Below, piece by piece: positions 1 to 64,000 of a DNA stretch of 64,000 bases. Position 1 is the stretch's first letter. Every line of letters starts with the position of its first letter. Source of the stretch: Amycolatopsis cihanbeyliensis (lineage in GTDB: Bacteria > Actinomycetota > Actinomycetes > Mycobacteriales > Pseudonocardiaceae). Both the position numbers and the translations under genes were made by a program. Location of the stretch: contig NZ_VFML01000001.1 of assembly GCF_006715045.1 (NCBI RefSeq), forward strand, positions 2,200,501 through 2,264,500, read 5' to 3'. The notes under the pieces are model-generated. The model saw only the letters and a program-made list of their open reading frames with translations, was not told where the DNA came from and did not search any database.

Positions 1-3000
1 GTGTTGTTGACGAACTGGTTGTCGTGCGCGATATCGACGGCCGGGTCCTTGACGTACCTGTTGGCCCACACCGCGAGCGAGTCGTCTCCGGTGGTGCGGA
101 ACGAGGAGTTGAACACCGTCGAGTTCCTCGTGCCATTGGTGAAGTTGATGCCGTCGGCGTAGGTGTTGCGGATCCGCATCCCGCTGAACTCCAGCCCGTC
201 CGCCGGTCCCCACAGCTCCGGGATGTTGCTGTAGTCCCGGCCGACCCACACGCCGACGTTGGCGTGCTCGATCCACACGTTGGTGATCTTCGTGCCGGTG
301 CCGAACCGGCCGTTGAGACCGACCCCGCCCTCGGCGCCGCCGTCCCCGCCGCGGATCCGGCCGGAGCCGAAGATCGCGATGTCGGAGATTCGCGTGTTCT
401 CGTCGATGTCGAACCCGAAGTTGCCCTCGTGCGGGTGGTTGATGCCGTCCGCGTCCTGCGGCTCGGTCAGCGTGTGGAACTGCGAGTGCCACATGCCCGC
501 GCCGCGGACGGTGACGTCGCGGATCCCGACCTGGTTGTGGTTCCCCCTGTCCTCGGGGTCGTCGGTCAGGATCTTCTGTTCCTGCCGCCACCGTCCCGCC
601 GGGACCCAGACGCAGGGGATGACGCCGTTCTGGTCGTCGGTCACCGCCCGCTGCAGCGCGGAGGTGTCGTCGTTGCCGTCGTTCGGCACCGCACCGTACT
701 CGGTGATCGAGGTGCACTCGGCCGGTTTGCTCTTCGGCGGCGCGACCTGTTCCAGGTCGACCAGGTCGAGGATGTAGAACGACGCGGTGTCATCCGTGTC
801 GCGCTGCAGGCGGAACGTGGTTCCTGGCGGGTAGGACCGACCGAGCAACGCGTGCGACTCGTCGAACAGCCTGCGCGCGTCGGCCTGCGGCGTGTTCGTC
901 AGCCCCTCGGGGGCGTCGGTGTTGCCGTAGAGCCAGCTGTGCCGCGAGGACAAGGTGAGCTTGCGATCGAAGGTTCCGTTGACGTACAGGCTGATCGTGG
1001 CCTCGATGCCGCCGCCGCTCGGCGCGTCGGGGATCGAGTTGCGCACCACGATCGAGTTGGTCCGGTTGGTCGAAGTGAACTCGACGTACTCCCCGGTGCT
1101 GTTCAGCCGCACCGACTGCCTGCCGGAGGACTCGGTGGCGAAGTTGGTGTGCCCGAACGTGCGCTGCGGGTCGGCCACCAGCAGCGTGCCATCGTACTGC
1201 CCGGCTTCCGCCTCGTACTCCACGTAGGGCACCGCCGCCCCACGACCGACCACGATGGACTGGGCGAGCTCGTTGTTGCCCTCGTTGGTCTCGGTGACGG
1301 TGCCGGTCGCGTCGGCGGTCGCGACGATCGTGGCGCCGCCGGAGGTGGCGGTCCAGCTACCGCTGACCGGCACGGTCTCGGTGGCGCCCGCGGCGACCGG
1401 GCCCGTGCTCGTGTCCAGCGTGCTGCCGCCGACCACCAGCCGGGTGGTCGTGTCGCCCGCGCCGGACGTGCCGCGGTTGTGCAGGGTCACGGTGAAGGTG
1501 ACCGTGGCGCCCTCGGCCGGGTTCCGCGGGCTGTGCGCGATACCGGTGATCTCCAGGTCCGGGCCGGGGGCCTTGGCGACCACCAGCGGCGAGGGCGCGG
1601 TGTGTCCGTTGTTGCCGTCGTCCAGCTCGGCCACGGCGCCGGCGGGGTCGACCACCGCCGCGACGGTGTAGCTGCCCTCCGGCCGGGTGCCGAGGTCGAC
1701 CGACACCGTGACCGAGTCCCCGGTCGCGAGGGCGCCGACCGGGACGGTCCCGGCCACCGTGCCGTCGAGGCTGACGTCGACCGTGGTCGCGCCCGCGTCC
1801 GCGGTGCCGGTGTTGCGCACGGTCGCGGACACGGTGACCGGGCTGACCTCGGTCGGCTCGGTCGGTGTCCAGGCCACCCCGCTGACGGTCAGGTCCGGGT
1901 TGGGCGCCGGGGTGCCCAGGACCTGTAGCTCGCCGACCTGCCCACCGGGGGCGCCGGTGTTGGCGGTGAAGCGCAGCCGCACTTCGGCCACGCGGCCGGT
2001 GACCGGAACGGTCACGGTGTTCCGCGTGGCGGGGTCGAACGCGTAGTCGTCGAGGCCCTGCAGTGACGTGAACGTGGTCGAACCCTGGTCACGACCGAGG
2101 ATCTCGAAGGTCTGCGTGCGCGGCGCCCACACCGGGTCGGGGTCGAGCTTGACCACGACCGCGCTGAGATCGGCATCGGCGCCGAGGTCGACGGTCAGCG
2201 TGGACTCGAAGCCTGCCGACTCCCAGTAGGTGGTCGCGGCACCGTCGACGGCGTTGCCCGCGACGAACGAGAACGCCGAGGACGAGGCCTCGACCGGCTT
2301 GCCTGCGGCCAGGTTCGTGCCGGTCTCCTCACCGGATCGGGTCACCCGGTTGCTCTCCGGCGACTCGTTGCCCGCGGCGTCCCTGGCTCGCACGAAGTAC
2401 TCCACGCTCGCCGTGCCCGGCGGGCTGTCGGTGTAGCCGAGCACATCGCCCGGAACCGTCGCGACCGGAGTGTTGTTGCGGTACAGGACGTAGTCGGTGA
2501 CGCCGACGTCGTCGGTCGAGGCCGTCCAGGCTAGCCGGATCTGCCCGGCGGCAGGCTCGGTGAGCGTGAGGTCGCCGGGGGCGGTCGGCGGCTGGGTGTC
2601 GCCGGTGTCCGGCCCGTACAGCTCCAGCTCGGAAACCTGCGCGGCGGGCCACCGGCTGTTCGCGGTGACCTGTAGCCGCAGGTAGCGGGTGGTGGTCGCG
2701 GTGAACGGGACGCTGACCGTGTTGCCGCTTCCCGGGCCGAAGGCGTGGCCGGTGGCGGCGGCGAGGTCGGTGAACGAGGTGCCGTTCGTGCTGCCCCGGA
2801 CCGCGATGGTCTGGGTACGTGCCTCCCAGTGCGCCGGGAGCTTGACCACCACGCGCTGCACGGGCCTGGCGGAACCGAGGTCGACCTGGAGCCACTGCGG
2901 GAAGGCGCCGTTGGCGCTCTCCCAGTAGCTGGCCGGGTCGCCGTCCACGCTGTTGGCGACGGGGTAGCCGGCCAGCGAGCTACTGGCGGTGACGGTGCCG

Positions 3001-3167
3001 TCGAGGGGCACCTCGGCGGCCATCGGGTCCACGAAGGGAGTGGTCGCCGCGGCGGCGGGCGGGGAGTCGTCCCCGTGCGCGGCCGGGGCACCGAGCCCGG
3101 TGACGACCAGGCCGATGGCGAGGATGCCGGCCGTCAGGGGCCTTACACCTAGCTGCATGCGTTTCAT
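1..3167 (-). CDS. Secreted GH87-type alpha-1,3-glucanase (mutanase), 3' end beyond window
   Basis: The frame is open from an ATG at 3167 to the window edge (1055 codons, no stop), so the C-terminus is missing. Residues 1-32 look like a signal peptide (MKRMQLG start, hydrophobic core, cleavage near AHG-DD). Then come a discoidin (F5/8 type C) domain at about 50-185, a fibronectin III domain at about 190-275, a second discoidin domain at about 285-420, two CARDB domains at about 425-640, a CBM35-like segment (YEAEAGQYDG) and a right-handed beta-helix starting at ITEYGAVPNDG. The CBM35-like plus beta-helix part reads like bacterial alpha-1,3-glucanases of family GH87. The motifs ADGIN (Asp1005) and GDDSLA (Asp1028, Asp1029) match, within one residue of spacing, the three catalytic Asp I recall for that family. 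The inferred role is extracellular hydrolysis of alpha-1,3-glucan from fungal walls or dental-type mutan. Another beta-helix polysaccharidase remains possible. Confidence 0.75.
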   Translation of the reverse strand, partial: MKRMQLGVRPLTAGILAIGLVVTGLGAPAAHGDDSPPAAAATTPFVDPMAAEVPLDGTVTASSSLAGYPVANSVDGDPASYWESANGAFPQWLQVDLGSARPVQRVVVKLPAHWEARTQTIAVRGSTNGTSFTDLAAATGHAFGPGSGNTVSVPFTATTTRYLRLQVTANSRWPAAQVSELELYGPDTGDTQPPTAPGDLTLTEPAAGQIRLAWTASTDDVGVTDYVLYRNNTPVATVPGDVLGYTDSPPGTASVEYFVRARDAAGNESPESNRVTRSGEETGTNLAAGKPVEASSSAFSFVAGNAVDGAATTYWESAGFESTLTVDLGADADLSAVVVKLDPDPVWAPRTQTFEILGRDQGSTTFTSLQGLDDYAFDPATRNTVTVPVTGRVAEVRLRFTANTGAPGGQVGELQVLGTPAPNPDLTVSGVAWTPTEPTEVSPVTVSATVRNTGTADAGATTVDVSLDGTVAGTVPVGALATGDSVTVSVDLGTRPEGSYTVAAVVDPAGAVAELDDGNNGHTAPSPLVVAKAPGPDLEITGIAHSPRNPAEGATVTFTVTLHNRGTSGAGDTTTRLVVGGSTLDTSTGPVAAGATETVPVSGSWTATSGGATIVATADATGTVTETNEGNNELAQSIVVGRGAAVPYVEYEAEAGQYDGTLLVADPQRTFGHTNFATESSGRQSVRLNSTGEYVEFTSTNRTNSIVVRNSIPDAPSGGGIEATISLYVNGTFDRKLTLSSRHSWLYGNTDAPEGLTNTPQADARRLFDESHALLGRSYPPGTTFRLQRDTDDTASFYILDLVDLEQVAPPKSKPAECTSITEYGAVPNDGNDDTSALQRAVTDDQNGVIPCVWVPAGRWRQEQKILTDDPEDRGNHNQVGIRDVTVRGAGMWHSQFHTLTEPQDADGINHPHEGNFGFDIDENTRISDIAIFGSGRIRGGDGGAEGGVGLNGRFGTGTKITNVWIEHANVGVWVGRDYSNIPELWGPADGLEFSGMRIRNTYADGINFTNGTRNSTVFNSSFRTTGDDSLAVWANRYVKDPAVDIAHDNQFVNN

Positions 3168-3281
3168 AGCGCCTACTTCAGTGGAGGACGGGGAAAGCAG
3201 GAGACATCAGCATGCAATGAATCTTCACATGATCGCAAGAACTTGATGGAAGTCAGAAATTCTGCGACTATGCCTGGCGCC

Positions 3282-3304
3282 GGCAGGGGCCGCCGGCCCC
3301 TGCC
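3282..3304. terminator. GC-rich hairpin upstream of the glucanase gene
   Basis: A perfect 10-bp stem (GGCAGGGGCC / GGCCCCTGCC) has a 3-nt loop. It lies between tRNA-Val and the glucanase gene, both on the minus strand, as the second of two hairpins behind the tRNA. It has no U-run. It probably serves as back-up termination or processing of the tRNA transcript, insulating the glucanase promoter. Confidence 0.5.
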
Positions 3305-3350
3305 CGATGACTCGCTACCCGTAGCCGCGGCGGGATGACACCCCACCCGG

Positions 3351-3396
3351 ACGTCAGAAGGGGCGCGCCGCATCGGCGGCGCGCCCCTTCTGACGT
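3351..3396 (-). terminator. 21-bp perfect hairpin behind tRNA-Val
   Basis: Arms 3351-3371 and 3376-3396 are perfectly complementary over 21 bp with an ATCG loop. On the minus strand it starts 14 nt after the tRNA discriminator base, as expected for a terminator of the tRNA transcript. It lacks a U-tract, which is common for actinobacterial terminators. Confidence 0.75.
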
Positions 3397-3409
3397 GCTG
3401 TTCTCGGTG

Positions 3410-3481
3410 TGGGCGCAGCTGGGTTCGAACCAGCGACCCCCTGCTTGTAAGGCAGGTGCTCTTCCGCTGAGCTATGCGCCC
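3410..3481 (-). tRNA. tRNA-Val (anticodon UAC)
   Basis: The minus strand folds as a 72-nt cloverleaf. The acceptor arms are GGGCGCA / TGCGCCC with discriminator A, the D-arm contains AGCTC...GAGC, and the T-loop is GGTTCGAACC. The anticodon loop CTTACAA gives anticodon UAC, reading GUA valine codons. CCA is not encoded. It is followed by two strong hairpins. Confidence 0.95.
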
Positions 3482-3515
3482 GTGCCGGCACCCGGGCGGG
3501 GTACCGGCCGGTGGG

Positions 3516-3980
3516 TCATGCGGGCAGTTCGGCCACGGCCTTCTTCCAGGACTGCTGGTCGCGCGGCTCGCCGGGCTGGTTCACCTCGGCGTAGCGCACG
3601 ACGCCTTCCTTGTCGATCAGGAAGGTGCCGCGGTTGGCCAGCCCGGCGCCCTCGTTGAAGACGCCGTAGGCCGTGGCGACCTCGCCGTGCGGCCAGAAGT
3701 CGGACAGCAGCGGGAACTGGTAACCCTGCTGCTCGGCCCATGCCTTGAGCGAGAACGGTGTGTCCACCGACACACCGAGCACCTGCACGCCCTGGCCATC
3801 GTACTCGGCGAACTCGTCCCGGAGTTGGCAGAGTTCGCCCTGGCAGATACCGCTGAACGCGAACGGGTAGAACACCAGCAGCACCGGCTTGTCGCCGCGG
3901 AACGACGACAGGGTGACGTCCTGCTTGTTGTAGTCCTTGAGCGTGAAGTCCGGGGCCTGCGAACCGACCTCGACGGCCAT
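3516..3980 (-). CDS. ahpE: AhpE-type peroxiredoxin
   Basis: This 154-aa protein reduces hydroperoxides and peroxynitrite in the cytoplasm, in actinobacteria probably using mycothiol/mycoredoxin for recycling. A thioredoxin fold is evident: QAPDFTLKD near the start, then the peroxidatic motif FAFSGICQGELC with Cys46 as peroxidatic cysteine, a second Cys at 51, and WPHGEVATAYGVFNEGAGLANRG further on. Length and motif match M. tuberculosis AhpE (Rv2238c). The gene lies 99 bp downstream of the DUF3052 gene on the same strand and may be co-transcribed. This ahpE-DUF3052-aceE order is conserved in mycobacteria, which supports orthology. Confidence 0.92.
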   Translation of the reverse strand: MAVEVGSQAPDFTLKDYNKQDVTLSSFRGDKPVLLVFYPFAFSGICQGELCQLRDEFAEYDGQGVQVLGVSVDTPFSLKAWAEQQGYQFPLLSDFWPHGEVATAYGVFNEGAGLANRGTFLIDKEGVVRYAEVNQPGEPRDQQSWKKAVAELPA

Positions 3981-4079
3981 ACCGCGCTTCCTCTCCCAGC
4001 GTCTACCGCTGTGGCACGAAATCCTGGGTTCCGGGCAACCCTATCGCGGGCCGGCCCGGCGTTCACCGGCGAGCGTGGC

Positions 4080-4505
4080 TCAGCGACGTGATTTGGACCT
4101 CGGTACGAGCCGGGTACCCGACCACTGCGGCCCGATACTGGCGTTGGAGGTCTGCGAAAGCCCCGCCGCGGGAACCGCCTCGGCGATGTCGCTCGGCTCG
4201 ACGTGTCCCGGCTGGCCGGTCTTCGGCGTCAGCACCCAGATCACCCCGTTCTCGTCGATCGGCACCCTGGCGTCCAGCAACGCGTCGCCGAGGTCGCCGT
4301 CATCCTCACGCCACCAGAGCAGCACCACGTCGACGACCTCGTCAGCGTCCTCGTCGAGCAACTCACCCTCGACGAGCTCCTCGATCGCCGAGCGGACGTC
4401 CTCGTCGACGTCCTCGTCCCAGCCGATCTCCTGGACCACCATGTCCGGCCTGATTCCAAGCCTCTCGGCGACGCTGTTCTGTTCAGCGTCTCCCGCGGCG
4501 ACCAC
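4080..4505 (-). CDS. DUF3052 family protein
   Basis: A 141-aa acidic cytoplasmic protein of unknown function, conserved in actinobacteria (Rv2239c-like). It begins near the family core (NSVAERLGIRPDMVVQEIGW), is rich in Asp/Glu (DEDVDEDVRSAIEELVEG, LLDEDADEVVD), and has the conserved end VIWVLTPKTGQPGHVEPSDI. I chose the GTG at 4505 because GGAGGA lies 9 nt upstream. A GTG at 4514 sits directly on the Shine-Dalgarno sequence and is less likely. The frame stays open far upstream through antisense of aceE, but that extension has no coding character. It is divergent from aceE and upstream of ahpE. Confidence 0.85.
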   Translation of the reverse strand: MVAAGDAEQNSVAERLGIRPDMVVQEIGWDEDVDEDVRSAIEELVEGELLDEDADEVVDVVLLWWREDDGDLGDALLDARVPIDENGVIWVLTPKTGQPGHVEPSDIAEAVPAAGLSQTSNASIGPQWSGTRLVPRSKSRR

Positions 4506-4937
4506 GACTTTCACTCCTCCAGCTACAACCGGGTGCGGCGGTCCCAGCACAGCCGAACCGCCGCACGTCTCAACGTCAGATGCGCATAGCGAACACGTCA
4601 ACGGCGCACGGCGCAACCGGCCACACCGGATCGTCGGCAAGTCGTGTCGCAGCACAGCGGTGCCACGCCCGGTCCTGCCGTCGGTCCGCCGGGGCCATGC
4701 CGGGACACCGCCGACCCGTGCGGCCGGGCTCGGCGGGCACGGCTGGCTTAGTCTGGAGGGTGTGCCCCACCAGGGGGACAGCCAGCCGAAACACCCGGCC
4801 AACGTTACCGCACAGTAGCGATGACGGCGGCCGAGTTTACGACGACGATGACAGGCGAAGCACAGCCCAGCACGCCGCCATCGGCACCGGCGACCGCACA
4901 AACCAGGCAAGATGGCTACAATCGGCGAGGAGATCCC
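4506..4937. promoter_or_regulatory. 432-bp divergent intergenic region, DUF3052/ahpE versus aceE
   Basis: I see no convincing gene here. Short ORFs on either strand have no recognisable similarity. A TACAAT hexamer at 4917-4922 is a good -10 candidate for aceE. It sits 15 nt before the TTG start, with GAGGAG (4927-4932) between them. I find no clear -35. The equivalent interval in M. tuberculosis contains a small gene (Rv2240c) that I do not find here. Confidence 0.5.
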
Positions 4938-7730
4938 TTGGCCCCGCAGAACAACGGCGCCTCCGGCCAGGAGGCCCCGGCCCGTGTCCGCGTCATCCGT
5001 GACGGCTTGGCCGCGCACCTGCCCGACATCGACCCGGAGGAGACGTCCGAGTGGCTGGACTCCTTCGACGCCGCGCTGGCCCGCGGCGGGCAGCAACGGG
5101 CCCGGTATCTGATGTTGAGGGTCCTCGAGCGCGCCCGTGAACGCAACATCGGCGTACCGCCGCTGACCGCCACCGACTACGTGAACACGATCCCGACCGA
5201 GAACGAACCGTGGTTCCCCGGTGACGAGGAGATCGAGCGCCGCTACCGCGCGTACATCCGGTGGAACGCGGCGGTCATGGTGCACCGCGCGCAGCGTCCC
5301 GGGGTCGGTGTCGGTGGCCACATCTCCACCTACGCCTCCTCGGCCGCACTCTACGAGGTCGGGTTCAACCACTTCTTCCGCGGCAAGGACCACTCCGGCG
5401 GTGGTGACCACATCTTCGTGCAGGGGCACGCCTCCCCCGGCATCTACGCCCGCGCCTACCTCGAGGGCAGGCTGAGCGCCGACCAGCTGGACGGGTTCCG
5501 GCAGGAGTACTCGCACGCCGGCGAGGGCGGCGGGCTGCCGTCCTATCCGCATCCCAGGTTGATGCCGAACTTCTGGGAGTACCCGACCGTGTCCATGGGG
5601 CTGGGCCCGATGAACGCGATCTTCCAGGCCCGGTTCAACCGCTACCTGCGCGACCGCGGCATCAAGGACACCAGCGACCAGCACGTATGGGCGTTCCTCG
5701 GGGACGGCGAGATGGACGAGCCGGAGTCGCGCGGCCTGATCCACGTCGCCGCGGGCGAGGGCCTGGACAACCTCACTTTCGTGATCAACTGCAACCTGCA
5801 GCGGCTGGACGGTCCCGTCCGCGGCAACGGCAAGATCATCCAGGAGCTGGAGGCCTACTTCCGCGGCGCGGGCTGGAACGTCATCAAGGTCATCTGGGGC
5901 CGCGAGTGGGACGCCCTGCTGCACGGGGACCGGGACGGCGCGCTGGTGAACCTGATGAACACCACGCCGGACGGTGACTTCCAGACCTACAAGGCCAACG
6001 ACGGCGCCTACGTCCGTGAGCACTTCTTCGGCCGCGACCCGCGCACCAAGGAGCTGGTCAAGGAGCTCTCCGACGCCGACATCTGGAACCTCAAGCGCGG
6101 CGGGCACGACTACCGCAAGGTCTACGCCGCCTACAAGGCCGCGCTGGAGCACCACGGCCAGCCGACCGTGATCCTGGCGCACACCATCAAGGGCTACGGC
6201 CTCGGCCCGGCGTTCGAGGGCCGCAACGCCACCCACCAGATGAAGAAACTCACCCTGGACGACCTCAAGCTGTTCCGGGACGCCCAGCGCATCCCGATCA
6301 GCGACGAGGAACTGGAGCGCGACCCGAAGCTGCCGCCGTACTACCACCCCGGTGAGAGCTCGCCGGAGATCGAGTACCTGCTCAGCCGCAGGCGCACCCT
6401 GGGCGGGTACCTGCCCGAGCGCAGGCCCAAGGCCAAGCCGCTGGTGCTGCCGGGAGACAAGGTGTACGACTCGGTGCGCAAGGGCTCCGGCAAGCAGGAG
6501 GTCGCCACCACCATGGCCTTCGTGCGGCTGGTGCGCGAGCTGGCCAAGGACGCCGAGATCGGCAACCGGATCGTGCCGATCATCCCGGACGAGGCCCGTA
6601 CCTTCGGGCTGGACTCGATGTTCCCCACGGCCAAGATCTACAACCCGCACGGGCAGAGCTACACCTCGGTGGACGCCCAGCTGATGCTGGCCTACAAGGA
6701 GTCCGAGCGGGGGCAGCTGCTGCACGAGGGCATCAACGAGGCCGGGTCGACCGCCTCGTTCACCGCGATCGGCACCTCCTACGCCACGCACGGCGAGCCG
6801 ATGATCCCGATCTACATCTTCTACTCGATGTTCGGGTTCCAGCGCACCGGCGACGGGCTGTACGCGGCGGCCGACCAGATGGCCCGTGGGTTCGTGCTCG
6901 GCGCCACCGCGGGCCGCACCACGCTGACCGGTGAGGGCCTGCAGCACGCCGACGGTCATTCGATCCTGCTGTCCGCGACCAACCCGGCCACGGTGACCTA
7001 CGACCCTGCGTGGTCCTTCGAGATCGCGCACATCGTGCGGGACGGCCTGCGCCGGATGTACGGCGAGGGCGGGCCGGACGGCTGCGGCGAGAACGTCTTC
7101 TACTACATCACCGTCTACAACGAGCCGTACCAGCAGCCTGCCGAACCGGAGGACCTGGACGTGGACGGGCTGCTGCGCGGGCTCTACCGGTACGTGGCCG
7201 CCCCGGAGGGCACGGGGCCCGAGGCGCAGATCCTGGTCTCCGGGGTCACCATGCCGGACGCGCTGCGGGCGCGGCAGCTACTCGCCGAGCAGTGGGGCGT
7301 GCGTACCGCGGTCTGGTCGGCCACCTCGTGGACCGAACTACGGCGGGAGGCCGTCGAGGTGGACCGGGACAACATGCTCTACCCGGCCAGCGAGCCGAGG
7401 GTGCCGTACGTGACCGCGGCACTCCGCGAGGTGGCGGGCCCGGTGGTGGCGGTGTCGGACTGGATGCGTGCGGTACCGGACCTGATCCGGCCGTGGGTGC
7501 CCACCGACATGCTCACCCTTGGCACGGACGGCTTCGGCTTCTCCGACACCCGGCCCGCCGCGCGGCGACACTTCCTCGTCGACGCGGAGTCGATCGCGGT
7601 CGGCGTGCTGCGCGCGCTGGCCAAGCGTGGCGAGATCGACCAGGCGAAGGTGGTGGAGGCCGCCCGCGAGTACCGCATCGACGACGTGTCGGCCGCGGGG
7701 CCGCAGACCTCCGACTCCGGAGTCGCCTGA
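4938..7730 (+). CDS. aceE: Pyruvate dehydrogenase E1 component, homodimeric
   Basis: AceE decarboxylates pyruvate with thiamine diphosphate and transfers the acetyl group to the lipoyl E2. The protein is near-identical in motif order to mycobacterial Ace[55 protein letters not shown], the ThDP motif G255-D256-G257 ([10 protein letters not shown]) followed by [19 protein letters not shown], and [18 protein letters not shown] near the end. I set the start at TTG 4938 (930 aa), because GAGGAG lies 5 nt upstream and the residues then align with the mycobacterial N-terminus. An ATG at 4821 is in frame but adds 39 low-complexity residues. E2 and E3 genes are not in the window. lldD follows after 44 bp. 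Confidence 0.96.
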
Positions 7731-7774
7731 CCGCACACTCGCCTGATCGGACAGTCACAGCAGAGGGAGCTGAG

Positions 7775-8986
7775 ATGACCAAGCGGCGGGTGCCGCGGCC
7801 GGCTGAGCTGGCACAGATCCTGCGTCCGAAGCCGATCGTGCTGAACCCGACCGACCGCAGGCTCGCGGCGGCACACACGATCGGCGACCTGCGCATGATC
7901 GCCCGCAAGCGAAGTCCCCGCGCGGTCTTCGACTACACCGACGGCGCGGCCGAGCTCGAGGACAGCCTGCGCCGGGCCCGGCAGGCTTTCCGCGGCGTGG
8001 AGTTCCATCCCAACGTGCTACGCGGGGTGGCCGAGGTGGACACCTCGACCGAGATCCTCGGTGCGCGGTCCGAGCTGCCGTTCGCCTTCGCGCCGACCGG
8101 GTTCACCCGGCTGATGAACCACGAGGGCGAGCGCGCGGTGGCCAGGGTGGCGCAGCGGGAGGGCATCCCGTTCGCGCTGTCCACGATGGGCACCACCTCG
8201 ATCGAGGACGTGGCCACGGCGGCACCGGACGCCCGCAAGTGGTTCCAGCTCTACGTGTGGCGGGACCGCGCGGCAGGCAAGGAGCTGATGGACCGCGCCT
8301 GGGAGGCCGGATTCGACACGCTCCTGCTGACCGTGGACACCCCGGTGGGCGGGGCCCGGATGCGGGACGCGCGCAACGGGCTGAGCATCCCGCCCGCACT
8401 CACCCTGCGGACCGTGCTGGATGGCGCGACCCGCCCGGCGTGGTGGTTCAACCTGCTCACCACCGAACCGCTCACCTTCGCCTCGCTCACCTCCTGGGGT
8501 GGCACGGTGGCCGAGCTGATCAACAAGATGTTCGACCCCACGCTGAACTTCGACACCCTGGGCTGGGTGCGGGAGAGCTGGCCGGGCAAGCTGGTGGTCA
8601 AGGGCATCCAGAACGCCGAGGACGCCGCGGACGTGGTCGAGCACGGCGCCGAGGCGGTGTTGGTCTCCAACCACGGCGGGCGCCAGCTGGACCGCGCGCC
8701 GACCCCGCTGGAGCTGCTGCCGCCCGTGCTGGACGCGGTACGCGGCGAGGCCGAGGTCTGGCTGGACACCGGCATCCTCTCCGGCGGCGACATCGTGGCG
8801 GCAAAGGCGATGGGCGCGGACGCCTGCCTGGTCGGCAGGGCTTTCCTGTACGGGCTGATGGCGGGTGGTGAGCGCGGCGTGCAGCGCACCGTGGACATCC
8901 TGCGCGGCGAGATCGTGCGCACGATGCAACTGCTCGGGGTGCGTCGGATCGCCGACCTGCGGCCCGGCCACGCCACCCTGCGATAG
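7775..8986 (+). CDS. lldD: FMN-dependent L-lactate dehydrogenase (alpha-hydroxy-acid oxidase family)
   Basis: A 403-aa flavoprotein that oxidises L-lactate (or a related 2-hydroxy acid) to pyruvate, probably feeding electrons to the quinone pool at the inner membrane face. Family landmarks are FDYTDGAAELE, LSTMGTTSIEDVA, the catalytic SNHGGRQLD (His300, Arg303) and the phosphate-binding DTGILSGGDIVAAKAMGADACLVGR. A GAGGGAG Shine-Dalgarno sequence precedes the ATG. It lies 44 bp after aceE, so pyruvate made from lactate could go directly to the product of the preceding gene. This pairing is not part of the mycobacterial aceE locus. A glycolate or mandelate substrate cannot be excluded from sequence alone. 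Confidence 0.88.
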   Translation: MTKRRVPRPAELAQILRPKPIVLNPTDRRLAAAHTIGDLRMIARKRSPRAVFDYTDGAAELEDSLRRARQAFRGVEFHPNVLRGVAEVDTSTEILGARSELPFAFAPTGFTRLMNHEGERAVARVAQREGIPFALSTMGTTSIEDVATAAPDARKWFQLYVWRDRAAGKELMDRAWEAGFDTLLLTVDTPVGGARMRDARNGLSIPPALTLRTVLDGATRPAWWFNLLTTEPLTFASLTSWGGTVAELINKMFDPTLNFDTLGWVRESWPGKLVVKGIQNAEDAADVVEHGAEAVLVSNHGGRQLDRAPTPLELLPPVLDAVRGEAEVWLDTGILSGGDIVAAKAMGADACLVGRAFLYGLMAGGERGVQRTVDILRGEIVRTMQLLGVRRIADLRPGHATLR

Positions 8987-9000
8987 CCGGGGACAAGCGA

Positions 9001-9041
9001 AACGCCGGTCGGGTGAGCTGTTCTCACCCGACCGGCGTTTT
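9001..9041. terminator. Bidirectional intrinsic terminator
   Basis: A perfect 17-bp stem (9001-9017 with 9023-9039) closes a 5-nt loop and is followed by T residues. It sits between convergent lldD (+) and the TM-helix protein (-) and can serve both. Confidence 0.88.
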
Positions 9042-9052
9042 CGTGCGGTAGC

Positions 9053-9814
9053 TCAGCGGTCGGCCGGCGGGATACCGGACGGCGGGGTCGGAGTGTCCGG
9101 CGGCACGGTGCCGCTGGTTCGCCCGCTGTCGTTGGCGTTGCCGTCACCCTTGCCGAACTGCCCCTGCAGGTTCTGCAGCCAGTCGCCCCAGCGCTCCTGC
9201 GCGGGTTTGATCAGACCACCACCGAATCCCACGACGATCACGCCACCGATGGTGGCCAGCACCGTCACCAGCACCGGCGTGGTGACGGTGGTGGCGATGT
9301 TGATCTGGTTCAGAGCCGCGATGATCCCGATCGCGGTGATCAGCCAGTAGGCGATCGTGCCGAGCAGCCGGCCCGCCGGTCGAGTGGCCAGCGCCCCGGT
9401 CACCAGGTCGCGGACGACCTTGGCGATAGCCGCCGCCACGATGATCAGCACGATCGCGACGACGATCCGGGGGAGGAAGGCAATGACGTCGTTCAGCAAC
9501 CGGCTGACCGGATTGCTCTGCCCGAATACGCCGAAGGCGAGCTGCAGCGCGATCAACAGAATGAAGTAGTACACCAGCTTAACAATGATGCCGGTGGCGT
9601 CCACATTCGATTGACGGAGCGTCCCGGAGAGGCCGGTCTTGTCGATCAGCTTCCCGAAGCCGAGCTTGCCAAGGACCATGGACAAGGCCTTGGAAATGGC
9701 CTTGGCGATGAGCCAACCGATGAGCAGGATAATAAGAAAACCGATGAGTTTCGGGACGAAGGTCGCGACCAGGCTCCATGCCTGCCCCAACCCGTCCTTG
9801 AGCTGCTCGCCCAC
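9053..9814 (-). CDS. Conserved TM-helix membrane protein (mechanosensitive-channel-like)
   Basis: A 253-aa integral membrane protein with about five hydrophobic helices. The first contains FLIILLIGWLIAKAISKAL and later ones IVVAIVLIIVAAAIAKVVRDL and VLVTVLATIGGVIVVGFGGGL. The Gly/Ala-rich helices and the LLIGWLIAK pattern are typical of the 'TM_helix' repeat shared with small mechanosensitive channels. The tail GDGNANDSGRTSG... is hydrophilic and probably disordered. The GTG start at 9814 has GGAGGAG just upstream; the longer frame to 10510 is not coding. It is divergent from the regulator at 10071. The exact function is unknown. Confidence 0.75.
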   Translation of the reverse strand: MGEQLKDGLGQAWSLVATFVPKLIGFLIILLIGWLIAKAISKALSMVLGKLGFGKLIDKTGLSGTLRQSNVDATGIIVKLVYYFILLIALQLAFGVFGQSNPVSRLLNDVIAFLPRIVVAIVLIIVAAAIAKVVRDLVTGALATRPAGRLLGTIAYWLITAIGIIAALNQINIATTVTTPVLVTVLATIGGVIVVGFGGGLIKPAQERWGDWLQNLQGQFGKGDGNANDSGRTSGTVPPDTPTPPSGIPPADR

Positions 9815-9969
9815 AATCTCCTCCTTCGCCCGAGACAATTCAGTTGTGGGGGAGATCGTTGACCAACACTCGTTACACAGCAACTCGAGATGTCCACGAA
9901 TGGGTGAGACCGCTGGCGTTCGATGATCTATACGGTCCATAGTGGATCTACCGGTGGGGACCGGGGAGA

Positions 9970-10016
9970 AGAGACCGCCCGACGCAGCGGGAACCGCGGC
10001 GCGTCGGGCGGTCTCT
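9970..10016 (+). promoter_or_regulatory. 16-bp hairpin in the leader of the PucR/CdaR-like gene
   Basis: Arms 9970-9985 and 10001-10016 pair perfectly over 16 bp around a 15-nt loop, and TCGTT follows. It lies in a divergent intergenic region where no transcript needs to end, 55 bp before the regulator's ATG, so an attenuator or a 5'-end RNA structure is possible. Confidence 0.5.
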
Positions 10017-10070
10017 CGTTCGGGTCGGCCGAACGCGTTCGGAGCGGCCGGACGTACGATCGACGGCGTC

Positions 10071-11288
10071 ATGAACGAATCCAGCTCCGACCGGACCGGC
10101 CGCGGGCGGCACGGCCTTTCCGCCACGACACTGCGCGAGCTCGAGCGTGCCTCCGGCAGGCTCGCCCAGGCCAGCGTCGCCGCGATGGAAGAACGCCTGC
10201 CGTGGTTCAACCGGATGCCCGCCGAGCAGCGCGCCGGGGTGCTGCTGCTGACCCAGGCCGGTGCGGCGGGGTTCGTCGACTGGCTACGGGACTCCAAGGA
10301 GGCGCTCAAACTCACCACCGACGCCTTCCGCGGCGCCCCCCAGGAGTTGTCCCGCTGGCTGAGCCTGCGCCAGACCGTGGGCCTCGTGCGGCTCGCCATC
10401 GAGGTCTTCGAGGAGCAGTTGCCCGAGCTGGCGGCCGACGAGGCGGAGCGGGCTGCGCTGATCGAGGGCATCCTGCGGTACGGCAGGGAGATCGCCTTCG
10501 CCGCCGCCAACTCCTACGCCGCGGCCGCCGAGTCCCGCGGCGCCTGGGACGCCAGGCTGGAGGCGCTGGTCGTGGACGGGATCGTGCGCGGCGAGACCGA
10601 GGAATCGGTGCTGTCCAGGGCGGCGGCACTCGGCTGGGATCCGGCGGCGAACGCCACGGTCCTGGTCGGCAACCCACCCTCGGACGACCCGCCAACGGTG
10701 GTGTTCGAGGTGCGCAGCAGGGCGGCCAGGATCGGCAGGCCGGTACTGCTCGGGGTGCAGGGCTCGCGACTGGTCATCGTGATCGCCGGACCGCCCGCGG
10801 ACGGCAACCGCGGCGCCGACATCCTCACCGGCATGTCGCTGGCCTTCGCCGAGGGTCCTGTGGTCGCGGGACCGACGGTGGACAGCCTCGCCGAGGCGCA
10901 CCACAGCGCGGCCGAGGCGCTGTCCGGCCTGCGCGCGGTCGTCGGCTGGCCGGCCGCGCCCCGGCCGGTGCGCTCCATCGACCTGCTGCCCGAGCGGGCA
11001 CTGGCCGGGGATGCCGAGGCCGAGCGCCTGCTCATCGCGGACATCGCGAAGCCGCTGGAGGAGGAAGCCGGACCCGCGCTGCTGGAAACCGTGCAGACCT
11101 ACCTGGAGAGCGGCGGCGTGCTGGAAACCTGCGCGCGGACCTTGTTCGTGCACCCGAACACCGTGCGCTACCGGCTGCGCAAGGCCGCCGATCTCACCGG
11201 GCGGGATGCCACCGACCCGCGGGACGCGCTGGTGCTGCGGATCGCGCTGACCGTCGGGAGGCTCGCCAGGGCCCGCGGGCTGTGGTAG
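10071..11288 (+). CDS. PucR/CdaR-family transcriptional regulator preceding the fab genes
   Basis: A 405-aa regulator. The C-terminal 60 residues form the family helix-turn-helix: LLETVQTYLESGGVLETCARTL then FVHPNTVRYRLRKAADLTG. The N-terminal and middle regions match the GGDEF-like/CdaR arrangement without a recognisable ligand site (VLLGVQGSRLVIVIAGPP). It corresponds in length and position to Rv2242 between aceE and fabD, and to the FasR-type activator that precedes fab genes in Streptomyces. I infer that it controls the fatty-acid synthesis operon. The ATG at 10071 gives the expected length; an upstream extension to 9942 would cover the leader hairpin and is unlikely. The gap to fabD is 176 bp with its own promoter candidate. 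Confidence 0.82.
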   Translation: MNESSSDRTGRGRHGLSATTLRELERASGRLAQASVAAMEERLPWFNRMPAEQRAGVLLLTQAGAAGFVDWLRDSKEALKLTTDAFRGAPQELSRWLSLRQTVGLVRLAIEVFEEQLPELAADEAERAALIEGILRYGREIAFAAANSYAAAAESRGAWDARLEALVVDGIVRGETEESVLSRAAALGWDPAANATVLVGNPPSDDPPTVVFEVRSRAARIGRPVLLGVQGSRLVIVIAGPPADGNRGADILTGMSLAFAEGPVVAGPTVDSLAEAHHSAAEALSGLRAVVGWPAAPRPVRSIDLLPERALAGDAEAERLLIADIAKPLEEEAGPALLETVQTYLESGGVLETCARTLFVHPNTVRYRLRKAADLTGRDATDPRDALVLRIALTVGRLARARGLW

Positions 11289-11371
11289 CGAACACCCTCC
11301 CGCTAGGGTGATGATAGTCACCGAAACTACCCGAACCCGACAACGCTGACCTGGACTGCTCGTTCATCTGC

Positions 11372-11398
11372 TGGACACTTTTGGAGGGTTTCTACAAT
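11372..11398 (+). promoter_or_regulatory. Candidate promoter of the fabD-fabH-acpP-fabF operon
   Basis: TACAAT at 11393-11398 is a strong -10. TGGACA at 11372-11377 resembles a -35 but is only 15 nt away. The region is locally AT-rich and 66 nt before fabD, a plausible target of the upstream regulator. Confidence 0.4.
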
Positions 11399-11464
11399 AT
11401 CCCCGGGTGGACTTGGTGACCGTCGACATCCCGCCGCGGACGGCCGACCGTGTTCCCTATAGGG

Positions 11465-12400
11465 GTGACCGCCCTCCTCGCTCCCGGACAGGGGTCCCAG
11501 GCCCCAGGAATGTTCACCCCCTGGCTCGACTCCGAGCACGCGCGCGGGCTCGTCCAGCAGTGGTCCGAGCGCTCGGGGCTCGACCTGCTGCACCTCGGCA
11601 CCGAGGCGCAGGCCGAGGAGATCCAGGACACGGCGATCGCCCAACCCCTGATCGTGGCGCTGTCCCTGCTCGCTTTCGACCGGCTGCGCCGGGATGTCGG
11701 CCCGCCCGAGGACACCCCGGTCGCCGGGCACTCGGTGGGCGAACTGGCCGCCGCCGCGATCGCCGGGGTGCTGTCCGCGGAGGACGCCGTGGCACTGGCC
11801 GCGATGCGTGGCGCGGAGATGGCCAGGGCCTGCGCCGCCGAGCGCACCGGGATGGCGGCCGTGATGCTCGGGGAGCCGGACCGGGTCGTGGCCTGGCTGG
11901 CCGAGCACGGGTTGACCGCGGCCAACCAGAACGGCGCGGGGCAGATCGTCGCTTCCGGCGCCACCGAGCGGATCGAGCGGATCGTCGCGGAGCCGCTGGA
12001 GGGCACCAAGGTCAGGGCACTGAAGGTCGCCGGGGCCTTCCACACCGCTTACATGGCCCCCGCCGAGGAGGCGATGCGGGCCCACGCCGCCGACATCACC
12101 CCCGGCGAGCCGACGAGGCCGCTGCTGTCCAACGCGGACGGGACCGTGGTGACCAGCGGCGCCGAGTACCTCGACCGGCTGGTGCGGCAGATCACCAGGC
12201 CGGTGCGCTGGGACCTCACCATGCACGGGTTGGTCTCGCTCGGCGTCACGGGCACGGTGGAACTACCCCCCGCGGGCACGCTGACCGGCCTGGTGAAGCG
12301 TGAGCTCAAGGGCAAGGTCGACACCATTATCGCGCTGAAGACGCCCGACAACCTGGCCGCGCTGGCCGGCCCGGACTCGACGCAGGAGACCGCGCAATGA
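11465..12400 (+). CDS. fabD: Malonyl-CoA:ACP transacylase
   Basis: This 311-aa enzyme loads malonyl groups onto ACP for type II fatty-acid synthesis. It shows LLAPGQGSQ at the N-terminus, the active-site GHSVGE with Ser90, the substrate Arg in AAMRGAEMA (Arg115) and catalytic His193 in GAFHTAYM. The GTG at 11465 aligns with the start of mycobacterial FabD. A GTG at 11450 would add five residues, and neither start has a strong Shine-Dalgarno sequence. Its stop overlaps the fabH start by 4 bp, indicating translational coupling. Confidence 0.95.
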   Translation: MTALLAPGQGSQAPGMFTPWLDSEHARGLVQQWSERSGLDLLHLGTEAQAEEIQDTAIAQPLIVALSLLAFDRLRRDVGPPEDTPVAGHSVGELAAAAIAGVLSAEDAVALAAMRGAEMARACAAERTGMAAVMLGEPDRVVAWLAEHGLTAANQNGAGQIVASGATERIERIVAEPLEGTKVRALKVAGAFHTAYMAPAEEAMRAHAADITPGEPTRPLLSNADGTVVTSGAEYLDRLVRQITRPVRWDLTMHGLVSLGVTGTVELPPAGTLTGLVKRELKGKVDTIIALKTPDNLAALAGPDSTQETAQ

Positions 12401-13380
12401 CCGACCGGCCCGCATTGCGGCTCAAGCAAGGACCGCCCGCAAGCCGCGTGCTCGGGATCGGTAGCACGCAGCCCGACCAGGTCGTGACCAACGACGACCT
12501 CTCGAAGATCATGGACACCACCGACGAGTGGATCCAGGAGCGGGTCGGCATCATCGAGCGCCGGTTCGCCGACAAGGACGAGCTGCTGGTGGACATGGCG
12601 GTGACCGCGGGCGCGCGGGCGGTCGCCGACGCGGGCATCGAACCGTCCGATGTAGACACAGTGATCCTGCCGAACTGCACGATGCTCTCGCCGATCCCGA
12701 ACGCCGCCGCACAGGTCGCCGACCGGATCGGGGTGAAGGCGGCGGGCGCCTTCGACATCAACGCCGCCTGCGCGGGCTTCTGCTACGGCCTCGCGGTGGC
12801 CTCGGATCTGATCCGGGCCGGCTCGTCCAAGCGGGTGCTGGTGATCGGCGCGGAGAAGCTGACCGACGTGGTGGACCCGGTGGACCGGGCGAACGCGATC
12901 ATCTTCGCCGACGGGGCGGGCGCCGCGGTGGTGGGCCCCGCGGAGGAGCCCGGTATCGGCCCGGTCTGCTGGGGCAGCGCGGGCGACCTCGTCGACGCGA
13001 TCTACATGCGCGAGCACCGCTACATCTATCAGGAGGGCCAGTCGGTCTTCCGGTGGGCGACCACCCGGATCGCGCCGATCGCCATGGAAGCGCTCGAGAT
13101 CGCCGGTCTCCAGCCATCCGATGTGGATGTGCTCATCCCGCACCAGGCGAACCTGCGTATCGTCGAGGCCATCGCCAAACGGTTGCGTGCCAAGGGCGCC
13201 AGGGACGACATGGTGGTCGCCGACGACATCAAGTACTCGGGCAACACCTCCTCCGCCTCGATCCCGATGGCGCTGGACCACATGCGCGAGGCCGGGACCG
13301 CACGCAGCGGTGACGTGGTGTTGATGGTCGGCTTCGGGGCCGGCCTCTCCTACGCCGGGCAGGCGATCGTCTGCCCGTGA
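12397..13380 (+). CDS. fabH: 3-oxoacyl-ACP synthase III
   Basis: A 327-aa KAS III that condenses a short acyl-CoA primer with malonyl-ACP to start fatty-acid chains. The triad is Cys125 (INAACAGF), His249 (IPHQANLR) and Asn283 (YSGNTSSAS). A GFGAGLSY motif closes the fold. The order fabD-fabH-acpP-fabF matches Streptomyces, whereas the mycobacterial locus lacks fabH here. The enzyme probably sets the branched-chain primer preference, but the acyl specificity cannot be read from this sequence. Confidence 0.95.
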   Translation: MTDRPALRLKQGPPASRVLGIGSTQPDQVVTNDDLSKIMDTTDEWIQERVGIIERRFADKDELLVDMAVTAGARAVADAGIEPSDVDTVILPNCTMLSPIPNAAAQVADRIGVKAAGAFDINAACAGFCYGLAVASDLIRAGSSKRVLVIGAEKLTDVVDPVDRANAIIFADGAGAAVVGPAEEPGIGPVCWGSAGDLVDAIYMREHRYIYQEGQSVFRWATTRIAPIAMEALEIAGLQPSDVDVLIPHQANLRIVEAIAKRLRAKGARDDMVVADDIKYSGNTSSASIPMALDHMREAGTARSGDVVLMVGFGAGLSYAGQAIVCP

Positions 13381-13446
13381 CTCAGACTCCCTGGTGCAGG
13401 GTGTGCGCTCCGGGGTGACAGGAAGAAACAGAAAGGGACCGAAGCA

Positions 13447-13692
13447 GTGGCTGACAAAGAAGAGATCCTGTCCGGACTCGCCGAGATCGTCGAGGAGGTC
13501 GCCGGTGTGGCCCAGGACGATGTGAGCACCGAGAAGTCCTTCGTGGACGACCTGGACATCGACTCGCTGTCCATGGTGGAAATCGCCGTGCAGGCCGAGG
13601 ACAAGTTCGGGGTGAAGATCCCGGACGACGAGCTGGCCAACCTGAAGACCGTCGGCGACGCGGTGGACTACGTGCTCGCCAACGCCAAGTAA
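13447..13692 (+). CDS. acpP: Acyl carrier protein
   Basis: A small acidic 81-aa carrier with the phosphopantetheine attachment motif DIDSLSMVE (Ser40). The GTG start is preceded by AAAGGGACCGAAGCA. It is of normal bacterial AcpP length, without the C-terminal extension of mycobacterial AcpM. The gaps to fabH and fabF are 66 and 28 bp, so it is likely one operon. Confidence 0.96.
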   Translation: MADKEEILSGLAEIVEEVAGVAQDDVSTEKSFVDDLDIDSLSMVEIAVQAEDKFGVKIPDDELANLKTVGDAVDYVLANAK

Positions 13693-13720
13693 CAGCACTA
13701 CACCTCGGGGAGACTCCGAT

Positions 13721-14953
13721 ATGAGCAACAACGACGTCGTCATCACCGGGCTCGGCGCGACCACGCCGCTCGGCGGGGACGTCGCGTCCACATGGGACGG
13801 TCTGCTTGCAGGGCGCAGCGGTGTGGCGGCCCTCGAAGAGGACTGGGTCGAGCGGTACGACCTTCCGGTCAAGATCGCGGCCAAGCTCGAGGTGGAGCCG
13901 ACCGAGGTGTTGCCAAGGGTCCAGGCACGCCGCCTGGATCGCTGCGAGCAGGTGGCGATGATCGCGGCTCGGCAGGCGTGGGCCGACGCCGGCCTCGGCG
14001 AGGACGGCGTCGAACCCGAGCGTCTCGCGGTGGTGATCGGCACCGGGATCGGCGGTGCGCACACCCTGCTCGACCAGGACGACCTGCTCGAGACCAAGGG
14101 CATCCGCAAGGTCTCGCCGCTGACCGTGCCGATGCTGATGCCGAACGGCCCGGCCGCGCACGTCGGCCTGGAACTCAAGGCACGCGCGGGGGTGCACGCG
14201 CCGGTCTCCGCCTGCGCCTCCGGTGCCGAGGCGATCGCCTGGGCGTGGCGCATGCTGCGCAACGGCGAGGCTGACGTGATCGTGGCCGGTGGCGCCGAGT
14301 CGGCGATCGCGGCGATCACCATGGCCGGGTTCGCGCAGGCCCGCACCATGAGCACCCGCAACGACGAGCCGCAGCGGGCCTCCCGGCCGTGGGACGTCGA
14401 CCGGGACGGGTTCGTGCTCGGCGAGGGCTCCGGGATCATGGTGCTGGAGCGCGGCGAGTACGCGAAAGCCCGGGGCGCCGCGGTGTACGGCAGGCTGGCC
14501 GGTATCGGCACCAGCGCGGATTCCTACCACATCACCGGGCCCGACCCGGAGGGCGTCGGGCAGACCAGGGCCATCTCGGTGGCCGTCCGGTCCGCGGGGC
14601 TGGAGCCGGAGGACATCGGCCATGTCAACGCGCACGCCACCTCCACCCCCGTCGGCGATGTCGGCGAGACGGTGGCGATCCGCAAGGCCCTCGGCGAGCA
14701 CCCGGTGCTGACCGCTCCCAAGGGCGCGCTCGGTCACCTGCTCGGCGCGGCGGGCGCGGTCGAGGCGATCGCCACCGTGCTCTCCATCCGGGACGGGATC
14801 ATCCCGCCAACGCTCAACCTCGAGGAGCAGGATCCCGGGGTGGTTCAGGATGTCGTCGCGGGCGAGCCGCGCAAGCTCGACCTGACCGCGGCGGTCTGCG
14901 ACTCGTTCGGCTTCGGCGGCCACAACGTCGCACTGACCTTCGTGCCCGCCTGA
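13721..14953 (+). CDS. fabF: 3-oxoacyl-ACP synthase II
   Basis: A 410-aa KAS II that elongates acyl-ACP by decarboxylative condensation with malonyl-ACP. The Cys-His-His triad is Cys165 (VSACASGAEA), His305 (NAHATSTPVGD) and His339 (GALGHLLGAAG). Only one KAS follows acpP, unlike kasA-kasB in mycobacteria, which suggests ordinary fatty acids rather than mycolate precursors. GGGGAGA precedes the ATG. It is the last gene of the fab operon, with a hairpin directly after it. Confidence 0.95.
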   Translation: MSNNDVVITGLGATTPLGGDVASTWDGLLAGRSGVAALEEDWVERYDLPVKIAAKLEVEPTEVLPRVQARRLDRCEQVAMIAARQAWADAGLGEDGVEPERLAVVIGTGIGGAHTLLDQDDLLETKGIRKVSPLTVPMLMPNGPAAHVGLELKARAGVHAPVSACASGAEAIAWAWRMLRNGEADVIVAGGAESAIAAITMAGFAQARTMSTRNDEPQRASRPWDVDRDGFVLGEGSGIMVLERGEYAKARGAAVYGRLAGIGTSADSYHITGPDPEGVGQTRAISVAVRSAGLEPEDIGHVNAHATSTPVGDVGETVAIRKALGEHPVLTAPKGALGHLLGAAGAVEAIATVLSIRDGIIPPTLNLEEQDPGVVQDVVAGEPRKLDLTAAVCDSFGFGGHNVALTFVPA

Positions 14954-14955
14954 AC

Positions 14956-14985
14956 GTACGGGAAGCGGGTCAACACTTCCCGTAC
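14956..14985. terminator. Terminator hairpin shared by convergent fabF and membrane protein genes
   Basis: A 10-bp stem GTACGGGAAG / CTTCCCGTAC has a 10-nt loop. It starts 2 nt after the fabF stop and overlaps the last codons of the convergent gene at 14970. Confidence 0.65.
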
Positions 14986-15563
14986 TCCGGCGTGCTCCCC
15001 GCCGGCACCGAGTCGATCTTCCACGAACCACCTTCGACCGTCATCGGCAACGTGAGGTGCCAACGGATACACGGCTCGGGGAGGTCGGCGGGGGCATCGA
15101 CCGGATCCTGCGTGCTGGTCAGTCCGACCAGCACCCGCAACGAGCCGTCCGGCACCGTCTCGACCCGGTGGACGAGCACGCTGCCGTCCTCGGTCGAGCG
15201 GTACTGGAAGCGCCACTGGGACTCGGTGCGCTCCTGCACCCGGTCCCTGGTGACGGTCGTGGTCCAGGCCGCGTAGTTCCCCTGGTTGATGGCGTCCACG
15301 TAGGTCTGCAACACCTGGCGGACCGACTCGTTCTCCGGATGGGCCGCCGCCCCCGGCGTCAACTCGACCTGCGAAGGGCCGGGTTGCTGCTCCGGCGGCA
15401 GCGAGGTGGTCGTCGGCAGCACGCCTTCCGTGTCCTCGTTCCGGTCGGGCAGCTTGTACAGCTCCCGGGCCAGCAGCCCGCCGCCGACGGTCAACGAGAC
15501 GACCACGATCAGGACGGGCACCAACCACCGCGGGCGGGCACGCGGGGTACGGGAGCCAGTCAC
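14970..15563 (-). CDS. Membrane-anchored protein with NTF2-like extracytoplasmic domain
   Basis: A 197-aa protein with a basic N-terminus (SRTPRARPRW), one transmembrane helix at about 14-33 (LVPVLIVVVSLTVGGGLLA), a Pro/Thr-rich linker at about 45-75 and an extracytoplasmic domain (VLQTYVDAINQGNYAAW...) with the helix pattern of SnoaL/NTF2-like or Mce-associated proteins. It probably faces the cell wall. The GTG start lies 7 nt after a TACCCT -10 hexamer (minus strand, 15576-15571), suggesting leaderless expression. The function is unknown. Confidence 0.7.
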   Translation of the reverse strand: MTGSRTPRARPRWLVPVLIVVVSLTVGGGLLARELYKLPDRNEDTEGVLPTTTSLPPEQQPGPSQVELTPGAAAHPENESVRQVLQTYVDAINQGNYAAWTTTVTRDRVQERTESQWRFQYRSTEDGSVLVHRVETVPDGSLRVLVGLTSTQDPVDAPADLPEPCIRWHLTLPMTVEGGSWKIDSVPAGSTPEYGKC

Positions 15564-15584
15564 GGCGGCCAGGGTAGTGCCCGC

Positions 15585-16088
15585 TCAGCCGACCTGATGC
15601 AACCAGGTGACCGGGGCTCCGTCCCCGGCGTGCCGGAACGGCTCGAGCGCCTCGTCCCAGTTGGCTCCGAGCAGTTCGTCCAGCTTGTGCGCGAGTTGCT
15701 CGCCCGCCCTGCACTTGGCCACCAGCGTACGCAACTGGTCCTCGCCGACGACGATATCGCCGTTCGCGCTGGTGCGGCCGTGCCACAACCCCAGCCCCGG
15801 GGCATAGCAAAACCGCTCGCCGTCCACGCCCTGGCTCGGCTCCTCGGCTACCTCGAACCGAACCATCGGCCACGCCTTGAGCGCGGACGCGAGCTTGCCG
15901 CCGGTGCCCGCCGGACCCCGCCAGCCACATTCGGCACGCAGCTGCCCGGGGGCGGCCGGCTGGGCCGTCCAACGCAACTCAACTCGGCCACCAAGGGTGC
16001 CCGAGATAGCCCACTCGACGTGCGGACATACCGCAGACGGCGACGAGTGGACGTACACCACGCCACGGGTGTTACCACGGGTGCTCAC
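15585..16088 (-). CDS. DUF3145 family protein
   Basis: A 167-aa cytoplasmic protein of an actinobacteria-specific family of unknown function. Recognisable family segments are GVVYVHSSPSAVCPHVEWA, VRFEVAEEPSQG, ERFCYAPGLGLWHGRTSANGD and TWLHQVG at the end. The GTG start at 16088 has an excellent GGAGGT Shine-Dalgarno sequence 5 nt upstream. It is followed by the leaderless promoter of the next minus-strand gene. The 266 bp before it, up to the subtilase end, contain no evident gene. Confidence 0.85.
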   Translation of the reverse strand: MSTRGNTRGVVYVHSSPSAVCPHVEWAISGTLGGRVELRWTAQPAAPGQLRAECGWRGPAGTGGKLASALKAWPMVRFEVAEEPSQGVDGERFCYAPGLGLWHGRTSANGDIVVGEDQLRTLVAKCRAGEQLAHKLDELLGANWDEALEPFRHAGDGAPVTWLHQVG

Positions 16089-16354
16089 TGCTGACCTCCG
16101 CTACTCGACGAGGGGCGTCTTCCCCTACGACCTCGCGAGCGACGGTGACAACCACACGTGGCGACTCCGCGTACATTGTGCACCTCAGGCGTGCCTTTTG
16201 GCCACATGAACCTCAGAAGTATCAGCGGAGTTCGCTGAATGACAACCCACAGTGACCGAGCCGCGGCCCCGCGCTGGCTCACGGTCACCGACCCGGCACA
16301 AGTTAGCACTGCCGGTCCGGATCGCGAAGGCGACGCGGCGGGTCGCGACTCCGG

Positions 16355-17830
16355 TCAGGCGGGCCCGGCGCCGAGCAGGGTGGCGGCCGCCACCACATCG
16401 GCAAGGCCGGCGCCCTTGTCGAAGCTGGAGGTGTAGGCGCCCGCCCGCTGGTACGGCGCCCCGTCGCGGTACTTGTGCGCCGTCGCCTTGAGCGCGTGCT
16501 CGATCTCCCCCGGGGTGGCGCCCGGACCGGCCTGGAACAGCTGCGCCACGATGCCGGTGATCTGCGGTGCCGCCATGGAGGTGCCGCTGATCACGTTGTA
16601 CGTGCCGAGATCGAGCAGGCCGGGACCGTTCTTCGGTTGCAGCCCCTGGGTACAGATCAGCAGGTAGAGCCGGCAGGAGGAGACGATGTTCTCCCCCGGC
16701 GCGGAGATGTCCGGCCAGCTCCGCCGGTCGGTGGCAAGGCCGCGGGAGGAGAACGCGGACACGGTGCCGTCCCTGGTTCCGGAGCCCGCGTCGTTGTAGG
16801 AGGCCACGGACAGCACACCGGGTGTCGGGTCCTGGCCGGGCGGGTTGGACAGGTTCGCCGAGCCGTCACCGCCGTCGTTGCCGTTGGCCCACACCGTGAC
16901 CACGCCCTCGGCGGCCAGCGCGCGCTGCAGCTTCACGGTGGCCGAGTTCGGGTCGAAGTCGCCGCCGCCGCTGGGGCCGTAGGAGTTGTTCACCACCTTG
17001 ATCGGCGGGCAGGTACTCGCCGGCACGCCCGGTCCGCACGGCGCCTCGTGGTTCTCCAGCACCCAGTTCAGCGCGGCGTCGGTGCCGAGCACGACCAGCG
17101 CGGCCCCGGTGGAGATCGACACGATCTTCGAGCCCGGTGCCGACCCGCCCACCGCGGTACCGTCACCCAGCCGGTACGGGCTGCCGGCCGCGATGCCGGT
17201 GACATGCGTGCCGTGCCCACCGACCGAAAGCGTGTCGGTGTCCAGGAAGTCCGGCACCCGCAGGATGCAGCCGGTCCCGGTGCCCTGCAGGCAGAGGCTC
17301 TTCATGTTGCGCACCACCCGGCTGGAGCCGTCCGGCTCGCGGAAGGCGGGGTGCGTCGGGTCCACCCCGGTGTCGATCACCGCGACGGAGACTCCCCTGC
17401 CGTCCAGCGGGTTGCCGTCCGCTCCGGTGAGTGCGGCCCGCGCGGCGGCGCTGCGGGTCGCCCCGGTGCCGCTGCTGGCGAAGGTCCGCAGTGGGTCGTT
17501 GTGCTCGACGTACACCACACCCTCCGCGTCGCGGACCGAGCCGACCTGGTCGGCGGTTCCGCTGGCGGCCACCACGCCGATCCGGTCGAAGCCGGTGAGC
17601 CTGCTCAGCCCGGCCTCCCGCACGGCTCGATCCGCCGCCGCGAGGTCCGTGCCGTGTACCAGGACGGTCATCCGGTCGGCACCGGACGCCGCGGACAGCA
17701 CGGCGTCCAGGGTGTCCGAGACCGGGGCGAGGAGGTCGGCACCCGCGGGCGCCGCGGTGAGCTGGGGCAGGGCGAGGGCCGCTGCCGCGATCGTCGCGGC
17801 GTACCGCAGCCTGCCGGGTGTTGCGCGCAT
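16355..17830 (-). CDS. Secreted subtilisin-like serine protease (S8)
   Basis: A 491-aa protease with a signal peptide at about 1-31 (AATIAAAALALPQLTAAPAGA), a propeptide region to about 140, and a catalytic domain with Asp153 (VIDTGVDPTHP), His206 (GGHGTHVTG) and Ser418 (SGTSMAAPQ). Asn318 in WANGNDGG may be the oxyanion Asn. Extra Cys pairs at 180/188 and 265/274 suggest disulphides. There is no C-terminal membrane anchor, so this is not a mycosin of an ESX system. It stands alone between DUF3145 and a divergent NERD-like gene. The paralogues at 41-44 kb have a different propeptide and C-terminus. Confidence 0.9.
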   Translation of the reverse strand: MRATPGRLRYAATIAAAALALPQLTAAPAGADLLAPVSDTLDAVLSAASGADRMTVLVHGTDLAAADRAVREAGLSRLTGFDRIGVVAASGTADQVGSVRDAEGVVYVEHNDPLRTFASSGTGATRSAAARAALTGADGNPLDGRGVSVAVIDTGVDPTHPAFREPDGSSRVVRNMKSLCLQGTGTGCILRVPDFLDTDTLSVGGHGTHVTGIAAGSPYRLGDGTAVGGSAPGSKIVSISTGAALVVLGTDAALNWVLENHEAPCGPGVPASTCPPIKVVNNSYGPSGGGDFDPNSATVKLQRALAAEGVVTVWANGNDGGDGSANLSNPPGQDPTPGVLSVASYNDAGSGTRDGTVSAFSSRGLATDRRSWPDISAPGENIVSSCRLYLLICTQGLQPKNGPGLLDLGTYNVISGTSMAAPQITGIVAQLFQAGPGATPGEIEHALKATAHKYRDGAPYQRAGAYTSSFDKGAGLADVVAAATLLGAGPA

Positions 17831-18023
17831 TGAGGACTCCCTTGTCCGTTGCCCCCCGGCGTCTACTGGCGGGTAACCCTAAGGTGTTCCGGATCACTGT
17901 CAACCCCGTACGTTCCGCTCACCGGCAAGGCGGGAGCCCACTCCACCGTGTGAGTCCCATGCGGGTGGACCTCGTACGCGCGCTAGCCTCTCCCTGACGG
18001 CGACCGATGGGGAGGTACGGCAG

Positions 18024-19328
18024 GTGCGGCTCATTCGCCTCGCGCCACAGCCAGCCACGGTCGCCGAGGACATCCGGGCGGCGCTGGCGTCCCTCGGTCA
18101 CGGCACGGGGGTGACCGGCGGGCTGGCCCTGGCCGGGGTCCGGCCACCGGAGCACAGCACCACCCTCGACGCGCTGGTCATCACCCCGAGGGGCGTGCTC
18201 ATCGTGATCGGCGTCGACCTTCCGGACCCGGCCATGCGGCTGGAGGCACCGCTACGCGGGCAGTGGAAGTCGGACGGCTGGCCGCTGGTGCGGGGCGGGG
18301 ACGCGGTGAACCCGGCGACCGAACCGCTCGCCACGGCCACGCGCGTCGCCGCGCGGATCCGGTCCGTGCAGGGCGATCTCACGGTAGGCACAATCCTGGC
18401 GGTCGGGCCGTTCGTGCAGGCCGTCGATCAGCCTGCCACCGACCTGACCGGCGACGTCCGCGTCGTCCATCCGACCGCGACGAGCATGCTCGCCGCCGTG
18501 GCCTCGCTCGCCACCGGCACGAACCCGATGTCCACCGGGCAGGTGCGGGCGCTGCTGCGGGCGCTCGCGCCCGGTGCCCCGGAAGTGCGCGAGCACGAGC
18601 TGCGCGCCGAGGGCTTCGTCGAGGCCCAACCGCCGGTACCGGCCGAACCCACCGGGCAACCGGTATCCACGCCGGTGGCACCCGCCGGCGCACCACCGGG
18701 CCCGACCGCGGCACCACCCGGGCCGCGCCCGGTCGCCCCATCCCGGAAACCGGCTGTGCGCTGGCTGCCCATCACGGCCATCGCGCTGCTGCTCGGCCTG
18801 CTGGTGACGGCCATCGTGCTGGCGGCGTCCGGGAAGGAGCCGACCGCCGAGCAACCGCCGCCGAGCAACCCGACCCCGGCACCACACACCGTGGACGGCA
18901 TCGACTTCGTGACCGTGGCGGCGACGGGCGAACCGGACTGCGCCCCGCACGCCACCGGGGACGTGCAGGCCAGGCTGTCCGAAACCGGGTGCGCAGGGCT
19001 GCGCAGGGGTAGCTTCACCGCGTCCGTGGAGGGCGGGAAGGCCGCCGTGTCGATCGCCGTCCTCCGTTTCGCCGAGCCGGAACGCGCGAGCGAACTGCGG
19101 AAGCTCTCCGACACCCCGGGCAGTGGCGCGATCCTCGATCTGGGCACGGCGAGCGACCGGTGGCCACAGCCGGCCCCGGACTTCGCGGGGTCGGCGTACG
19201 TGAGCCGGACCGAGGGGGCCACCCTGCGGCTGGTGCAGGTGAGCTGGATCGGCCGACCGTCCACGCCGGACGACCCCACGCTGGTCCGGACCGCGACCAC
19301 GGCGCTCACCGTCCCGTTACCGGGGTAG
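18024..19328 (+). CDS. Membrane protein with NERD-like N-terminal domain
   Basis: A 434-aa protein. Residues 1-190 resemble a nuclease-related NERD/restriction-type fold (ALVITPRGVLIVIGVD, DAVNPATEPLATATRVA), without a clear catalytic signature that I can verify. A Pro/Ala-rich linker at about 200-245 leads to one transmembrane helix at about 251-270 (ITAIALLLGLLVTAIVLAAS), and an external C-terminal domain (DFVTVAATGEPDCAP...) contains two Cys. The GTG start follows GGGGAGG. The topology places a cytoplasmic sensor or nuclease-like domain opposite a wall-facing domain. The gene is divergent from the subtilase, with no operon partner. The function is unknown. Confidence 0.6.
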   Translation: MRLIRLAPQPATVAEDIRAALASLGHGTGVTGGLALAGVRPPEHSTTLDALVITPRGVLIVIGVDLPDPAMRLEAPLRGQWKSDGWPLVRGGDAVNPATEPLATATRVAARIRSVQGDLTVGTILAVGPFVQAVDQPATDLTGDVRVVHPTATSMLAAVASLATGTNPMSTGQVRALLRALAPGAPEVREHELRAEGFVEAQPPVPAEPTGQPVSTPVAPAGAPPGPTAAPPGPRPVAPSRKPAVRWLPITAIALLLGLLVTAIVLAASGKEPTAEQPPPSNPTPAPHTVDGIDFVTVAATGEPDCAPHATGDVQARLSETGCAGLRRGSFTASVEGGKAAVSIAVLRFAEPERASELRKLSDTPGSGAILDLGTASDRWPQPAPDFAGSAYVSRTEGATLRLVQVSWIGRPSTPDDPTLVRTATTALTVPLPG

Positions 19329-19516
19329 CACAGGGCCGGACCCAGCGTAGCCGGACCGCGACCACAGACTGTCCATATCGGACAGATGTGCCCCGCAACC
19401 GATTCCGACCTCGAGGCGGTATCCTCACCAGGAACCGGAAAGTCGGCGATGCCGGGCAGTGAAGCCTTCGCCGCGCCGGCTACCCGGAGAATCCGATCGA
19501 GCGCGGGGAGGTCTTC

Positions 19517-20146
19517 ATGGCCCAGAACACGGCGGTCCATGTGCTGGACGATCTCACCGGCGAGCCTGCCGCCGAATCGGTGCGGTTCGCCCTGGACGGG
19601 ATCGACTATGAAATAGACCTGGCCGCGGACAATGCCGCCGACCTTCGCGACATGCTCGAGCGCTATGTTACGCGCGGGCGTCGCACCGGCGGGAGAAAGA
19701 GTACGCGACGGGTGAACCGGAAGGCTGCCACCTCGAAGGCTGCCACGCCGAAAGCCGCGGCCAAGAAGACGACGACCAGGAAAGAACCGGCGAAGAAAGC
19801 AGCGGCCACTACAGCGAAAACCACCAAAGAAAGCGCGAAATCCCGCACCAAGAAACCGGCCGCGACGAAGTCCGGAAGCGGGTCGAAGACCGCGGCGAAA
19901 GCGTCATCGACCAAGACAGCGTCGACCAGGACGACCGCCAGGAAGCCGGCCGCTTCGAAGTCGGCCAAGGCCGAGCCCAAGCAAAGCACCGGGAAGACGA
20001 GCGCGACACGGAAGTCGACTTCGAAACAGGCCACCCCCGCTTCGAAGTCCGGTTCGAAGACGGCCACCAAGGCCGCGTCGAAAGCGAAGACGACCCCGAG
20101 GGCGACCAGCAAGGTCCCCCCGGTCCTGTTCTCCGCCCCCGACTGA
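19517..20146 (+). CDS. Lsr2 N-terminal domain fused to histone-H1-like Lys/Ala tail
   Basis: A 209-aa protein. Residues 1-60 match the Lsr2 dimerisation/oligomerisation domain (VHVLDDLTGEPAAESVRFAL then DGIDYEIDLAADNAADLRDM and GRRTGGRK). The usual Lsr2 C-terminal DNA-binding domain, with its WARxxG and RGR AT-hook-like motif, is absent. Instead residues 51-209 form a low-complexity Lys/Ala/Thr/Ser tail with 31 Lys and 13 Arg against 3 Glu and 1 Asp (TSKAATPKAAAKKTTTRKEP, PAKKAAATTAKTTKES), like the tails of histone H1 or of HupB/HupS. It is probably a nucleoid-associated protein with non-sequence-specific binding. The tail uses AAA Lys codons more than neighbouring genes do. The gene stands alone and ends at a palindromic repeat. 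Confidence 0.85.
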   Translation: MAQNTAVHVLDDLTGEPAAESVRFALDGIDYEIDLAADNAADLRDMLERYVTRGRRTGGRKSTRRVNRKAATSKAATPKAAAKKTTTRKEPAKKAAATTAKTTKESAKSRTKKPAATKSGSGSKTAAKASSTKTASTRTTARKPAASKSAKAEPKQSTGKTSATRKSTSKQATPASKSGSKTATKAASKAKTTPRATSKVPPVLFSAPD

Positions 20147-20153
20147 CGCATGC

Positions 20154-20274
20154 GAACGGCCAACTCGCCTACCGGAACGGCAAACTCGCCTACGTGAGCG
20201 GCAAACTCGGTCAAGCGCCGAGTTTGCCGTCTGGGTAGGCGAGTTTGCTATCCATGTAGGCGAGTTGGCCGTTC
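20154..20274. repeat. Palindromic repeat array at convergent gene ends (locus A)
   Basis: Three tandem units of the form GAACGGCMAACTCGCCTAC run forward and three run inverted. The outermost pair (20154-20172 and 20256-20274) is perfectly complementary over 19 bp, and the inner units pair imperfectly. The array fills the gap between the Lsr2-like gene and pntB, and includes the first base of the pntB stop codon. Related units occur near 41.0 kb. It probably works as a bidirectional terminator or a dispersed intergenic repeat. Confidence 0.85.
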
Positions 20275-21674
20275 TACAGGGCTTTCAGTTCCTCGACGAT
20301 CCCGCCGATCGAGGATTTCGCGTCGCCGAACAGCATGCTCGTCTTGGGATCGAAGAAAAGGTCGTTATCGATACCGGCGAAACCGGATCCCATCGATCGT
20401 TTCAGTACGATCACCGAGCGGCTGGAGTTCACCTTGAGGATCGGCATCCCGTAGATGGGTGAGGAGGGGTCGGTCTCGGCTGCGGGATTGGTCACATCGT
20501 TGGCACCGATCACCAGCGTGACATCGGTGTGGCCGAACTCCGAGTTGCTCTCGTCCATCTCCTTGAGCTGCGCGTAGGGCACATCGGCCTCGGCGAGCAA
20601 CACGTTCATGTGCCCCGGCATCCGGCCCGCGACCGGGTGGATCGCGTAGGAGACCGCGATGCCCTTGCCCTCGAGTATCTCGGCCATCTCGCGAACCGCG
20701 TGCTGCGCCTGCGCGACGGCCATCCCGTACCCGGGCACCACCGCGACCTTCCCGGCGTAGGCGAGCTGGATCGCGGTATCCGCCGCGCTCGTGCTGCGCA
20801 CCGACCGATCGACGTCGGGCCGGTCGCTCGCGGCCGCGGCGCCACCACCGAACCCGCCCCCGACGATCGCCGGGATCGATCGGTTCATCGCCTTGGCCAT
20901 CAGGTTGGTCAGGATCGAACCCGAGGCACCCACGATCATGCCCGCCACGATCAGCGCCGTGTTGTCCAGCGCGAGACCCATGGCGGCGGCCGAGAGTCCG
21001 GTGAGCGCGTTGAGCAGGGAAATCACCACGGGCATGTCGGCGCCGCCGATCGGCAGCACCACCATCACCCCGAAGGCGGCCGCGGCCACCAGCACCCCGA
21101 TGATCAGCCACTCGGACTGGCCACCCGCGGCGATCACCACGGAACACACCACGGCGGCGAGCAGCACCACCACGTTCAGCGGCTGCTGCAACCGTCCCAC
21201 GGTGATCGGCTTGGTCGGCAGAATCTCCTGCAACTTGCCGAAGGCGACGTTGGAGCCCCAGAACGACACCGAACCGACGATGACCGCGAACAGGGAGGCG
21301 ATCGCCACGTGGACGGGCTCGTGCGTGTAGCCGTCCGTGGTGCGGAACTCCACCCAGCCGATGATCGCCACCGTGCCACCGCCGACACCGTTGAACAGCG
21401 CCACCATCTGCGGCATCGCGGTCATCTTCACCTTGCGCGCCGCCGGTACGCCGATCACGGTGCCGAGCAGGACGCCGAGCGCGATCAGCAGCCAGTTGCT
21501 CATCCCCGGCATCAACAGGGTGGCCACGATCGCGATACCCATCCCGACGGCGGCGATCCAGTTGCCGCGCACCGCGGTCCGCGGGCCGGTCATCCCCATC
21601 AAGCCGTAGATGAACATCGCGAAGGCGATGATGTAGAGCACGCCGACGAAACTCTCGCTCTGCAGCCAGCTCAT
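20274..21674 (-). CDS. pntB: NAD(P) transhydrogenase subunit beta
   Basis: A 466-aa subunit. Residues 1-260 hold about eight to nine transmembrane helices of the proton channel (VLYIIAFAMFIYGLMGM, NWIAAVGMGIAIVATLLMP), and residues 290-466 hold the NADP(H)-binding domain (VAVVPGYGMAVAQAQHAV, IHPVAGRMPGHMNVLLAEA, VIGANDVTNPAAETDPSSPI, KRSMGSGFAGIDNDLFFDP). It couples proton flow to hydride transfer from NADH to NADP+. Its ATG overlaps the pntAb stop. It is the last gene of the operon. Confidence 0.96.
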   Translation of the reverse strand: MSWLQSESFVGVLYIIAFAMFIYGLMGMTGPRTAVRGNWIAAVGMGIAIVATLLMPGMSNWLLIALGVLLGTVIGVPAARKVKMTAMPQMVALFNGVGGGTVAIIGWVEFRTTDGYTHEPVHVAIASLFAVIVGSVSFWGSNVAFGKLQEILPTKPITVGRLQQPLNVVVLLAAVVCSVVIAAGGQSEWLIIGVLVAAAAFGVMVVLPIGGADMPVVISLLNALTGLSAAAMGLALDNTALIVAGMIVGASGSILTNLMAKAMNRSIPAIVGGGFGGGAAAASDRPDVDRSVRSTSAADTAIQLAYAGKVAVVPGYGMAVAQAQHAVREMAEILEGKGIAVSYAIHPVAGRMPGHMNVLLAEADVPYAQLKEMDESNSEFGHTDVTLVIGANDVTNPAAETDPSSPIYGMPILKVNSSRSVIVLKRSMGSGFAGIDNDLFFDPKTSMLFGDAKSSIGGIVEELKAL

Positions 21675-21988
21675 CGGCGCTCCCCGTTCGTACCCTGCTG
21701 TGCCCTGGCGCCGGGCTTCTCCTTGAACATGCCGAGCATCCGGTCGGTGACCAGGAACCCGCCGACGACGTTGATGGTCCCGAACACGATCGCGACCACC
21801 AGGAGCACCTTGTTCAGCACTCCCTCGGCCCCCTGCCCGAGCACGATCAACGCGCCGAGCAGGACGATGCCGTGGATGGCGTTGGTCCCGGACATCAGTG
21901 GCGTGTGCAAGGTGTTCGGCACCTTGGAGATCACCACGAAACCGACGAATCCGGCGAGCACCAGGATCGCCAGGCTCTGTACCAGCAT
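21671..21988 (-). CDS. pntAb: NAD(P) transhydrogenase subunit alpha part 2
   Basis: A 105-aa membrane subunit with three transmembrane helices (LVQSLAILVLAGFVGFVVIS, IVLLGALIVLGQ, VLLVVAIVFGTINVVGGFLV). This is the membrane part of the alpha chain, encoded separately as usual in actinobacteria. It overlaps pntAa by 1 bp (TGATG) and pntB by 3 bp, so translation is coupled. Confidence 0.95.
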   Translation of the reverse strand: MLVQSLAILVLAGFVGFVVISKVPNTLHTPLMSGTNAIHGIVLLGALIVLGQGAEGVLNKVLLVVAIVFGTINVVGGFLVTDRMLGMFKEKPGARAQQGTNGERR

Positions 21989-23091
21989 CAATCCGCCTTT
22001 TCCTCGCCACCGGCGACGCACGCGCCAGCGACGATCTCGTCGGAGAAGTCGAGCGACAACCTGCCCTCGGAGTCCACGAAGAGTTCGAGTAGTTCGGTGA
22101 GGTTCCTGGCGTACAGCTCGCTGGCGTGCGCGGGCATCTCCGCGGGCAGGTTCAGCGGCGAGCAGATCGTCACGTTCTCCGCCACGATGTCCTCGCCGGG
22201 CTCGGTCAGCTCGCAGTTGCCACCCGCCTCGCCCGCCATGTCCACGATCACGCTGCCCGGCCGCATCCCGCGTACCGCCTCGGCGGTGACCAGTGTGGGC
22301 GCCTTGCGCCCGGGGACCAGCGCGGTGGTGATCACGGCATCGAACCCGGTGGTCGCCTCGGTGAGCCTGCGCTGCTGCTCGGCGCGTTCCTCCTCGGACA
22401 GCTCGCGGGCGTACCCGCCCTCGCCGACGGCCTCGATGCCGAGGTCCAGCCACTGCGCACCCACCGAGCGCACCTGCTCGGCGACCTCGGGGCGGACGTC
22501 GTAGCCGGTGGGCTGGGCGCCGAGCCGCTTGGCCGTGGCCAGTGCCTGCAGCCCCGCCACGCCCGCGCCCAGCACCAGCACCTTGGCCGGCGGAACGGTG
22601 CCCGCCGCGGTGGTGAGCATCGGGAAGAAACGCGGGAGGCGCTGGGCGGCGAGTAGCACCGCCCGGTAGCCGGCCACGCTGCTCTGCGAGGACAGCGCGT
22701 CCATGGCCTGCGCACGGGAGATCCGCGGGATGGACTCGACGGCGAAGGCCGTGACCCCCGCATCCGCCAGCTCCCCCAACCCATCCACATTGGACAGCGG
22801 GGAGAGGAAACCGATCAGGATCTTGCCCGCACCGAGCTTGCCGACCTCCGCCGATGTCGGTGGCGCGACCTTGAGCACGGCATCGGCGTCCCATGCGTCC
22901 CCGATCCGCGCCCCCGCTTGCTCGAACAGCTCGTCCGGCAACGCGGCCGCCGCGCCGGCACCAGGCTCGACCACGATCGACAGGCCGCGTCTGACCAGCC
23001 GCTCGACCAGTTTCGGGACCAGTGCGACCCGGGTCTCGCCCGGCTTCGACTCTTTCACCACGCCGACGGTGAGCGGCTGGGTTTCCACCAC
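21988..23091 (-). CDS. pntAa: NAD(P) transhydrogenase subunit alpha part 1
   Basis: A 367-aa soluble NAD(H)-binding subunit: TVGVVKESKPGETRVALVP at the start, the Rossmann motif VLVLGAGVAGLQALATAKRLG, and the family segments YDVRPEVAEQVRSVGA and DMAGEAGGNCELTEPG. I set the start at the GTG at 23091, which has GGAGGT 6 nt upstream; an ATG-like position at 23115 lacks a ribosome-binding site. First gene of the operon. Confidence 0.94.
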   Translation of the reverse strand: MVETQPLTVGVVKESKPGETRVALVPKLVERLVRRGLSIVVEPGAGAAAALPDELFEQAGARIGDAWDADAVLKVAPPTSAEVGKLGAGKILIGFLSPLSNVDGLGELADAGVTAFAVESIPRISRAQAMDALSSQSSVAGYRAVLLAAQRLPRFFPMLTTAAGTVPPAKVLVLGAGVAGLQALATAKRLGAQPTGYDVRPEVAEQVRSVGAQWLDLGIEAVGEGGYARELSEEERAEQQRRLTEATTGFDAVITTALVPGRKAPTLVTAEAVRGMRPGSVIVDMAGEAGGNCELTEPGEDIVAENVTICSPLNLPAEMPAHASELYARNLTELLELFVDSEGRLSLDFSDEIVAGACVAGGEEKAD

Positions 23092-23164
23092 TGCGAGACC
23101 TCCACGGGAGAGCACTCTCGATCACAGTAGGTCTACCATGCGCACTGCCCCGAGCGGCACCACC

Positions 23165-23797
23165 CTATGGCGAACTCCTCCAATTCGGCACCCCGAGAAC
23201 GATCAAGCGGAGGCGTTTCTGTGCCGTCCGGACGATCTGCTCGTCGGTTTCCTCGTCCCTGGGTACGGCCTCGATCAGCTCCTCGACACTGGCCTGCATC
23301 GCGGTGATGATCAGGTCGGCTATCAGATGCAGGTCCTCGGTGCTCCACTCGCGCAGGTACTCGAACCGGGCCAGATCCACCGCGAGCTCGCTGGCGAACA
23401 GCCGTAGCTCGGTACCGACGGCGCGCCGGACCACCTCAGGGCCGCCGTAGCGCTCCCTGATCAGGAACCGGAAGTGGGCCTCGTGTGCCCGCACGTGCTC
23501 GTGCAGGGTGTGCACCGAGGCGCGGATGATGTCCTGGTAGGTCTGCGGATCGCGGCGGGCCGACCGGATCATCCTGCGCAGGGTGCGGATCGACTCCTCG
23601 ACCAGCGCCACCCCGAGTTCGTCGAGGGACGCGAAGTGCCGGTAGAACGCCGTCGGCACGACGCCGGCCCGCTTGGTCACCTCACGCAGGCTCACGGTGG
23701 CGAACCCACGGTCGGCGACCAGCTCGAATGCCGCCTTCAGCAGCGCCTGGCGGGTGCGCTGCTTGCGCTCCTGCCTGCTCGCGGGCTCGGTGGGCAT
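23165..23797 (-). CDS. TetR-family regulator, divergent from the desaturase operon
   Basis: A 210-aa repressor. The N-terminal HTH spans about 10-55 (RQALLKAAFELVADRGFATV, TKRAGVVPTAFYRHFASLDE), followed by an all-helical ligand domain. It resembles the TetR proteins that sit beside DesA3-type desaturases and sense acyl-CoAs. It is divergent from the ferredoxin reductase/desaturase genes, with a 17-bp palindrome between them, so I infer that it represses that operon and itself. Confidence 0.85.
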   Translation of the reverse strand: MPTEPASRQERKQRTRQALLKAAFELVADRGFATVSLREVTKRAGVVPTAFYRHFASLDELGVALVEESIRTLRRMIRSARRDPQTYQDIIRASVHTLHEHVRAHEAHFRFLIRERYGGPEVVRRAVGTELRLFASELAVDLARFEYLREWSTEDLHLIADLIITAMQASVEELIEAVPRDEETDEQIVRTAQKRLRLIVLGVPNWRSSP

Positions 23798-23856
23798 ACC
23801 GGAAACCCTACGGTCCCCGGTGGCTGTATTCCGCGTCACACGCACACCCCCTCGAG

Positions 23857-23894
23857 TTGACAGCCGTTCCCGCCCTGCACTGAACTGTTCAGTG
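23857..23894. promoter_or_regulatory. Operator and promoter candidate for the desaturase operon
   Basis: CACTGAACTGTTCAGTG at 23878-23894 is an 8+1+8 perfect palindrome. A TTGACA -35 hexamer lies at 23857-23862, placing the palindrome over the expected -10 region. A further CACTGAA half-site follows at about 23906. This fits binding by the adjacent TetR protein. Confidence 0.65.
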
Positions 23895-23923
23895 TACATA
23901 CGTTCACTGAATCGGAGCGGAAG

Positions 23924-25033
23924 ATGGCGGTGCAGGTTCCCCGGCTGGTCCCCCGCGGCGCCCGCCGCAGAGCGCGGTCGCTCGCCTCGCTCGCCGAGGC
24001 GTTGCTGACCCCGCACGGGATGGACCGCTACCTCGAGCTCGTCGACCCGATGTTGGTGCGCAGGGAGATCCGCGGGGTGGTGACCGGGGTACGGCGGCAG
24101 ACGCCGGACACCGTGACCCTCACGGTCCGGCCGAGCAGGGCCTGGCGCGGGTTCAGCGCGGGGCAGTACGTGCGGGTGTCGGTGGACATCGACGGCGTGC
24201 GGCGCACCCGGTGCTACTCGCCGACCTGCTCCGAACACGGCGGGCAGCTCGAGCTCACCGTGAAGGCGCAGGAGAACGGGCTGGTCTCGGGCCACCTGCA
24301 CCGGCATGCCGCACCGGGCATGGTGCTCGGGCTCTCCCAGCCGGACGGCGAGTTCACCCTGCCGGCGCGGCGCCCGGAGAAGATCCTGCTGGTCAGCGGC
24401 GGCAGCGGGATCACCCCGGTGCTGTCCATGCTGCGCACGCTGGTGGACGAGGGACACCCCGGCGAGGTCGTGTTCCTGCACTACGCGAACACCGCGGCGG
24501 ACGTGCTCTACCGCACCGAACTGGCCGAGCTCGCCCGGCGGCTCCCCGGCCTGCGGGTGGTGCTGGCCCACACCCACAGTGGCGGCGGCGACCTGCACGG
24601 CTTCTTCGAACGGGCGCACCTGCACCGGGTGGCGCCCTGGTACCACACGGCACAGACCTACCTGTGCGGCCCGTTGCCGCTGATGGACTCGGTACGCGCC
24701 ACGTTCGAAGCCGATGGTTTGAGTGAACAACTGAACACCGAAGAGTTCACGCCGCCGCCGGTGCCAGCCGATGGCGGGGCCACGGGCCAGGTTCGGTTCG
24801 CGCGCAGCGGCAGGGAGACCGCCAACTCCGGCAAGCCGCTGCTGGACCAGGCCGAGGACGCCGGCCTGCGACCCGAGCACGGCTGCCGGATGGGGATCTG
24901 CTTCTCCTGCACGAAGCTGAAGACCTCCGGCTGCGTGCGCAACGCGCGCACCGGCGAGCTCTCCGCCGAGGACAACGTCGAAATCCAGTTGTGCATCTCG
25001 ATCCCGGTCGGGGACGTCGAGATCCAAACCTAA
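23924..25033 (+). CDS. Ferredoxin reductase with 2Fe-2S domain (desaturase electron donor)
   Basis: A 369-aa redox protein. An FAD-binding domain at about 50-150 (FSAGQYVRVSVDIDG, RCYSP) is followed by an NAD(P)-binding domain at about 152-260 (LLVSGGSGITPVLSML, YLCGPLPLMDSVRATF) and a plant-type 2Fe-2S domain with Cys321, 326, 329 and 357 (GCRMGICFSCTKLKTSGC ... LCIS). It matches Rv3230c, the partner of DesA3. It passes electrons from NADPH to the di-iron desaturase encoded 11 bp downstream. Confidence 0.92.
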   Translation: MAVQVPRLVPRGARRRARSLASLAEALLTPHGMDRYLELVDPMLVRREIRGVVTGVRRQTPDTVTLTVRPSRAWRGFSAGQYVRVSVDIDGVRRTRCYSPTCSEHGGQLELTVKAQENGLVSGHLHRHAAPGMVLGLSQPDGEFTLPARRPEKILLVSGGSGITPVLSMLRTLVDEGHPGEVVFLHYANTAADVLYRTELAELARRLPGLRVVLAHTHSGGGDLHGFFERAHLHRVAPWYHTAQTYLCGPLPLMDSVRATFEADGLSEQLNTEEFTPPPVPADGGATGQVRFARSGRETANSGKPLLDQAEDAGLRPEHGCRMGICFSCTKLKTSGCVRNARTGELSAEDNVEIQLCISIPVGDVEIQT

Positions 25034-25044
25034 GGAGTCACACC

Positions 25045-26172
25045 ATGACCGGACTGCAGGATCGCCTCACACCCGAGCAGGTGGAGGAGTTCGGCCGAGA
25101 GGTGGACGAGCTGCGCCAGCGGATCGTCTCCGACCTCGGCAAGGAGGATGTCGACTACATCCAGAACATGATCAGGACACAACGCGCCCTCGAGGTCGTC
25201 GGCCGTGGGCTGCTGTTCGCCGGGTTCTTCCCGCCGGCCTGGATCGCCGGGGTCGGCGCGCTGTCGCTGTCCAAGATCCTGGACAACATGGAGATCGGGC
25301 ACAACGTGATGCACGGCCAGTACGACTGGACCCGCATCCCGGAACTGAGCTCGCAGCGGTTCGAGTGGGACACGCTGGCGCCGGCGGAGAACTGGCGCCA
25401 CTCGCACAACTACGTGCACCACACCTACACCAACGTGCTGGACAAGGACCGGGACATCGGTTACGGCATCCTGCGGATGGACGAGGGCCAGAAATGGCAC
25501 CCGTACTACCTCGGCAACCCGGTGTACGCGACCCTGCTCGCGATCTTCTTCCAGTGGGGCGTGATGCTGCACGACCTCGAGGTGGAGAAGGTCGTCAAGG
25601 GCGAGCGCAAGGTCTCCGAGCTCAAGGACGTGCGGGCGCGGATCCTGCGCAAGGCCGGCAGGCAACTCGGCAAGGACTACCTGCTGTTCCCGCTGCTGAC
25701 CGGGCCGCTGGCGCCGCTGACCTTCCTCGGCAACGCGACCGCGAACCTGACCCGCAACCTGTGGGCGTTCGCGATCATCTTCTGCGGGCACTTCCCAGCC
25801 GATGTGGAGAGCTTCACCGAGGAGGAGACCGAGAGCGAGACCCGCGGCCAGTGGTACCTGCGGCAGATCCTCGGTTCGGCGAACATCGAGGGCGGCAAGC
25901 TGTTCCACATCCTGTCCGGCAACCTCTCGCACCAGATCGAGCACCACCTGTTCCCGGACATCCCGGCCCGCCGCTACCCGGGGATCGCCGGTGAGGTCAG
26001 GGCGATCTGCGAGAAGTACGGCCTGCCGTACCACACCGGCCCGCTGCGCAAGCAGCTCGCCTCGGTGGCGAAGAAGATCGTCAAACTCGCCCTTCCGGGT
26101 GGCCGCACCGAGCCGAGCCCTGCGCCGGAGCCCGCTACCGTGAGGCGGGAACGGGAACTCACGGCGGCGTAG
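25045..26172 (+). CDS. DesA3-type acyl-CoA delta-9 desaturase
   Basis: A 375-aa membrane fatty-acid desaturase. The three His boxes are GHNVMHGQ (His86-His90), HSHNYVHHTY (His119-His126) and HQIEHH (His296-His301), binding a di-iron centre. Hydrophobic segments lie around 55-80 and 225-250. An AAGGAG Shine-Dalgarno sequence precedes the ATG. It is homologous to mycobacterial DesA3 (Rv3229c), which converts stearoyl-CoA to oleoyl-CoA. The preceding gene encodes the electron donor. Confidence 0.93.
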   Translation: MTGLQDRLTPEQVEEFGREVDELRQRIVSDLGKEDVDYIQNMIRTQRALEVVGRGLLFAGFFPPAWIAGVGALSLSKILDNMEIGHNVMHGQYDWTRIPELSSQRFEWDTLAPAENWRHSHNYVHHTYTNVLDKDRDIGYGILRMDEGQKWHPYYLGNPVYATLLAIFFQWGVMLHDLEVEKVVKGERKVSELKDVRARILRKAGRQLGKDYLLFPLLTGPLAPLTFLGNATANLTRNLWAFAIIFCGHFPADVESFTEEETESETRGQWYLRQILGSANIEGGKLFHILSGNLSHQIEHHLFPDIPARRYPGIAGEVRAICEKYGLPYHTGPLRKQLASVAKKIVKLALPGGRTEPSPAPEPATVRRERELTAA

Positions 26173-26181
26173 GGACGGATC

Positions 26182-28463
<2,282 letters not shown>

Positions 28464-28554
28464 CCCCGACAGCCTCGACAGCCTCAACAGCCCCGACCAT
28501 CTTTCCGGCTAACCGGATGGGCGCCGGGGTGCGGGAGGGGGCACGCTTCATCCG

Positions 28555-29838
28555 ATGAGCACGGTCGATCTCCCACCTGCCCGCACGCTGCTGCGGCGGT
28601 TCCTGCTGGCCCCGGTGCGCCGCCGGGCCTGGGCCGAACTGGGCTGGGTGGCCATCGGGGTGCCGCTGGCCACGCTCTGCCTGCTGCTCGTGCTGGTGGG
28701 ACTGGTGGCCGGCTTCGCACTCACCCTCGCGTTCCTGGGCCTGCTGCTGGCGCCGGGCGCGCTGTACCTGGCGCGCCGCTTCGGCGGGATGCATCGCGTG
28801 TTGGCGGGGCCACTGCTCGGGCTGCGTGTTCCGGCCCCGCCGCTGCGCCCGATGGAGCCGGGGCTGGGCAACTGGATCAGGGCACGGCTGGCGGAGCCCG
28901 CGAGCTGGCGGGCGGTGGCGTACCTGCTGCTCCGGCTGCCGCTCGCGGTGATCGAGCTGGTGCTGCTGGCGAGTGTGCTGGTGTTCGGGTTCGCGGCGTT
29001 CACCTACCCGATCTGGTGGTTCCCGCTGGACGGGGAGCTGATGCCGGTCTACGACATCCACACCGAGTCCTGGGGCCTCTCGCTGGCGTACGGCGCGCTC
29101 GGGGCACTGGTGCTGCTGGTGGTGCCCTGGCTGCTGCACGGGCTGACCGGGGTGGACCGGCTGCTGGTGCGCGGGTTGCTCGGCCCGGTCACGCTGTCCG
29201 AACGCATTCGCGATCTGGAGCGGAGCCGGGCGAGCGCGGTGGAGGACGCCACGGACACGCTGCGCCGGATCGAGCGGGACCTGCACGACGGCGCCCAGGC
29301 GCGGCTGGCGGCACTGGCGATGAAACTGGGGGTGGCCAAGGACGAGCTGGCAGCCGAGCCGGTGGACCTCGAGCAGGTACGCGAGCTGGTGTCCGCGGCA
29401 CACGGCGGCGCGAAGCAGGCGCTGTCCGAACTGCGTGACCTCGCCCGCGGGATCCGGCCGGCCGGGTTGGAAGCCGGGCTGCGGGTCGCGCTGTCCACGC
29501 TGGCCGCGCACAGTGCACTCACGGTGCGCGTGGACGTCGCGTTGCCGGAGCGTCCCTCCCCCGCCCTCGAGACCATCCTCTACTTCAGCGCGGCCGAGTT
29601 GCTGGCCAACGCCACCAAGCATTCCGGCGCATCCACCGTGGACATCGAGGTAGGGCCGAACGGCGATACCCTGCTGCTCGAGGTCACCGACTACGGCGAG
29701 GGCGGTGCGTCCGTGCGCCGGGGTGGCGGGCTGGCCGGCCTGCGCGAGCGGGCCGGGACGGTGGACGGGTGGTTGACGGTGCTCAGCCCACGGGGTGGGC
29801 CGACGGTGGTCCGGGTCGAGTTGCCGGCAGGGAGATAA
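28555..29838 (+). CDS. Two-component sensor histidine kinase (NarL-type partner)
   Basis: A 427-aa kinase. Four transmembrane helices lie at about 33-52, 55-74, 122-150 and 176-195 in a 'sensor' domain. The HisKA_3 motif RRIERDLHDGAQARLAAL carries phospho-acceptor His244, and the HATPase domain contains AAELLANATKHSGAS, DYGEGGA and GGGLAGLRER. It lacks a large extracytoplasmic domain, so it probably senses membrane state. It is followed after 9 bp by its response regulator and then a lipoprotein gene. Confidence 0.92.
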   Translation: MSTVDLPPARTLLRRFLLAPVRRRAWAELGWVAIGVPLATLCLLLVLVGLVAGFALTLAFLGLLLAPGALYLARRFGGMHRVLAGPLLGLRVPAPPLRPMEPGLGNWIRARLAEPASWRAVAYLLLRLPLAVIELVLLASVLVFGFAAFTYPIWWFPLDGELMPVYDIHTESWGLSLAYGALGALVLLVVPWLLHGLTGVDRLLVRGLLGPVTLSERIRDLERSRASAVEDATDTLRRIERDLHDGAQARLAALAMKLGVAKDELAAEPVDLEQVRELVSAAHGGAKQALSELRDLARGIRPAGLEAGLRVALSTLAAHSALTVRVDVALPERPSPALETILYFSAAELLANATKHSGASTVDIEVGPNGDTLLLEVTDYGEGGASVRRGGGLAGLRERAGTVDGWLTVLSPRGGPTVVRVELPAGR

Positions 29839-29847
29839 GAGGCAGGC

Positions 29848-30492
29848 ATGCGGGTTGTGGTGGCGGAGGACTCCGCGATACTACGCGAGGGACTGGTCGA
29901 GTTGCTGACCCTGCGCGGGCACGAGGTGGTCGCCGCGGTGCGCGACGGCGACCGGCTGCGCGTCGCGGTCGATGAGCACCGGCCGGATGTGTCCATTGTG
30001 GATATCCGAATGCCGCCGACACACACGGACGAGGGGTTGCGGGCCGCCATCGCGCTGCGCGCGGACCACCCCGGGACCGCGATACTGCTGTTCTCCCAGT
30101 ACATCGAGACGACCTACGCCGCCGAGTTGCTCGCCGACCGCAACGGCGGCGTCGGCTACCTGCTGAAGGACCGGGTGGCGGAGGTCTCCGACTTCCTGGA
30201 CGCGCTGCGCAGGGTGGCGGCGGGCGAGACCGTGCTGGATCCCGAGGTGGTCAGCCAGCTACTCGGGTCGACCCGGCGGGTGGACGCGCTCGCCGAGCTG
30301 ACCGCCCGCGAGCGCGAGGTGCTGGCGCTGATGGCCGAGGGCCGGTCGAACACCGCGATCGCCGGCATGCTGTACCTCTCCCCCGGCTCGGTGGAGAAGT
30401 ACGTGACCAGCCTGTTCGGCAAGCTCGGGTTGCCACCCTCGGACGCCGACAACCGCAGGGTGCTCGCGGTGCTGCGCTACCTTGACTCCTGA
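29848..30492 (+). CDS. Response regulator, NarL/LuxR type
   Basis: A 214-aa regulator. The receiver domain is at 1-125 with acidic pocket Glu7/Asp8 (VVVAEDSA), phospho-acceptor Asp52 (VSIVDIRMPP) and Lys in GYLLKDRV. The LuxR HTH at about 148-210 reads LTAREREVLALMAEGRSNTA with LYLSPGSVEKYVTSLFGKLG. The gene forms an operon with the upstream kinase. Confidence 0.94.
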   Translation: MRVVVAEDSAILREGLVELLTLRGHEVVAAVRDGDRLRVAVDEHRPDVSIVDIRMPPTHTDEGLRAAIALRADHPGTAILLFSQYIETTYAAELLADRNGGVGYLLKDRVAEVSDFLDALRRVAAGETVLDPEVVSQLLGSTRRVDALAELTAREREVLALMAEGRSNTAIAGMLYLSPGSVEKYVTSLFGKLGLPPSDADNRRVLAVLRYLDS

Positions 30493-30512
30493 GGCGAGGG
30501 TCAGGGGGACGG

Positions 30513-31073
30513 ATGCGCCGGTCGATGCTGCCGCTGCTCGGGATGCTGGCACTGCTCGCGACCGGGTGCTCGGCCGGGGATGGAACCCGGCCACCGAGGG
30601 TGCTGCCGGGGCAGATCGAGCCCGTCCTGCGCGACCGCCTGGATCCGCTGCTGTCCGGGTCCCGGCTCGCCGAGACCTCCGGGGCCCTCGACGAGGGTCT
30701 CGACTCCAGCACCCATCGGGTGGCCGCCCGGTTGACCGATGGTGCGGGTGGCAGCGGAACCGTGTCCGTGCGGGTGGACCACCCGGTGGTCACCAGGGCG
30801 GAGGCCGAGTGCGCCTACTGGATGGATCCCTGCTCCACGCACGAGTTCGCGGGCAGCACCGCGGTGCTGATCAACCGCTCCGGGCACGGGGCGCCTGCCG
30901 ATCGCAGCATCATGTTGAGCGTGTACCGGGACTCCGACGACGCCATGCTGCTGGACCTCACCATCCGGCAGTCCACGGACGGGTCCCGCTTCTGCCAAGG
31001 CGGCCTGCCGCTGGCCGAGTTCCCGCTCTCCGCCCAGGACACACTGGCGCTCGCGGAGACGCTGGTCACCTAG
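30513..31073 (+). CDS. Secreted lipoprotein of unknown function
   Basis: A 186-aa protein. Signal peptide MRRSMLPLLGMLALLATGC contains a lipobox with lipidated Cys19. The mature domain includes AECAYWMDPCSTHEF, where two Cys could pair, and FCQGG. It lies 20 bp after the response regulator and shares the kinase operon, so it may supply the wall-side signal or be an output. I do not recognise the family. Confidence 0.8.
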   Translation: MRRSMLPLLGMLALLATGCSAGDGTRPPRVLPGQIEPVLRDRLDPLLSGSRLAETSGALDEGLDSSTHRVAARLTDGAGGSGTVSVRVDHPVVTRAEAECAYWMDPCSTHEFAGSTAVLINRSGHGAPADRSIMLSVYRDSDDAMLLDLTIRQSTDGSRFCQGGLPLAEFPLSAQDTLALAETLVT

Positions 31074-31092
31074 CGTGCGCGATCGGGCGCCG

Positions 31093-31512
31093 CTACTGGA
31101 GCAACCCGATCGGGACCGCCATGCCCAGGAACAGCACGAGCTGATAGGCACTGTTGATCACAGTGAGCCGCCAAGGCTTCTGCTCGAAACCGTTGTGCTG
31201 CGCCAGGGTCGACAGCGAGAAGCCGAGCCATGCCACGAGTCCAACCGCCAGGGCGACCCAGAGGGAGTCGGCGCCGAAGAAACCGGACGCGATGCAACTG
31301 GCGGCCGCGAGAGCCAGTGCGGTGACGAGGATCGACGCCGCCAGGACCACGAACGGACCCTTGCCGCCTCGCACAGAGTCCTCCTTGGTCACCCCGGTCA
31401 GCTTCCGCCAGGTGCCGCCGACCAGGCCCCAATCGCTGTACCAGACCCACGCGATCGCCATCCCGACCACGATCGCGACCACAACGGCCAACCAACTGAT
31501 GCTCAGCTCCAC
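31093..31512 (-). CDS. DUF1761 family membrane protein
   Basis: A 139-aa protein with four transmembrane helices (WLAVVVAIVVGMAIAWVWYS; FVVLAASILVTALALAAAS; LWVALAVGLVAWLGFSL; LVLFLGMAVPIG). The first helix with the W-Y-S motif and LAQHNGFEQKPWRLTVINSAY match DUF1761. The start is uncertain: I prefer the GTG at 31512, placing helix 1 at the N-terminus as usual. A TTG at 31539 would add nine hydrophilic residues. It is divergent from an HxlR regulator with a palindrome between them, so it is probably that regulator's target. Confidence 0.75.
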   Translation of the reverse strand: MELSISWLAVVVAIVVGMAIAWVWYSDWGLVGGTWRKLTGVTKEDSVRGGKGPFVVLAASILVTALALAAASCIASGFFGADSLWVALAVGLVAWLGFSLSTLAQHNGFEQKPWRLTVINSAYQLVLFLGMAVPIGLLQ

Positions 31513-31544
31513 GGGAGCCCCATTCTTCTCGACGTCCAACCTCA

Positions 31545-31559
31545 GTTGATATAATCAAC
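31545..31559. promoter_or_regulatory. Palindromic operator containing a perfect -10 box (HxlR/DUF1761)
   Basis: GTTGATATAATCAAC is a 6+3+6 perfect palindrome. TATAAT (31550-31555) inside it lies 8 nt before the HxlR gene's ATG, so the transcript is leaderless. A protein bound here would block both divergent genes. The adjacent HxlR regulator is the obvious candidate. Confidence 0.75.
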
Positions 31560-31563
31560 CACG

Positions 31564-32238
31564 ATGGATAAAGTCAACCTGCAGTCGAAGAGCCCTAGGA
31601 CCTACGGGCAGTTCTGCGCCCTCGCGCGCTCCCTGGACGTCGTGGGTGAGCGCTGGACCCTCCTCATCGTGCGCGAACTCCTCCCCGGCCCGATGCGGTA
31701 CACCGAGCTGAAGACCTCGCTCCAGGGCATCGCGACGAACCTCCTTGCCGAGCGGCTGCGGACCATGGAGGCGAACGGGATCGTCGAGCGCCGTCTGGAA
31801 GACGCGGGCGTCGCCTACGCCCTCACCCCGTGGGGAGCGGAGCTGCGGGAGCCCATGGAAGCGCTCGGCCGCTGGGGAGCACCACTGCTCGCGACCGGAC
31901 GCGGCCAAGATTCGTTCCAGCCGCGCTGGCTGGCCGTCGCGCTGCCCGCCCTGCTCCGAGGCGCGACCGCCTCGCCTCCCATCGAGCTCGGTATCGAGAC
32001 GGACGGCTGCCTCATGACCCTGGCGGTCGACGAAGACGGCCCGAGCGCATTCGTACCCGATCGGGTTCCGACCTCGGTATTCACTGCCGCTCCCGACGTG
32101 GTCGTCGCTCTAGCCACTGGAGCGATCAGCGTCGAGCAGGCCGTCGCCGCGGGCGAGTTCCAGGGCGACTCAAACGTCCTCCGATCCGCATTCGCCCCTG
32201 TTCGTGCGAATGCGACTCCGCCTGCCATCGGCGACTGA
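31564..32238 (+). CDS. HxlR-family regulator with C-terminal SCP2-like domain
   Basis: A 224-aa protein. A winged-helix HTH spans about 15-105 with the HxlR signature (CALARSLDVVGERWTLLIVR, RYTELKTSLQGIATNLLAER, GVAYALTPWGAELREPM). Residues 120-224 (VVVALATGAISVEQAVAAGEFQGD) resemble the SCP2 sterol-carrier fold found in a subset of HxlR proteins, perhaps a ligand pocket. It is leaderless from the palindromic promoter. Its last 69 bp overlap the convergent TetR gene. Confidence 0.85.
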   Translation: MDKVNLQSKSPRTYGQFCALARSLDVVGERWTLLIVRELLPGPMRYTELKTSLQGIATNLLAERLRTMEANGIVERRLEDAGVAYALTPWGAELREPMEALGRWGAPLLATGRGQDSFQPRWLAVALPALLRGATASPPIELGIETDGCLMTLAVDEDGPSAFVPDRVPTSVFTAAPDVVVALATGAISVEQAVAAGEFQGDSNVLRSAFAPVRANATPPAIGD

Positions 32239-32868
32239 CGACCACGGAGAAGGGCCGTCGAAAAGAAGTGTGGCCAGTTCCTCGTCCAGCAGCCGCCGGA
32301 CCTCCCCGACCGGGAACTCCTGCGGGTACATCGCCACCTGCAGGGCCAGCCCGTCGACGAACGTGTGCAGGCGCACGACCTGCCGTTCGAGCCGAGCGTC
32401 CGGCAACTGGTCCCCGATGTGCTCCGGGGACGGCTGCGCACAGAGGTACGCCACCGCGAGCCGGCAGATATGCCGCTCGCCGGGCAGCCCCAGCGCGCGC
32501 AGTTCGGCCAGTGACTCGTCGGAGCGCGAGCGCATCAGGCAGGCCAGCCACACATCCACGTCCACCCGCCGGTCCGCGTCCAGTGGCAGCAGCTCCTCGA
32601 GGATCAGCCGGGCACGATCACGGCCGGGCAGGTCGCCGCGGAGATGCTCGGCGATGCGGCCGGTGACCTTGTCGATCATCGCCTTCGCGGCGAAGAGGAG
32701 CAGCCCGCGCTGGCTGTCGAAGTAGTGCCGCAGCCCGCCGACCGACACGCCCGCCCGCTCGGCGATCTTGCGAACGGTCGCCCCCTCGATGCCGTCCCGG
32801 CTGATGACCTCCCAGACCACGCGGGCGAGCTCGGCGCGCCGCTGGTCGTGGTCGACGAGCTTCGGCAT
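32170..32868 (-). CDS. TetR-family regulator with extended C-terminus
   Basis: A 232-aa repressor. HTH at about 12-55 (ELARVVWEVISRDGIEGATV, IAERAGVSVGGLRHYF), then a BetI-like ligand domain (LEELLPLDADRRVDVDVWLA). A normal family C-terminus would end near RLLDEELATLLFDG. About 27 extra residues run into the convergent HxlR gene (69-bp overlap). A TATAAC -10 hexamer (minus strand, 32881-32876) lies 7 nt before the ATG, so the gene looks leaderless. It is divergent from the CPBP gene and shares an operator with it. Confidence 0.85.
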   Translation of the reverse strand: MPKLVDHDQRRAELARVVWEVISRDGIEGATVRKIAERAGVSVGGLRHYFDSQRGLLLFAAKAMIDKVTGRIAEHLRGDLPGRDRARLILEELLPLDADRRVDVDVWLACLMRSRSDESLAELRALGLPGERHICRLAVAYLCAQPSPEHIGDQLPDARLERQVVRLHTFVDGLALQVAMYPQEFPVGEVRRLLDEELATLLFDGPSPWSSVADGRRSRIRTNRGECGSEDV

Positions 32869-32886
32869 AGCCCACGTTATAGCACA

Positions 32887-32914
32887 CTTGTACGGTATCC
32901 CTGTACAGTACAAG
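32887..32914. promoter_or_regulatory. Shared operator between TetR regulator and CPBP protease
   Basis: CTTGTAC (32887-32893) and GTACAAG (32908-32914) form a 7-bp inverted repeat with a 14-bp spacer. Inside it TGTACAGTACA (32902-32912) is a second palindrome. TACAGT (32904-32909) is a -10 box 6 nt before the CPBP GTG. Binding would control both divergent genes. Confidence 0.65.
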
Positions 32915-32915
32915 C

Positions 32916-33788
32916 GTGCGAAATAAGATCCTGTCGGTGGCACACACCCGTACCGCGGGGATGGTCGTGCTCGTCCTCGGACTGTTGCTGATCGCCGGAT
33001 CGGCAGCATGGTTCGCGCTGACCGGTGACACCGGTGTCCGGTACTCGGCGGATCACGACAGGACCATCCCGATGTGGTTTCGCTGGATTCCCGCGCTCGT
33101 CGGGGTCGCGCTGGTACGCCTGGTGCCGTTGCCCGCCGCAGGGACTGGGTGGACCGAGAGTCGACCCCGGCTGGAAGCGGGTGTCCTGCTGGCGTCGGCC
33201 GCACTCTTCGCGGTGACGCTGCGGCTGGCCGGTGGCGGCGAGCCTGCCCACACCATACTGAAGGCGTTACTGCTGCTCGGCGTTCCCGCGACGATGTTCT
33301 GGATCCTGCGGCGCAGGGGAACCGCCTGGCGCCCGGCAGCTGCGGAACCGAACATATGGCGGCGCTGGGCACCCGCGATACCCGTGGCCGCATGGATCGT
33401 TCTCAGCTACGCGAGCCCGTGGGCCATGCCGCCCAGCGAACTCGCGACGACCGTCGCCCCGACGACGCTTATCCTCGCGCTCATCGCCGGTTTCCTCGCC
33501 AACAGTCTGCTCGAGGAGGTCTTCTACCGCCGCTGGCTGCAATCCAGGTGGGAGGCCGTACTCGGCCGGTGGCCTGCGATCGTGCTCGCCTCCCTGCTCT
33601 GGGCCTGCTGGCACGTCGGCGTTCAGGGCACCGGTGACCTGCCCGTTGATCTGGCGTCGACCTTCGTCAACCAGGGTGTCCTCGGGCTGTTTCTCGGCTA
33701 TCTCTGGAGCCGGTACCGCCTGATGTGGCCGATCGTCACCGTCCACGGTGCCGTCAACGCCCTGCCTGTCCTGCTGTCCCTGCTGTGA
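32916..33788 (+). CDS. CPBP intramembrane metalloprotease (CAAX protease family)
   Basis: A 290-aa protein with about seven to eight transmembrane helices. The three family motifs are present: EEVFYRRW (Glu200, Glu201, Arg205), LLWACWHVG (His233) and VHGAVNAL (His277). Such proteins cleave membrane substrates, or confer immunity to bacteriocins in some Firmicutes; the substrate here is unknown. The GTG start is leaderless. The divergent TetR protein probably controls it. Confidence 0.88.
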   Translation: MRNKILSVAHTRTAGMVVLVLGLLLIAGSAAWFALTGDTGVRYSADHDRTIPMWFRWIPALVGVALVRLVPLPAAGTGWTESRPRLEAGVLLASAALFAVTLRLAGGGEPAHTILKALLLLGVPATMFWILRRRGTAWRPAAAEPNIWRRWAPAIPVAAWIVLSYASPWAMPPSELATTVAPTTLILALIAGFLANSLLEEVFYRRWLQSRWEAVLGRWPAIVLASLLWACWHVGVQGTGDLPVDLASTFVNQGVLGLFLGYLWSRYRLMWPIVTVHGAVNALPVLLSLL

Positions 33789-33803
33789 CCAGGCACCACT
33801 GGT

Positions 33804-33809
33804 TACGGT
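33804..33809 (+). promoter_or_regulatory. -10 box of leaderless yjbQ
   Basis: TACGGT ends 6 nt before the ATG at 33816, the spacing expected when transcription starts at the first base of the start codon. No Shine-Dalgarno sequence is present. Confidence 0.55.
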
Positions 33810-33815
33810 GGGGAC

Positions 33816-34226
33816 ATGTACTCCACCGAGATCGAGGTACGCACCGGTGGCAGCGCCGTGGTGCACGACCTGACAAGGCAGGCCGAGCGATTCCTCGGCG
33901 AGAGCGCGGTCGAGGACGGCCTGCTGCACGTGTGGGTACCGCATGCCACGGCCGGGCTGGCGATCCTGGAGACCGGCGCGGGCAGCGACGAGGACCTGCT
34001 CACCGCGCTGGACGACCTCTTGCCGAGGGACGACCGCTGGCGGCACCAGCACGGCAGCCGGGGCCACGGAAGGGACCATGTGCTGCCCGCGCTGGTACCG
34101 CCGTACGCGACCGTGCCGGTGCTCGGCGGGGTGCTCACGCTGGGCACCTGGCAGTCGATCTGCCTAGTGGACACCAACCTGGACAACCCGGTCCGGCGCG
34201 TGCGGTTCAGCCTGCTCGCGGGCTGA
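33816..34226 (+). CDS. yjbQ: YjbQ/UPF0047 family protein
   Basis: A 136-aa protein of the YjbQ family, members of which show secondary thiamine-phosphate synthase activity; the physiological role is unresolved. Conserved features are HVWVPHATAGLAILE, HQHGSRGHGRDHVLPALVPP with its metal-binding His cluster, and LGTWQSICLVDTN near the end. It is apparently leaderless. Its 3' end overlaps the convergent membrane protein gene by 63 bp. Confidence 0.9.
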   Translation: MYSTEIEVRTGGSAVVHDLTRQAERFLGESAVEDGLLHVWVPHATAGLAILETGAGSDEDLLTALDDLLPRDDRWRHQHGSRGHGRDHVLPALVPPYATVPVLGGVLTLGTWQSICLVDTNLDNPVRRVRFSLLAG

Positions 34227-35189
34227 GCCTCCCGGCCACAGCAGCACCACCAACCCGGCCACCAGCATGCCACCGAGGACCCAGACCCCGGTGCCCACAT
34301 CCGGCGCGCCCGGTGTGCCCATGAGCAGGCTGCGCAGCCCCTCGGTGGAGAACCGGAAGGGTGTCCAGGACCACAGCAAGGCGCGGTAGGCCGGGTTCAG
34401 CAACTCCGGCACCTGGCCGGCGACCGCGGGCGCGACCAGGTACAGCGGTCCGAGCACGGCCATCGCGCGCAGCCCGAGCAGCCGCAGCAAGCCCAGTTGC
34501 ACCGCCGCGAAGCCGGTCGCGGCCAGGAGCAGGAAACCCAGCACATCCCAGCCCAGCGGCAACGCGGAGTCCCACAGCCGCAGGAATCCGGCCGATACGG
34601 CGGTCACCAGCACCCCGGTGCCCAGCCATTGCGCCAACCGCGCCCCGGCGCCGGGTCGGATGCCGCCACGGCCGGCCAGTACGGTCAGCGCCGCGCAGGC
34701 GACCAGGCAACCTACCCAGGTCAGCGCGCTGATCGCCAGCGGAGCGACCCGCCCGGCCTGGCCTGCCGGATGCACCGTCTCGACCCGCGCCGGGGCGCCG
34801 GTCATCCCCTGCGCCACGCCACTCAGCGCCTGCCGCGCGAGCTGTGTGCCGGAGGGATTGACCGCACCGGAGACGACCACCGTCGCCGCGGGTCCTCCCG
34901 GCCCCGGCGACAGCTCGAGGACGCCGTAGACCTCCTTGTCCGCCAGTGACTCCCGGCCCTCCGCGGGCGCGCCGACCCGCCAGTCCAGCCGGTCACCGCC
35001 CTGGCCGGCCACCTGCTCGGCGACCGGGGACAGGGGCGGTGGTGCGGTGACGGCCACCGGCACCCGGTCCGGACTCGCCGTGGCCTGCGCGCCGAAGGTG
35101 AGAAAACCCAGTACCACCGCGACGCCCGCCCCGACCACGGAGGTCAGCGCGACCAGCGTCCACGACCGCCGCGTGTTCGACGTCGACAT
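34164..35189 (-). CDS. YhgE/Pip-like multi-pass membrane protein
   Basis: A 341-aa protein. One N-terminal transmembrane helix (WTLVALTSVVGAGVAVVLGF) is followed by an external domain at about 40-145 and five or six C-terminal helices (PLAISALTWVGCLVACAALT, LGTGVLVTAVSAGFL, VLGGMLVAGLVVLLWPGG). This layout is that of YhgE/Pip or ABC-2-like proteins, often paired with TetR regulators, but no ATPase gene is nearby. AGGAG precedes the ATG. A strong promoter with an operator over its -35 lies upstream. Confidence 0.7.
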   Translation of the reverse strand: MSTSNTRRSWTLVALTSVVGAGVAVVLGFLTFGAQATASPDRVPVAVTAPPPLSPVAEQVAGQGGDRLDWRVGAPAEGRESLADKEVYGVLELSPGPGGPAATVVVSGAVNPSGTQLARQALSGVAQGMTGAPARVETVHPAGQAGRVAPLAISALTWVGCLVACAALTVLAGRGGIRPGAGARLAQWLGTGVLVTAVSAGFLRLWDSALPLGWDVLGFLLLAATGFAAVQLGLLRLLGLRAMAVLGPLYLVAPAVAGQVPELLNPAYRALLWSWTPFRFSTEGLRSLLMGTPGAPDVGTGVWVLGGMLVAGLVVLLWPGGSAREQAEPHAPDRVVQVGVH

Positions 35190-35228
35190 GACGGACTCCT
35201 ATTTCATCATACGTTGAATTCTGCGGGT

Positions 35229-35268
35229 AGGCTACTCCCTGGCGCGAGCAGAAGTCAACGAGCGTTGA
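35229..35268 (-). promoter_or_regulatory. Promoter with palindromic operator for the YhgE-like gene
   Basis: On the minus strand TTGACT (35258-35253) and TAGCCT (35234-35229) are separated by 18 nt, a good sigma-A promoter. The palindrome TCAACGAGCGTTGA (35255-35268) overlaps the -35. A further CGTTGAAT copy sits at about 35214. The site looks TetR-like, yet no regulator gene is adjacent. Confidence 0.65.
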
Positions 35269-35295
35269 ATAGTGAGCGGTATGGACCAATACCGG

Positions 35296-35301
35296 TACGG
35301 T
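35296..35301 (+). promoter_or_regulatory. -10 box of leaderless HAD gene
   Basis: TACGGT ends 7 nt before the GTG at 35309, and there is no Shine-Dalgarno sequence. Same architecture as the yjbQ, VOC and yaaA promoters. Confidence 0.55.
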
Positions 35302-35308
35302 CGGCGGC

Positions 35309-36022
35309 GTGAATGTGGCTAACGAGCACCGGCTGGTGCTGTGGGACATCGACCTGACCCTCGTCGACCTGCGTGGGCTGGGCGGCCAGTGGTACACCCA
35401 GGCACTGTCCGACGTGGTCGGCGTGACGCTACGGGAGATGCCCTCCTTCCCCGGCAGGACCGAGCGGGCGATCACCACCGAACTGCTCACCCGGCACCGC
35501 ATCGAGGTGACCGACGAGGTGCTCCAGCAGGTCTGGGGCAAGCTGGTGGCGATCTCGACCGAGGCGTATCCCACCCTTGCCGAGCACGGGCACGCGCTGC
35601 CCGGCGCCGCGGCCGCGCTGTCCACAATGGCCGCTCAGGGCACGATCGTGCAGAGCCTGGTCACCGGCAATCTGCCGGAGATCGCCCGGCACAAGCTGTC
35701 CGCGTTCGACCTGCACGAGCACATCGAGTTCGACATCGGCGGCTACGGCTACCTCTCGGCGAGCAGGCCGGAGCTGGTGGCGCACGCCGTGGCCAGTGCC
35801 TCGACCAAGCACGCCAGGTCGTTCGAGCCGGAGTCGGTGGTGATCGTCGGCGACACCCCGCACGACATCGACGCGGCGCTGCGGCACGGCGCGACCGGGA
35901 TCGGCGTCGCCACCGGCCGCAACAGCGAGCGGGAGCTGTGGGACGCCGGCGCGCACGCCGTGTTCGCCGACCTCGGCGATACCGCGGCCGTACTCGCCGC
36001 GGTGACGCGTCAGCCCACCTAA
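35309..36022 (+). CDS. HAD-superfamily hydrolase
   Basis: A 237-aa phosphatase-like protein. HAD motif I is VLWDIDLTLVD with nucleophile Asp13 and acid/base Asp15. Motif II lies around VTGN, and motifs III/IV are ESVVIVGDTPHDIDAALRHGATGIGVATG. A helical cap is inserted after motif I. This layout resembles phosphoglycolate-phosphatase-like enzymes. The substrate is unknown. Transcription looks leaderless from TACGGT. Confidence 0.88.
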   Translation: MNVANEHRLVLWDIDLTLVDLRGLGGQWYTQALSDVVGVTLREMPSFPGRTERAITTELLTRHRIEVTDEVLQQVWGKLVAISTEAYPTLAEHGHALPGAAAALSTMAAQGTIVQSLVTGNLPEIARHKLSAFDLHEHIEFDIGGYGYLSASRPELVAHAVASASTKHARSFEPESVVIVGDTPHDIDAALRHGATGIGVATGRNSERELWDAGAHAVFADLGDTAAVLAAVTRQPT

Positions 36023-36072
36023 GCCCACCTGGTGCCGCCGCGATGGCGACCACCCGGCCATCGCCGAGCCGG

Positions 36073-36111
36073 CCCCGCCCCGGCGCACTGGAACAGGGCG
36101 CCGGGGCGGGG
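36073..36111. terminator. Bidirectional GC-rich terminator
   Basis: A 14-bp perfect stem (36073-36086 with 36098-36111) has an 11-nt loop. It lies between the convergent HAD gene and the TAP-type peptidase gene. Confidence 0.75.
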
Positions 36112-36121
36112 TCGTGCGGCG

Positions 36122-37792
36122 TCAGAACGTCCGGTCGAGCTTGCTGGTCTCGATCAGGTCGGCGGCGCGTTCCTCCAGCGAGGAGGTGGGTCGGGGAGCC
36201 GACCGGGTCGCACTGCCGTCAACCGGGACGTCCGGCGGCGACGTACCGGCACAGACGATGTGTGACCCGGGCAGTACGCCGTTGATGAGGTAGTCGTCGA
36301 TCTTCCTGGTGGCGCAGTCGTTGCGCCCGTAGAGGCCGTGCGCGCCCTCGTCCGCGACCGAGATCAGGTTGTTCTCGAGCCTGCTCGCCATCGCGGGGCC
36401 GCCGTCGTACTGCGTGGAGGGGTCGAACTCGGCCTGCACCACGACGCCGACCGGGTAGCCGTCGCGCTTCAGGTCGGTGATCGGCTCGGGCGGGGTGAAC
36501 GAGCGGAACGTGCATTCGGTCGGTTCCGCCGCGGAGGCACCGGGACCGTACGGGTACCGCTCGCGGAACACCCGCATCTGGTCGAAGTAGGTGTTGAGGT
36601 CCGCGGACCAGTCGGCCTCACAGGTCACCGTGGGGAAGACGCCGCTGTGCGTTTCCGGGATCGCGTAGTCGGCGAACGTGGCGAGGGCCTTCCCCGCGTC
36701 GGCAGGCAGCTCACCGCCGACCGCGTTCTTGATCTTGATGACGAGCTCGGCGAACAGTGCCCAGCCGGCGCGGTACGGGGTCTCGTAGCCCAGCATCATG
36801 TCGAAGAGGGTGCCGTCGATCTGCACGTAGTCGGGTTGCTCCGGCCAGGGCACCGGCTCGGCTGCCAGCCGCTCGCGCAGTGTTTCGAGGTTGGCCCGCA
36901 CCTGCTGGGCCGAGTCACCGAGGTGGTAGGTGTCGTTCCGCTCGCCCACCCAGGCGGCCCAGGCGTCGAAGTTCTCCCTGGCCGCGACGGCCTGCTGTTT
37001 GGACTGCTCGTAGTAGAGCCAGTCCGGGTGCATCGACGAGTCGAGCACGCTCCGGTTGAGCCCGCCAGGGAACAAGCTGCCGTACACGGCGCCGAGATAG
37101 GTACCGTAGGAGAAGCCCAGATAGTTGATCTTCTTCTCGCCGAGCGCGGCCCGGATCACGTCCATGTCCCGCGCGGTGTTCGCCGTGGAGATGTGGGGGC
37201 GCAGACCACCTCCCGCCCGCTGGCAGGCACGCTCCCGGTCCAGCGCGGCAGCCGCGATCGCGGGGAACCGGTCGTCCGTGGGCCGGGTCTGACGTTCCAG
37301 CCATTGACCGGCCTCGCACTGGAGCCGGGTGGACCTGCCCACCCCGCGAGGGTCGAAACCGATCAGGTCGAAGCTGTCGGCGACCTCGTTGTTCTCCGCC
37401 AGGTTGTTCGGCATCAGCATCCCCGAACCACCCGGCCCCCCGGGGTTGAGCAGCAGCACACCCTGGCGCTTGGCCGGATCCGTGGCCTCGCGGCGGCTCA
37501 CCGCGATACTGAGCCGGCCGTTGTCCGGCTCGCGGTAGTCCATCGGCACGGTCACGGTGGCGCACTCCATGCCGCGCCACAGCTTCTCCCACTCCTCCGG
37601 CGGTATGCCGGGCGGAGGGGTCCCCGGCTCGCACGGCGCCCAGGACATCTGCTGCTGGTAGTACTGGGCCAGCGCGGAGGCCTCGGCGGGCGAGGCTTCC
37701 GCGGCGGGCGCCGTCACCAACCCCATGGCGACGGCCGTGCCGGCCACAGCCACCACCCCACGGCGACATTTCATCCCGCGTCGGATGTTCAC
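36122..37792 (-). CDS. Secreted TAP-type alpha/beta-hydrolase peptidase
   Basis: A 556-aa enzyme related to Streptomyces tripeptidyl aminopeptidase and M. tuberculosis CaeA (Rv2224c). A signal peptide at about 8-34 (VVAVAGTAVAMGLVTAPAAEA) precedes the mature region. The oxyanion region is LLLNPGGPGGSG. The triad is Ser228 (GFSYGTY), Asp457 (EFDPSTQYDG) and His485 (DEGAHGLYG), within the C-terminal TAP domain. I chose the GTG at 37792, which has GGAGA 8 nt upstream; an ATG at 37807 lacks a Shine-Dalgarno sequence. It probably trims N-terminal tripeptides from peptides released by the secreted proteases encoded nearby. Confidence 0.9.
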   Translation of the reverse strand: MNIRRGMKCRRGVVAVAGTAVAMGLVTAPAAEASPAEASALAQYYQQQMSWAPCEPGTPPPGIPPEEWEKLWRGMECATVTVPMDYREPDNGRLSIAVSRREATDPAKRQGVLLLNPGGPGGSGMLMPNNLAENNEVADSFDLIGFDPRGVGRSTRLQCEAGQWLERQTRPTDDRFPAIAAAALDRERACQRAGGGLRPHISTANTARDMDVIRAALGEKKINYLGFSYGTYLGAVYGSLFPGGLNRSVLDSSMHPDWLYYEQSKQQAVAARENFDAWAAWVGERNDTYHLGDSAQQVRANLETLRERLAAEPVPWPEQPDYVQIDGTLFDMMLGYETPYRAGWALFAELVIKIKNAVGGELPADAGKALATFADYAIPETHSGVFPTVTCEADWSADLNTYFDQMRVFRERYPYGPGASAAEPTECTFRSFTPPEPITDLKRDGYPVGVVVQAEFDPSTQYDGGPAMASRLENNLISVADEGAHGLYGRNDCATRKIDDYLINGVLPGSHIVCAGTSPPDVPVDGSATRSAPRPTSSLEERAADLIETSKLDRTF

Positions 37793-37980
37793 CGAATCAC
37801 TCTCCATTCAGGTGCAACGTCGACAAGATCGAGCGGGCGAAACGCTAACCACACGGAGATAAGCGGCAGATAAGCGCGAACTCGAACGGTCCTGGGCAGT
37901 CCCGGGCAGGCGGCATCACCGCCGTGATCCCCGAACCGGGCATCGTCGACGCCGCGGAGTGCGTGGTGGCTCAGGGTGGG

Positions 37981-39729
37981 TCAGGAGCCGAGCAGGCCGA
38001 GCAGGTGCTCGACGGCCTTGTCGAAGGGGATCTCCTCGCGCCCACCGGTGGCGCGGTCCTTGACCTCGACCACGCCGTTCGCCAGTCCCCTGCCGACCAC
38101 CAGGATCGTCGGCACGCCCACCAGCTCGGCGTCGGCGAACTTCACCCCGGGGGTCGCCTTGCGGTCGTCCAGCAGCACCCGGACACCACGCTCGGACAGC
38201 TGGGCGGCGATCCGCTCGCCGCCCTCGGCCACCGCCTCGTCCTTGCCCGCGATGACCACGTGCACATCGGCAGGCGCGACCGCGCGCGGCCAGACCAGGC
38301 CGAGCTCGTCGTGGTGCTGCTCGGCGATCGCGGCGACCAGGCGGGAAACGCCGATGCCGTAGCTACCCATGGTGATGCGGATCGGCTTCGAGTCGGCGCC
38401 GAGCGCGTCCAGCTCGAAGGCGTCGCTGTACTTGCGGCCGAGTTGGAAGACGTGCCCGATCTCGATGCCGCGGGCTGCCACCAGCACCCCCTCGCCGTCC
38501 GGGGAGGGGTCGCCCTCACGCACCTCGGCGGCCTCGATCGTGCCGTCCGGGGTGAAGTCCCGGCCGCACAAGAGGTCCACCACGTGGTGATCCACCTTGT
38601 CCGCACCGGTCGCCCAGGCGGTGCCGGGCACGATGCGCGGGTCCACCAGGTAACGAACCCCGTTCGCGGCCAGTGCCCCCGGTCCGATGTAGCCCTTGAC
38701 CAGGAAGGGGTTGGCCGCGAAGTCGGCTTCCTCCAGCAGGCTGACCTCGGCGGGTTCGAGGGCCGCCTCCACCCGCTTGAGGTCCACCTCGCGGTCACCG
38801 GGCACGCCGATGCCGAGCAGCCGCCATTGCCGCTCGCCCGGCTGCCGGGTCTTCACCAGCACGTTCTTCAGCGTGTCCGCGGCGGTGAAGGTGCGGCCGA
38901 GGTCGGCTTCGTTCAGGAAGTCGACCAGTGTCTCGATGGTCGGCGTGTTCGGCGTGTGGTGCACCTGCGCCTCGGGCCTGCCCTCCAGCGGCCGCTCGGG
39001 CGGCGCCGGGGTGGTGACGGCCTCCACGTTGGCGGCGTAACCGGAACGGTCGCTGCGGACGTAGGTGTCCTCTCCGGTCGGCGCCACGGCGAGGAACTCC
39101 TCCGAGGCGGAGCCGCCCATCGCGCCCGATGTCGCCCGGACCACCACGTACTGGAGGCCGAGCCGGTCGAAGATCCGGATGTAGGCGTCGCGGTGCAGCC
39201 GGTAGGAGCGTTCCAGGCCCTCGTCGTCGAGGTCGAAGGAGTAGGAGTCCTTCATCACGAACTCGCGGCCGCGCAGGATGCCCGCCCGGGGTCGCGCCTC
39301 GTCCCGGTACTTGGTCTGGATCTGGTACAGCATGACCGGGTAGTCCTTGTAGGAGCTGTACTCCCCCTTCACGGTGAGGGTGAACAACTCCTCGTGGGTC
39401 GGCCCGAGCAGGTAGTCGGCACCCTTGCGGTCCTTCAGCCGGAACACGTTCGGGCCGTACTCGGTCCACCTGCCGCTCGCCTCGTAGGGCTCCTTCGGCA
39501 ACAGGGCGGGGAACTGGATCTCCTGCGCGCCGATGGCGTCCATCTCCGCGCGCACCACGGCCTCGATGTTGCGCAGCACCCGCAGCCCCAGCGGCAACCA
39601 GGAGTACCCGCCGGGCGCGACCCTGCGGACGTAGCCCGCCCTGACCAGCAGCCGGTGGCTGGGGACTTCCGCGTCGGCCGGATCCTCCCGCAGTGTGCGA
39701 AGGAACAGCGACGACATCCTGGTGATCAC
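37981..39729 (-). CDS. proS: Prolyl-tRNA synthetase (bacterial type)
   Basis: A 582-aa class II synthetase with the bacterial-type editing insertion. Markers are motif 1 ([13 protein letters not shown]), [11 protein letters not shown], motif 2 ([20 protein letters not shown]), [12 protein letters not shown] opening the INS editing domain, motif 3 ([20 protein letters not shown]) and a C-terminal anticodon-binding domain ([20 protein letters not shown]). The GTG start follows TAGGAG. The 188 bp between its stop and the TAP gene start hold two AGATAAGCG copies and no gene. Confidence 0.97.
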
Positions 39730-39839
39730 GTGTGCGCTCCTAGGACGAGCCCGACATAGACGTTCCGGAAAGCGTAGTCAACCGCCGGTGCCCGGCTCCA
39801 ACGGGTTCTTCACTGCCCGGCACTGTCGGACCCCGGCGC

Positions 39840-39845
39840 TAGCGT
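39840..39845 (+). promoter_or_regulatory. -10 box of leaderless VOC gene
   Basis: TAGCGT ends 7 nt before the ATG at 39853. No Shine-Dalgarno sequence is present. This supports the ATG over the GTG at 39844, which lies inside the box. Confidence 0.55.
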
Positions 39846-39852
39846 GACGCGC

Positions 39853-40206
39853 ATGACGCTCACGCTCGGCATGGTCACCATCGACTGCACGGACCAGCGG
39901 GTTCTGGCCGAGTTCTGGACAAAGGCACTCGGTGGCGAGATCGGCCAGGACTACGGTGAGTTCCTCATACTCACCCCCGGCTCGGGCGGCGGGCCCGTGA
40001 TCGGGCTCCAGCGGGTCCCGGAGCCGCGAGCCGGGAAGAACCGGGTGCACCTCGACTTCGGCGCGGAGGACCGGGAGGCCGAGGTCGCCCGGCTGATCGG
40101 GCTCGGCGCCACCAGGCTCGAGGAACACACCATCGCGGACTTCAGCTGGACGGTGCTCGCCGACCCCGAAGGCAACGTGTTCTGCGTCGGGCCCGAGCAC
40201 GGCTGA
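39853..40206 (+). CDS. VOC-superfamily (glyoxalase-like) protein
   Basis: A 117-aa single-module vicinal-oxygen-chelate protein: TLGMVTIDCTDQRVLAEFW at the start, NRVHLDFGAEDREAEVARL in the middle and VLADPEGNVFCVGP at the end. It matches the Glyoxalase_6 type, usually of unknown substrate. The ATG at 39853 agrees with the leaderless -10 box. Confidence 0.85.
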   Translation: MTLTLGMVTIDCTDQRVLAEFWTKALGGEIGQDYGEFLILTPGSGGGPVIGLQRVPEPRAGKNRVHLDFGAEDREAEVARLIGLGATRLEEHTIADFSWTVLADPEGNVFCVGPEHG

Positions 40207-40222
40207 GCCCGACGCCGGTGGT

Positions 40223-40228
40223 TACGCT
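40223..40228 (+). promoter_or_regulatory. -10 box of leaderless yaaA
   Basis: TACGCT ends 6 nt before the GTG at 40235. No Shine-Dalgarno sequence is present. Confidence 0.55.
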
Positions 40229-40234
40229 GCCGGG

Positions 40235-40987
40235 GTGCTGGTCCTGTTACCGCCCTCGGAGACCAAGGCGCCCGGTGGGGACGACCCGCCGCTGGACCTG
40301 GACGGGTTGTCCTTCCCGACGCTGAATCCGGTACGTGCCAAGTTGGCCGACGCGCTGGTCGAGCTGGCCGGCGACGTACCGGCGAGCCTGCGCGCGCTCA
40401 AGCTGTCCGAACGGCAGCGGGACGAGGTGGCGCGCAACGCCGAGTTGTGGTCGGCGCCGACCATGCCCGCGCTGCGGCGCTACACCGGCGTGCTCTACGA
40501 CGCGCTGGACGTCCCCGGCCTGCGCAAGGCCGAGCTGGCGAAGGCAGGAAAGCGGCTGGCGGTCGCCTCGGCGCTGTTCGGTGTGCTGCGCGGTACGGAC
40601 CGGATCCCCGCGTACCGGCTCGCCGGCGGCAGCACCCTCCCCGCCACCGGTCCGCTCGGTGGCCTGTGGCGTCCGGCCCTGGAGCCCGTGCTGGTGGCGG
40701 AGCCGGGGCTGGTGGTCGATCTGCGGTCGGGGCCGTACGCCGCGCTGGCCAGGGTTCCCGGCGCGGTGACGGTTCGGGTGGTCAGCGAGGACGCGCACGG
40801 CAGGCGAACGACCGTCAGCCACCACAACAAGGCGTACAAGGGCAGGCTGGCCAGGGTGCTGGCGACCCTGCCCCGCGAGCCGTCCACGGTGGACTCGCTC
40901 ATCCGCGCGGTCGGCAGGGCCGGAATCGCGATCGACCGGGTAGGCGAGTGCGAACTGGAGTTGGCCGCCGGCCCCGGAACCGGCTGA
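40235..40987 (+). CDS. yaaA: YaaA-family peroxide stress protein
   Basis: A 250-aa DUF328 protein. E. coli YaaA limits free iron and DNA damage under peroxide stress. Conserved blocks are LVLLPPSETKAPGG at the start, DLRSGPYAAL, and SHHNKAYKGRLAR. The length equals the family norm. The GTG start is leaderless. It is convergent with the subtilase pair across a repeat array and a terminator. Confidence 0.9.
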   Translation: MLVLLPPSETKAPGGDDPPLDLDGLSFPTLNPVRAKLADALVELAGDVPASLRALKLSERQRDEVARNAELWSAPTMPALRRYTGVLYDALDVPGLRKAELAKAGKRLAVASALFGVLRGTDRIPAYRLAGGSTLPATGPLGGLWRPALEPVLVAEPGLVVDLRSGPYAALARVPGAVTVRVVSEDAHGRRTTVSHHNKAYKGRLARVLATLPREPSTVDSLIRAVGRAGIAIDRVGECELELAAGPGTG

Positions 40988-41005
40988 GGCCCGCCGGCAT
41001 ACCGC

Positions 41006-41089
41006 CACGTGGACGGCCAACTCGCCCGCGTGGACGGCCAACTCGGTGACGTGGGGAGCAAACTCGCGTACGTGAACGGCAAACACGAC
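41006..41089. repeat. Tandem repeat array at convergent gene ends (locus B)
   Basis: Four degenerate tandem units of about 20 bp share the form CGTGGACGGCCAACTCGCC, then ACGGCCAACTCGGTGA, GGAGCAAACTCGCGTA and GAACGGCAAACACGACG. The core ACGGCMAACTCG is the same as at locus A (20154-20274). It lies between convergent yaaA and the subtilases, immediately before a terminator. Confidence 0.8.
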
Positions 41090-41126
41090 GGGGCCCCTGC
41101 CACGGGAGCACAGTGGCAGGGGCCCC
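41090..41126. terminator. Strong hairpin after the locus B repeats
   Basis: GGGGCCCCTGCCAC (41090-41103) pairs perfectly with 41113-41126 around a 9-nt loop, followed by GCCCCTTT. It can terminate both convergent genes. Confidence 0.8.
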
Positions 41127-41162
41127 GCCCCTTTCCGGAGGGTCCGCTCGCGGCTGTGGGAC

Positions 41163-43025
41163 TCAGCCGAAGCGGGTCACGGTGAGGGTGTACGTGGCCG
41201 ATCCGGTGGCGCCACTGCCATCGGTGGCCGTGATGGTGATCTCGTGCGAACCGGGCGGGGTCTGGAAGCTGGTCCAGATCCACGCGGTGGCGCTGCCACC
41301 GTTACCGATCGTGCCGGGGTCGAACTGCACGCTGATCCCGGAGGGGGCGTCCGCCGACAGGGTCAGGTTCCCGCTGCCGCCGGAGGCACTCACCTGGGTC
41401 TGGGCCAGGAAGCCCTGCTGCACGCTCCCGGAGGCCGGGGACAGGCTGACCTGGACCTCCTCGTCCGGCGGCTCGCTCCCGTCACCCACGGTGAGGGTCA
41501 GGGTGGCGGAGTTACTGCCGGAGGACCCGGTGCCGGTGACGGTCACCTCGTAGCTGCCCTCGGGGGTCGAGGAGGCGGTGTCCAGCGTGACCTTCGCCTT
41601 GTCACCCGTTGTCAACGACGAAGGCTGGAACACGGCCTCCGCCCCCGAGGGCAGCCCGCTCGCCGACAGCTCGATGTCCTCCGGGCCCTGCTCACCCGCT
41701 GTGGTGGACACCGTCGCCGACGCATACCCCCCTGCCTCGACCTCGACCGAAGACGGGGAGACCGACACCCCGAACTCACCGGGCTCGGGGTCGGGATCGC
41801 CGCCCCCGCCGATGAATCCGGTGTAGAGCAGCTTGTTCGGGGAGCCGCTGCCCGGGTTCCCGACAGCACCGGAGGTGGCGTTGCCGGTGATCTCCTGCGC
41901 GACCTTCGCCGGGGTCGCCGACTTGTCGGTCTGCAGGTACATCGCGGCGGCGCCGGCCACATGCGGGCTGGCCATCGAGGTGCCGGTCATCGTGCTCGAC
42001 CCACCGTCGATGCCGGTGGACACGATGCTGCCGCCCGGTGCGAACAGGTCCAGGCAGCTGCCGTAGTTGGAAAGGAAGTTACGGCCGTCACCCTGGTCGG
42101 TCATCCCGACGGTCAGTGCCTCGGGCACCCTGGCCGGGCTGTAGTCGCAGGCGTCCGCGCTGCTGTTGCCCGCGGCCACCGCCACCACGAAACCCTTGTC
42201 GACCAGCGCCTTGACCTGCTCGTCACCGACACCGGTGGTGTCCATGCCGAGGCTCATGTTCACCACGGCGGGGGTGGTGCCGTTCTGCGCCACCCACTCC
42301 ATCGAGCTGACCGTGGCCGAGTCCGGGGCGCTGCCGCCGCAGCCCAGCGAGCGCACCGCGACGATGTCCACCTTCTTGGCGAGGCCGTAGGTCTTGCCGC
42401 CGATGGTGCCCGCCACGTGGCTGCCGTGCCCGTTGCAGTCCTGCGCCTCGGAGTCGTCGTCCACGAAGTCGTAGCCGTAGCTCGCCCGGCCTTCCCACTC
42501 CGGGTTGGACGGTGCGATCCCGGTGTCGATCACGTAGGCGGTGATGTCCGAGGCCGTGTTGTTGTAGGTGTAGGAATCGTCCAGCGAGGACTCCCGCTGG
42601 TCCACCCGGTCCTGTCCCCAGGACGGCGGGTTCGGCTGGGTGTCGGCGACCTGGGCGGTGCCGTCCTCGTACACCGTGCGCACCGAGGGGTCCGCGGCCA
42701 GCCGCTCGGCCTGGCCCTGGGACATCCGCTGCACCGAGAAGCCCTGGATGGTGGCCGTGTAGGTGTCGTTCAGGGCACCGCCGTAACGCTCGGCCAGCGA
42801 GGCCGAGGCCTGCTCGATCGCCTCCGGGCTGGAGGTCGCCTGCACGCCGTCCTTCAGCACCACGATGTAGCTGCCCTCGATGTGCCGGTCGGCCTGCACG
42901 ATCTCGGCGCCTGCCGGCTCGGCGGCCACCGGACCGGCCGCGCCGATCGCCATCGCGAAGGCCGCACCGGCGATCCCGGTCGCGCGCAGCAGTCCGCGCC
43001 TGGAGGTCTTTCTCTCGACTCTCAT
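41163..43025 (-). CDS. Secreted subtilase with two C-terminal Ig-like domains
   Basis: A 620-aa S8 protease. The N-terminus carries a twin-arginine-like signal (TSRRGLLRATG, residues 7-17) with a hydrophobic stretch to about 35. An inhibitor I9 propeptide spans about 50-126 (GSYIVVLKDG). The catalytic domain has Asp167 (VIDTGIAP), His200 (CNGHGSHVAG) and Ser350 (TGTSMASPHVAG). A linker leads to two Ig-like beta domains at about 425-620 (PEDIELSASGLPSGAEAVF; ITATDGSGATGSATYTLTV). It lies 24 bp downstream of its paralogue at 43050-44654, so the two are probably co-transcribed. Confidence 0.93.
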   Translation of the reverse strand: MRVERKTSRRGLLRATGIAGAAFAMAIGAAGPVAAEPAGAEIVQADRHIEGSYIVVLKDGVQATSSPEAIEQASASLAERYGGALNDTYTATIQGFSVQRMSQGQAERLAADPSVRTVYEDGTAQVADTQPNPPSWGQDRVDQRESSLDDSYTYNNTASDITAYVIDTGIAPSNPEWEGRASYGYDFVDDDSEAQDCNGHGSHVAGTIGGKTYGLAKKVDIVAVRSLGCGGSAPDSATVSSMEWVAQNGTTPAVVNMSLGMDTTGVGDEQVKALVDKGFVVAVAAGNSSADACDYSPARVPEALTVGMTDQGDGRNFLSNYGSCLDLFAPGGSIVSTGIDGGSSTMTGTSMASPHVAGAAAMYLQTDKSATPAKVAQEITGNATSGAVGNPGSGSPNKLLYTGFIGGGGDPDPEPGEFGVSVSPSSVEVEAGGYASATVSTTAGEQGPEDIELSASGLPSGAEAVFQPSSLTTGDKAKVTLDTASSTPEGSYEVTVTGTGSSGSNSATLTLTVGDGSEPPDEEVQVSLSPASGSVQQGFLAQTQVSASGGSGNLTLSADAPSGISVQFDPGTIGNGGSATAWIWTSFQTPPGSHEITITATDGSGATGSATYTLTVTRFG

Positions 43026-43049
43026 CTCATTCCTCTCCGACCGGGCCGG

Positions 43050-44654
43050 TCAGAACTGGATGCCGAAGCTGTCGATGTTCCCGGTGTCGTAGGAGTAGAC
43101 GTCCTGCACCCGCAGTTGCCAGGTGCCGTTCTTGGTCTCGGACGAGGTGTCCACCCGGTAGGTCTCGTTCAGGTCGTCCGAGCTGTCCCAGCCCGGCTGC
43201 TTCAGGTTGTAGGCGGTGCCGCTCGGGCCGACCAGGTCGATCTTCAGGTCACCGACGTAGGTGTGCTTGATCGCCACCGCGACCTGGGTGCCGGTGGTGC
43301 CGTTGCCCTCGCAGCCGGTCACCTCGAGGGTGCTGGTCACCGCGTCGCCGTTGTCCGGAATGGACACGTCGTCGCCGTTGCTGCCGCCGTCACACGTCGG
43401 GTCGGGGTCGCCGCCACCGTCGTTCAGGTAGCTGATGTTCAGCAGCTCGTTCGGCGAACCCTGCTTGATGTCGGTCAGGATGCCGGACACGGCGTTGTCC
43501 ACCAGCGCGTCGCGCACCTGCTGCGGGCCGGCCGAGGGGTTCTCCCCGAGGTGCAGGGCCGCGGCGCCCGCCACGTGCGGGGTGGCCATCGAGGTGCCGT
43601 TGATCGTGTTGGTGGCGCTGTCGCTGTTGTACCAGGCGGACTTGATGTCACTGCCCGGGGCGAAGATGTCCAGGCAGCGGCCGTAGTTGGACTCCGCGCC
43701 GGGGATCTCCGGCCAGGTGGAGCGCTCGTCGTCCTGGTTGGACGCGCCCACGGTGATCGCTTCGGAGACCCGCGCGGGCGAGGTGTTGCAGGCGTCCTCG
43801 TTGGCGTTGCCCGCGGCCACCGCCATCTGGACACCCGCGTCGATCACGCCGCGCACGGCGTTGTCCACCGAACTGCTCGCGCCGCCACCGAGGCTCATGT
43901 TGCCGATCGACGGGCCGCTGGCGTTGTCCGCCACCCAGTCCAGCGCGTCGATGATGCCCGCGTACGAGCCGCGACCGTCGCAGCCCAGTACCCGGACGCC
44001 GACGATGTCGACCTGCTTGGCCACCCCGTAGGTGCTGCCACCGATGGTGCCCGCCACGTGCGTGCCGTGCCCGTTGCAGTCGTTGGCCACCGGGTCGTCG
44101 TCCACGAAGTCGTAGCCGTTGCTGGCCCGGTTCCCGAACTCGTTGTGGCTGACCCGCACCCCGGTGTCCAGGACGTAAGCGGTCACGCCGCTGCCCGCGC
44201 TGTCCGGGTAGGTGTAGGAGTCGTCCCCCGGCAGCCGGTCCTGGTCCAGCCGGTCCAGGCCCCACTCCGGGTTGTTCTGGGTGTCGCTCGCGTAGGCGTA
44301 GGCGTCCTGCTCGACAGAGGCGACATCCGGGTCGGCTGCCAGCCGCAGGGCGTCCCGCTGGGACATCTTCGCCGAGAAGCCGCGCAGCACCGTGCCGTAG
44401 GTCCGATCCACCTCGCCCTGGTACTTCCCGGCGAGCCGCTCCGCGGTGGCCTCGACGGCCTGGGTGGAGACCTCGCCGTCCTTCAGGACCACGATGTAGC
44501 TGCCGTCGATCGCGTTCGGCGACTCGGCGCCGAGGATCTCGCCGGCAGGCTCGGCCGCGGCACCGCCAGCCGCGGTCATGGCCGCCAGGGCGGTGGCCCC
44601 GGCGACGACGCTCCCGCATGCGATCCGCAGTCGGGACCGATGGTGTTCACGCAT
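43050..44654 (-). CDS. Secreted subtilase with C-terminal P/Homo-B domain
   Basis: A 534-aa S8 protease. Signal peptide at about 1-36 (ACGSVVAGATALAAMTAAGG), I9 propeptide at about 50-125, and a catalytic domain with Asp163 (VLDTGVRVSHNEF), His196 (CNGHGTHVAG) and Ser355 (NGTSMATPHVAG). A spacer DPTCDGGSNGDDV leads to a proprotein-convertase P domain at about 430-534 (TYVGDLKIDLVGPSG, TWQLRVQDVYSYDTG). The catalytic halves of this protein and the downstream paralogue are clearly homologous, but their C-terminal modules differ. First gene of the pair. Confidence 0.93.
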   Translation of the reverse strand: MREHHRSRLRIACGSVVAGATALAAMTAAGGAAAEPAGEILGAESPNAIDGSYIVVLKDGEVSTQAVEATAERLAGKYQGEVDRTYGTVLRGFSAKMSQRDALRLAADPDVASVEQDAYAYASDTQNNPEWGLDRLDQDRLPGDDSYTYPDSAGSGVTAYVLDTGVRVSHNEFGNRASNGYDFVDDDPVANDCNGHGTHVAGTIGGSTYGVAKQVDIVGVRVLGCDGRGSYAGIIDALDWVADNASGPSIGNMSLGGGASSSVDNAVRGVIDAGVQMAVAAGNANEDACNTSPARVSEAITVGASNQDDERSTWPEIPGAESNYGRCLDIFAPGSDIKSAWYNSDSATNTINGTSMATPHVAGAAALHLGENPSAGPQQVRDALVDNAVSGILTDIKQGSPNELLNISYLNDGGGDPDPTCDGGSNGDDVSIPDNGDAVTSTLEVTGCEGNGTTGTQVAVAIKHTYVGDLKIDLVGPSGTAYNLKQPGWDSSDDLNETYRVDTSSETKNGTWQLRVQDVYSYDTGNIDSFGIQF

Positions 44655-44768
44655 CAGGTACTCCGTTTCATCCGGCGCGGCCGTCCGCAGGGGTCAGGGA
44701 TAAATCACTGACGGCCACGTGGATCCCACTTTTGAGCGTCACGATCGGGGGAACAACCGAGGCTGCGT

Positions 44769-44784
44769 TACGTACCACTACGTA
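44769..44784. promoter_or_regulatory. Paired TACGTA boxes between subtilases and LAL regulator
   Basis: TACGTA-CCAC-TACGTA forms a 16-bp palindrome-like site in the 261-bp divergent region, which is locally AT-richer than its surroundings (CTTTTGCC follows). It is a candidate binding site for the adjacent LuxR-type regulator. No clear -35/-10 pair was found. Confidence 0.4.
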
Positions 44785-44915
44785 TCTTTTGCCCATCAGC
44801 AACGCTTCGACCTGCGCAATGACTGTCGGATCGGGCAAAGACCACCTAGACTCACTTGATCATCCACCTACACCGGTTCGGGTGAGAACGCGGCGTGCGA
44901 GCCTCGGGAGCGACG

Positions 44916-47822
44916 ATGACCTATGCGGTCCGGGCGGGCGGCACCGGCACGGTTTCCCATCCCCCGGTACTGACCACCTCCCCGGTGCTGGTGGACAGAT
45001 CCGTGGAGCTGCACACCCTGCTGGCGGTGGTGACCAGCCCCGCCTCGGTGGCCTTCGTGGAGGGCGAGGCCGGGGTCGGTAAGACCCGGCTGGTCGGTGA
45101 GCTGCTGGCCCAGCCGGAGCTGGCGGTGTTCCGGCCGCTGGTCGGGCACTGCCAGCAACTGCGCGAACCGTTCCCCTACGGCGCCGTACTGGACGCCCTG
45201 CGCAAGGCGGGCACCGGCGCCGTGGATCCGGCGACGCTCAGCCCGGTCGCCGGGTCGCTACGCCCGTACCTCCCGGAGCTGGCCGAGGTACTGCCCTGCC
45301 AGCCGGAGCGGCTGGTGGACGCCCGAGCCGAGCGGCACCGGCTGTTCCGCGCCGCCAGGGAACTACTCGGCGCGCTTGGCGACGTCCTGCTGATCATCGA
45401 GGACCTGCACTGGGCCGACGACGGCTCCCGCCAGCTACTGCGCTTCCTGCTCGCGGATCAGCCACGCAGCCTGCGCCTGCTGCTCACCTACCGGCTGGAG
45501 GAGGCCCCCGGCGGCATCCCGCTCGGCGCAGCGCACCGCCCGGCCTGCGACGGCACCAGCGCGACGGTGCGGGTACGCGCGCTGGACGTGGACGGGGTCC
45601 GCCGCCTCGCCTCGGCGATCCTCACCGAGGCGGAGGTCACCCCTGCCTTCGCGGGCAAGCTGCACGAGCGCACCGCCGGCATCCCGTTCGTGGTCGAGGA
45701 GACGCTCGGTGCCCTGCGGGACCCGCGGGGCGCGGTGCGGGCCGACGGCGCGACCGCGCAGAAGCTGCTGGACGCCGTCGAGGTACCGAGCCTGCTGCGG
45801 GAGGCGATGCTGGAACGGCTCGGCGGCCTCCCGCTGGTGACCCGCAGGCTGGTCCAGGCGGCCGCCGTCCTCGGCTCCCCGGCCCGGGGGGAGCTGATCG
45901 CCGAGGTGGCCGGGGTGCCCGAGCACAGGCTGCGCGCCGCGCTGGCCGACGCGCGGGCGGCGAACGTGCTGCTCGAGGTCGGCGAGTTCGAGTACGGCTT
46001 CCGGCACGCCCTCGCCCAGCAGGCGGTCTACCGCACCCTGACCGCGCCGGACCGGGTGCGCCTGCACCAGCGGGCCGTCGACGCGCTGGGCACCGTCGAA
46101 CCCGCCCCGCTGCTACAGCTTGCCGAGCATGCCCGCAAGGCGGGCCGCCGCGCCGACTGGCTGCGGCACGCCGAGGCGGCCGCGGACCGGGCGAGCGGCG
46201 CGGGCGACGCGACCACCGCGACCGCCACCCTGCGCGTGCTGCTGGCCGAGTCGACGCTCACCCCGGCCGACGCCGACCGGCTGGCGCACAAGTTCAGCCA
46301 GGTCGCTTTCGCCGGGCTGGCCCAGCACGAGGTCTCCGCGGCGCTGGAGAAGCTGCTGGGCGACGAGCGGCTGTCCCACCCGGTGCGCGGCGAGGTGCGG
46401 CTGAGCCTGGGCCTGCTGCTGATCCGGCAGGCCGACTCGCTGGAAGCGGCCAGGGTGGAACTGGCACTGGCGGCCGCCGAGCTGCGCGAACGTCCCGCAC
46501 TGCGGGCCAAGGCGATGGCCGTGCTGGCCCAGCCCTACGTCGGCACCACCCCGCTGGCCGAGCATCTGCCGTGGATGGCCGAAGTGGACCGGATCACCGA
46601 GCAGTCCGCGGACCGGACCATGGTGACCGGGCTGCTGGCCAACACGGTCAGCTCCCGGTTGATGACCGGCGACCCCACCGCCTGGGAGCAGGTCGAGCGG
46701 CTGCCCGCCGAGGTGGAAAGCACGGAGGAGCAGAGCCAGCTCGCCCGGGTGTACTGCAACCTGGCCGACGCCTGCTCCTGGATCGGGTACCACGAGCACG
46801 CCGGCCGCCACCTGCGGCGCGGGACGCGGCTGGCCGCCGACTGCGGTTCCCCGTTCGTGGTCAGCACGGCACGCTCCACCCAGGCACATGTTGACCTGCT
46901 CACCGGACGCTGGCCGGGTCTCACCGAACGTGCCGAGCGGCTGCTGGAGGAATACCGGGAGATCCTTCCGGTGGCCAGCGAGCTGCACCTGGTACTCGGC
47001 TCGCTCGCGGCCGCCAAGGGCGAGTGGGACCGGGCCGCACAGCATTTCGCGGAGACCGGGATCGAGCATCCGGAGAACGCCTTCACCCCGGTGGTGCTCG
47101 CCGCGCACGCGGGCATGATCACCATGCTCACCGCGCGGGAGGAGCACGCCGCCGCCCTGGCCGAGGTGGACCGGGCCCTGCGGGTGCTGCGCCGCAAGGC
47201 GGTCTGGGCCTGGTGCGGCGAGTTGCTGCCCGCGGCCGTGGACGCCTGCTGCCACGCGGGCGAGCCCGCCAGGGCGCTGGCCCTGACCGACGAGTTGGAC
47301 GCCGCCTCGGCCGAGCTGGACGCGCCGATCCTGCAGGCGGGGCTGGCGTTGTGCCGCGGGATACTGGCCACGGACCGGGGCGCGCAGACCGAGGCTGCCG
47401 AGCTGTTCGACGCCGCTCGAGCCCACTACACCGCGCTGCCCGCCCCCTACCTCGCCGCGCTCGCCACCGAACGGCTGGCCGCCTGCCGGCTCGACCTCGG
47501 TGCCCGGCAGGACGCCGAGGAGTTCGCGCGGCTCGCCGAGACCTTCGACACGCTGGGCGCCACCCGGGACGCCGCCCGCTGCAGGCACCTGCTGCGGGCG
47601 AAGGGGGCGACCCAGCCGTCCCGGCGCGGCAGGCGAGGCTACGGGGACGAGCTGTCCCCGCGGGAACGTGATGTCGCCAACCTGCTCACCGACGGCCGGA
47701 CCAACCGGGAGATCGCCGAGGTGCTGTTCCTTTCCCGGCGCACCGTCGAGCAGCACGTCTCCAGCGTGCTGCGCAAGCTCAAGGTCGGGTCCCGGGCCGA
47801 GTTGCTCCAGCGGCAGCACTAA
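44916..47822 (+). CDS. LAL-type LuxR regulator with AAA ATPase domain
   Basis: A 968-aa regulator of the MalT/LAL type. The N-terminal ATPase has Walker A GEAGVGKTR (50-58) and Walker B VLLIIEDLHWAD (157-168). The middle, about 350-890, is helical and TPR-like (AAQHFAETGIEHPENAF). The C-terminal LuxR HTH at about 905-965 reads LSPRERDVANLLTDGRTNRE with LFLSRRTVEQHVSSVLRKLK. I chose the ATG at 44916 because GGGAG lies 5 nt upstream; a GTG at 44895 lacks one. It is divergent from the subtilase pair, which it may regulate. Confidence 0.92.
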   Translation: MTYAVRAGGTGTVSHPPVLTTSPVLVDRSVELHTLLAVVTSPASVAFVEGEAGVGKTRLVGELLAQPELAVFRPLVGHCQQLREPFPYGAVLDALRKAGTGAVDPATLSPVAGSLRPYLPELAEVLPCQPERLVDARAERHRLFRAARELLGALGDVLLIIEDLHWADDGSRQLLRFLLADQPRSLRLLLTYRLEEAPGGIPLGAAHRPACDGTSATVRVRALDVDGVRRLASAILTEAEVTPAFAGKLHERTAGIPFVVEETLGALRDPRGAVRADGATAQKLLDAVEVPSLLREAMLERLGGLPLVTRRLVQAAAVLGSPARGELIAEVAGVPEHRLRAALADARAANVLLEVGEFEYGFRHALAQQAVYRTLTAPDRVRLHQRAVDALGTVEPAPLLQLAEHARKAGRRADWLRHAEAAADRASGAGDATTATATLRVLLAESTLTPADADRLAHKFSQVAFAGLAQHEVSAALEKLLGDERLSHPVRGEVRLSLGLLLIRQADSLEAARVELALAAAELRERPALRAKAMAVLAQPYVGTTPLAEHLPWMAEVDRITEQSADRTMVTGLLANTVSSRLMTGDPTAWEQVERLPAEVESTEEQSQLARVYCNLADACSWIGYHEHAGRHLRRGTRLAADCGSPFVVSTARSTQAHVDLLTGRWPGLTERAERLLEEYREILPVASELHLVLGSLAAAKGEWDRAAQHFAETGIEHPENAFTPVVLAAHAGMITMLTAREEHAAALAEVDRALRVLRRKAVWAWCGELLPAAVDACCHAGEPARALALTDELDAASAELDAPILQAGLALCRGILATDRGAQTEAAELFDAARAHYTALPAPYLAALATERLAACRLDLGARQDAEEFARLAETFDTLGATRDAARCRHLLRAKGATQPSRRGRRGYGDELSPRERDVANLLTDGRTNREIAEVLFLSRRTVEQHVSSVLRKLKVGSRAELLQRQH

Positions 47823-48008
47823 TTCGATTGCGCGTCCCGGGCCTGGCCGGCAGAGTGGACGCGTCCTGGTGGAACCGGCTGGCACGCCGGTGGAGTGGAA
47901 GGAGGAGCCCGATGTCGATCGCCGTCCAGGGCGTCACCTTCGCCCACCCATCCGCCCCGCCTGGTTGAGCGATCCCGGGTGGGGCCCGCCGAGGAGGACA
48001 ACCCACCC

Positions 48009-48890
48009 ATGCACCAGCCAGAACCGTCCCGCAGCGGCCGGCTCACCGAGACCGAACGGCAGCGGCTCGCGAAGCTGCGCGCGGACGCCTACACCGAGAC
48101 CGAACTACCCGGCGGCGCCGACCGCTGGTCCACCTGGGCCGACGGCGAGCAGGGGCCACTGCCCCGACCCGGCTGGGTGGTGACCGAGCTCGCCGCCGTG
48201 GACACCGAGCTCGGCGTGCTGAAAACCGGCAAGGAAGCCGAGGTCCACCTGCTCCGGCGCGGCCTTCCGGACGGGTCGCGGGAATGCCTGCTGGCCGCGA
48301 AGCGCTACCGCGCCGCCGAGCACCGGCTGTTCCACCGGGACACCGGCTACCTCGAGGGCAGGCGGATGCGCCGCTCGCGGGAGACGAGGGCGATCCGCAA
48401 CCGCAGTGCCTTCGGCCGCAACCTGATCGCCGAGCAGTGGGCCAACGCCGAGTTCGCGGCGTTGTGCGCGTTGTGGCGGATCGGCGCGCCGGTGCCCTAC
48501 CCGGTGCAGCGCGAGGGCACCGAACTGCTGCTGGAGTTCGTCGGCGTGGCCGACGGCACCGCGGCGCCCCGGCTGGCCGAGCTGCGGCCGGGGCCCGGGG
48601 AGCTGCGCGACCTGTGGCACCAGACCACGATGGCGCTGGAGCTGCTGGCCAGCACCGGTTACTGCCACGGCGACCTCTCCGCCTACAACATCCTCGTGCA
48701 CCAGGACCGGATCACGCTGATCGACCTGCCGCAGGTGGTCGACCTGGCAATGAACCCGAACGGGCCGGGTTTCCTGGAACGTGATGTGCGGAACGTGACC
48801 AACTGGTTCGCGGCCCGCGGCCTACCCGCGAACCTCGCCGACGCCGACCTGCTGCTGGGGGACCTGCACGCGGCGGCGGGGCTGCCGTGA
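48009..48890 (+). CDS. RIO1-like serine/threonine protein kinase
   Basis: A 293-aa atypical kinase. The P-loop region is VLKTGKEAEVHLLRRG (about 70-85), the ATP-anchoring Lys is probably Lys98 (LLAAKRYR), the catalytic loop YCHGDLSAYNILV has Asp222 and Asn227, and the metal-binding Asp239 is in TLIDLPQVVD (the RIO equivalent of DFG). Bacterial RIO1 proteins are of uncertain role, possibly ribosome-related. The next gene is a DEAD-box helicase, which is consistent with an RNA/ribosome theme. A frame upstream to 47895 is less likely to be coding. Confidence 0.88.
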   Translation: MHQPEPSRSGRLTETERQRLAKLRADAYTETELPGGADRWSTWADGEQGPLPRPGWVVTELAAVDTELGVLKTGKEAEVHLLRRGLPDGSRECLLAAKRYRAAEHRLFHRDTGYLEGRRMRRSRETRAIRNRSAFGRNLIAEQWANAEFAALCALWRIGAPVPYPVQREGTELLLEFVGVADGTAAPRLAELRPGPGELRDLWHQTTMALELLASTGYCHGDLSAYNILVHQDRITLIDLPQVVDLAMNPNGPGFLERDVRNVTNWFAARGLPANLADADLLLGDLHAAAGLP

Positions 48891-49107
48891 GGTACAGTGG
48901 TGACACACCGCAATCGGCGCGCATTCGCGTGGCCGTCGCCGACCGATCGGCATGCGGTGCCCCACACACCCATCAACGGCGCGTGGTACCAGCGAGGACA
49001 TCACGCACCGGGTTCGTCCCTGTGAACGCCCACTGCACCACCAGTTCGCCCTGCCTGCGCGCGGGCAGCCGGGCCTCCTTGCGACGTGCCACGTCCGAGA
49101 GGCATTT
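48891..49107 (+). promoter_or_regulatory. 217-nt leader of the DEAD-box helicase gene
   Basis: No gene is apparent. The region follows a TACAGT hexamer at about 48893 and contains several short inverted repeats (for example CGCGCATTCGCGTG). Long structured leaders are typical of cold-inducible helicase genes, so a cis-acting RNA element is possible. The frame is open here but the sequence has no coding character before 49108. Confidence 0.4.
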
Positions 49108-50490
49108 GTGACCGTCACCCTCGATCCGAGTACCCAGATCACTTCCTTCGCCGAGCTCAACCTGCCCGAGCCGCTGCTGCGCACGCTGCGCAAGAACGGG
49201 ATGACCAGCCCGTTCCCGATTCAGGCCGCGACCCTGCCGGACGCGCTGGCCGGCCGGGACATGCTGGGCCGCGCCCAGACCGGCTCCGGCAAGACCCTCG
49301 CCTTCGGCCTCGCGCTGCTGGCCAGGCTGGACGGCGGCAAGGCCCAACCGCAGCGGCCGCGCGCGCTGGTCCTGGTGCCGACCAGGGAACTGGCCATGCA
49401 GGTGGCCGACGCGCTGATCCCGCTGGCCAAGGCGTTGGGCCTGTGGTGCCGTACCGCCGTGGGCGGGATGTCCTTCCTGCGGCAGTCCGAGGCGCTGAAC
49501 CGCGGCGTCGACCTGCTGATCGCCACCCCGGGCCGGCTGTCCGACCACGTGCGCCAGGGCACCTGCTCGCTGGCGGAGGTGGACTTCGTCGCGCTGGACG
49601 AGGCCGACCAGATGGCCGACATGGGCTTCCTGCCCCAGGTGCGGGAGATCCTCGACCGCACCCCCTCCGACGGGCAACGGCTGCTGTTCTCCGCGACGCT
49701 GGACGGGGACGTGGCGAAACTGGTCAAGGCGTACCTGACCGACCCGGTGACGCACTCGGTCGCGCCGGTCACCGCGAGCATCACCACCATGGAGCATCAC
49801 CAGCTGCAGGTCAGCCACCAGGACAAGCAGGCCGTGATCACCGAGATCGGTGCCAGGCAGGGGCGCACGATCATGTTCGTGCGCACCAAGCACCACGTCG
49901 ACCGGCTCACCACGAAGCTGCGCGCCAGCGGGGTGGCCGCTGCGGCGCTGCACGGCGGCAAGACCCAGGGGCAACGCAACCGGGTGCTGGCCGCGTTCAA
50001 GGACGGCAGCACCCCGGTGCTGGTCGCGACCGATGTGGCCGCCCGCGGGATCCACGTGGACGATGTGAGCCTGGTGTTGCACGTCGACCCGCCCGCCGAC
50101 CACAAGGACTACCTGCACCGGGCGGGGCGCACCGCGCGGGCGGGCGCCTCCGGCACCGTGGTCACGCTGGTCACCCACGACCAGCGGCGGCCCATGCGCC
50201 GGTTGATCGAACGGGCCGGGGTCAAGCCTTCCTACGCCACCGTGCGGCCCGGCGACGCGGAGCTGGCCCGGATCACCGGTGCCCGCACGCCGAGTGGCGA
50301 GCCCGTGGTGGAGCAGCCTCAGCCGCAACGGCACAAGCCACGCCCGCAGGGCTTCGGCGGTCGGCGCGGTGCGCAGGGCGGCGGAGGCCAGGGCAAGGGC
50401 CGTCCCGGCTTCGGGCCGCGGCGCAAGCCCGCGCAGCGCGGCGGGCGTGGCCCCGGCCGGCGACACGCCACCAGCACCGAGGGGTCGTAA
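49108..50490 (+). CDS. DEAD-box ATP-dependent RNA helicase
   Basis: A 460-aa helicase. The Q motif (ITSFAELNLPEPLLRTL...FPIQ) is followed by motif I AQTGSGKT (56-63), Ia VPTRELAMQV, Ib TPGRL, II DEAD (165-168), III FSAT, V ATDVAARGIHV and VI HRAGRTARAG. The tail from about 375 is Arg/Gly/Pro/Gln-rich (GFGGRRGAQGGGGQGKGRPG), typical of RNA-binding extensions such as in RhlE-type enzymes. The GTG at 49108 follows GAGAGG and matches the usual N-terminus. It probably unwinds structured mRNA or rRNA, for example in the cold. Confidence 0.94.
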   Translation: MTVTLDPSTQITSFAELNLPEPLLRTLRKNGMTSPFPIQAATLPDALAGRDMLGRAQTGSGKTLAFGLALLARLDGGKAQPQRPRALVLVPTRELAMQVADALIPLAKALGLWCRTAVGGMSFLRQSEALNRGVDLLIATPGRLSDHVRQGTCSLAEVDFVALDEADQMADMGFLPQVREILDRTPSDGQRLLFSATLDGDVAKLVKAYLTDPVTHSVAPVTASITTMEHHQLQVSHQDKQAVITEIGARQGRTIMFVRTKHHVDRLTTKLRASGVAAAALHGGKTQGQRNRVLAAFKDGSTPVLVATDVAARGIHVDDVSLVLHVDPPADHKDYLHRAGRTARAGASGTVVTLVTHDQRRPMRRLIERAGVKPSYATVRPGDAELARITGARTPSGEPVVEQPQPQRHKPRPQGFGGRRGAQGGGGQGKGRPGFGPRRKPAQRGGRGPGRRHATSTEGS

Positions 50491-50524
50491 CCCGCCTGCG
50501 GCCGGCGATGCGAGACTGCCGGGT

Positions 50525-51721
50525 GTGAACGCACCAGGCTCCGTCGTCCGGACAGCGCCGGCCTCCTCGCCCGAGCAGGTCTTCGACTGGCTCGACGAGG
50601 AGGCCGCGAAGCGTGCCGAGGCCGGCCTCGTACGGCGGCTGCGGCCCCGTACGGCCGACGTCGGGGAACTCGACCTCGCCGGTAACGACTATCTCGGGCT
50701 GGCGAGGGACAAGCGGGTGGCCGGCGCCACGGCCGCCGCCGCGCTACGCTGGGGCGCGGGTTCGACCGGCTCCCGGCTGGTCACCGGCTCCACCGAGCTG
50801 CACGCCGAGCTGGAACACGAGCTGGCCAGGTTCACCGGCGCCCAGGCGGCGCTGGTGTTCTCCTCCGGGTTCACCGCGAACCTCGGCGCCGTCACCGCGT
50901 TGTCCGGAGCGGAGTCGGCGATCGTGACCGACAAGTACATTCACGCCTCGCTGATCGAGGGCTGCCGGCTCTCCCGCGCCGAGGTGGCCGCGGTGGCACA
51001 TGCCGACCCGGCGGCGGTGCGGCACGCGCTGGCCACCCGGCGCCGGAACCGGGCGCTGATGGTCACCGACTCGGTCTTCTCGGTGGACGGCGACCTTGCC
51101 CCCCTGCCCGAGCTTGCCGCCGCCTGCCGCGAGCAGGGGGCCGCGCTGCTGGTGGACGACGCGCACGGGATCGGCGTGCTCGGCGAGGGCGGCCGGGGCG
51201 CGGTGCACGAGGCCGGCCTCGCCGACGCGCCGGACGTGGTGACCACGATCACGCTGTCCAAGGCGCTCGGCGCGCAGGGCGGCGCGGTACTCGGGCCGCG
51301 CAGGGTCATCCGGCACCTGGTCGACACCGCACGCAGCTTCATCTTCGACACCGGACTCGCCCCTGGCAGCGCGGCCGCGGCGTTGACCGCGCTCGGGGTG
51401 CTACGCGCCGAGCCGGAGCTGGCCACCACGGTGCGGGAGGCGGCGGGCAACCTCGCCGAGCGGCTCGGTGCGGCCGGGTTCGTCGTCGGCGCCCCCGCCG
51501 CGGCCGTGGTCTCGGTGCGAGCCCCGACCCCGGAGGACGCCGTCGGCTGGGCGGCGCGCTGCGCCGAACTGGGCGTGCGGGTGGGCTGCTTCCGCCCGCC
51601 TTCGGTGCCGGACGGCATCTCCCGGCTGCGGTTGACCGCGCGGGCCGACCTCACCGAGTCCGACCTGGACAAGGCGGTCGGCGTCATCACCGAAACCGCG
51701 CCGGAGCGGGCCCGCGGCTGA
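50525..51721 (+). CDS. bioF: 8-amino-7-oxononanoate synthase (biotin synthesis)
   Basis: A 398-aa PLP enzyme of the alpha-oxoamine synthase family, condensing pimeloyl-ACP/CoA with L-alanine. Features: NDYLGLARDKRV, the substrate region GSTGSRLVTGSTELHAELE, cofactor Asp212/His214 (DDAHGIGVLG) and PLP Lys246 (TLSKALGAQGG). The GTG at 50525 gives the normal length. No other bio genes are in the window, so the assignment among BioF and related synthases rests on overall pattern and context elsewhere. Confidence 0.88.
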   Translation: MNAPGSVVRTAPASSPEQVFDWLDEEAAKRAEAGLVRRLRPRTADVGELDLAGNDYLGLARDKRVAGATAAAALRWGAGSTGSRLVTGSTELHAELEHELARFTGAQAALVFSSGFTANLGAVTALSGAESAIVTDKYIHASLIEGCRLSRAEVAAVAHADPAAVRHALATRRRNRALMVTDSVFSVDGDLAPLPELAAACREQGAALLVDDAHGIGVLGEGGRGAVHEAGLADAPDVVTTITLSKALGAQGGAVLGPRRVIRHLVDTARSFIFDTGLAPGSAAAALTALGVLRAEPELATTVREAAGNLAERLGAAGFVVGAPAAAVVSVRAPTPEDAVGWAARCAELGVRVGCFRPPSVPDGISRLRLTARADLTESDLDKAVGVITETAPERARG

Positions 51722-51749
51722 CCGGCCGGGTTCCCGGCTCCGGCCGCCA

Positions 51750-52202
51750 TCAGCCGCGGCGGGTCTTGCGCTCACGTCGTGGGCCGATCACCTGCGCGAT
51801 CGCGACAAGCACAACACCAGGGAACGCGATCAGGAACTCGTGCTCGGCTACCTGAGCCAACCTCGCCGCGCCACCCGACATCATGCGGAGCTCGCGGTCG
51901 CAGGTCAGCGTGCCTACGCGGTCGGGCGGCGTGAACGTCGTCCCCTGCAAGAAGGACCGGCCGCGCGGCTCGGTGCCGAAGCGCTGCGCGGAGCCGCCCT
52001 CACCAGTGAACACGCAGTTCGTGGCGAGCCGATCCGCGACGAGATACCGATCGCTGGTGTCACCTCGCGGGATCGCCACGCCGCCCGCTCCCACCATCGG
52101 CGCAGCCAGCCGAGCATACGCCGCGGTCAGCACGAGGAAGGCGATCAGCGCAACCCCGAGCACGCGCATCGCCCACCGCACGGCCGCCACCCAACTGTGC
52201 AC
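51750..52202 (-). CDS. Two-helix membrane protein of unknown function
   Basis: A 150-aa protein with transmembrane helices at about 11-34 (MRVLGVALIAFLVLTAAYARL) and 122-140 (EFLIAFPGVVLVAIAQVIG). The external loop between them has two Cys (ATNCVFTGEGG, TLTCDREL) that could pair. It ends with a basic tail RRERKTRRG. No family recognised. It is convergent with bioF. Confidence 0.7.
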   Translation of the reverse strand: MHSWVAAVRWAMRVLGVALIAFLVLTAAYARLAAPMVGAGGVAIPRGDTSDRYLVADRLATNCVFTGEGGSAQRFGTEPRGRSFLQGTTFTPPDRVGTLTCDRELRMMSGGAARLAQVAEHEFLIAFPGVVLVAIAQVIGPRRERKTRRG

Positions 52203-52285
52203 GATCCCACCGCAGGTTGATCCGCGATCACCGAGCGCGTGGCCTGATCCCCCGACGTTTCCGGTCGGCTACCAGCGCCGTAGTG

Positions 52286-53068
52286 CTAGGGGAAGAGCCG
52301 AGGCTGGGTGCTGTCCCCGATCCGGCCGTCGTAGTGCGCCACCCGGGTGTAGACGCCCGGCTTGCCCGGCTCGCCGCACCCGACGCCCCAGGACACGATC
52401 CCGATCACCGTCGTGCCGGCCAGCAGGGGGCCGCCGGAGTCGCCGGTGCAGGCATCCACCCCGCCCTCGGGAAGGCCGGCGCAGACCATGGTCGTGGGGT
52501 CGTAGTTGCGGAACGCCTGCCCGCAGTCCTGGTCGCTGACGATCGGCAGGGTGGCCCCACGCAACGTGTTCGACCGCGGCCCGCCGTCCGCGGTGCGGCC
52601 CCAGCCGATCACGGTCGCCTCGGCGCCTGCCGTGTACAGCCCCGCGTCGGCGCCGGTCGCCGGGCGCGCGGTGGGGTACCAGAGCATCCGGGACAGGGTC
52701 AACGTGGCGATGTCGTTCCCGGAGCCGGGCGTGCGGTACTCCGGGTGTACCCAGATCGACTCCACCCCGGAGGTCCGGCCCGACTCGGTGCGCTTGTCCT
52801 GCCTGCCGCCGACCACGACCAGGTCGGCGCGGGGCACCGCCTGGGCACAGTGCGCGGCGGTGAGCACCGTGTCCTGCTCGACCAGCACGCCGCCGCAGAA
52901 CTGGCCACCGCGCCGGTCGGTGAGGAAAACGGCGTAGGGGTAGTCCCGGATGGACACCTCGTCACCGCCGACGATGGTGGGCTGGGTGGCCCCTGCCGCC
53001 GGCACGAACAGGGTGGCCGCGAGCAGCGCGATCACTGCCACGGCGGCCCGCCGGTATCTGGTCGCCAT
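52286..53068 (-). CDS. Secreted trypsin-like serine protease (S1)
   Basis: A 260-aa protease. Signal peptide at about 1-27 (AVAVIALLAATLFVPAAGA), short propeptide, mature start IVGGDE at 32. The triad is His73 (LTAAHC), Asp119 (GNDIATL) and Ser211 (CTGDSGGP). Asp205, six residues before the Ser, predicts cleavage after Arg/Lys. Six Cys fit three disulphides (for example FCGG/AAHC). Of two adjacent ATGs I chose the second because of the GGAGG spacing. It is divergent from the M15 lipoprotein gene. Confidence 0.93.
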   Translation of the reverse strand: MATRYRRAAVAVIALLAATLFVPAAGATQPTIVGGDEVSIRDYPYAVFLTDRRGGQFCGGVLVEQDTVLTAAHCAQAVPRADLVVVGGRQDKRTESGRTSGVESIWVHPEYRTPGSGNDIATLTLSRMLWYPTARPATGADAGLYTAGAEATVIGWGRTADGGPRSNTLRGATLPIVSDQDCGQAFRNYDPTTMVCAGLPEGGVDACTGDSGGPLLAGTTVIGIVSWGVGCGEPGKPGVYTRVAHYDGRIGDSTQPRLFP

Positions 53069-53186
53069 CATGCCCCTCCAGGTCTGGCTCGTCGGCGTTC
53101 TCACCCTAATCAGGCCAAGCACCGAACCGGTGTCACTGGATCGGGTGATGTGCACGAGCGATGACCGACTCTGCGAAGCTGGTGGC

Positions 53187-54059
53187 GTGCGAGTACGGGC
53201 CGCGATAGCGCTGCTGGCCGTCGCGACGACGGTAGCGGCGGGGTGCACCGACACCCCACCCCACGCGACCGGACCGTCCGCGAGCCCGACCGTGACGACC
53301 ACCACACCGACCGCCACCCCGGCGGGCGCGGACTCGCCGGCGACCCCGGCCCCGAGCAGCACGCCGAGCTGGCGGGTGGGCGCGCGTGCGCTGCCACTGC
53401 GCCCGGACGGGTACGGCGAGATGCTGCCGACCCCGCCCGAGCTGGTGGAGCGCAGCCTGCCGACCGAGGACCTGCTCCCACCGCCGCGGGACGGCCGCTA
53501 CGCCGCGACCGTCGACCCGGTTCCCGCGGAGGTGTTGCGGCGCAGTACCTGGCAGCCGGACTGCCCGGTCGCGGCCGGTGACCTGCGTTACCTGACGATG
53601 TCCTTCTGGGGTTTCGACGGGCGGGCGCACACCGGGGAGATGCTGGTCAACGCCTCGGCGGCGGAGGCGGTGACCGGGATCTTCGGGAGGTTGTTCGCCG
53701 CCCGGTTCCCACTGGAGGAGATGCGGGTGACCAGGGCCGACGAGCTGGACGCGGCGCCGACCGGTGACGGGAACAACACCACGGCCTTCGTCTGCCGCCC
53801 GATCCGCGGGAAGTCGAACTGGTCGGCCCACGCCCACGGGCTGGCCATCGATGTGAACCCGTTCTGCAACCCCTACCGCTCCGGGGACGTGGTGCTGCCG
53901 GAACTGGCCTCGGCCTACCTGGACCGGTCCCGGGTCCGGCCGGGAATGCTGCTGGCCGGAGGGCCCGCGGTGTCGGCCTTCCGTTCCGCGGGCTGGACCT
54001 GGGGCGGCACCTGGAGCGACCCGGTGGACACCATGCACTTCTCGGCGACGGGGCAGTGA
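53187..54059 (+). CDS. M15-family (VanY-like) peptidase lipoprotein
   Basis: A 290-aa lipoprotein. Signal with lipobox VAAGC (Cys20), a Thr/Pro-rich linker at about 25-62, and a C-terminal zinc peptidase domain with SAHAHGLAIDVNP (His215, Asp222) and DTMHF (His284), the ligand set of peptidase family M15. It would act on peptidoglycan stem peptides outside the membrane. The frame upstream of GTG 53187 is antisense to the trypsin gene and not coding. The stop overlaps the cobQ start by 4 bp. Confidence 0.87.
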   Translation: MRVRAAIALLAVATTVAAGCTDTPPHATGPSASPTVTTTTPTATPAGADSPATPAPSSTPSWRVGARALPLRPDGYGEMLPTPPELVERSLPTEDLLPPPRDGRYAATVDPVPAEVLRRSTWQPDCPVAAGDLRYLTMSFWGFDGRAHTGEMLVNASAAEAVTGIFGRLFAARFPLEEMRVTRADELDAAPTGDGNNTTAFVCRPIRGKSNWSAHAHGLAIDVNPFCNPYRSGDVVLPELASAYLDRSRVRPGMLLAGGPAVSAFRSAGWTWGGTWSDPVDTMHFSATGQ

Positions 54060-55570
54060 GCGTGGGCGCCGGGTTGCTGGTGGCCGGGACCACCTCCGAT
54101 GCGGGCAAGTCGACCGTGACCGCGGGCCTGTGCCGGTGGCTGGCCCGGCGGGGCGTGCGGGTCGCGCCGTTCAAGTCGCAGAACATGTCGAACAACTCGA
54201 TGGTGTGCGCGGACGGCGCGGAGATCGGGCGGGCGCAGTGGCTGCAGGCGGTGGCCGCGGGAGTCGAACCGGAGTCGGCGATGAACCCGGTGCTGCTGAA
54301 ACCGGGTGGCGACCGGCGCAGCCACGTGGTGCTGCGCGGCCGGCCGTGGGGCGAACTGGGCGCGGGTGAGTGGGCGAACGGCAGGCGCGCGCTGGCCGAG
54401 TCGGCCTACCAGGCCCTGGCGGAGCTGCGCGAGCGGTTCGACGTGGTGCTGTGCGAGGGCGCGGGCAGCCCGGCCGAGATCAACCTGCGGTCCGGGGACT
54501 ACGTGAACATGGGCCTCGCGCGGCAGGCAGGGCTGCCGGTGCTGCTGGTCGGTGACATCGACCGCGGCGGGATGCTGGCCGCGATGGCCGGCACGCTGGC
54601 GCTGCTGGACCGCGCCGATCAACGACTGCTCGCCGGATTCGTGGTGAACAAGTTCCGCGGCGACCCGGAGTTGCTGCGGCCCGGACTGTCCACGCTGGAG
54701 GAACTGACCGGGCGGCCGGTACTCGGGGTGCTGCCCTGGCTGCCCGATGCCTGGCTGGACTCCGAGGACTCGCTGGCGCTCGGCGGCTGGTCCGAGGACG
54801 CGGCGGGGACCCTGCGGGTGGCCGCCGCCCGGCTGCCGAGGGTGTCCAACGCCACCGACCTCGACCCGCTCGCCGCCGAGCCGGGGGTGTCGGTGACGGT
54901 GACCGCGGACCCCGACGTGATCGCCGCGGCCGACCTCGCGGTCCTGCCCGGTACCCGGTCCACCGTGACCGACCTGGCCTGGCTGCGCGAGCAGGGGATC
55001 GACCGGGCCATCCGCGCCCGGGCCGCCGAAGGCAGGCCCGTGCTCGGGATCTGCGGCGGCTACCAGATGCTCGCGGAGACCATCGACGACGAGGTCGAGT
55101 CGGGGGCGGGCGCGGTGCCCGGGCTCGGGCTGCTGCCCACCGCGGTGCGGTTCACCCGCGAGAAGGTGCTCGGCAGGCCGTCCGGACGCTGGCGGGGGCA
55201 CGAGGTGACCGGCTACGAGATCCACCACGGCCGGGTACGCCTCGCCGGGGAGGCCGAACCCTTCCTGGACGGGTACCGCAGCGGAGCGGTGTGGGCGACG
55301 ATGTGGCACGGCGCGTTCGAGCACGACGGCTTCCGGCGGGCCTGGCTGGCGGAGGTCGCCACGCAGGCCGGGGTGCGCTGGGAACCGGGCGACGCGCCGG
55401 GGTTCGCCGCGCTGCGGGAGTCCATGGTGGACCGGTTGGCGGACGCGATCGAGGACCACCTCGACGGTGCCGCGCTGCTGGAGTTGATCGAGCGCGGCGC
55501 CGGGCCGGACCTGCCGTGGGTGCGGCTGAGTACCGGGAACAACGGGGATTCGTCCGGGGTTTCCGGGTAG
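54056..55570 (+). CDS. cobQ: Cobyric acid synthase
   Basis: A 504-aa glutamine amidotransferase that amidates adenosylcobyrinic acid a,c-diamide at four side chains. An N-terminal P-loop (GTTSDAGKST, 11-20) leads an ATP-dependent synthetase domain (PFKSQNMSNNS, GAGSPAEINL). The C-terminal GATase domain has Cys333 (GICGGYQML) and His418 (WHGAFEHDGFR). The GTG start overlaps the M15 stop. No other cob genes or cobalamin riboswitch are in the window. Confidence 0.95.
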   Translation: MSVGAGLLVAGTTSDAGKSTVTAGLCRWLARRGVRVAPFKSQNMSNNSMVCADGAEIGRAQWLQAVAAGVEPESAMNPVLLKPGGDRRSHVVLRGRPWGELGAGEWANGRRALAESAYQALAELRERFDVVLCEGAGSPAEINLRSGDYVNMGLARQAGLPVLLVGDIDRGGMLAAMAGTLALLDRADQRLLAGFVVNKFRGDPELLRPGLSTLEELTGRPVLGVLPWLPDAWLDSEDSLALGGWSEDAAGTLRVAAARLPRVSNATDLDPLAAEPGVSVTVTADPDVIAAADLAVLPGTRSTVTDLAWLREQGIDRAIRARAAEGRPVLGICGGYQMLAETIDDEVESGAGAVPGLGLLPTAVRFTREKVLGRPSGRWRGHEVTGYEIHHGRVRLAGEAEPFLDGYRSGAVWATMWHGAFEHDGFRRAWLAEVATQAGVRWEPGDAPGFAALRESMVDRLADAIEDHLDGAALLELIERGAGPDLPWVRLSTGNNGDSSGVSG

Positions 55571-55603
55571 GAACATTCGAGCTGACGAGGTAAGGAAGGC
55601 ACC

Positions 55604-57010
55604 GTGCCGCACTACGACCTGGTGATCGTCGGTACCGGATCGGGGAACTCGATCCTCGACCCACGTTTCGCGGACTGGAAGGTCGCGATCGTCGAGAAGG
55701 GCGTGTTCGGCGGCACCTGCCTGAACGTCGGCTGCATCCCGACGAAGATGTTCGTGCACACCGCGGATATGGCCGCGGCGCCAGCCGCGAGCGCCCGGCT
55801 CGGGGTGGACGCCGAACTGCGGGGCGTGCGGTGGCGCGAGGTGCGGGACCGGATCTTCGGCCGGATCGACCCGATCGCCGAGGGCGGCCGGGAGTACCGC
55901 ATGCGGCACGCGGACAACGCGAACGTCACGGTGTACCAGGGCGAGGGTCGGTTCACCGGGCGCAAGGAGATGTCCGTGTCCCTCGCCGAGGGCACGGAGA
56001 CGGTGACCGCGGACCGGTTCGTGCTCGCCGCGGGCGGGCGGCCGACCCTGCCGGCCGTGCCCGGCCTCGCCGAGGTCGGCTACCACACCTCGGACACGGT
56101 GATGCGCATCGAGGAACTGCCCGCCAGCGCGATCGTCCTCGGCAGCGGGTTCGTCGCCGCGGAGCTCGCGCACGTGTTCGCCTCCTTCGGCGTCGAGGTC
56201 ACGATGATCGCTCGGTCCGGCGCGCTGTTGCGGGCCGAGGACGAGGACGTCAGCTCGCGGTTCACCGAGCTGGCCGCGAACCGGTTCGACGTGCGGCTGA
56301 ACCGCGACACCCTGGCGGCCCGGCGCACGGAAGGCGGGGTCGCACTGGACCTGAACGGGCCGACCGGGCAGGAGACCGTCGAGGGTGACCTGCTGCTGGT
56401 GGCCACCGGCCGCCGACCGAACTCCGACCTGCTCGATGTCGCCGCCACCGGGGTGTCCACCGCGGCCACCGGCCACGTGCTGGTGGACGAGTACCAGACC
56501 ACGGCGGTCGAGGGCATCTACGCCCTCGGCGATCTCTCGTCCCCGCACGAGCTCAAGCACGTCGCCAACCACGAGGCCCGCGTGGTGCAGCACAACCTGC
56601 TGCACCCGGACGAACGGGTCGCCGCGGACCATCGGTTCGTCCCGCACGCGGTGTTCAGCTCCCCGCAGATCGCCTCGGTCGGGCTGACCGAGCGGCAGGC
56701 GATCGCCCGCGGCGTCCGGTACGTGACCGCGACCCAGGACTACGCGGGTATCGCCTACGGCTGGGCGATGGAGGACACGAGCGGGTTCGCGAAGCTGCTG
56801 GCCGATCCGGTCACCGGGCAGCTGGTCGGGGCACACATCATCGGGCCGCAGGCGTCCACCCTGATCCAGCCGGTGATCCAGGCGATGAGCTTCGGCCTGG
56901 ACGCCCGCGACATGGCCCGCGGGCAGTACTGGATCCACCCCGCCATGCCCGAGCTCCTCGAGAACGCCCTGCTCAACCTCCCCCTCGACCCACCCACCGA
57001 AATGCCCTGA
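55604..57010 (+). CDS. mtr: Mycothione reductase
   Basis: A 468-aa flavoprotein disulphide reductase that regenerates mycothiol from mycothione with NADPH. FAD motif VIVGTGSGNS, redox pair Cys39/Cys44 (GGTCLNVGCIPTK), NADPH domain VLGSGFVAAELAHVF, and the interface active-site His in YWIHPAMPELLENAL. The TGSGNS variant and the HPAMPE ending are those of Mtr (Rv2855) rather than lipoamide dehydrogenase. The GTG start is preceded by GAGGTAAGGAAGG. Its presence implies a mycothiol-using actinobacterium. Confidence 0.95.
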   Translation: MPHYDLVIVGTGSGNSILDPRFADWKVAIVEKGVFGGTCLNVGCIPTKMFVHTADMAAAPAASARLGVDAELRGVRWREVRDRIFGRIDPIAEGGREYRMRHADNANVTVYQGEGRFTGRKEMSVSLAEGTETVTADRFVLAAGGRPTLPAVPGLAEVGYHTSDTVMRIEELPASAIVLGSGFVAAELAHVFASFGVEVTMIARSGALLRAEDEDVSSRFTELAANRFDVRLNRDTLAARRTEGGVALDLNGPTGQETVEGDLLLVATGRRPNSDLLDVAATGVSTAATGHVLVDEYQTTAVEGIYALGDLSSPHELKHVANHEARVVQHNLLHPDERVAADHRFVPHAVFSSPQIASVGLTERQAIARGVRYVTATQDYAGIAYGWAMEDTSGFAKLLADPVTGQLVGAHIIGPQASTLIQPVIQAMSFGLDARDMARGQYWIHPAMPELLENALLNLPLDPPTEMP

Positions 57011-57086
57011 ACGGCACTATCGGGACGTACAACGACGCGAACGGCACTTTTGAGACGTCCAACGTCTCGTACGCCACGTTCAGGGC
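57004..57086. repeat. Repeat/palindrome at convergent gene ends (locus C)
   Basis: Two direct units of about 30 bp start with GAACGGCACT at 57009 and 57039. The outer arms GCCCTGAACG (57004-57013) and CGTTCAGGGC (57077-57086) are inverted, and GAGACGT-CCA-ACGTCTC (57052-57068) forms an inner hairpin. The mtr stop codon lies inside the left arm. It occupies the whole gap to the convergent MFS gene and shares the GAACGGCA core with loci A and B. Confidence 0.75.
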
Positions 57087-57087
57087 T

Positions 57088-58359
57088 TTACACGTAGCGG
57101 GGGCGGCCGGCCAGCCAGCCGGCGACCAGCTGAACGGACAGGGTGCCGAGCAGCATGGCGAACGGGGCCGTCCAGCCACCGGTGACGTCGTGCAGGAGGC
57201 CGAAGGCGAACGGCCCGGCCGCGCCGAGCAGGTAGCCGAAGCCCTGCGCCATCCCGGAAAGCTGGGCGGTCTCGGCACCGGTGCGAGCACGCAACGCGAT
57301 CGTGGTCAGCGCGAGCGAGAACACGCTCATCCCGATCCCGAGCAGCACCGTCCACAGCAGTGGCGCCGCCCCCGGCGCCACCAGCAGCCCGATCAACCCG
57401 GCCAGGCCGAACACGCCGAGGCCCACGATCCAACCGCTCTGGCTGGCCTGCCGCGCGGCCAGCGGCGGGATGGTCACGCTGATCGGCACCGCGATCAGCG
57501 ACACCAGGCCGAGCAGCAGCCCGGCCTCGCCGTGGCTGACGCCGGAGTCCATCAGCACCTCGGGCAGCCAGCCGAGTACCACGTAGGCGAGGCAGGACTG
57601 CAGGCCGAAGAACAAGGTCACGGTCCAGGCGAGCGGGCTGCGCAGCAGCGACCTGCGCGGCTCTCCGTCCCCGCCGAGCCTGCCGGTCCCGCCCACCCGG
57701 CCACCGCGGACGGCCAACGCCCACACGCCGAGCGCGACCAGGGCCAGCACCGCCCAGCTTCCCAGCGCCTGCCGCCACCCGCCGAGCAGCCCCTCCAGCG
57801 GCGGGGTGGCCGCCGACCCGAGCGCACCACCCGCCTGTAGTGCGGCGGTGTAGATACCGGTCATCAGGCCGATCCGGGCCGGGAAGGAGTCCTTGACCAC
57901 CACCGGGAGCAGCACGTTGGCCAGCGCGATCCCCGCGGTGGCCACCAGGGTGCCGCCGAGCACCACGAGCTGCCCGTCGATCACCCGCAACACCAGGCCG
58001 ACGGCGAGCACGCCGAGGGCGAGCCCGATCGACCGCGCCATCCCGACCCGGCGAGCCAGCCACGGCGCCGCCAGCCCGGCCCCGGCGAAACAGAGCCCGG
58101 GCAGGGTGGTCAGCACCCCCGCCCAGGTGGCCGAGGCACCCAGTGCCGCGCGACTCTCGCCGAGCAACTGCCCGACGCTGGTGATCGTGGGCCGCAGGTT
58201 GAGCGCGACCAGCACGACCGCGACCGCGAGCAACGCCCCGCCGCCCACCGTGACGGCACGGTGGGCCGGCATCGGCTCGATGGCACCGTCCAGCTCGGCC
58301 GCGAGCCCGGAGGTGGCATGGTCGCTCGTAACGCCGGAGATGCGAGACTCAACCGCCAT
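57088..58359 (-). CDS. CynX/NimT-like MFS transporter
   Basis: A 423-aa permease with 12 predicted transmembrane helices. The segment ALNLRPTITSVGQLLGESRA in helix 1-2 is the signature of CynX/NimT-type major facilitators, along with GIALANVLLPVVVKDSFPAR. Family members transport cyanate, nitroimidazoles or small anions; the substrate here is unknown. A CATAGT -10 hexamer (minus strand, 58372-58367) lies 7 nt before the ATG, so it appears leaderless. It is divergent from a GntR regulator that probably controls it. Confidence 0.88.
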   Translation of the reverse strand: MAVESRISGVTSDHATSGLAAELDGAIEPMPAHRAVTVGGGALLAVAVVLVALNLRPTITSVGQLLGESRAALGASATWAGVLTTLPGLCFAGAGLAAPWLARRVGMARSIGLALGVLAVGLVLRVIDGQLVVLGGTLVATAGIALANVLLPVVVKDSFPARIGLMTGIYTAALQAGGALGSAATPPLEGLLGGWRQALGSWAVLALVALGVWALAVRGGRVGGTGRLGGDGEPRRSLLRSPLAWTVTLFFGLQSCLAYVVLGWLPEVLMDSGVSHGEAGLLLGLVSLIAVPISVTIPPLAARQASQSGWIVGLGVFGLAGLIGLLVAPGAAPLLWTVLLGIGMSVFSLALTTIALRARTGAETAQLSGMAQGFGYLLGAAGPFAFGLLHDVTGGWTAPFAMLLGTLSVQLVAGWLAGRPRYV

Positions 58360-58380
58360 ACCAGCTACTATGGCAGACGT

Positions 58381-58404
58381 AGGATGATTGGATGAAGGGA
58401 TGAT
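58381..58404. promoter_or_regulatory. Candidate GntR operator
   Basis: The 66-bp divergent region carries repeated GATGA elements (GGATGATTGGATGA, then GGGATGATC). Such repeats occur in front of FadR-type regulator/MFS pairs. Binding by the adjacent GntR protein is inferred. Confidence 0.4.
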
Positions 58405-58425
58405 CTCGGTGGGGAGGGTGACACT

Positions 58426-59106
58426 GTGCCATTGGCCACGACGCGGCGCTCCGGCCTTGTCGACCAGGTGATCGGCCAGCTACGCGCGGCAGTCGCGAAC
58501 GGCGAGTGGCCGGTGGGGCAGCGGATCCCGCCGGAGGCGGAGCTGGTGACCACCCTCGGTGTCGGGCGCAACACGGTCCGCGAGGCGGTTCGGGCACTCT
58601 CGCACAGCGGGCTGCTCGAGGTCCGCCAGGGCGACGGCACCTACGTCCGCGCCACCAGCGAGGTCTCCGGCGCGGTACGCAGGCTGTGCGGCTCCGAGCT
58701 GCGCGAGGTGCTGCAGGTCCGCAGGACACTCGAGGTGGAGGGAGCCCGGCTGGCCGCGTCCGCGCGCACCGGGGAGGAGCTGCGCACTCTCACCGATCTG
58801 CTGGACCGGCGGGACCAGGCACAGCGGGCGCGCAGGGTGGAGGACTTCGTGCGCGCCGACGCCGAGTTCCATCTCGCCGTGGTGCGGGCGGGACACAACA
58901 CCCTGCTGACCGAGCTCTACCGCGGGCTCACCGAGGTGGTCACCGCCAGCGTCGCCACCACCGCGCAGACCGACCAGCAGCGCGCGGACATCCAGCACCG
59001 CGGCCTACTGGAGGCGATCGCCGAGGGCGATCCGGAGCGGGCGGCCACCGAGGCGGGCGGCTTCCTGGACGAGCTGCTGGCGCAGCAGGACCTCACGGAA
59101 GGGTGA
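58426..59106 (+). CDS. FadR-subfamily GntR regulator
   Basis: A 226-aa regulator. Winged HTH at about 10-75 ([48 protein letters not shown]) with an FCD ligand domain from about 92 to the end ([50 protein letters not shown]). GGGGAGGG precedes the GTG. It is divergent from the MFS gene. Its 3' end overlaps the convergent map gene by 14 bp. Confidence 0.9.
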
Positions 59107-59950
59107 GGATCTCCGCCCCGGTCGCGGTGACCAGCAGGGTGTGCTCGAACTGGGCGGTCCACTTCTTGTCCTTGGTGGTGACCGTCCAGTCGTCGTCCCA
59201 GACGTCGTAGTCGATGGTGCCGAGGGTGATCATCGGCTCGATGGTGAAGGTCATGCCCTGCTCGATCACCGTGGTGACCGACGGCTCCTCGTAATGCAGC
59301 ACGGTCGGCGCGGTGTGGAAGGCGGGACCGACACCGTGCCCGGTGAAGTCACGCACCACGCCGTAGTCGAAGCGCTTGGCGTAGGACTCGATCACCCGGC
59401 CGATCACGTTCAGCCTGCGGCCAGGCCGGACGGCCTTGATCGCGCGCGCGGTGGCCTCCCGGGTGCGCTCGACGAGCAGCCGCGCCTCCTCGGAGACCTC
59501 CCCCGCCAGGAAGGTGGCGTTGGTGTCGCCGTGCACACCGCCGATGTAGGCGGTGACGTCGATATTGCAGATGTCGCCGTCCTCGATCACCGTCGAGTCC
59601 GGGATCCCGTGGCAGATCACCTCGTTCATCGAGGTGCAGCAGGACTTCGGGAAGTGGCGGTAGCCCAGCGTCGAGGGGTAGGCGCCGTGGTCCAGCAGGA
59701 ACTCGTGCACCACCCGGTCGACGTCGTCGGTGGTGTTGCCCGGTTTGACGGCCTTGCCGCCCTCCTCGAGCGCCTGTGCCGCGATCCGGCCCGCCACCCG
59801 CATCGCCTCGATCACCTCGGGGGTACGCACCCCGTTGCCGGTGTCCCGCTTGGGCGCGGGCCGGTCCACGTACTCGGGGCGGGCGATACTGGCTGGCACG
59901 GGACGGCGCGGCGACTGCACGCCGGGCCGCAACGGGGAACGCACGGGCAT
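59093..59950 (-). CDS. map: Methionine aminopeptidase, type I with N-terminal extension
   Basis: A 285-aa enzyme that removes initiator Met from nascent proteins. Metal ligands are Asp131, Asp142, His205, Glu238 and Glu269, with substrate His114 (CHGIPDS). The Pro-rich N-terminal extension ([20 protein letters not shown]) is that of actinobacterial MapB (Rv2861c, same length), proposed to dock at the ribosome exit. It is followed by the GntR 3' end on the other strand and preceded by the GNAT gene after 17 bp. Confidence 0.95.
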
Positions 59951-59967
59951 GCTCCCCAGCTTACGAG

Positions 59968-60822
59968 CTAAAAGAGCACCGTCGCGTACCGGCCTACCTG
60001 GTTGAACCCGATCTTGCGGTAGGCGGCCAGCGCCGGGCCGTTGTAGGAGTTGACGTACAGGCTCGCGGTACGCCCCATGCCCCGGACCAACCGGCTCACC
60101 ACCGCGGCGGTACCGAGGGTGCCGAGGCCGTGCCCGCGCCGGTCCGGATGTACCCACACCCCCTGGATCTGGCCCACGGTGGCGGACAGCGCGCCGATCT
60201 CGGCCTTGAACACGACCTCCCCGCTCTCGAACCGGGCGAAGGCGCGCCCGCCCGCGATCAGCTCGGCGACCCGAGCCCGGTAGCTCGCGCCTCCGTCACC
60301 CGCCCGCGGGTCCACCCCGACCTCCTCGATGAACATGGCGATGGCGGCGGGGAGGTACCGGTCCAGCTCGTCCGCGCGGACCGGCCGCACCAGCGGGTCA
60401 CCCTGGCGCGAGGGCGAGCCGTCCAGCGCGAGCAGTGGCTGGTCCTGTCGCACCTCGCGGGCCGGCCCCCACTCGTCGGCGAGCTCCTCCCACAGCCCGA
60501 GCACCTGGTCGGCCGGGCCGACCAGTGAGGAGCAGGTCCGCTGCCGGCGCAGGGCCCGGTCGGCGAAGGAACGCAAGGCGGGCGTGTTACCGCGTAACGG
60601 GATCAAGTTCGGTCCGGAGAAGCAGAGGCTCTGGATGCGGCCGGACCTGCTGGGACGGCTGTCGGCTGCCCACACCTCACCGCCGAGGCGCCAGGGGTCG
60701 AGCCCGGCCGCCTCGACACGCGCGGACACCATGCAGCTGCCGACGGGATCAACGGCAAGCGCGGCACGGACCGCCGGATAGTCCCGATCATCGAGCAGCC
60801 GCGCACCTGCAAGCCGCAACAC
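59968..60822 (-). CDS. GNAT-family acetyltransferase (Rv2867c-like)
   Basis: A 284-aa protein with two GNAT-like halves. The C-terminal one (about 145-284) is complete: [20 protein letters not shown], the acetyl-CoA loop [17 protein letters not shown], and [20 protein letters not shown]. The N-terminal half (about 1-115) is divergent. It corresponds to Rv2867c by position next to gcpE and map. GTG start at 60822. The substrate is unknown. Confidence 0.85.
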
Positions 60823-60891
60823 AGGGTCCAGCGTGCCAGATAAGTCGCGTAACGGAAAACACAGTCCCTGGACACGCTGGGTTCTCCGGTG

Positions 60892-61275
60892 TCAGGCGCC
60901 CCGGTACGTGTCGAACGTCCAGATGTTGCCCTCCGGATCGGCGACGGCGGCGAGGCGGGAGCCGTGCCCGCTGTCGCCGGGCGGCTGCGGCACCTGCGCG
61001 CCCGCCGCCACGGCCCGCTCGTGCACCGCGTCCGGGTCACCGGTGACCACGCACAGGTACTGCTCGCCCGGGGCGGGACCGTTCTCGCATTCGGCGGCCG
61101 AGCTGTACATCACACCGCCGCCCTCCGGCCACCTCAGCTCGCCGTGCACGATCGACACGCCGTCGTCGCCACGGACGGTCAGGGTCTCGGTGAAGCCGAA
61201 CACCTCGGTGAGGAAGCGCCGCGCGGCTTCGGCGTCGGTGAAACGAAGGCAGGGCCAGATTCCCGGATTGTTCAT
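60892..61275 (-). CDS. VOC-superfamily (glyoxalase/bleomycin resistance-like) protein
   Basis: A 127-aa protein with two beta-alpha-beta modules: LRFTDAEAARRFLTEVFGFT, SIVHGELRWPEGGGVMYSS and AAVADPEGNIWTFDTYRG. Its ATG overlaps the AraC stop (ATGA), so the two are coupled. The substrate is unknown. This insertion with the AraC gene separates GNAT from ispG. Confidence 0.87.
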   Translation of the reverse strand: MNNPGIWPCLRFTDAEAARRFLTEVFGFTETLTVRGDDGVSIVHGELRWPEGGGVMYSSAAECENGPAPGEQYLCVVTGDPDAVHERAVAAGAQVPQPPGDSGHGSRLAAVADPEGNIWTFDTYRGA

Positions 61276-62126
61276 ACCGTCGAGTCTGCGGCGGCGGTAC
61301 CCGCGGTTTCTTGGTCGAATGAGAGCTCCGGCAGCTCCTCGGCGATCCAGGCGCCCGGGGAACACCCTGCCAGCGCGCGCCACTCGTTGGTCAGGTGCGC
61401 CTGGTCGTAGAAGCCGGAGGTGACCGCCAGCTCGGCGAGGTCGAGCCTGCCGTGCCGGCGCAGCAGCTCACCGGCCCGCTCGAAACGCAGCACCCTGGCC
61501 GCCTGCTTCGGGGGCAGGCCGAGTTCGCGGCGGAACCGCTCCCCGAAGTGCCTGCGACTCCAGCCGACCTCGGCGGCCAGCGCGTCGACCCTGAGCAGGC
61601 CGCGCGCGGCGCACAGCCGCCGCCATGCCCAGTCGATCTCGGGTGCCGGTGCGGCGACACCGGCCGACTCGGCGCGCAGCACCTCGTCCAGGATGGCGAA
61701 CCGCCGCCGCCAGCCGGGGGCGTCGGCCAGGCGTTCCGGCAGCGTGGCGAGCCGGCCGGGACCGAGGTCCGCCAGGTCCACCACGTACCCGCTCAGCTCC
61801 GCCGCGGGCAGCCCGAGCAGCGCGCGGGTACCCAGCGGGTTCAGCTCGAGCTGGATGCCGCACTGGTCGCGATCCTGCGCGATCAGCACCGGTGCCGTGT
61901 GCAGCCCGCCCGCCAGTGCCCGCGCACTGGTAGGCGCCTGGTCCGGACGTGGCATGGCGATCATCCGGACCGGCCCGGCCAGGCTGATGTTCAGGGTGAC
62001 GTGCCGGGAGGGCAGGCCACGGTGCACCGGCAGCCGGACGTCCTGCTGCCGATAGCCGATGTACCGGGTGACCAGCCACCGCAGCGACGGGTGCGGCGGA
62101 CGCACGGCGAACTCGGATCCGGCCAT
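61272..62126 (-). CDS. AraC-family transcriptional regulator
   Basis: A 284-aa regulator. The N-terminal ligand domain is of the DUF6597-like type (PHPSLRWLVTRYIGYRQ, GLPSRHVTLNISLAGP). The C-terminal double HTH lies at about 175-260 (LRVDALAAEVGWSRRHFGER, LGLPPKQAARVLRFERAGEL, ELAVTSGFYDQAHLTNEWRA). It lies 4 bp behind ispG on the same strand and is translationally coupled to the VOC gene. It probably regulates that gene. Confidence 0.9.
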   Translation of the reverse strand: MAGSEFAVRPPHPSLRWLVTRYIGYRQQDVRLPVHRGLPSRHVTLNISLAGPVRMIAMPRPDQAPTSARALAGGLHTAPVLIAQDRDQCGIQLELNPLGTRALLGLPAAELSGYVVDLADLGPGRLATLPERLADAPGWRRRFAILDEVLRAESAGVAAPAPEIDWAWRRLCAARGLLRVDALAAEVGWSRRHFGERFRRELGLPPKQAARVLRFERAGELLRRHGRLDLAELAVTSGFYDQAHLTNEWRALAGCSPGAWIAEELPELSFDQETAGTAAADSTV

Positions 62127-62130
62127 ACGA

Positions 62131-63279
62131 TCAGGAAACCACGACCTCCGGGGAGCCGCCCGCGCCCTCGCCGGTCTCCTCGGCGATACGCAGCGCCTCC
62201 TCGATCAGCGTCTCCACGATCTGATGTTCGGGCACCGTCTTGATCACCTCGCCCTTGACGAAGATCTGGCCCTTGCCGTTGCCCGAGGCCACCCCGAGGT
62301 CGGCCTCGCGCGCCTCACCCGGCCCGTTCACCACGCAGCCCATCACGGCGACCCGCAGCGGAACCTCCATCCCCTCCAGGCCCGCGGTGACCTCGTCGGC
62401 CAGCTTGTAGACGTCGACCTGCGCGCGCCCGCAGGACGGGCAGGACACGATCTCCAGTTTGCGTGGGCGCAGGTTCAGCGACTGCAGGATCTGCGCGCCG
62501 ACCTTGACCTCCTCCACCGGGGGCGCGGACAGCGACACCCGGATGGTGTCCCCGATTCCCTGGCTCAGCAGCGCACCGAAGGCGACCGCGGACTTGATCG
62601 TGCCCTGGAAGGCGGGGCCGGCCTCGGTCACGCCGAGGTGCAGGGGGTAGTCGCACTGCTCGGCAAGGATCTCGTAGGCCCGCACCATGACCACCGGGTC
62701 GTTGTGCTTGACCGAGATCTTCAGGTCGTGGAAGTCGTGTTCGGCGAACAGGCTCGCCTCCCACAGCGCCGACTCGGCCAACGCCTCCGGGGTGGCCTTG
62801 CCGTGCTTCTCCATCAGCCGCTTGTCGAGTGAACCGGCGTTCACCCCGATCCGGATCGGGGTGCCGTGGTCCTTGGCGGCCTGCGCGATCTCGGCGACCT
62901 GGTCGTCGAACTTGCGGATGTTGCCGGGGTTCACCCGCACGGCGGCGCACCCGGCCTCGATGGCAGCGAACACGTACTTGGGCTGGAAGTGGATGTCGGC
63001 GACCACCGGGATCTGCGACTTCCTGGCGATCGCCGGCAGCGCCTCCGCGTCGTCGGCGCTGGGACAGGCCACCCGGACGATGTCACAGCCCGCGGCGGTC
63101 AGCTCGGCGATCTGCTGCAGGGTGGCGTTGACGTCGGCGGTCTCGGTGGTGGTCATCGACTGCACCGAGACCGGGTGGTCGCTGCCGACCCCGACGGGGC
63201 CGACCATCAGCTGGCGTGTCTTGCGGCGCTCGGCGAGCACCGGAGGGGGCATGGCTGGCAAGCCGAGTGCGACGGTCAT
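62131..63279 (-). CDS. ispG: 4-hydroxy-3-methylbut-2-enyl-diphosphate synthase
   Basis: A 382-aa 4Fe-4S enzyme of the MEP isoprenoid pathway (GcpE), converting MEcPP to HMBPP. TIM barrel at about 20-260 ([37 protein letters not shown]), cluster ligands Cys280, Cys283 ([12 protein letters not shown]) and Cys315 ([11 protein letters not shown]), and Glu322. The bacterial short form lacks the plant insert. The order rip-ispG-GNAT-map follows M. tuberculosis Rv2869c-Rv2861c. Confidence 0.96.
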
Positions 63280-63401
63280 CGAGTCCTCTGCAACCGATAT
63301 GCGAATGCGTCAACCCAAACGATACCGTCGTCACGCCTGGTGAGTGCGCGCGACGGCTCCCGGCCCCTCGCCGGACCCCCTGGCACTGACCTGCGAAAAC
63401 G

Positions 63402-64000
63402 CTACTGGGTAATGCGGATCGGGTTGACGATGTCGGCCGTCACGGTGAGCAGGACCACGGCCCCGCCGATGAACACCAGCACCATGGTCACCGCGGACAG
63501 CTTCGTGTAGTCCACCGGCCCGCCCGCGGCCTTGCCGCGCAGCTTGCGCAACCAGTCGCGGACCTTCTCGTACCAGGTCACCGCGATATGCCCGCCATCG
63601 AGCGGGAGCAACGGCAGCAGGTTGAACACGCCGATGAAGAAGTTCAGGCTGGCCAGCAGCAGCAGGAACAGGGTCCACAGGCCCTGCTCGACGGCCTCAC
63701 CGCCGATCCGGCTGGCGCCGACCACGCTCATCGGGGTGTTCGGGTCCCGTTCCTCGCCGAAGATGGACTCGACCACGGCGGGGATACGCTCGGGGAACTC
63801 CAGCAAGCGCTGCCAGGTCTGTACGAACATCTCCCCGGTGAAGCTGGCGGCGCCGCCGATCGCGGCGATCGGGCCGTAGTCGAACATCCGCGGGAAGGTG
63901 ACCCCGATCGAGCCGGTCTCCACGATCTGCGGCGACCCGGAGGGGTTCTGCGGGTCGACCATCGGCCGTTCCACCTTGGCCACGTCCACCCGCAGCTGGA
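63402..64000 (-). CDS. rip1: Site-2 zinc metalloprotease Rip1/RseP, C-terminal part
   Basis: The 5' part lies beyond the window; about 199 codons are present. The end of the PDZ region (IVETGSIGVTF) is followed by a transmembrane helix with the S2P second metal motif FNLLPLLPLDGGHIAVTWYEK (its Asp is a zinc ligand) and a last helix (VTMVLVFIGGAVVLLTVTADI). The HExxH motif is outside. Rip1 cleaves anti-sigma factors in the membrane. It sits 122 bp upstream of ispG, as in mycobacteria. Confidence 0.92.
   Translation of the reverse strand, partial: QLRVDVAKVERPMVDPQNPSGSPQIVETGSIGVTFPRMFDYGPIAAIGGAASFTGEMFVQTWQRLLEFPERIPAVVESIFGEERDPNTPMSVVGASRIGGEAVEQGLWTLFLLLLASLNFFIGVFNLLPLLPLDGGHIAVTWYEKVRDWLRKLRGKAAGGPVDYTKLSAVTMVLVFIGGAVVLLTVTADIVNPIRITQ

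Follow-up and report, generated by a model that had tools for sequence, protein, structure and literature searches.

The window analysed here, a stretch of 64,000 nucleotides from contig NZ_VFML01000001.1 of Amycolatopsis cihanbeyliensis, contains a gene for a 209-residue protein in which the Lsr2 dimerisation domain is followed by a long basic tail and a short C-terminal peptide. The gene lies between a conserved upstream gene of unassigned function and the convergent gene for the β-subunit of NAD(P) transhydrogenase. The features of the locus are as follows.

15585..16088, − strand: DUF3145 gene, a marker of the locus (PF11343, E 4.2e-75; at 34 of 36 tailed loci from named genomes)
18024..19328, + strand: upstream neighbour, a 434-residue protein without an assigned function (at 35 of the 36 loci)
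19505..19511, + strand: likely ribosome-binding site GGGGAGG, read from the sequence
19517..20146, + strand: tailed Lsr2 gene, an open reading frame for 209 residues with an ATG start (69 distinct genome-derived relatives of the same architecture)
19517..19690, + strand: Lsr2 dimerisation domain, residues 1–58 (PF11774, E 8.5e-23; PDB entry 4e1p, E 6.2e-11)
19676..19699, + strand: basic hinge GRRTGGRK, residues 54–61, common to canonical Lsr2
19700..20110, + strand: disordered Lys/Ala/Thr/Ser tail, residues 62–198, from its composition and an AF2 pLDDT of about 50 over most of its length
20111..20143, + strand: C-terminal peptide KVPPVLFSAPD, residues 199–209, with the motif P-x-[V/I]-x-F-S, which is kept in relatives
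20274..21674, − strand: convergent downstream neighbour, NAD(P) transhydrogenase β-subunit PntB (PF02233, E 4e-174; at 28 of the 36 loci)

The 434-residue upstream protein matched no Pfam family at an E value of 0.001. The tailed lsr2 and pntB genes converge, and an inverted repeat made of 21-nt units lies between them at positions 20154–20274, with 57-nt arms that are 82% complementary and a 7-nt loop. The 15-mer GGCAAACTCGCCTAC of this repeat has 24 copies in the genome, compared with one for the reversed control; the inverted repeat is a dispersed palindromic repeat, and it perhaps acts as a terminator.

Domain composition

The reading of residues 1–60 as the Lsr2 oligomerisation domain, made in the first-pass annotation of this DNA, was confirmed. 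PF11774 covers residues 1–58 over its whole profile with 80.2 bits against a curated cut-off of 29.6, so that the N-terminal similarity, whose lack of significance would have counted against the reading, is strong, and a phmmer search of the PDB matched residues 1–60 to the solved Lsr2 dimerisation domain (4e1p). The hinge residues R55, R56, G58, G59 and R60 are invariant in an alignment of 30 members. The usual Lsr2 DNA-binding domain, PF23359 with its RGR-type AT-hook-like segment, is missing, as had also been stated, and was not reported for the 209-residue protein up to an E value of 1. When the genome was searched in all six frames, with 150 of the 202 initial candidates scored, PF23359 appeared at four positions, all inside four canonical Lsr2 genes. 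Over the tail, it was likewise not found in five of the 19 stop-to-stop frames, which represent the two remaining forward frames and three antisense stretches; the search for a frameshifted DNA-binding domain, which had been considered from the outset, thus yielded none. The sole Pfam match in the alternative frames over the tail was a sub-threshold DUF1918 hit (18.1 bits against 24). The GC-rich, low-complexity DNA leaves several frames open, and a 183-residue antisense reading frame overlaps the tailed gene.

Matches of the tail to H1-like profiles fell below the curated cut-offs, with 19.1 bits against 40 for HC2, the bacterial H1-like family of Pfam, and 20.2 bits against 80 for NF038053 of NCBIfam. 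Judged from the sequence, the H1-like resemblance of the tail is one of composition only. An HU domain is absent, with Pfam up to an E value of 1 giving only Lsr2 and the sub-threshold HC2 match. The protein belongs to the family defined by PF11774 and lacks the C-terminal PF23359 domain that marks a canonical silencer; by analogy with a separate family, it is H-NST-like in having a self-association domain without a DNA-binding domain.

AF2 modelled the window protein as a monomer with a pTM of 0.21, recovering the expected strands and helix with modest confidence and leaving the tail disordered, and the best Foldseek matches of this model were the two chains of 4e1p, with E values of 0.07 and 0.09 and none at 0.001. 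The AF2 monomer of a relative with 120 residues (L018) gave a pTM of 0.23. A strand of the C-terminal motif docked on the N-terminal domain was not seen in these two low-confidence monomers. The confidence at the C-terminal end was 63 and 76 in the window protein, compared with about 50 in its tail, and 70 in L018, values that could arise from conservation alone.

Distribution and gene neighbourhood

Taken at first for a single odd protein, the tailed form instead represents a conserved family found across several genera. Many proteins with PF11774, a tail and no C-terminal Lsr2 domain were found, as the first-pass annotation had suggested looking for: a search of 5.8 billion proteins gave 181 relatives, and among the best 120 of these 181, which were examined, P0001–P0092 have PF11774 without PF23359 and P0093–P0120 have both. 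A scan of named genomes gave at least 80 Lsr2 loci; among the matches listed, 36 are tailed and 44 canonical, the latter class being assigned by a regular expression for 34 loci and by eye for ten. The 36 tailed loci come from Amycolatopsis, Prauserella, Saccharomonospora and Qaidamihabitans. A profile built on the tailed form, which could miss members with very divergent tails or with quite another type of tail, detected the architecture in 44 of 200 sampled genomes of the family and in nine of its 46 sampled genera. These 44 genomes, counted by hand, scored at least 107.2 bits, and all 44 proteins were read and are tailed; the next lower match scored 106.7 bits, and the seven lower matches that were read (L191 and L210–L215) are all canonical. 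No further match in 296 genomes of the class reached the tailed range, the best outside the source genome scoring 104.9 bits.

Within the genera, the tailed form was present in 11 of 11 genomes of the genus of the window (g1), 10 of 10 in g26, four of four in g15, seven of ten in g24, six of seven in g33, two of two each in g20 and g44, and one of one each in g41 and g10. Since it is absent from three of the ten g24 genomes and one of the seven g33 genomes, the tailed gene is dispensable. In a g24 genome (G024, locus L134), no Lsr2 separates the upstream gene from PntAB, both of which are present; this is probably a loss of the tailed gene. The tailed protein of one locus in the genus of the window (L088) is identical to that of Amycolatopsis saalfeldensis (L026). 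Lsr2 of actinobacterial type is also encoded at L038 and L049, in entries labelled Vibrio cholerae strain 35D and Tissierella sp.; these assemblies are probably contaminated or mislabelled.

The surroundings of the gene are conserved as well. Across the 36 named tailed loci, taken as regions of 10.2–20.6 kb each, the 434-residue upstream protein and DUF3145 (35 and 34 loci) are accompanied by PntB and PntA at 28 loci each, an oxidoreductase and a desaturase at 24 each and a subtilase at 13, with some of the absences being due to contig ends. The shared neighbours, together with the presence of the gene in all 11 genomes of the genus, therefore point to vertical inheritance. In two Prauserella-type loci (L098 and L102), a frame upstream of lsr2, lying on the reverse strand on which the antisense of lsr2 is also read, encodes by eye a protein resembling an FAD-type disulfide oxidoreductase; the window has no such oxidoreductase-like gene between the 434-residue gene and lsr2.

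The matching region was taken from 40 of the 45 other genera, one of these regions being only 2.5 kb. Six of them, including that of L134, have the upstream gene adjoining PntAB with no Lsr2 between (L118, L129, L134, L143, L145 and L155), in three genera the upstream gene is followed by a canonical Lsr2 (L136, L138 and L139), in two cases before PntB, and four regions have the tailed form (L151–L154); in the remaining 27, neither the arrangement of upstream gene and PntAB nor an Lsr2 match was seen. In trees built from 61 N-terminal columns, the tailed proteins group together with weak support (51 in the quick tree), and the freely searched careful tree placed one canonical row among the 27 tailed rows. 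In the 61-column tree, descent of the tailed form from the canonical Lsr2 at the same place was neither supported nor rejected (p-AU 0.306), and a single origin of the 27 tailed rows was not rejected (p-AU 0.629). P0198, which has an Ala/Lys-rich extension after the DNA-binding domain and ends in APSVNFK, was considered as an intermediate and given little weight, since its last 61 residues retrieved only P0198 itself when used as a query.

Tail and C-terminal motif

From residue 61 onward, the protein consists of 21% Lys, 22% Ala, 19% Thr and 15% Ser, with 31 Lys, nine Arg and four acidic residues. The earlier counts of Lys and acidic residues were reproduced, whereas the 13 Arg reported with them would require a slightly earlier boundary (12 Arg from residue 55 onward). 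The Lys/Ala/Thr/Ser repeats described in the first-pass annotation hold as to composition and low complexity, but there is no clean tandem repeat. The net charge is −8 for the domain and +39 after residue 54, compared with family medians of −7 for residues 1–54 and +44 for the remainder, while the medians of 45 canonical Lsr2 proteins are −10 for the N-terminal part and +9 for the remainder. The tailed protein can be regarded as an exaggerated form of the Lsr2 pattern of an acidic domain and a basic part. Since the tails of some Saccharomonospora-type members are Lys-poor, with L022 having no Lys and a net charge of +10, the strong polycation is not universal.

The AAA-rich codon use noted for the tail does differ from that of its neighbours (ten of the 31 Lys codons are AAA, while 11 neighbouring genes use it for 11 of their 86; p 0.027, Fisher test), but the difference is weak and AAA accounts for only about 14% of the tail Lys codons (146/1033) in the 36 named relatives. 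A foreign origin, considered on account of these codons, was rejected, the signal being weak and contradicted by synteny.

The earlier reading overlooked the C-terminal motif P-x-[V/I]-x-F-S, and an account of the tail as a plain polycation is thereby incomplete. The motif stands at the end of all 69 distinct genome-derived members, compared with one match in 13,800 shuffled tails, and of 155 of 156 distinct members, the exception (P0031) looking truncated. Its Phe is the only aromatic residue of the tail in 66 of the 69 genome-derived members. The tail between hinge and motif ranges from 50 to 333 residues in the 149 of 156 members measured, seven in which the hinge pattern was unmatched being left out. 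Members with Lys-poor tails (L022, L099, L198 and L205) retain the motif while the tails vary, so that selection seems to act on charge in the tail and on sequence at the end. In the source genome, a DNA pattern for the motif was found at five places, compared with three for the reversed control, and only two of them are within ten codons of a stop, the one in the window and L217, whose open frame has about 15 codons. The V-x-F-S portion resembles the TVxF strand of the N-terminal domain, which we mention as an idea only.

PF11774 was found at five places in the genome, the tailed gene and four others, all four with PF23359, which answers the earlier question of whether a canonical Lsr2 exists beside the tailed form. 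Two of these four (L003 and L004) extend past the DNA-binding domain, and L003 ends in RRRGGRKKKASA. Endings similar to the motif of the tailed form also follow the DNA-binding domain in Actinomadura/Actinoallomurus-type Lsr2 (L052 and P0121–P0158), which are KVPQTKFQ-like, and the Actinomadura protein L052 ends in DIPQVTFQPG; the likeness is one of short endings only, and these proteins differ from the tailed form in keeping the DNA-binding domain and having no long Lys tail. We know of no described function for such endings of canonical Lsr2. Among the matches listed, 76 of 148 canonical proteins have an extension of at least 12 residues, and P-x-x-x-F-[SQKN] occurs within the last 20 residues in 36 of these 76, compared with 1.4 in shuffles, the proteins with the motif forming closely related groups rather than independent draws. 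Another canonical group ends in FSG without Pro, and others have neither ending. Inspection by eye also showed four Lsr2-type proteins (P0164, P0179, P0201 and L212) with apparently two DNA-binding-like segments, RGR and then RGQ, and one protein on a 621-base contig (P0159) with two tandem Lsr2 N-terminal domains before one DNA-binding domain.

Discussion

As reported for Lsr2, dimers form chains through their N-terminal strands after the loss of three residues (PMC3374832, from the available part of the paper), and H-NS-type proteins including Lsr2 are described as having an acidic N-terminal domain and a basic linker, with a second Lsr2 of M. smegmatis having a longer basic linker and a retained DNA-binding motif (PMC6936261, accessible portions). 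The tailed form shares with canonical Lsr2 the conserved residues of the dimerisation domain, the GRR.GGRK hinge and the order of acidic domain and basic part, but differs in lacking the DNA-binding domain and in having a tail of 50–333 residues and the C-terminal motif. The reading that we favour, to which we give about an even chance, is that of an Lsr2 paralogue passed down vertically within the Amycolatopsis/Prauserella/Saccharomonospora lineage, which would dimerise, bind DNA non-specifically by its tail and use the C-terminal peptide as a contact. Dimerisation would take place through the N-terminal domain, perhaps with chains as in Lsr2, and the several tails of an assembly would bind the backbone of DNA irrespective of sequence, like the tails of H1 or HupB. 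The acidic domain (−8) and the basic tail (+39) might make this binding salt-tunable, and the C-terminal peptide, usually the only aromatic site of the tail, could be the contact for a partner or for another Lsr2-type subunit. The tailed protein may also mix with the canonical Lsr2 proteins of the same cell and take their filaments to DNA that is not AT-rich. The proposal of the first-pass annotation, oligomerisation through the Lsr2 interface with general compaction of DNA, is plausible by analogy. A parallel, according to the part of PMC5676037 that is available, is mycobacterial HupB, in which a folded nucleoid-protein domain is likewise followed by a Lys/Ala-rich H1-like tail, although the N-terminal domain is HU in HupB and Lsr2-type in the tailed protein.

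The same architecture might instead serve to weaken silencing: the protein would form mixed dimers with canonical Lsr2 and impair its silencing, as H-NST impairs that of H-NS, with the tail only an anchor to the nucleoid. The Lsr2 dimerisation domain is kept and the DNA-binding domain is absent, canonical Lsr2 is encoded in the same genome, and all 44 tailed genomes have at least two PF11774 matches; simple poisoning, however, needs neither a long selected polycation nor an invariant C-terminal peptide, and we consider an anti-silencer rather unlikely. H-NST, a truncated H-NS, is similar in being a self-association part without a DNA-binding domain, but it has another fold and family and is also without an oligomerisation site, and no H1-like tail is reported for it in the available sections of PMC6936261 and PMC8612146. 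It is less likely still that the tail binds polyphosphate or RNA instead of DNA. This possibility draws on the resemblance in composition to the long, disordered Lys/Pro/Ala tail of AlgP, an H1-like protein of Pseudomonas that is associated with polyphosphate granules (PMC9239181, available part), but the N-terminal domain is from a DNA-bridging family, and AlgP, which has KPAA tandem repeats and is not of Lsr2 type, binds DNA with its own tail as well (same source and part).

From the several open frames over the tail, the 183-residue antisense one included, it might be suspected that the protein is a degenerate canonical Lsr2 whose DNA-binding domain gave way, by frameshift or drift, to meaningless low-complexity sequence. 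We reject this as extremely improbable: among the 150 of 202 initial candidates scored, PF23359 is confined to the four canonical genes, it is absent from the tail frames tested, the other forward ones among them, 69 distinct proteins keep the same frame and ending, and the gene neighbours are shared among the tailed loci. A bolder extension of the favoured paralogue reading, offered as a speculation with a small chance of being correct, is that a silencer selective for AT-rich DNA became, in this lineage, a protein like a linker histone, in which the Lsr2 dimer has a generic H1-like tail with a docking peptide as its cap. The peptide would be an old contact motif of the Lsr2 family, present also behind the DNA-binding domain of some canonical Lsr2 proteins, and would let the tailed subunit join Lsr2 filaments or engage a partner common to both; canonical Lsr2 would then be the reader and the tailed form the linker of a two-part, heterochromatin-like system.

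In conclusion, no description of an architecture joining the Lsr2 domain to an H1-like tail was found among the listed titles and abstract openings of the literature searches, subscription papers apart. Database records already label such proteins 'Lsr2 dimerization domain-containing protein', and the tailed class is visible in databases but, as far as the literature searches show, unstudied. The silent antibiotic clusters of Amycolatopsis and its relatives are of practical interest. Lsr2 is reported to silence horizontally acquired genes and many specialised-metabolite clusters of Streptomyces (PMC7002338 and PMC6584129, available parts). The tailed paralogue parts self-association from AT recognition, which are joined in canonical Lsr2, so that the two are separately testable in a natural protein, and its invariant C-terminal peptide gives the search for a binding partner a specific starting point.
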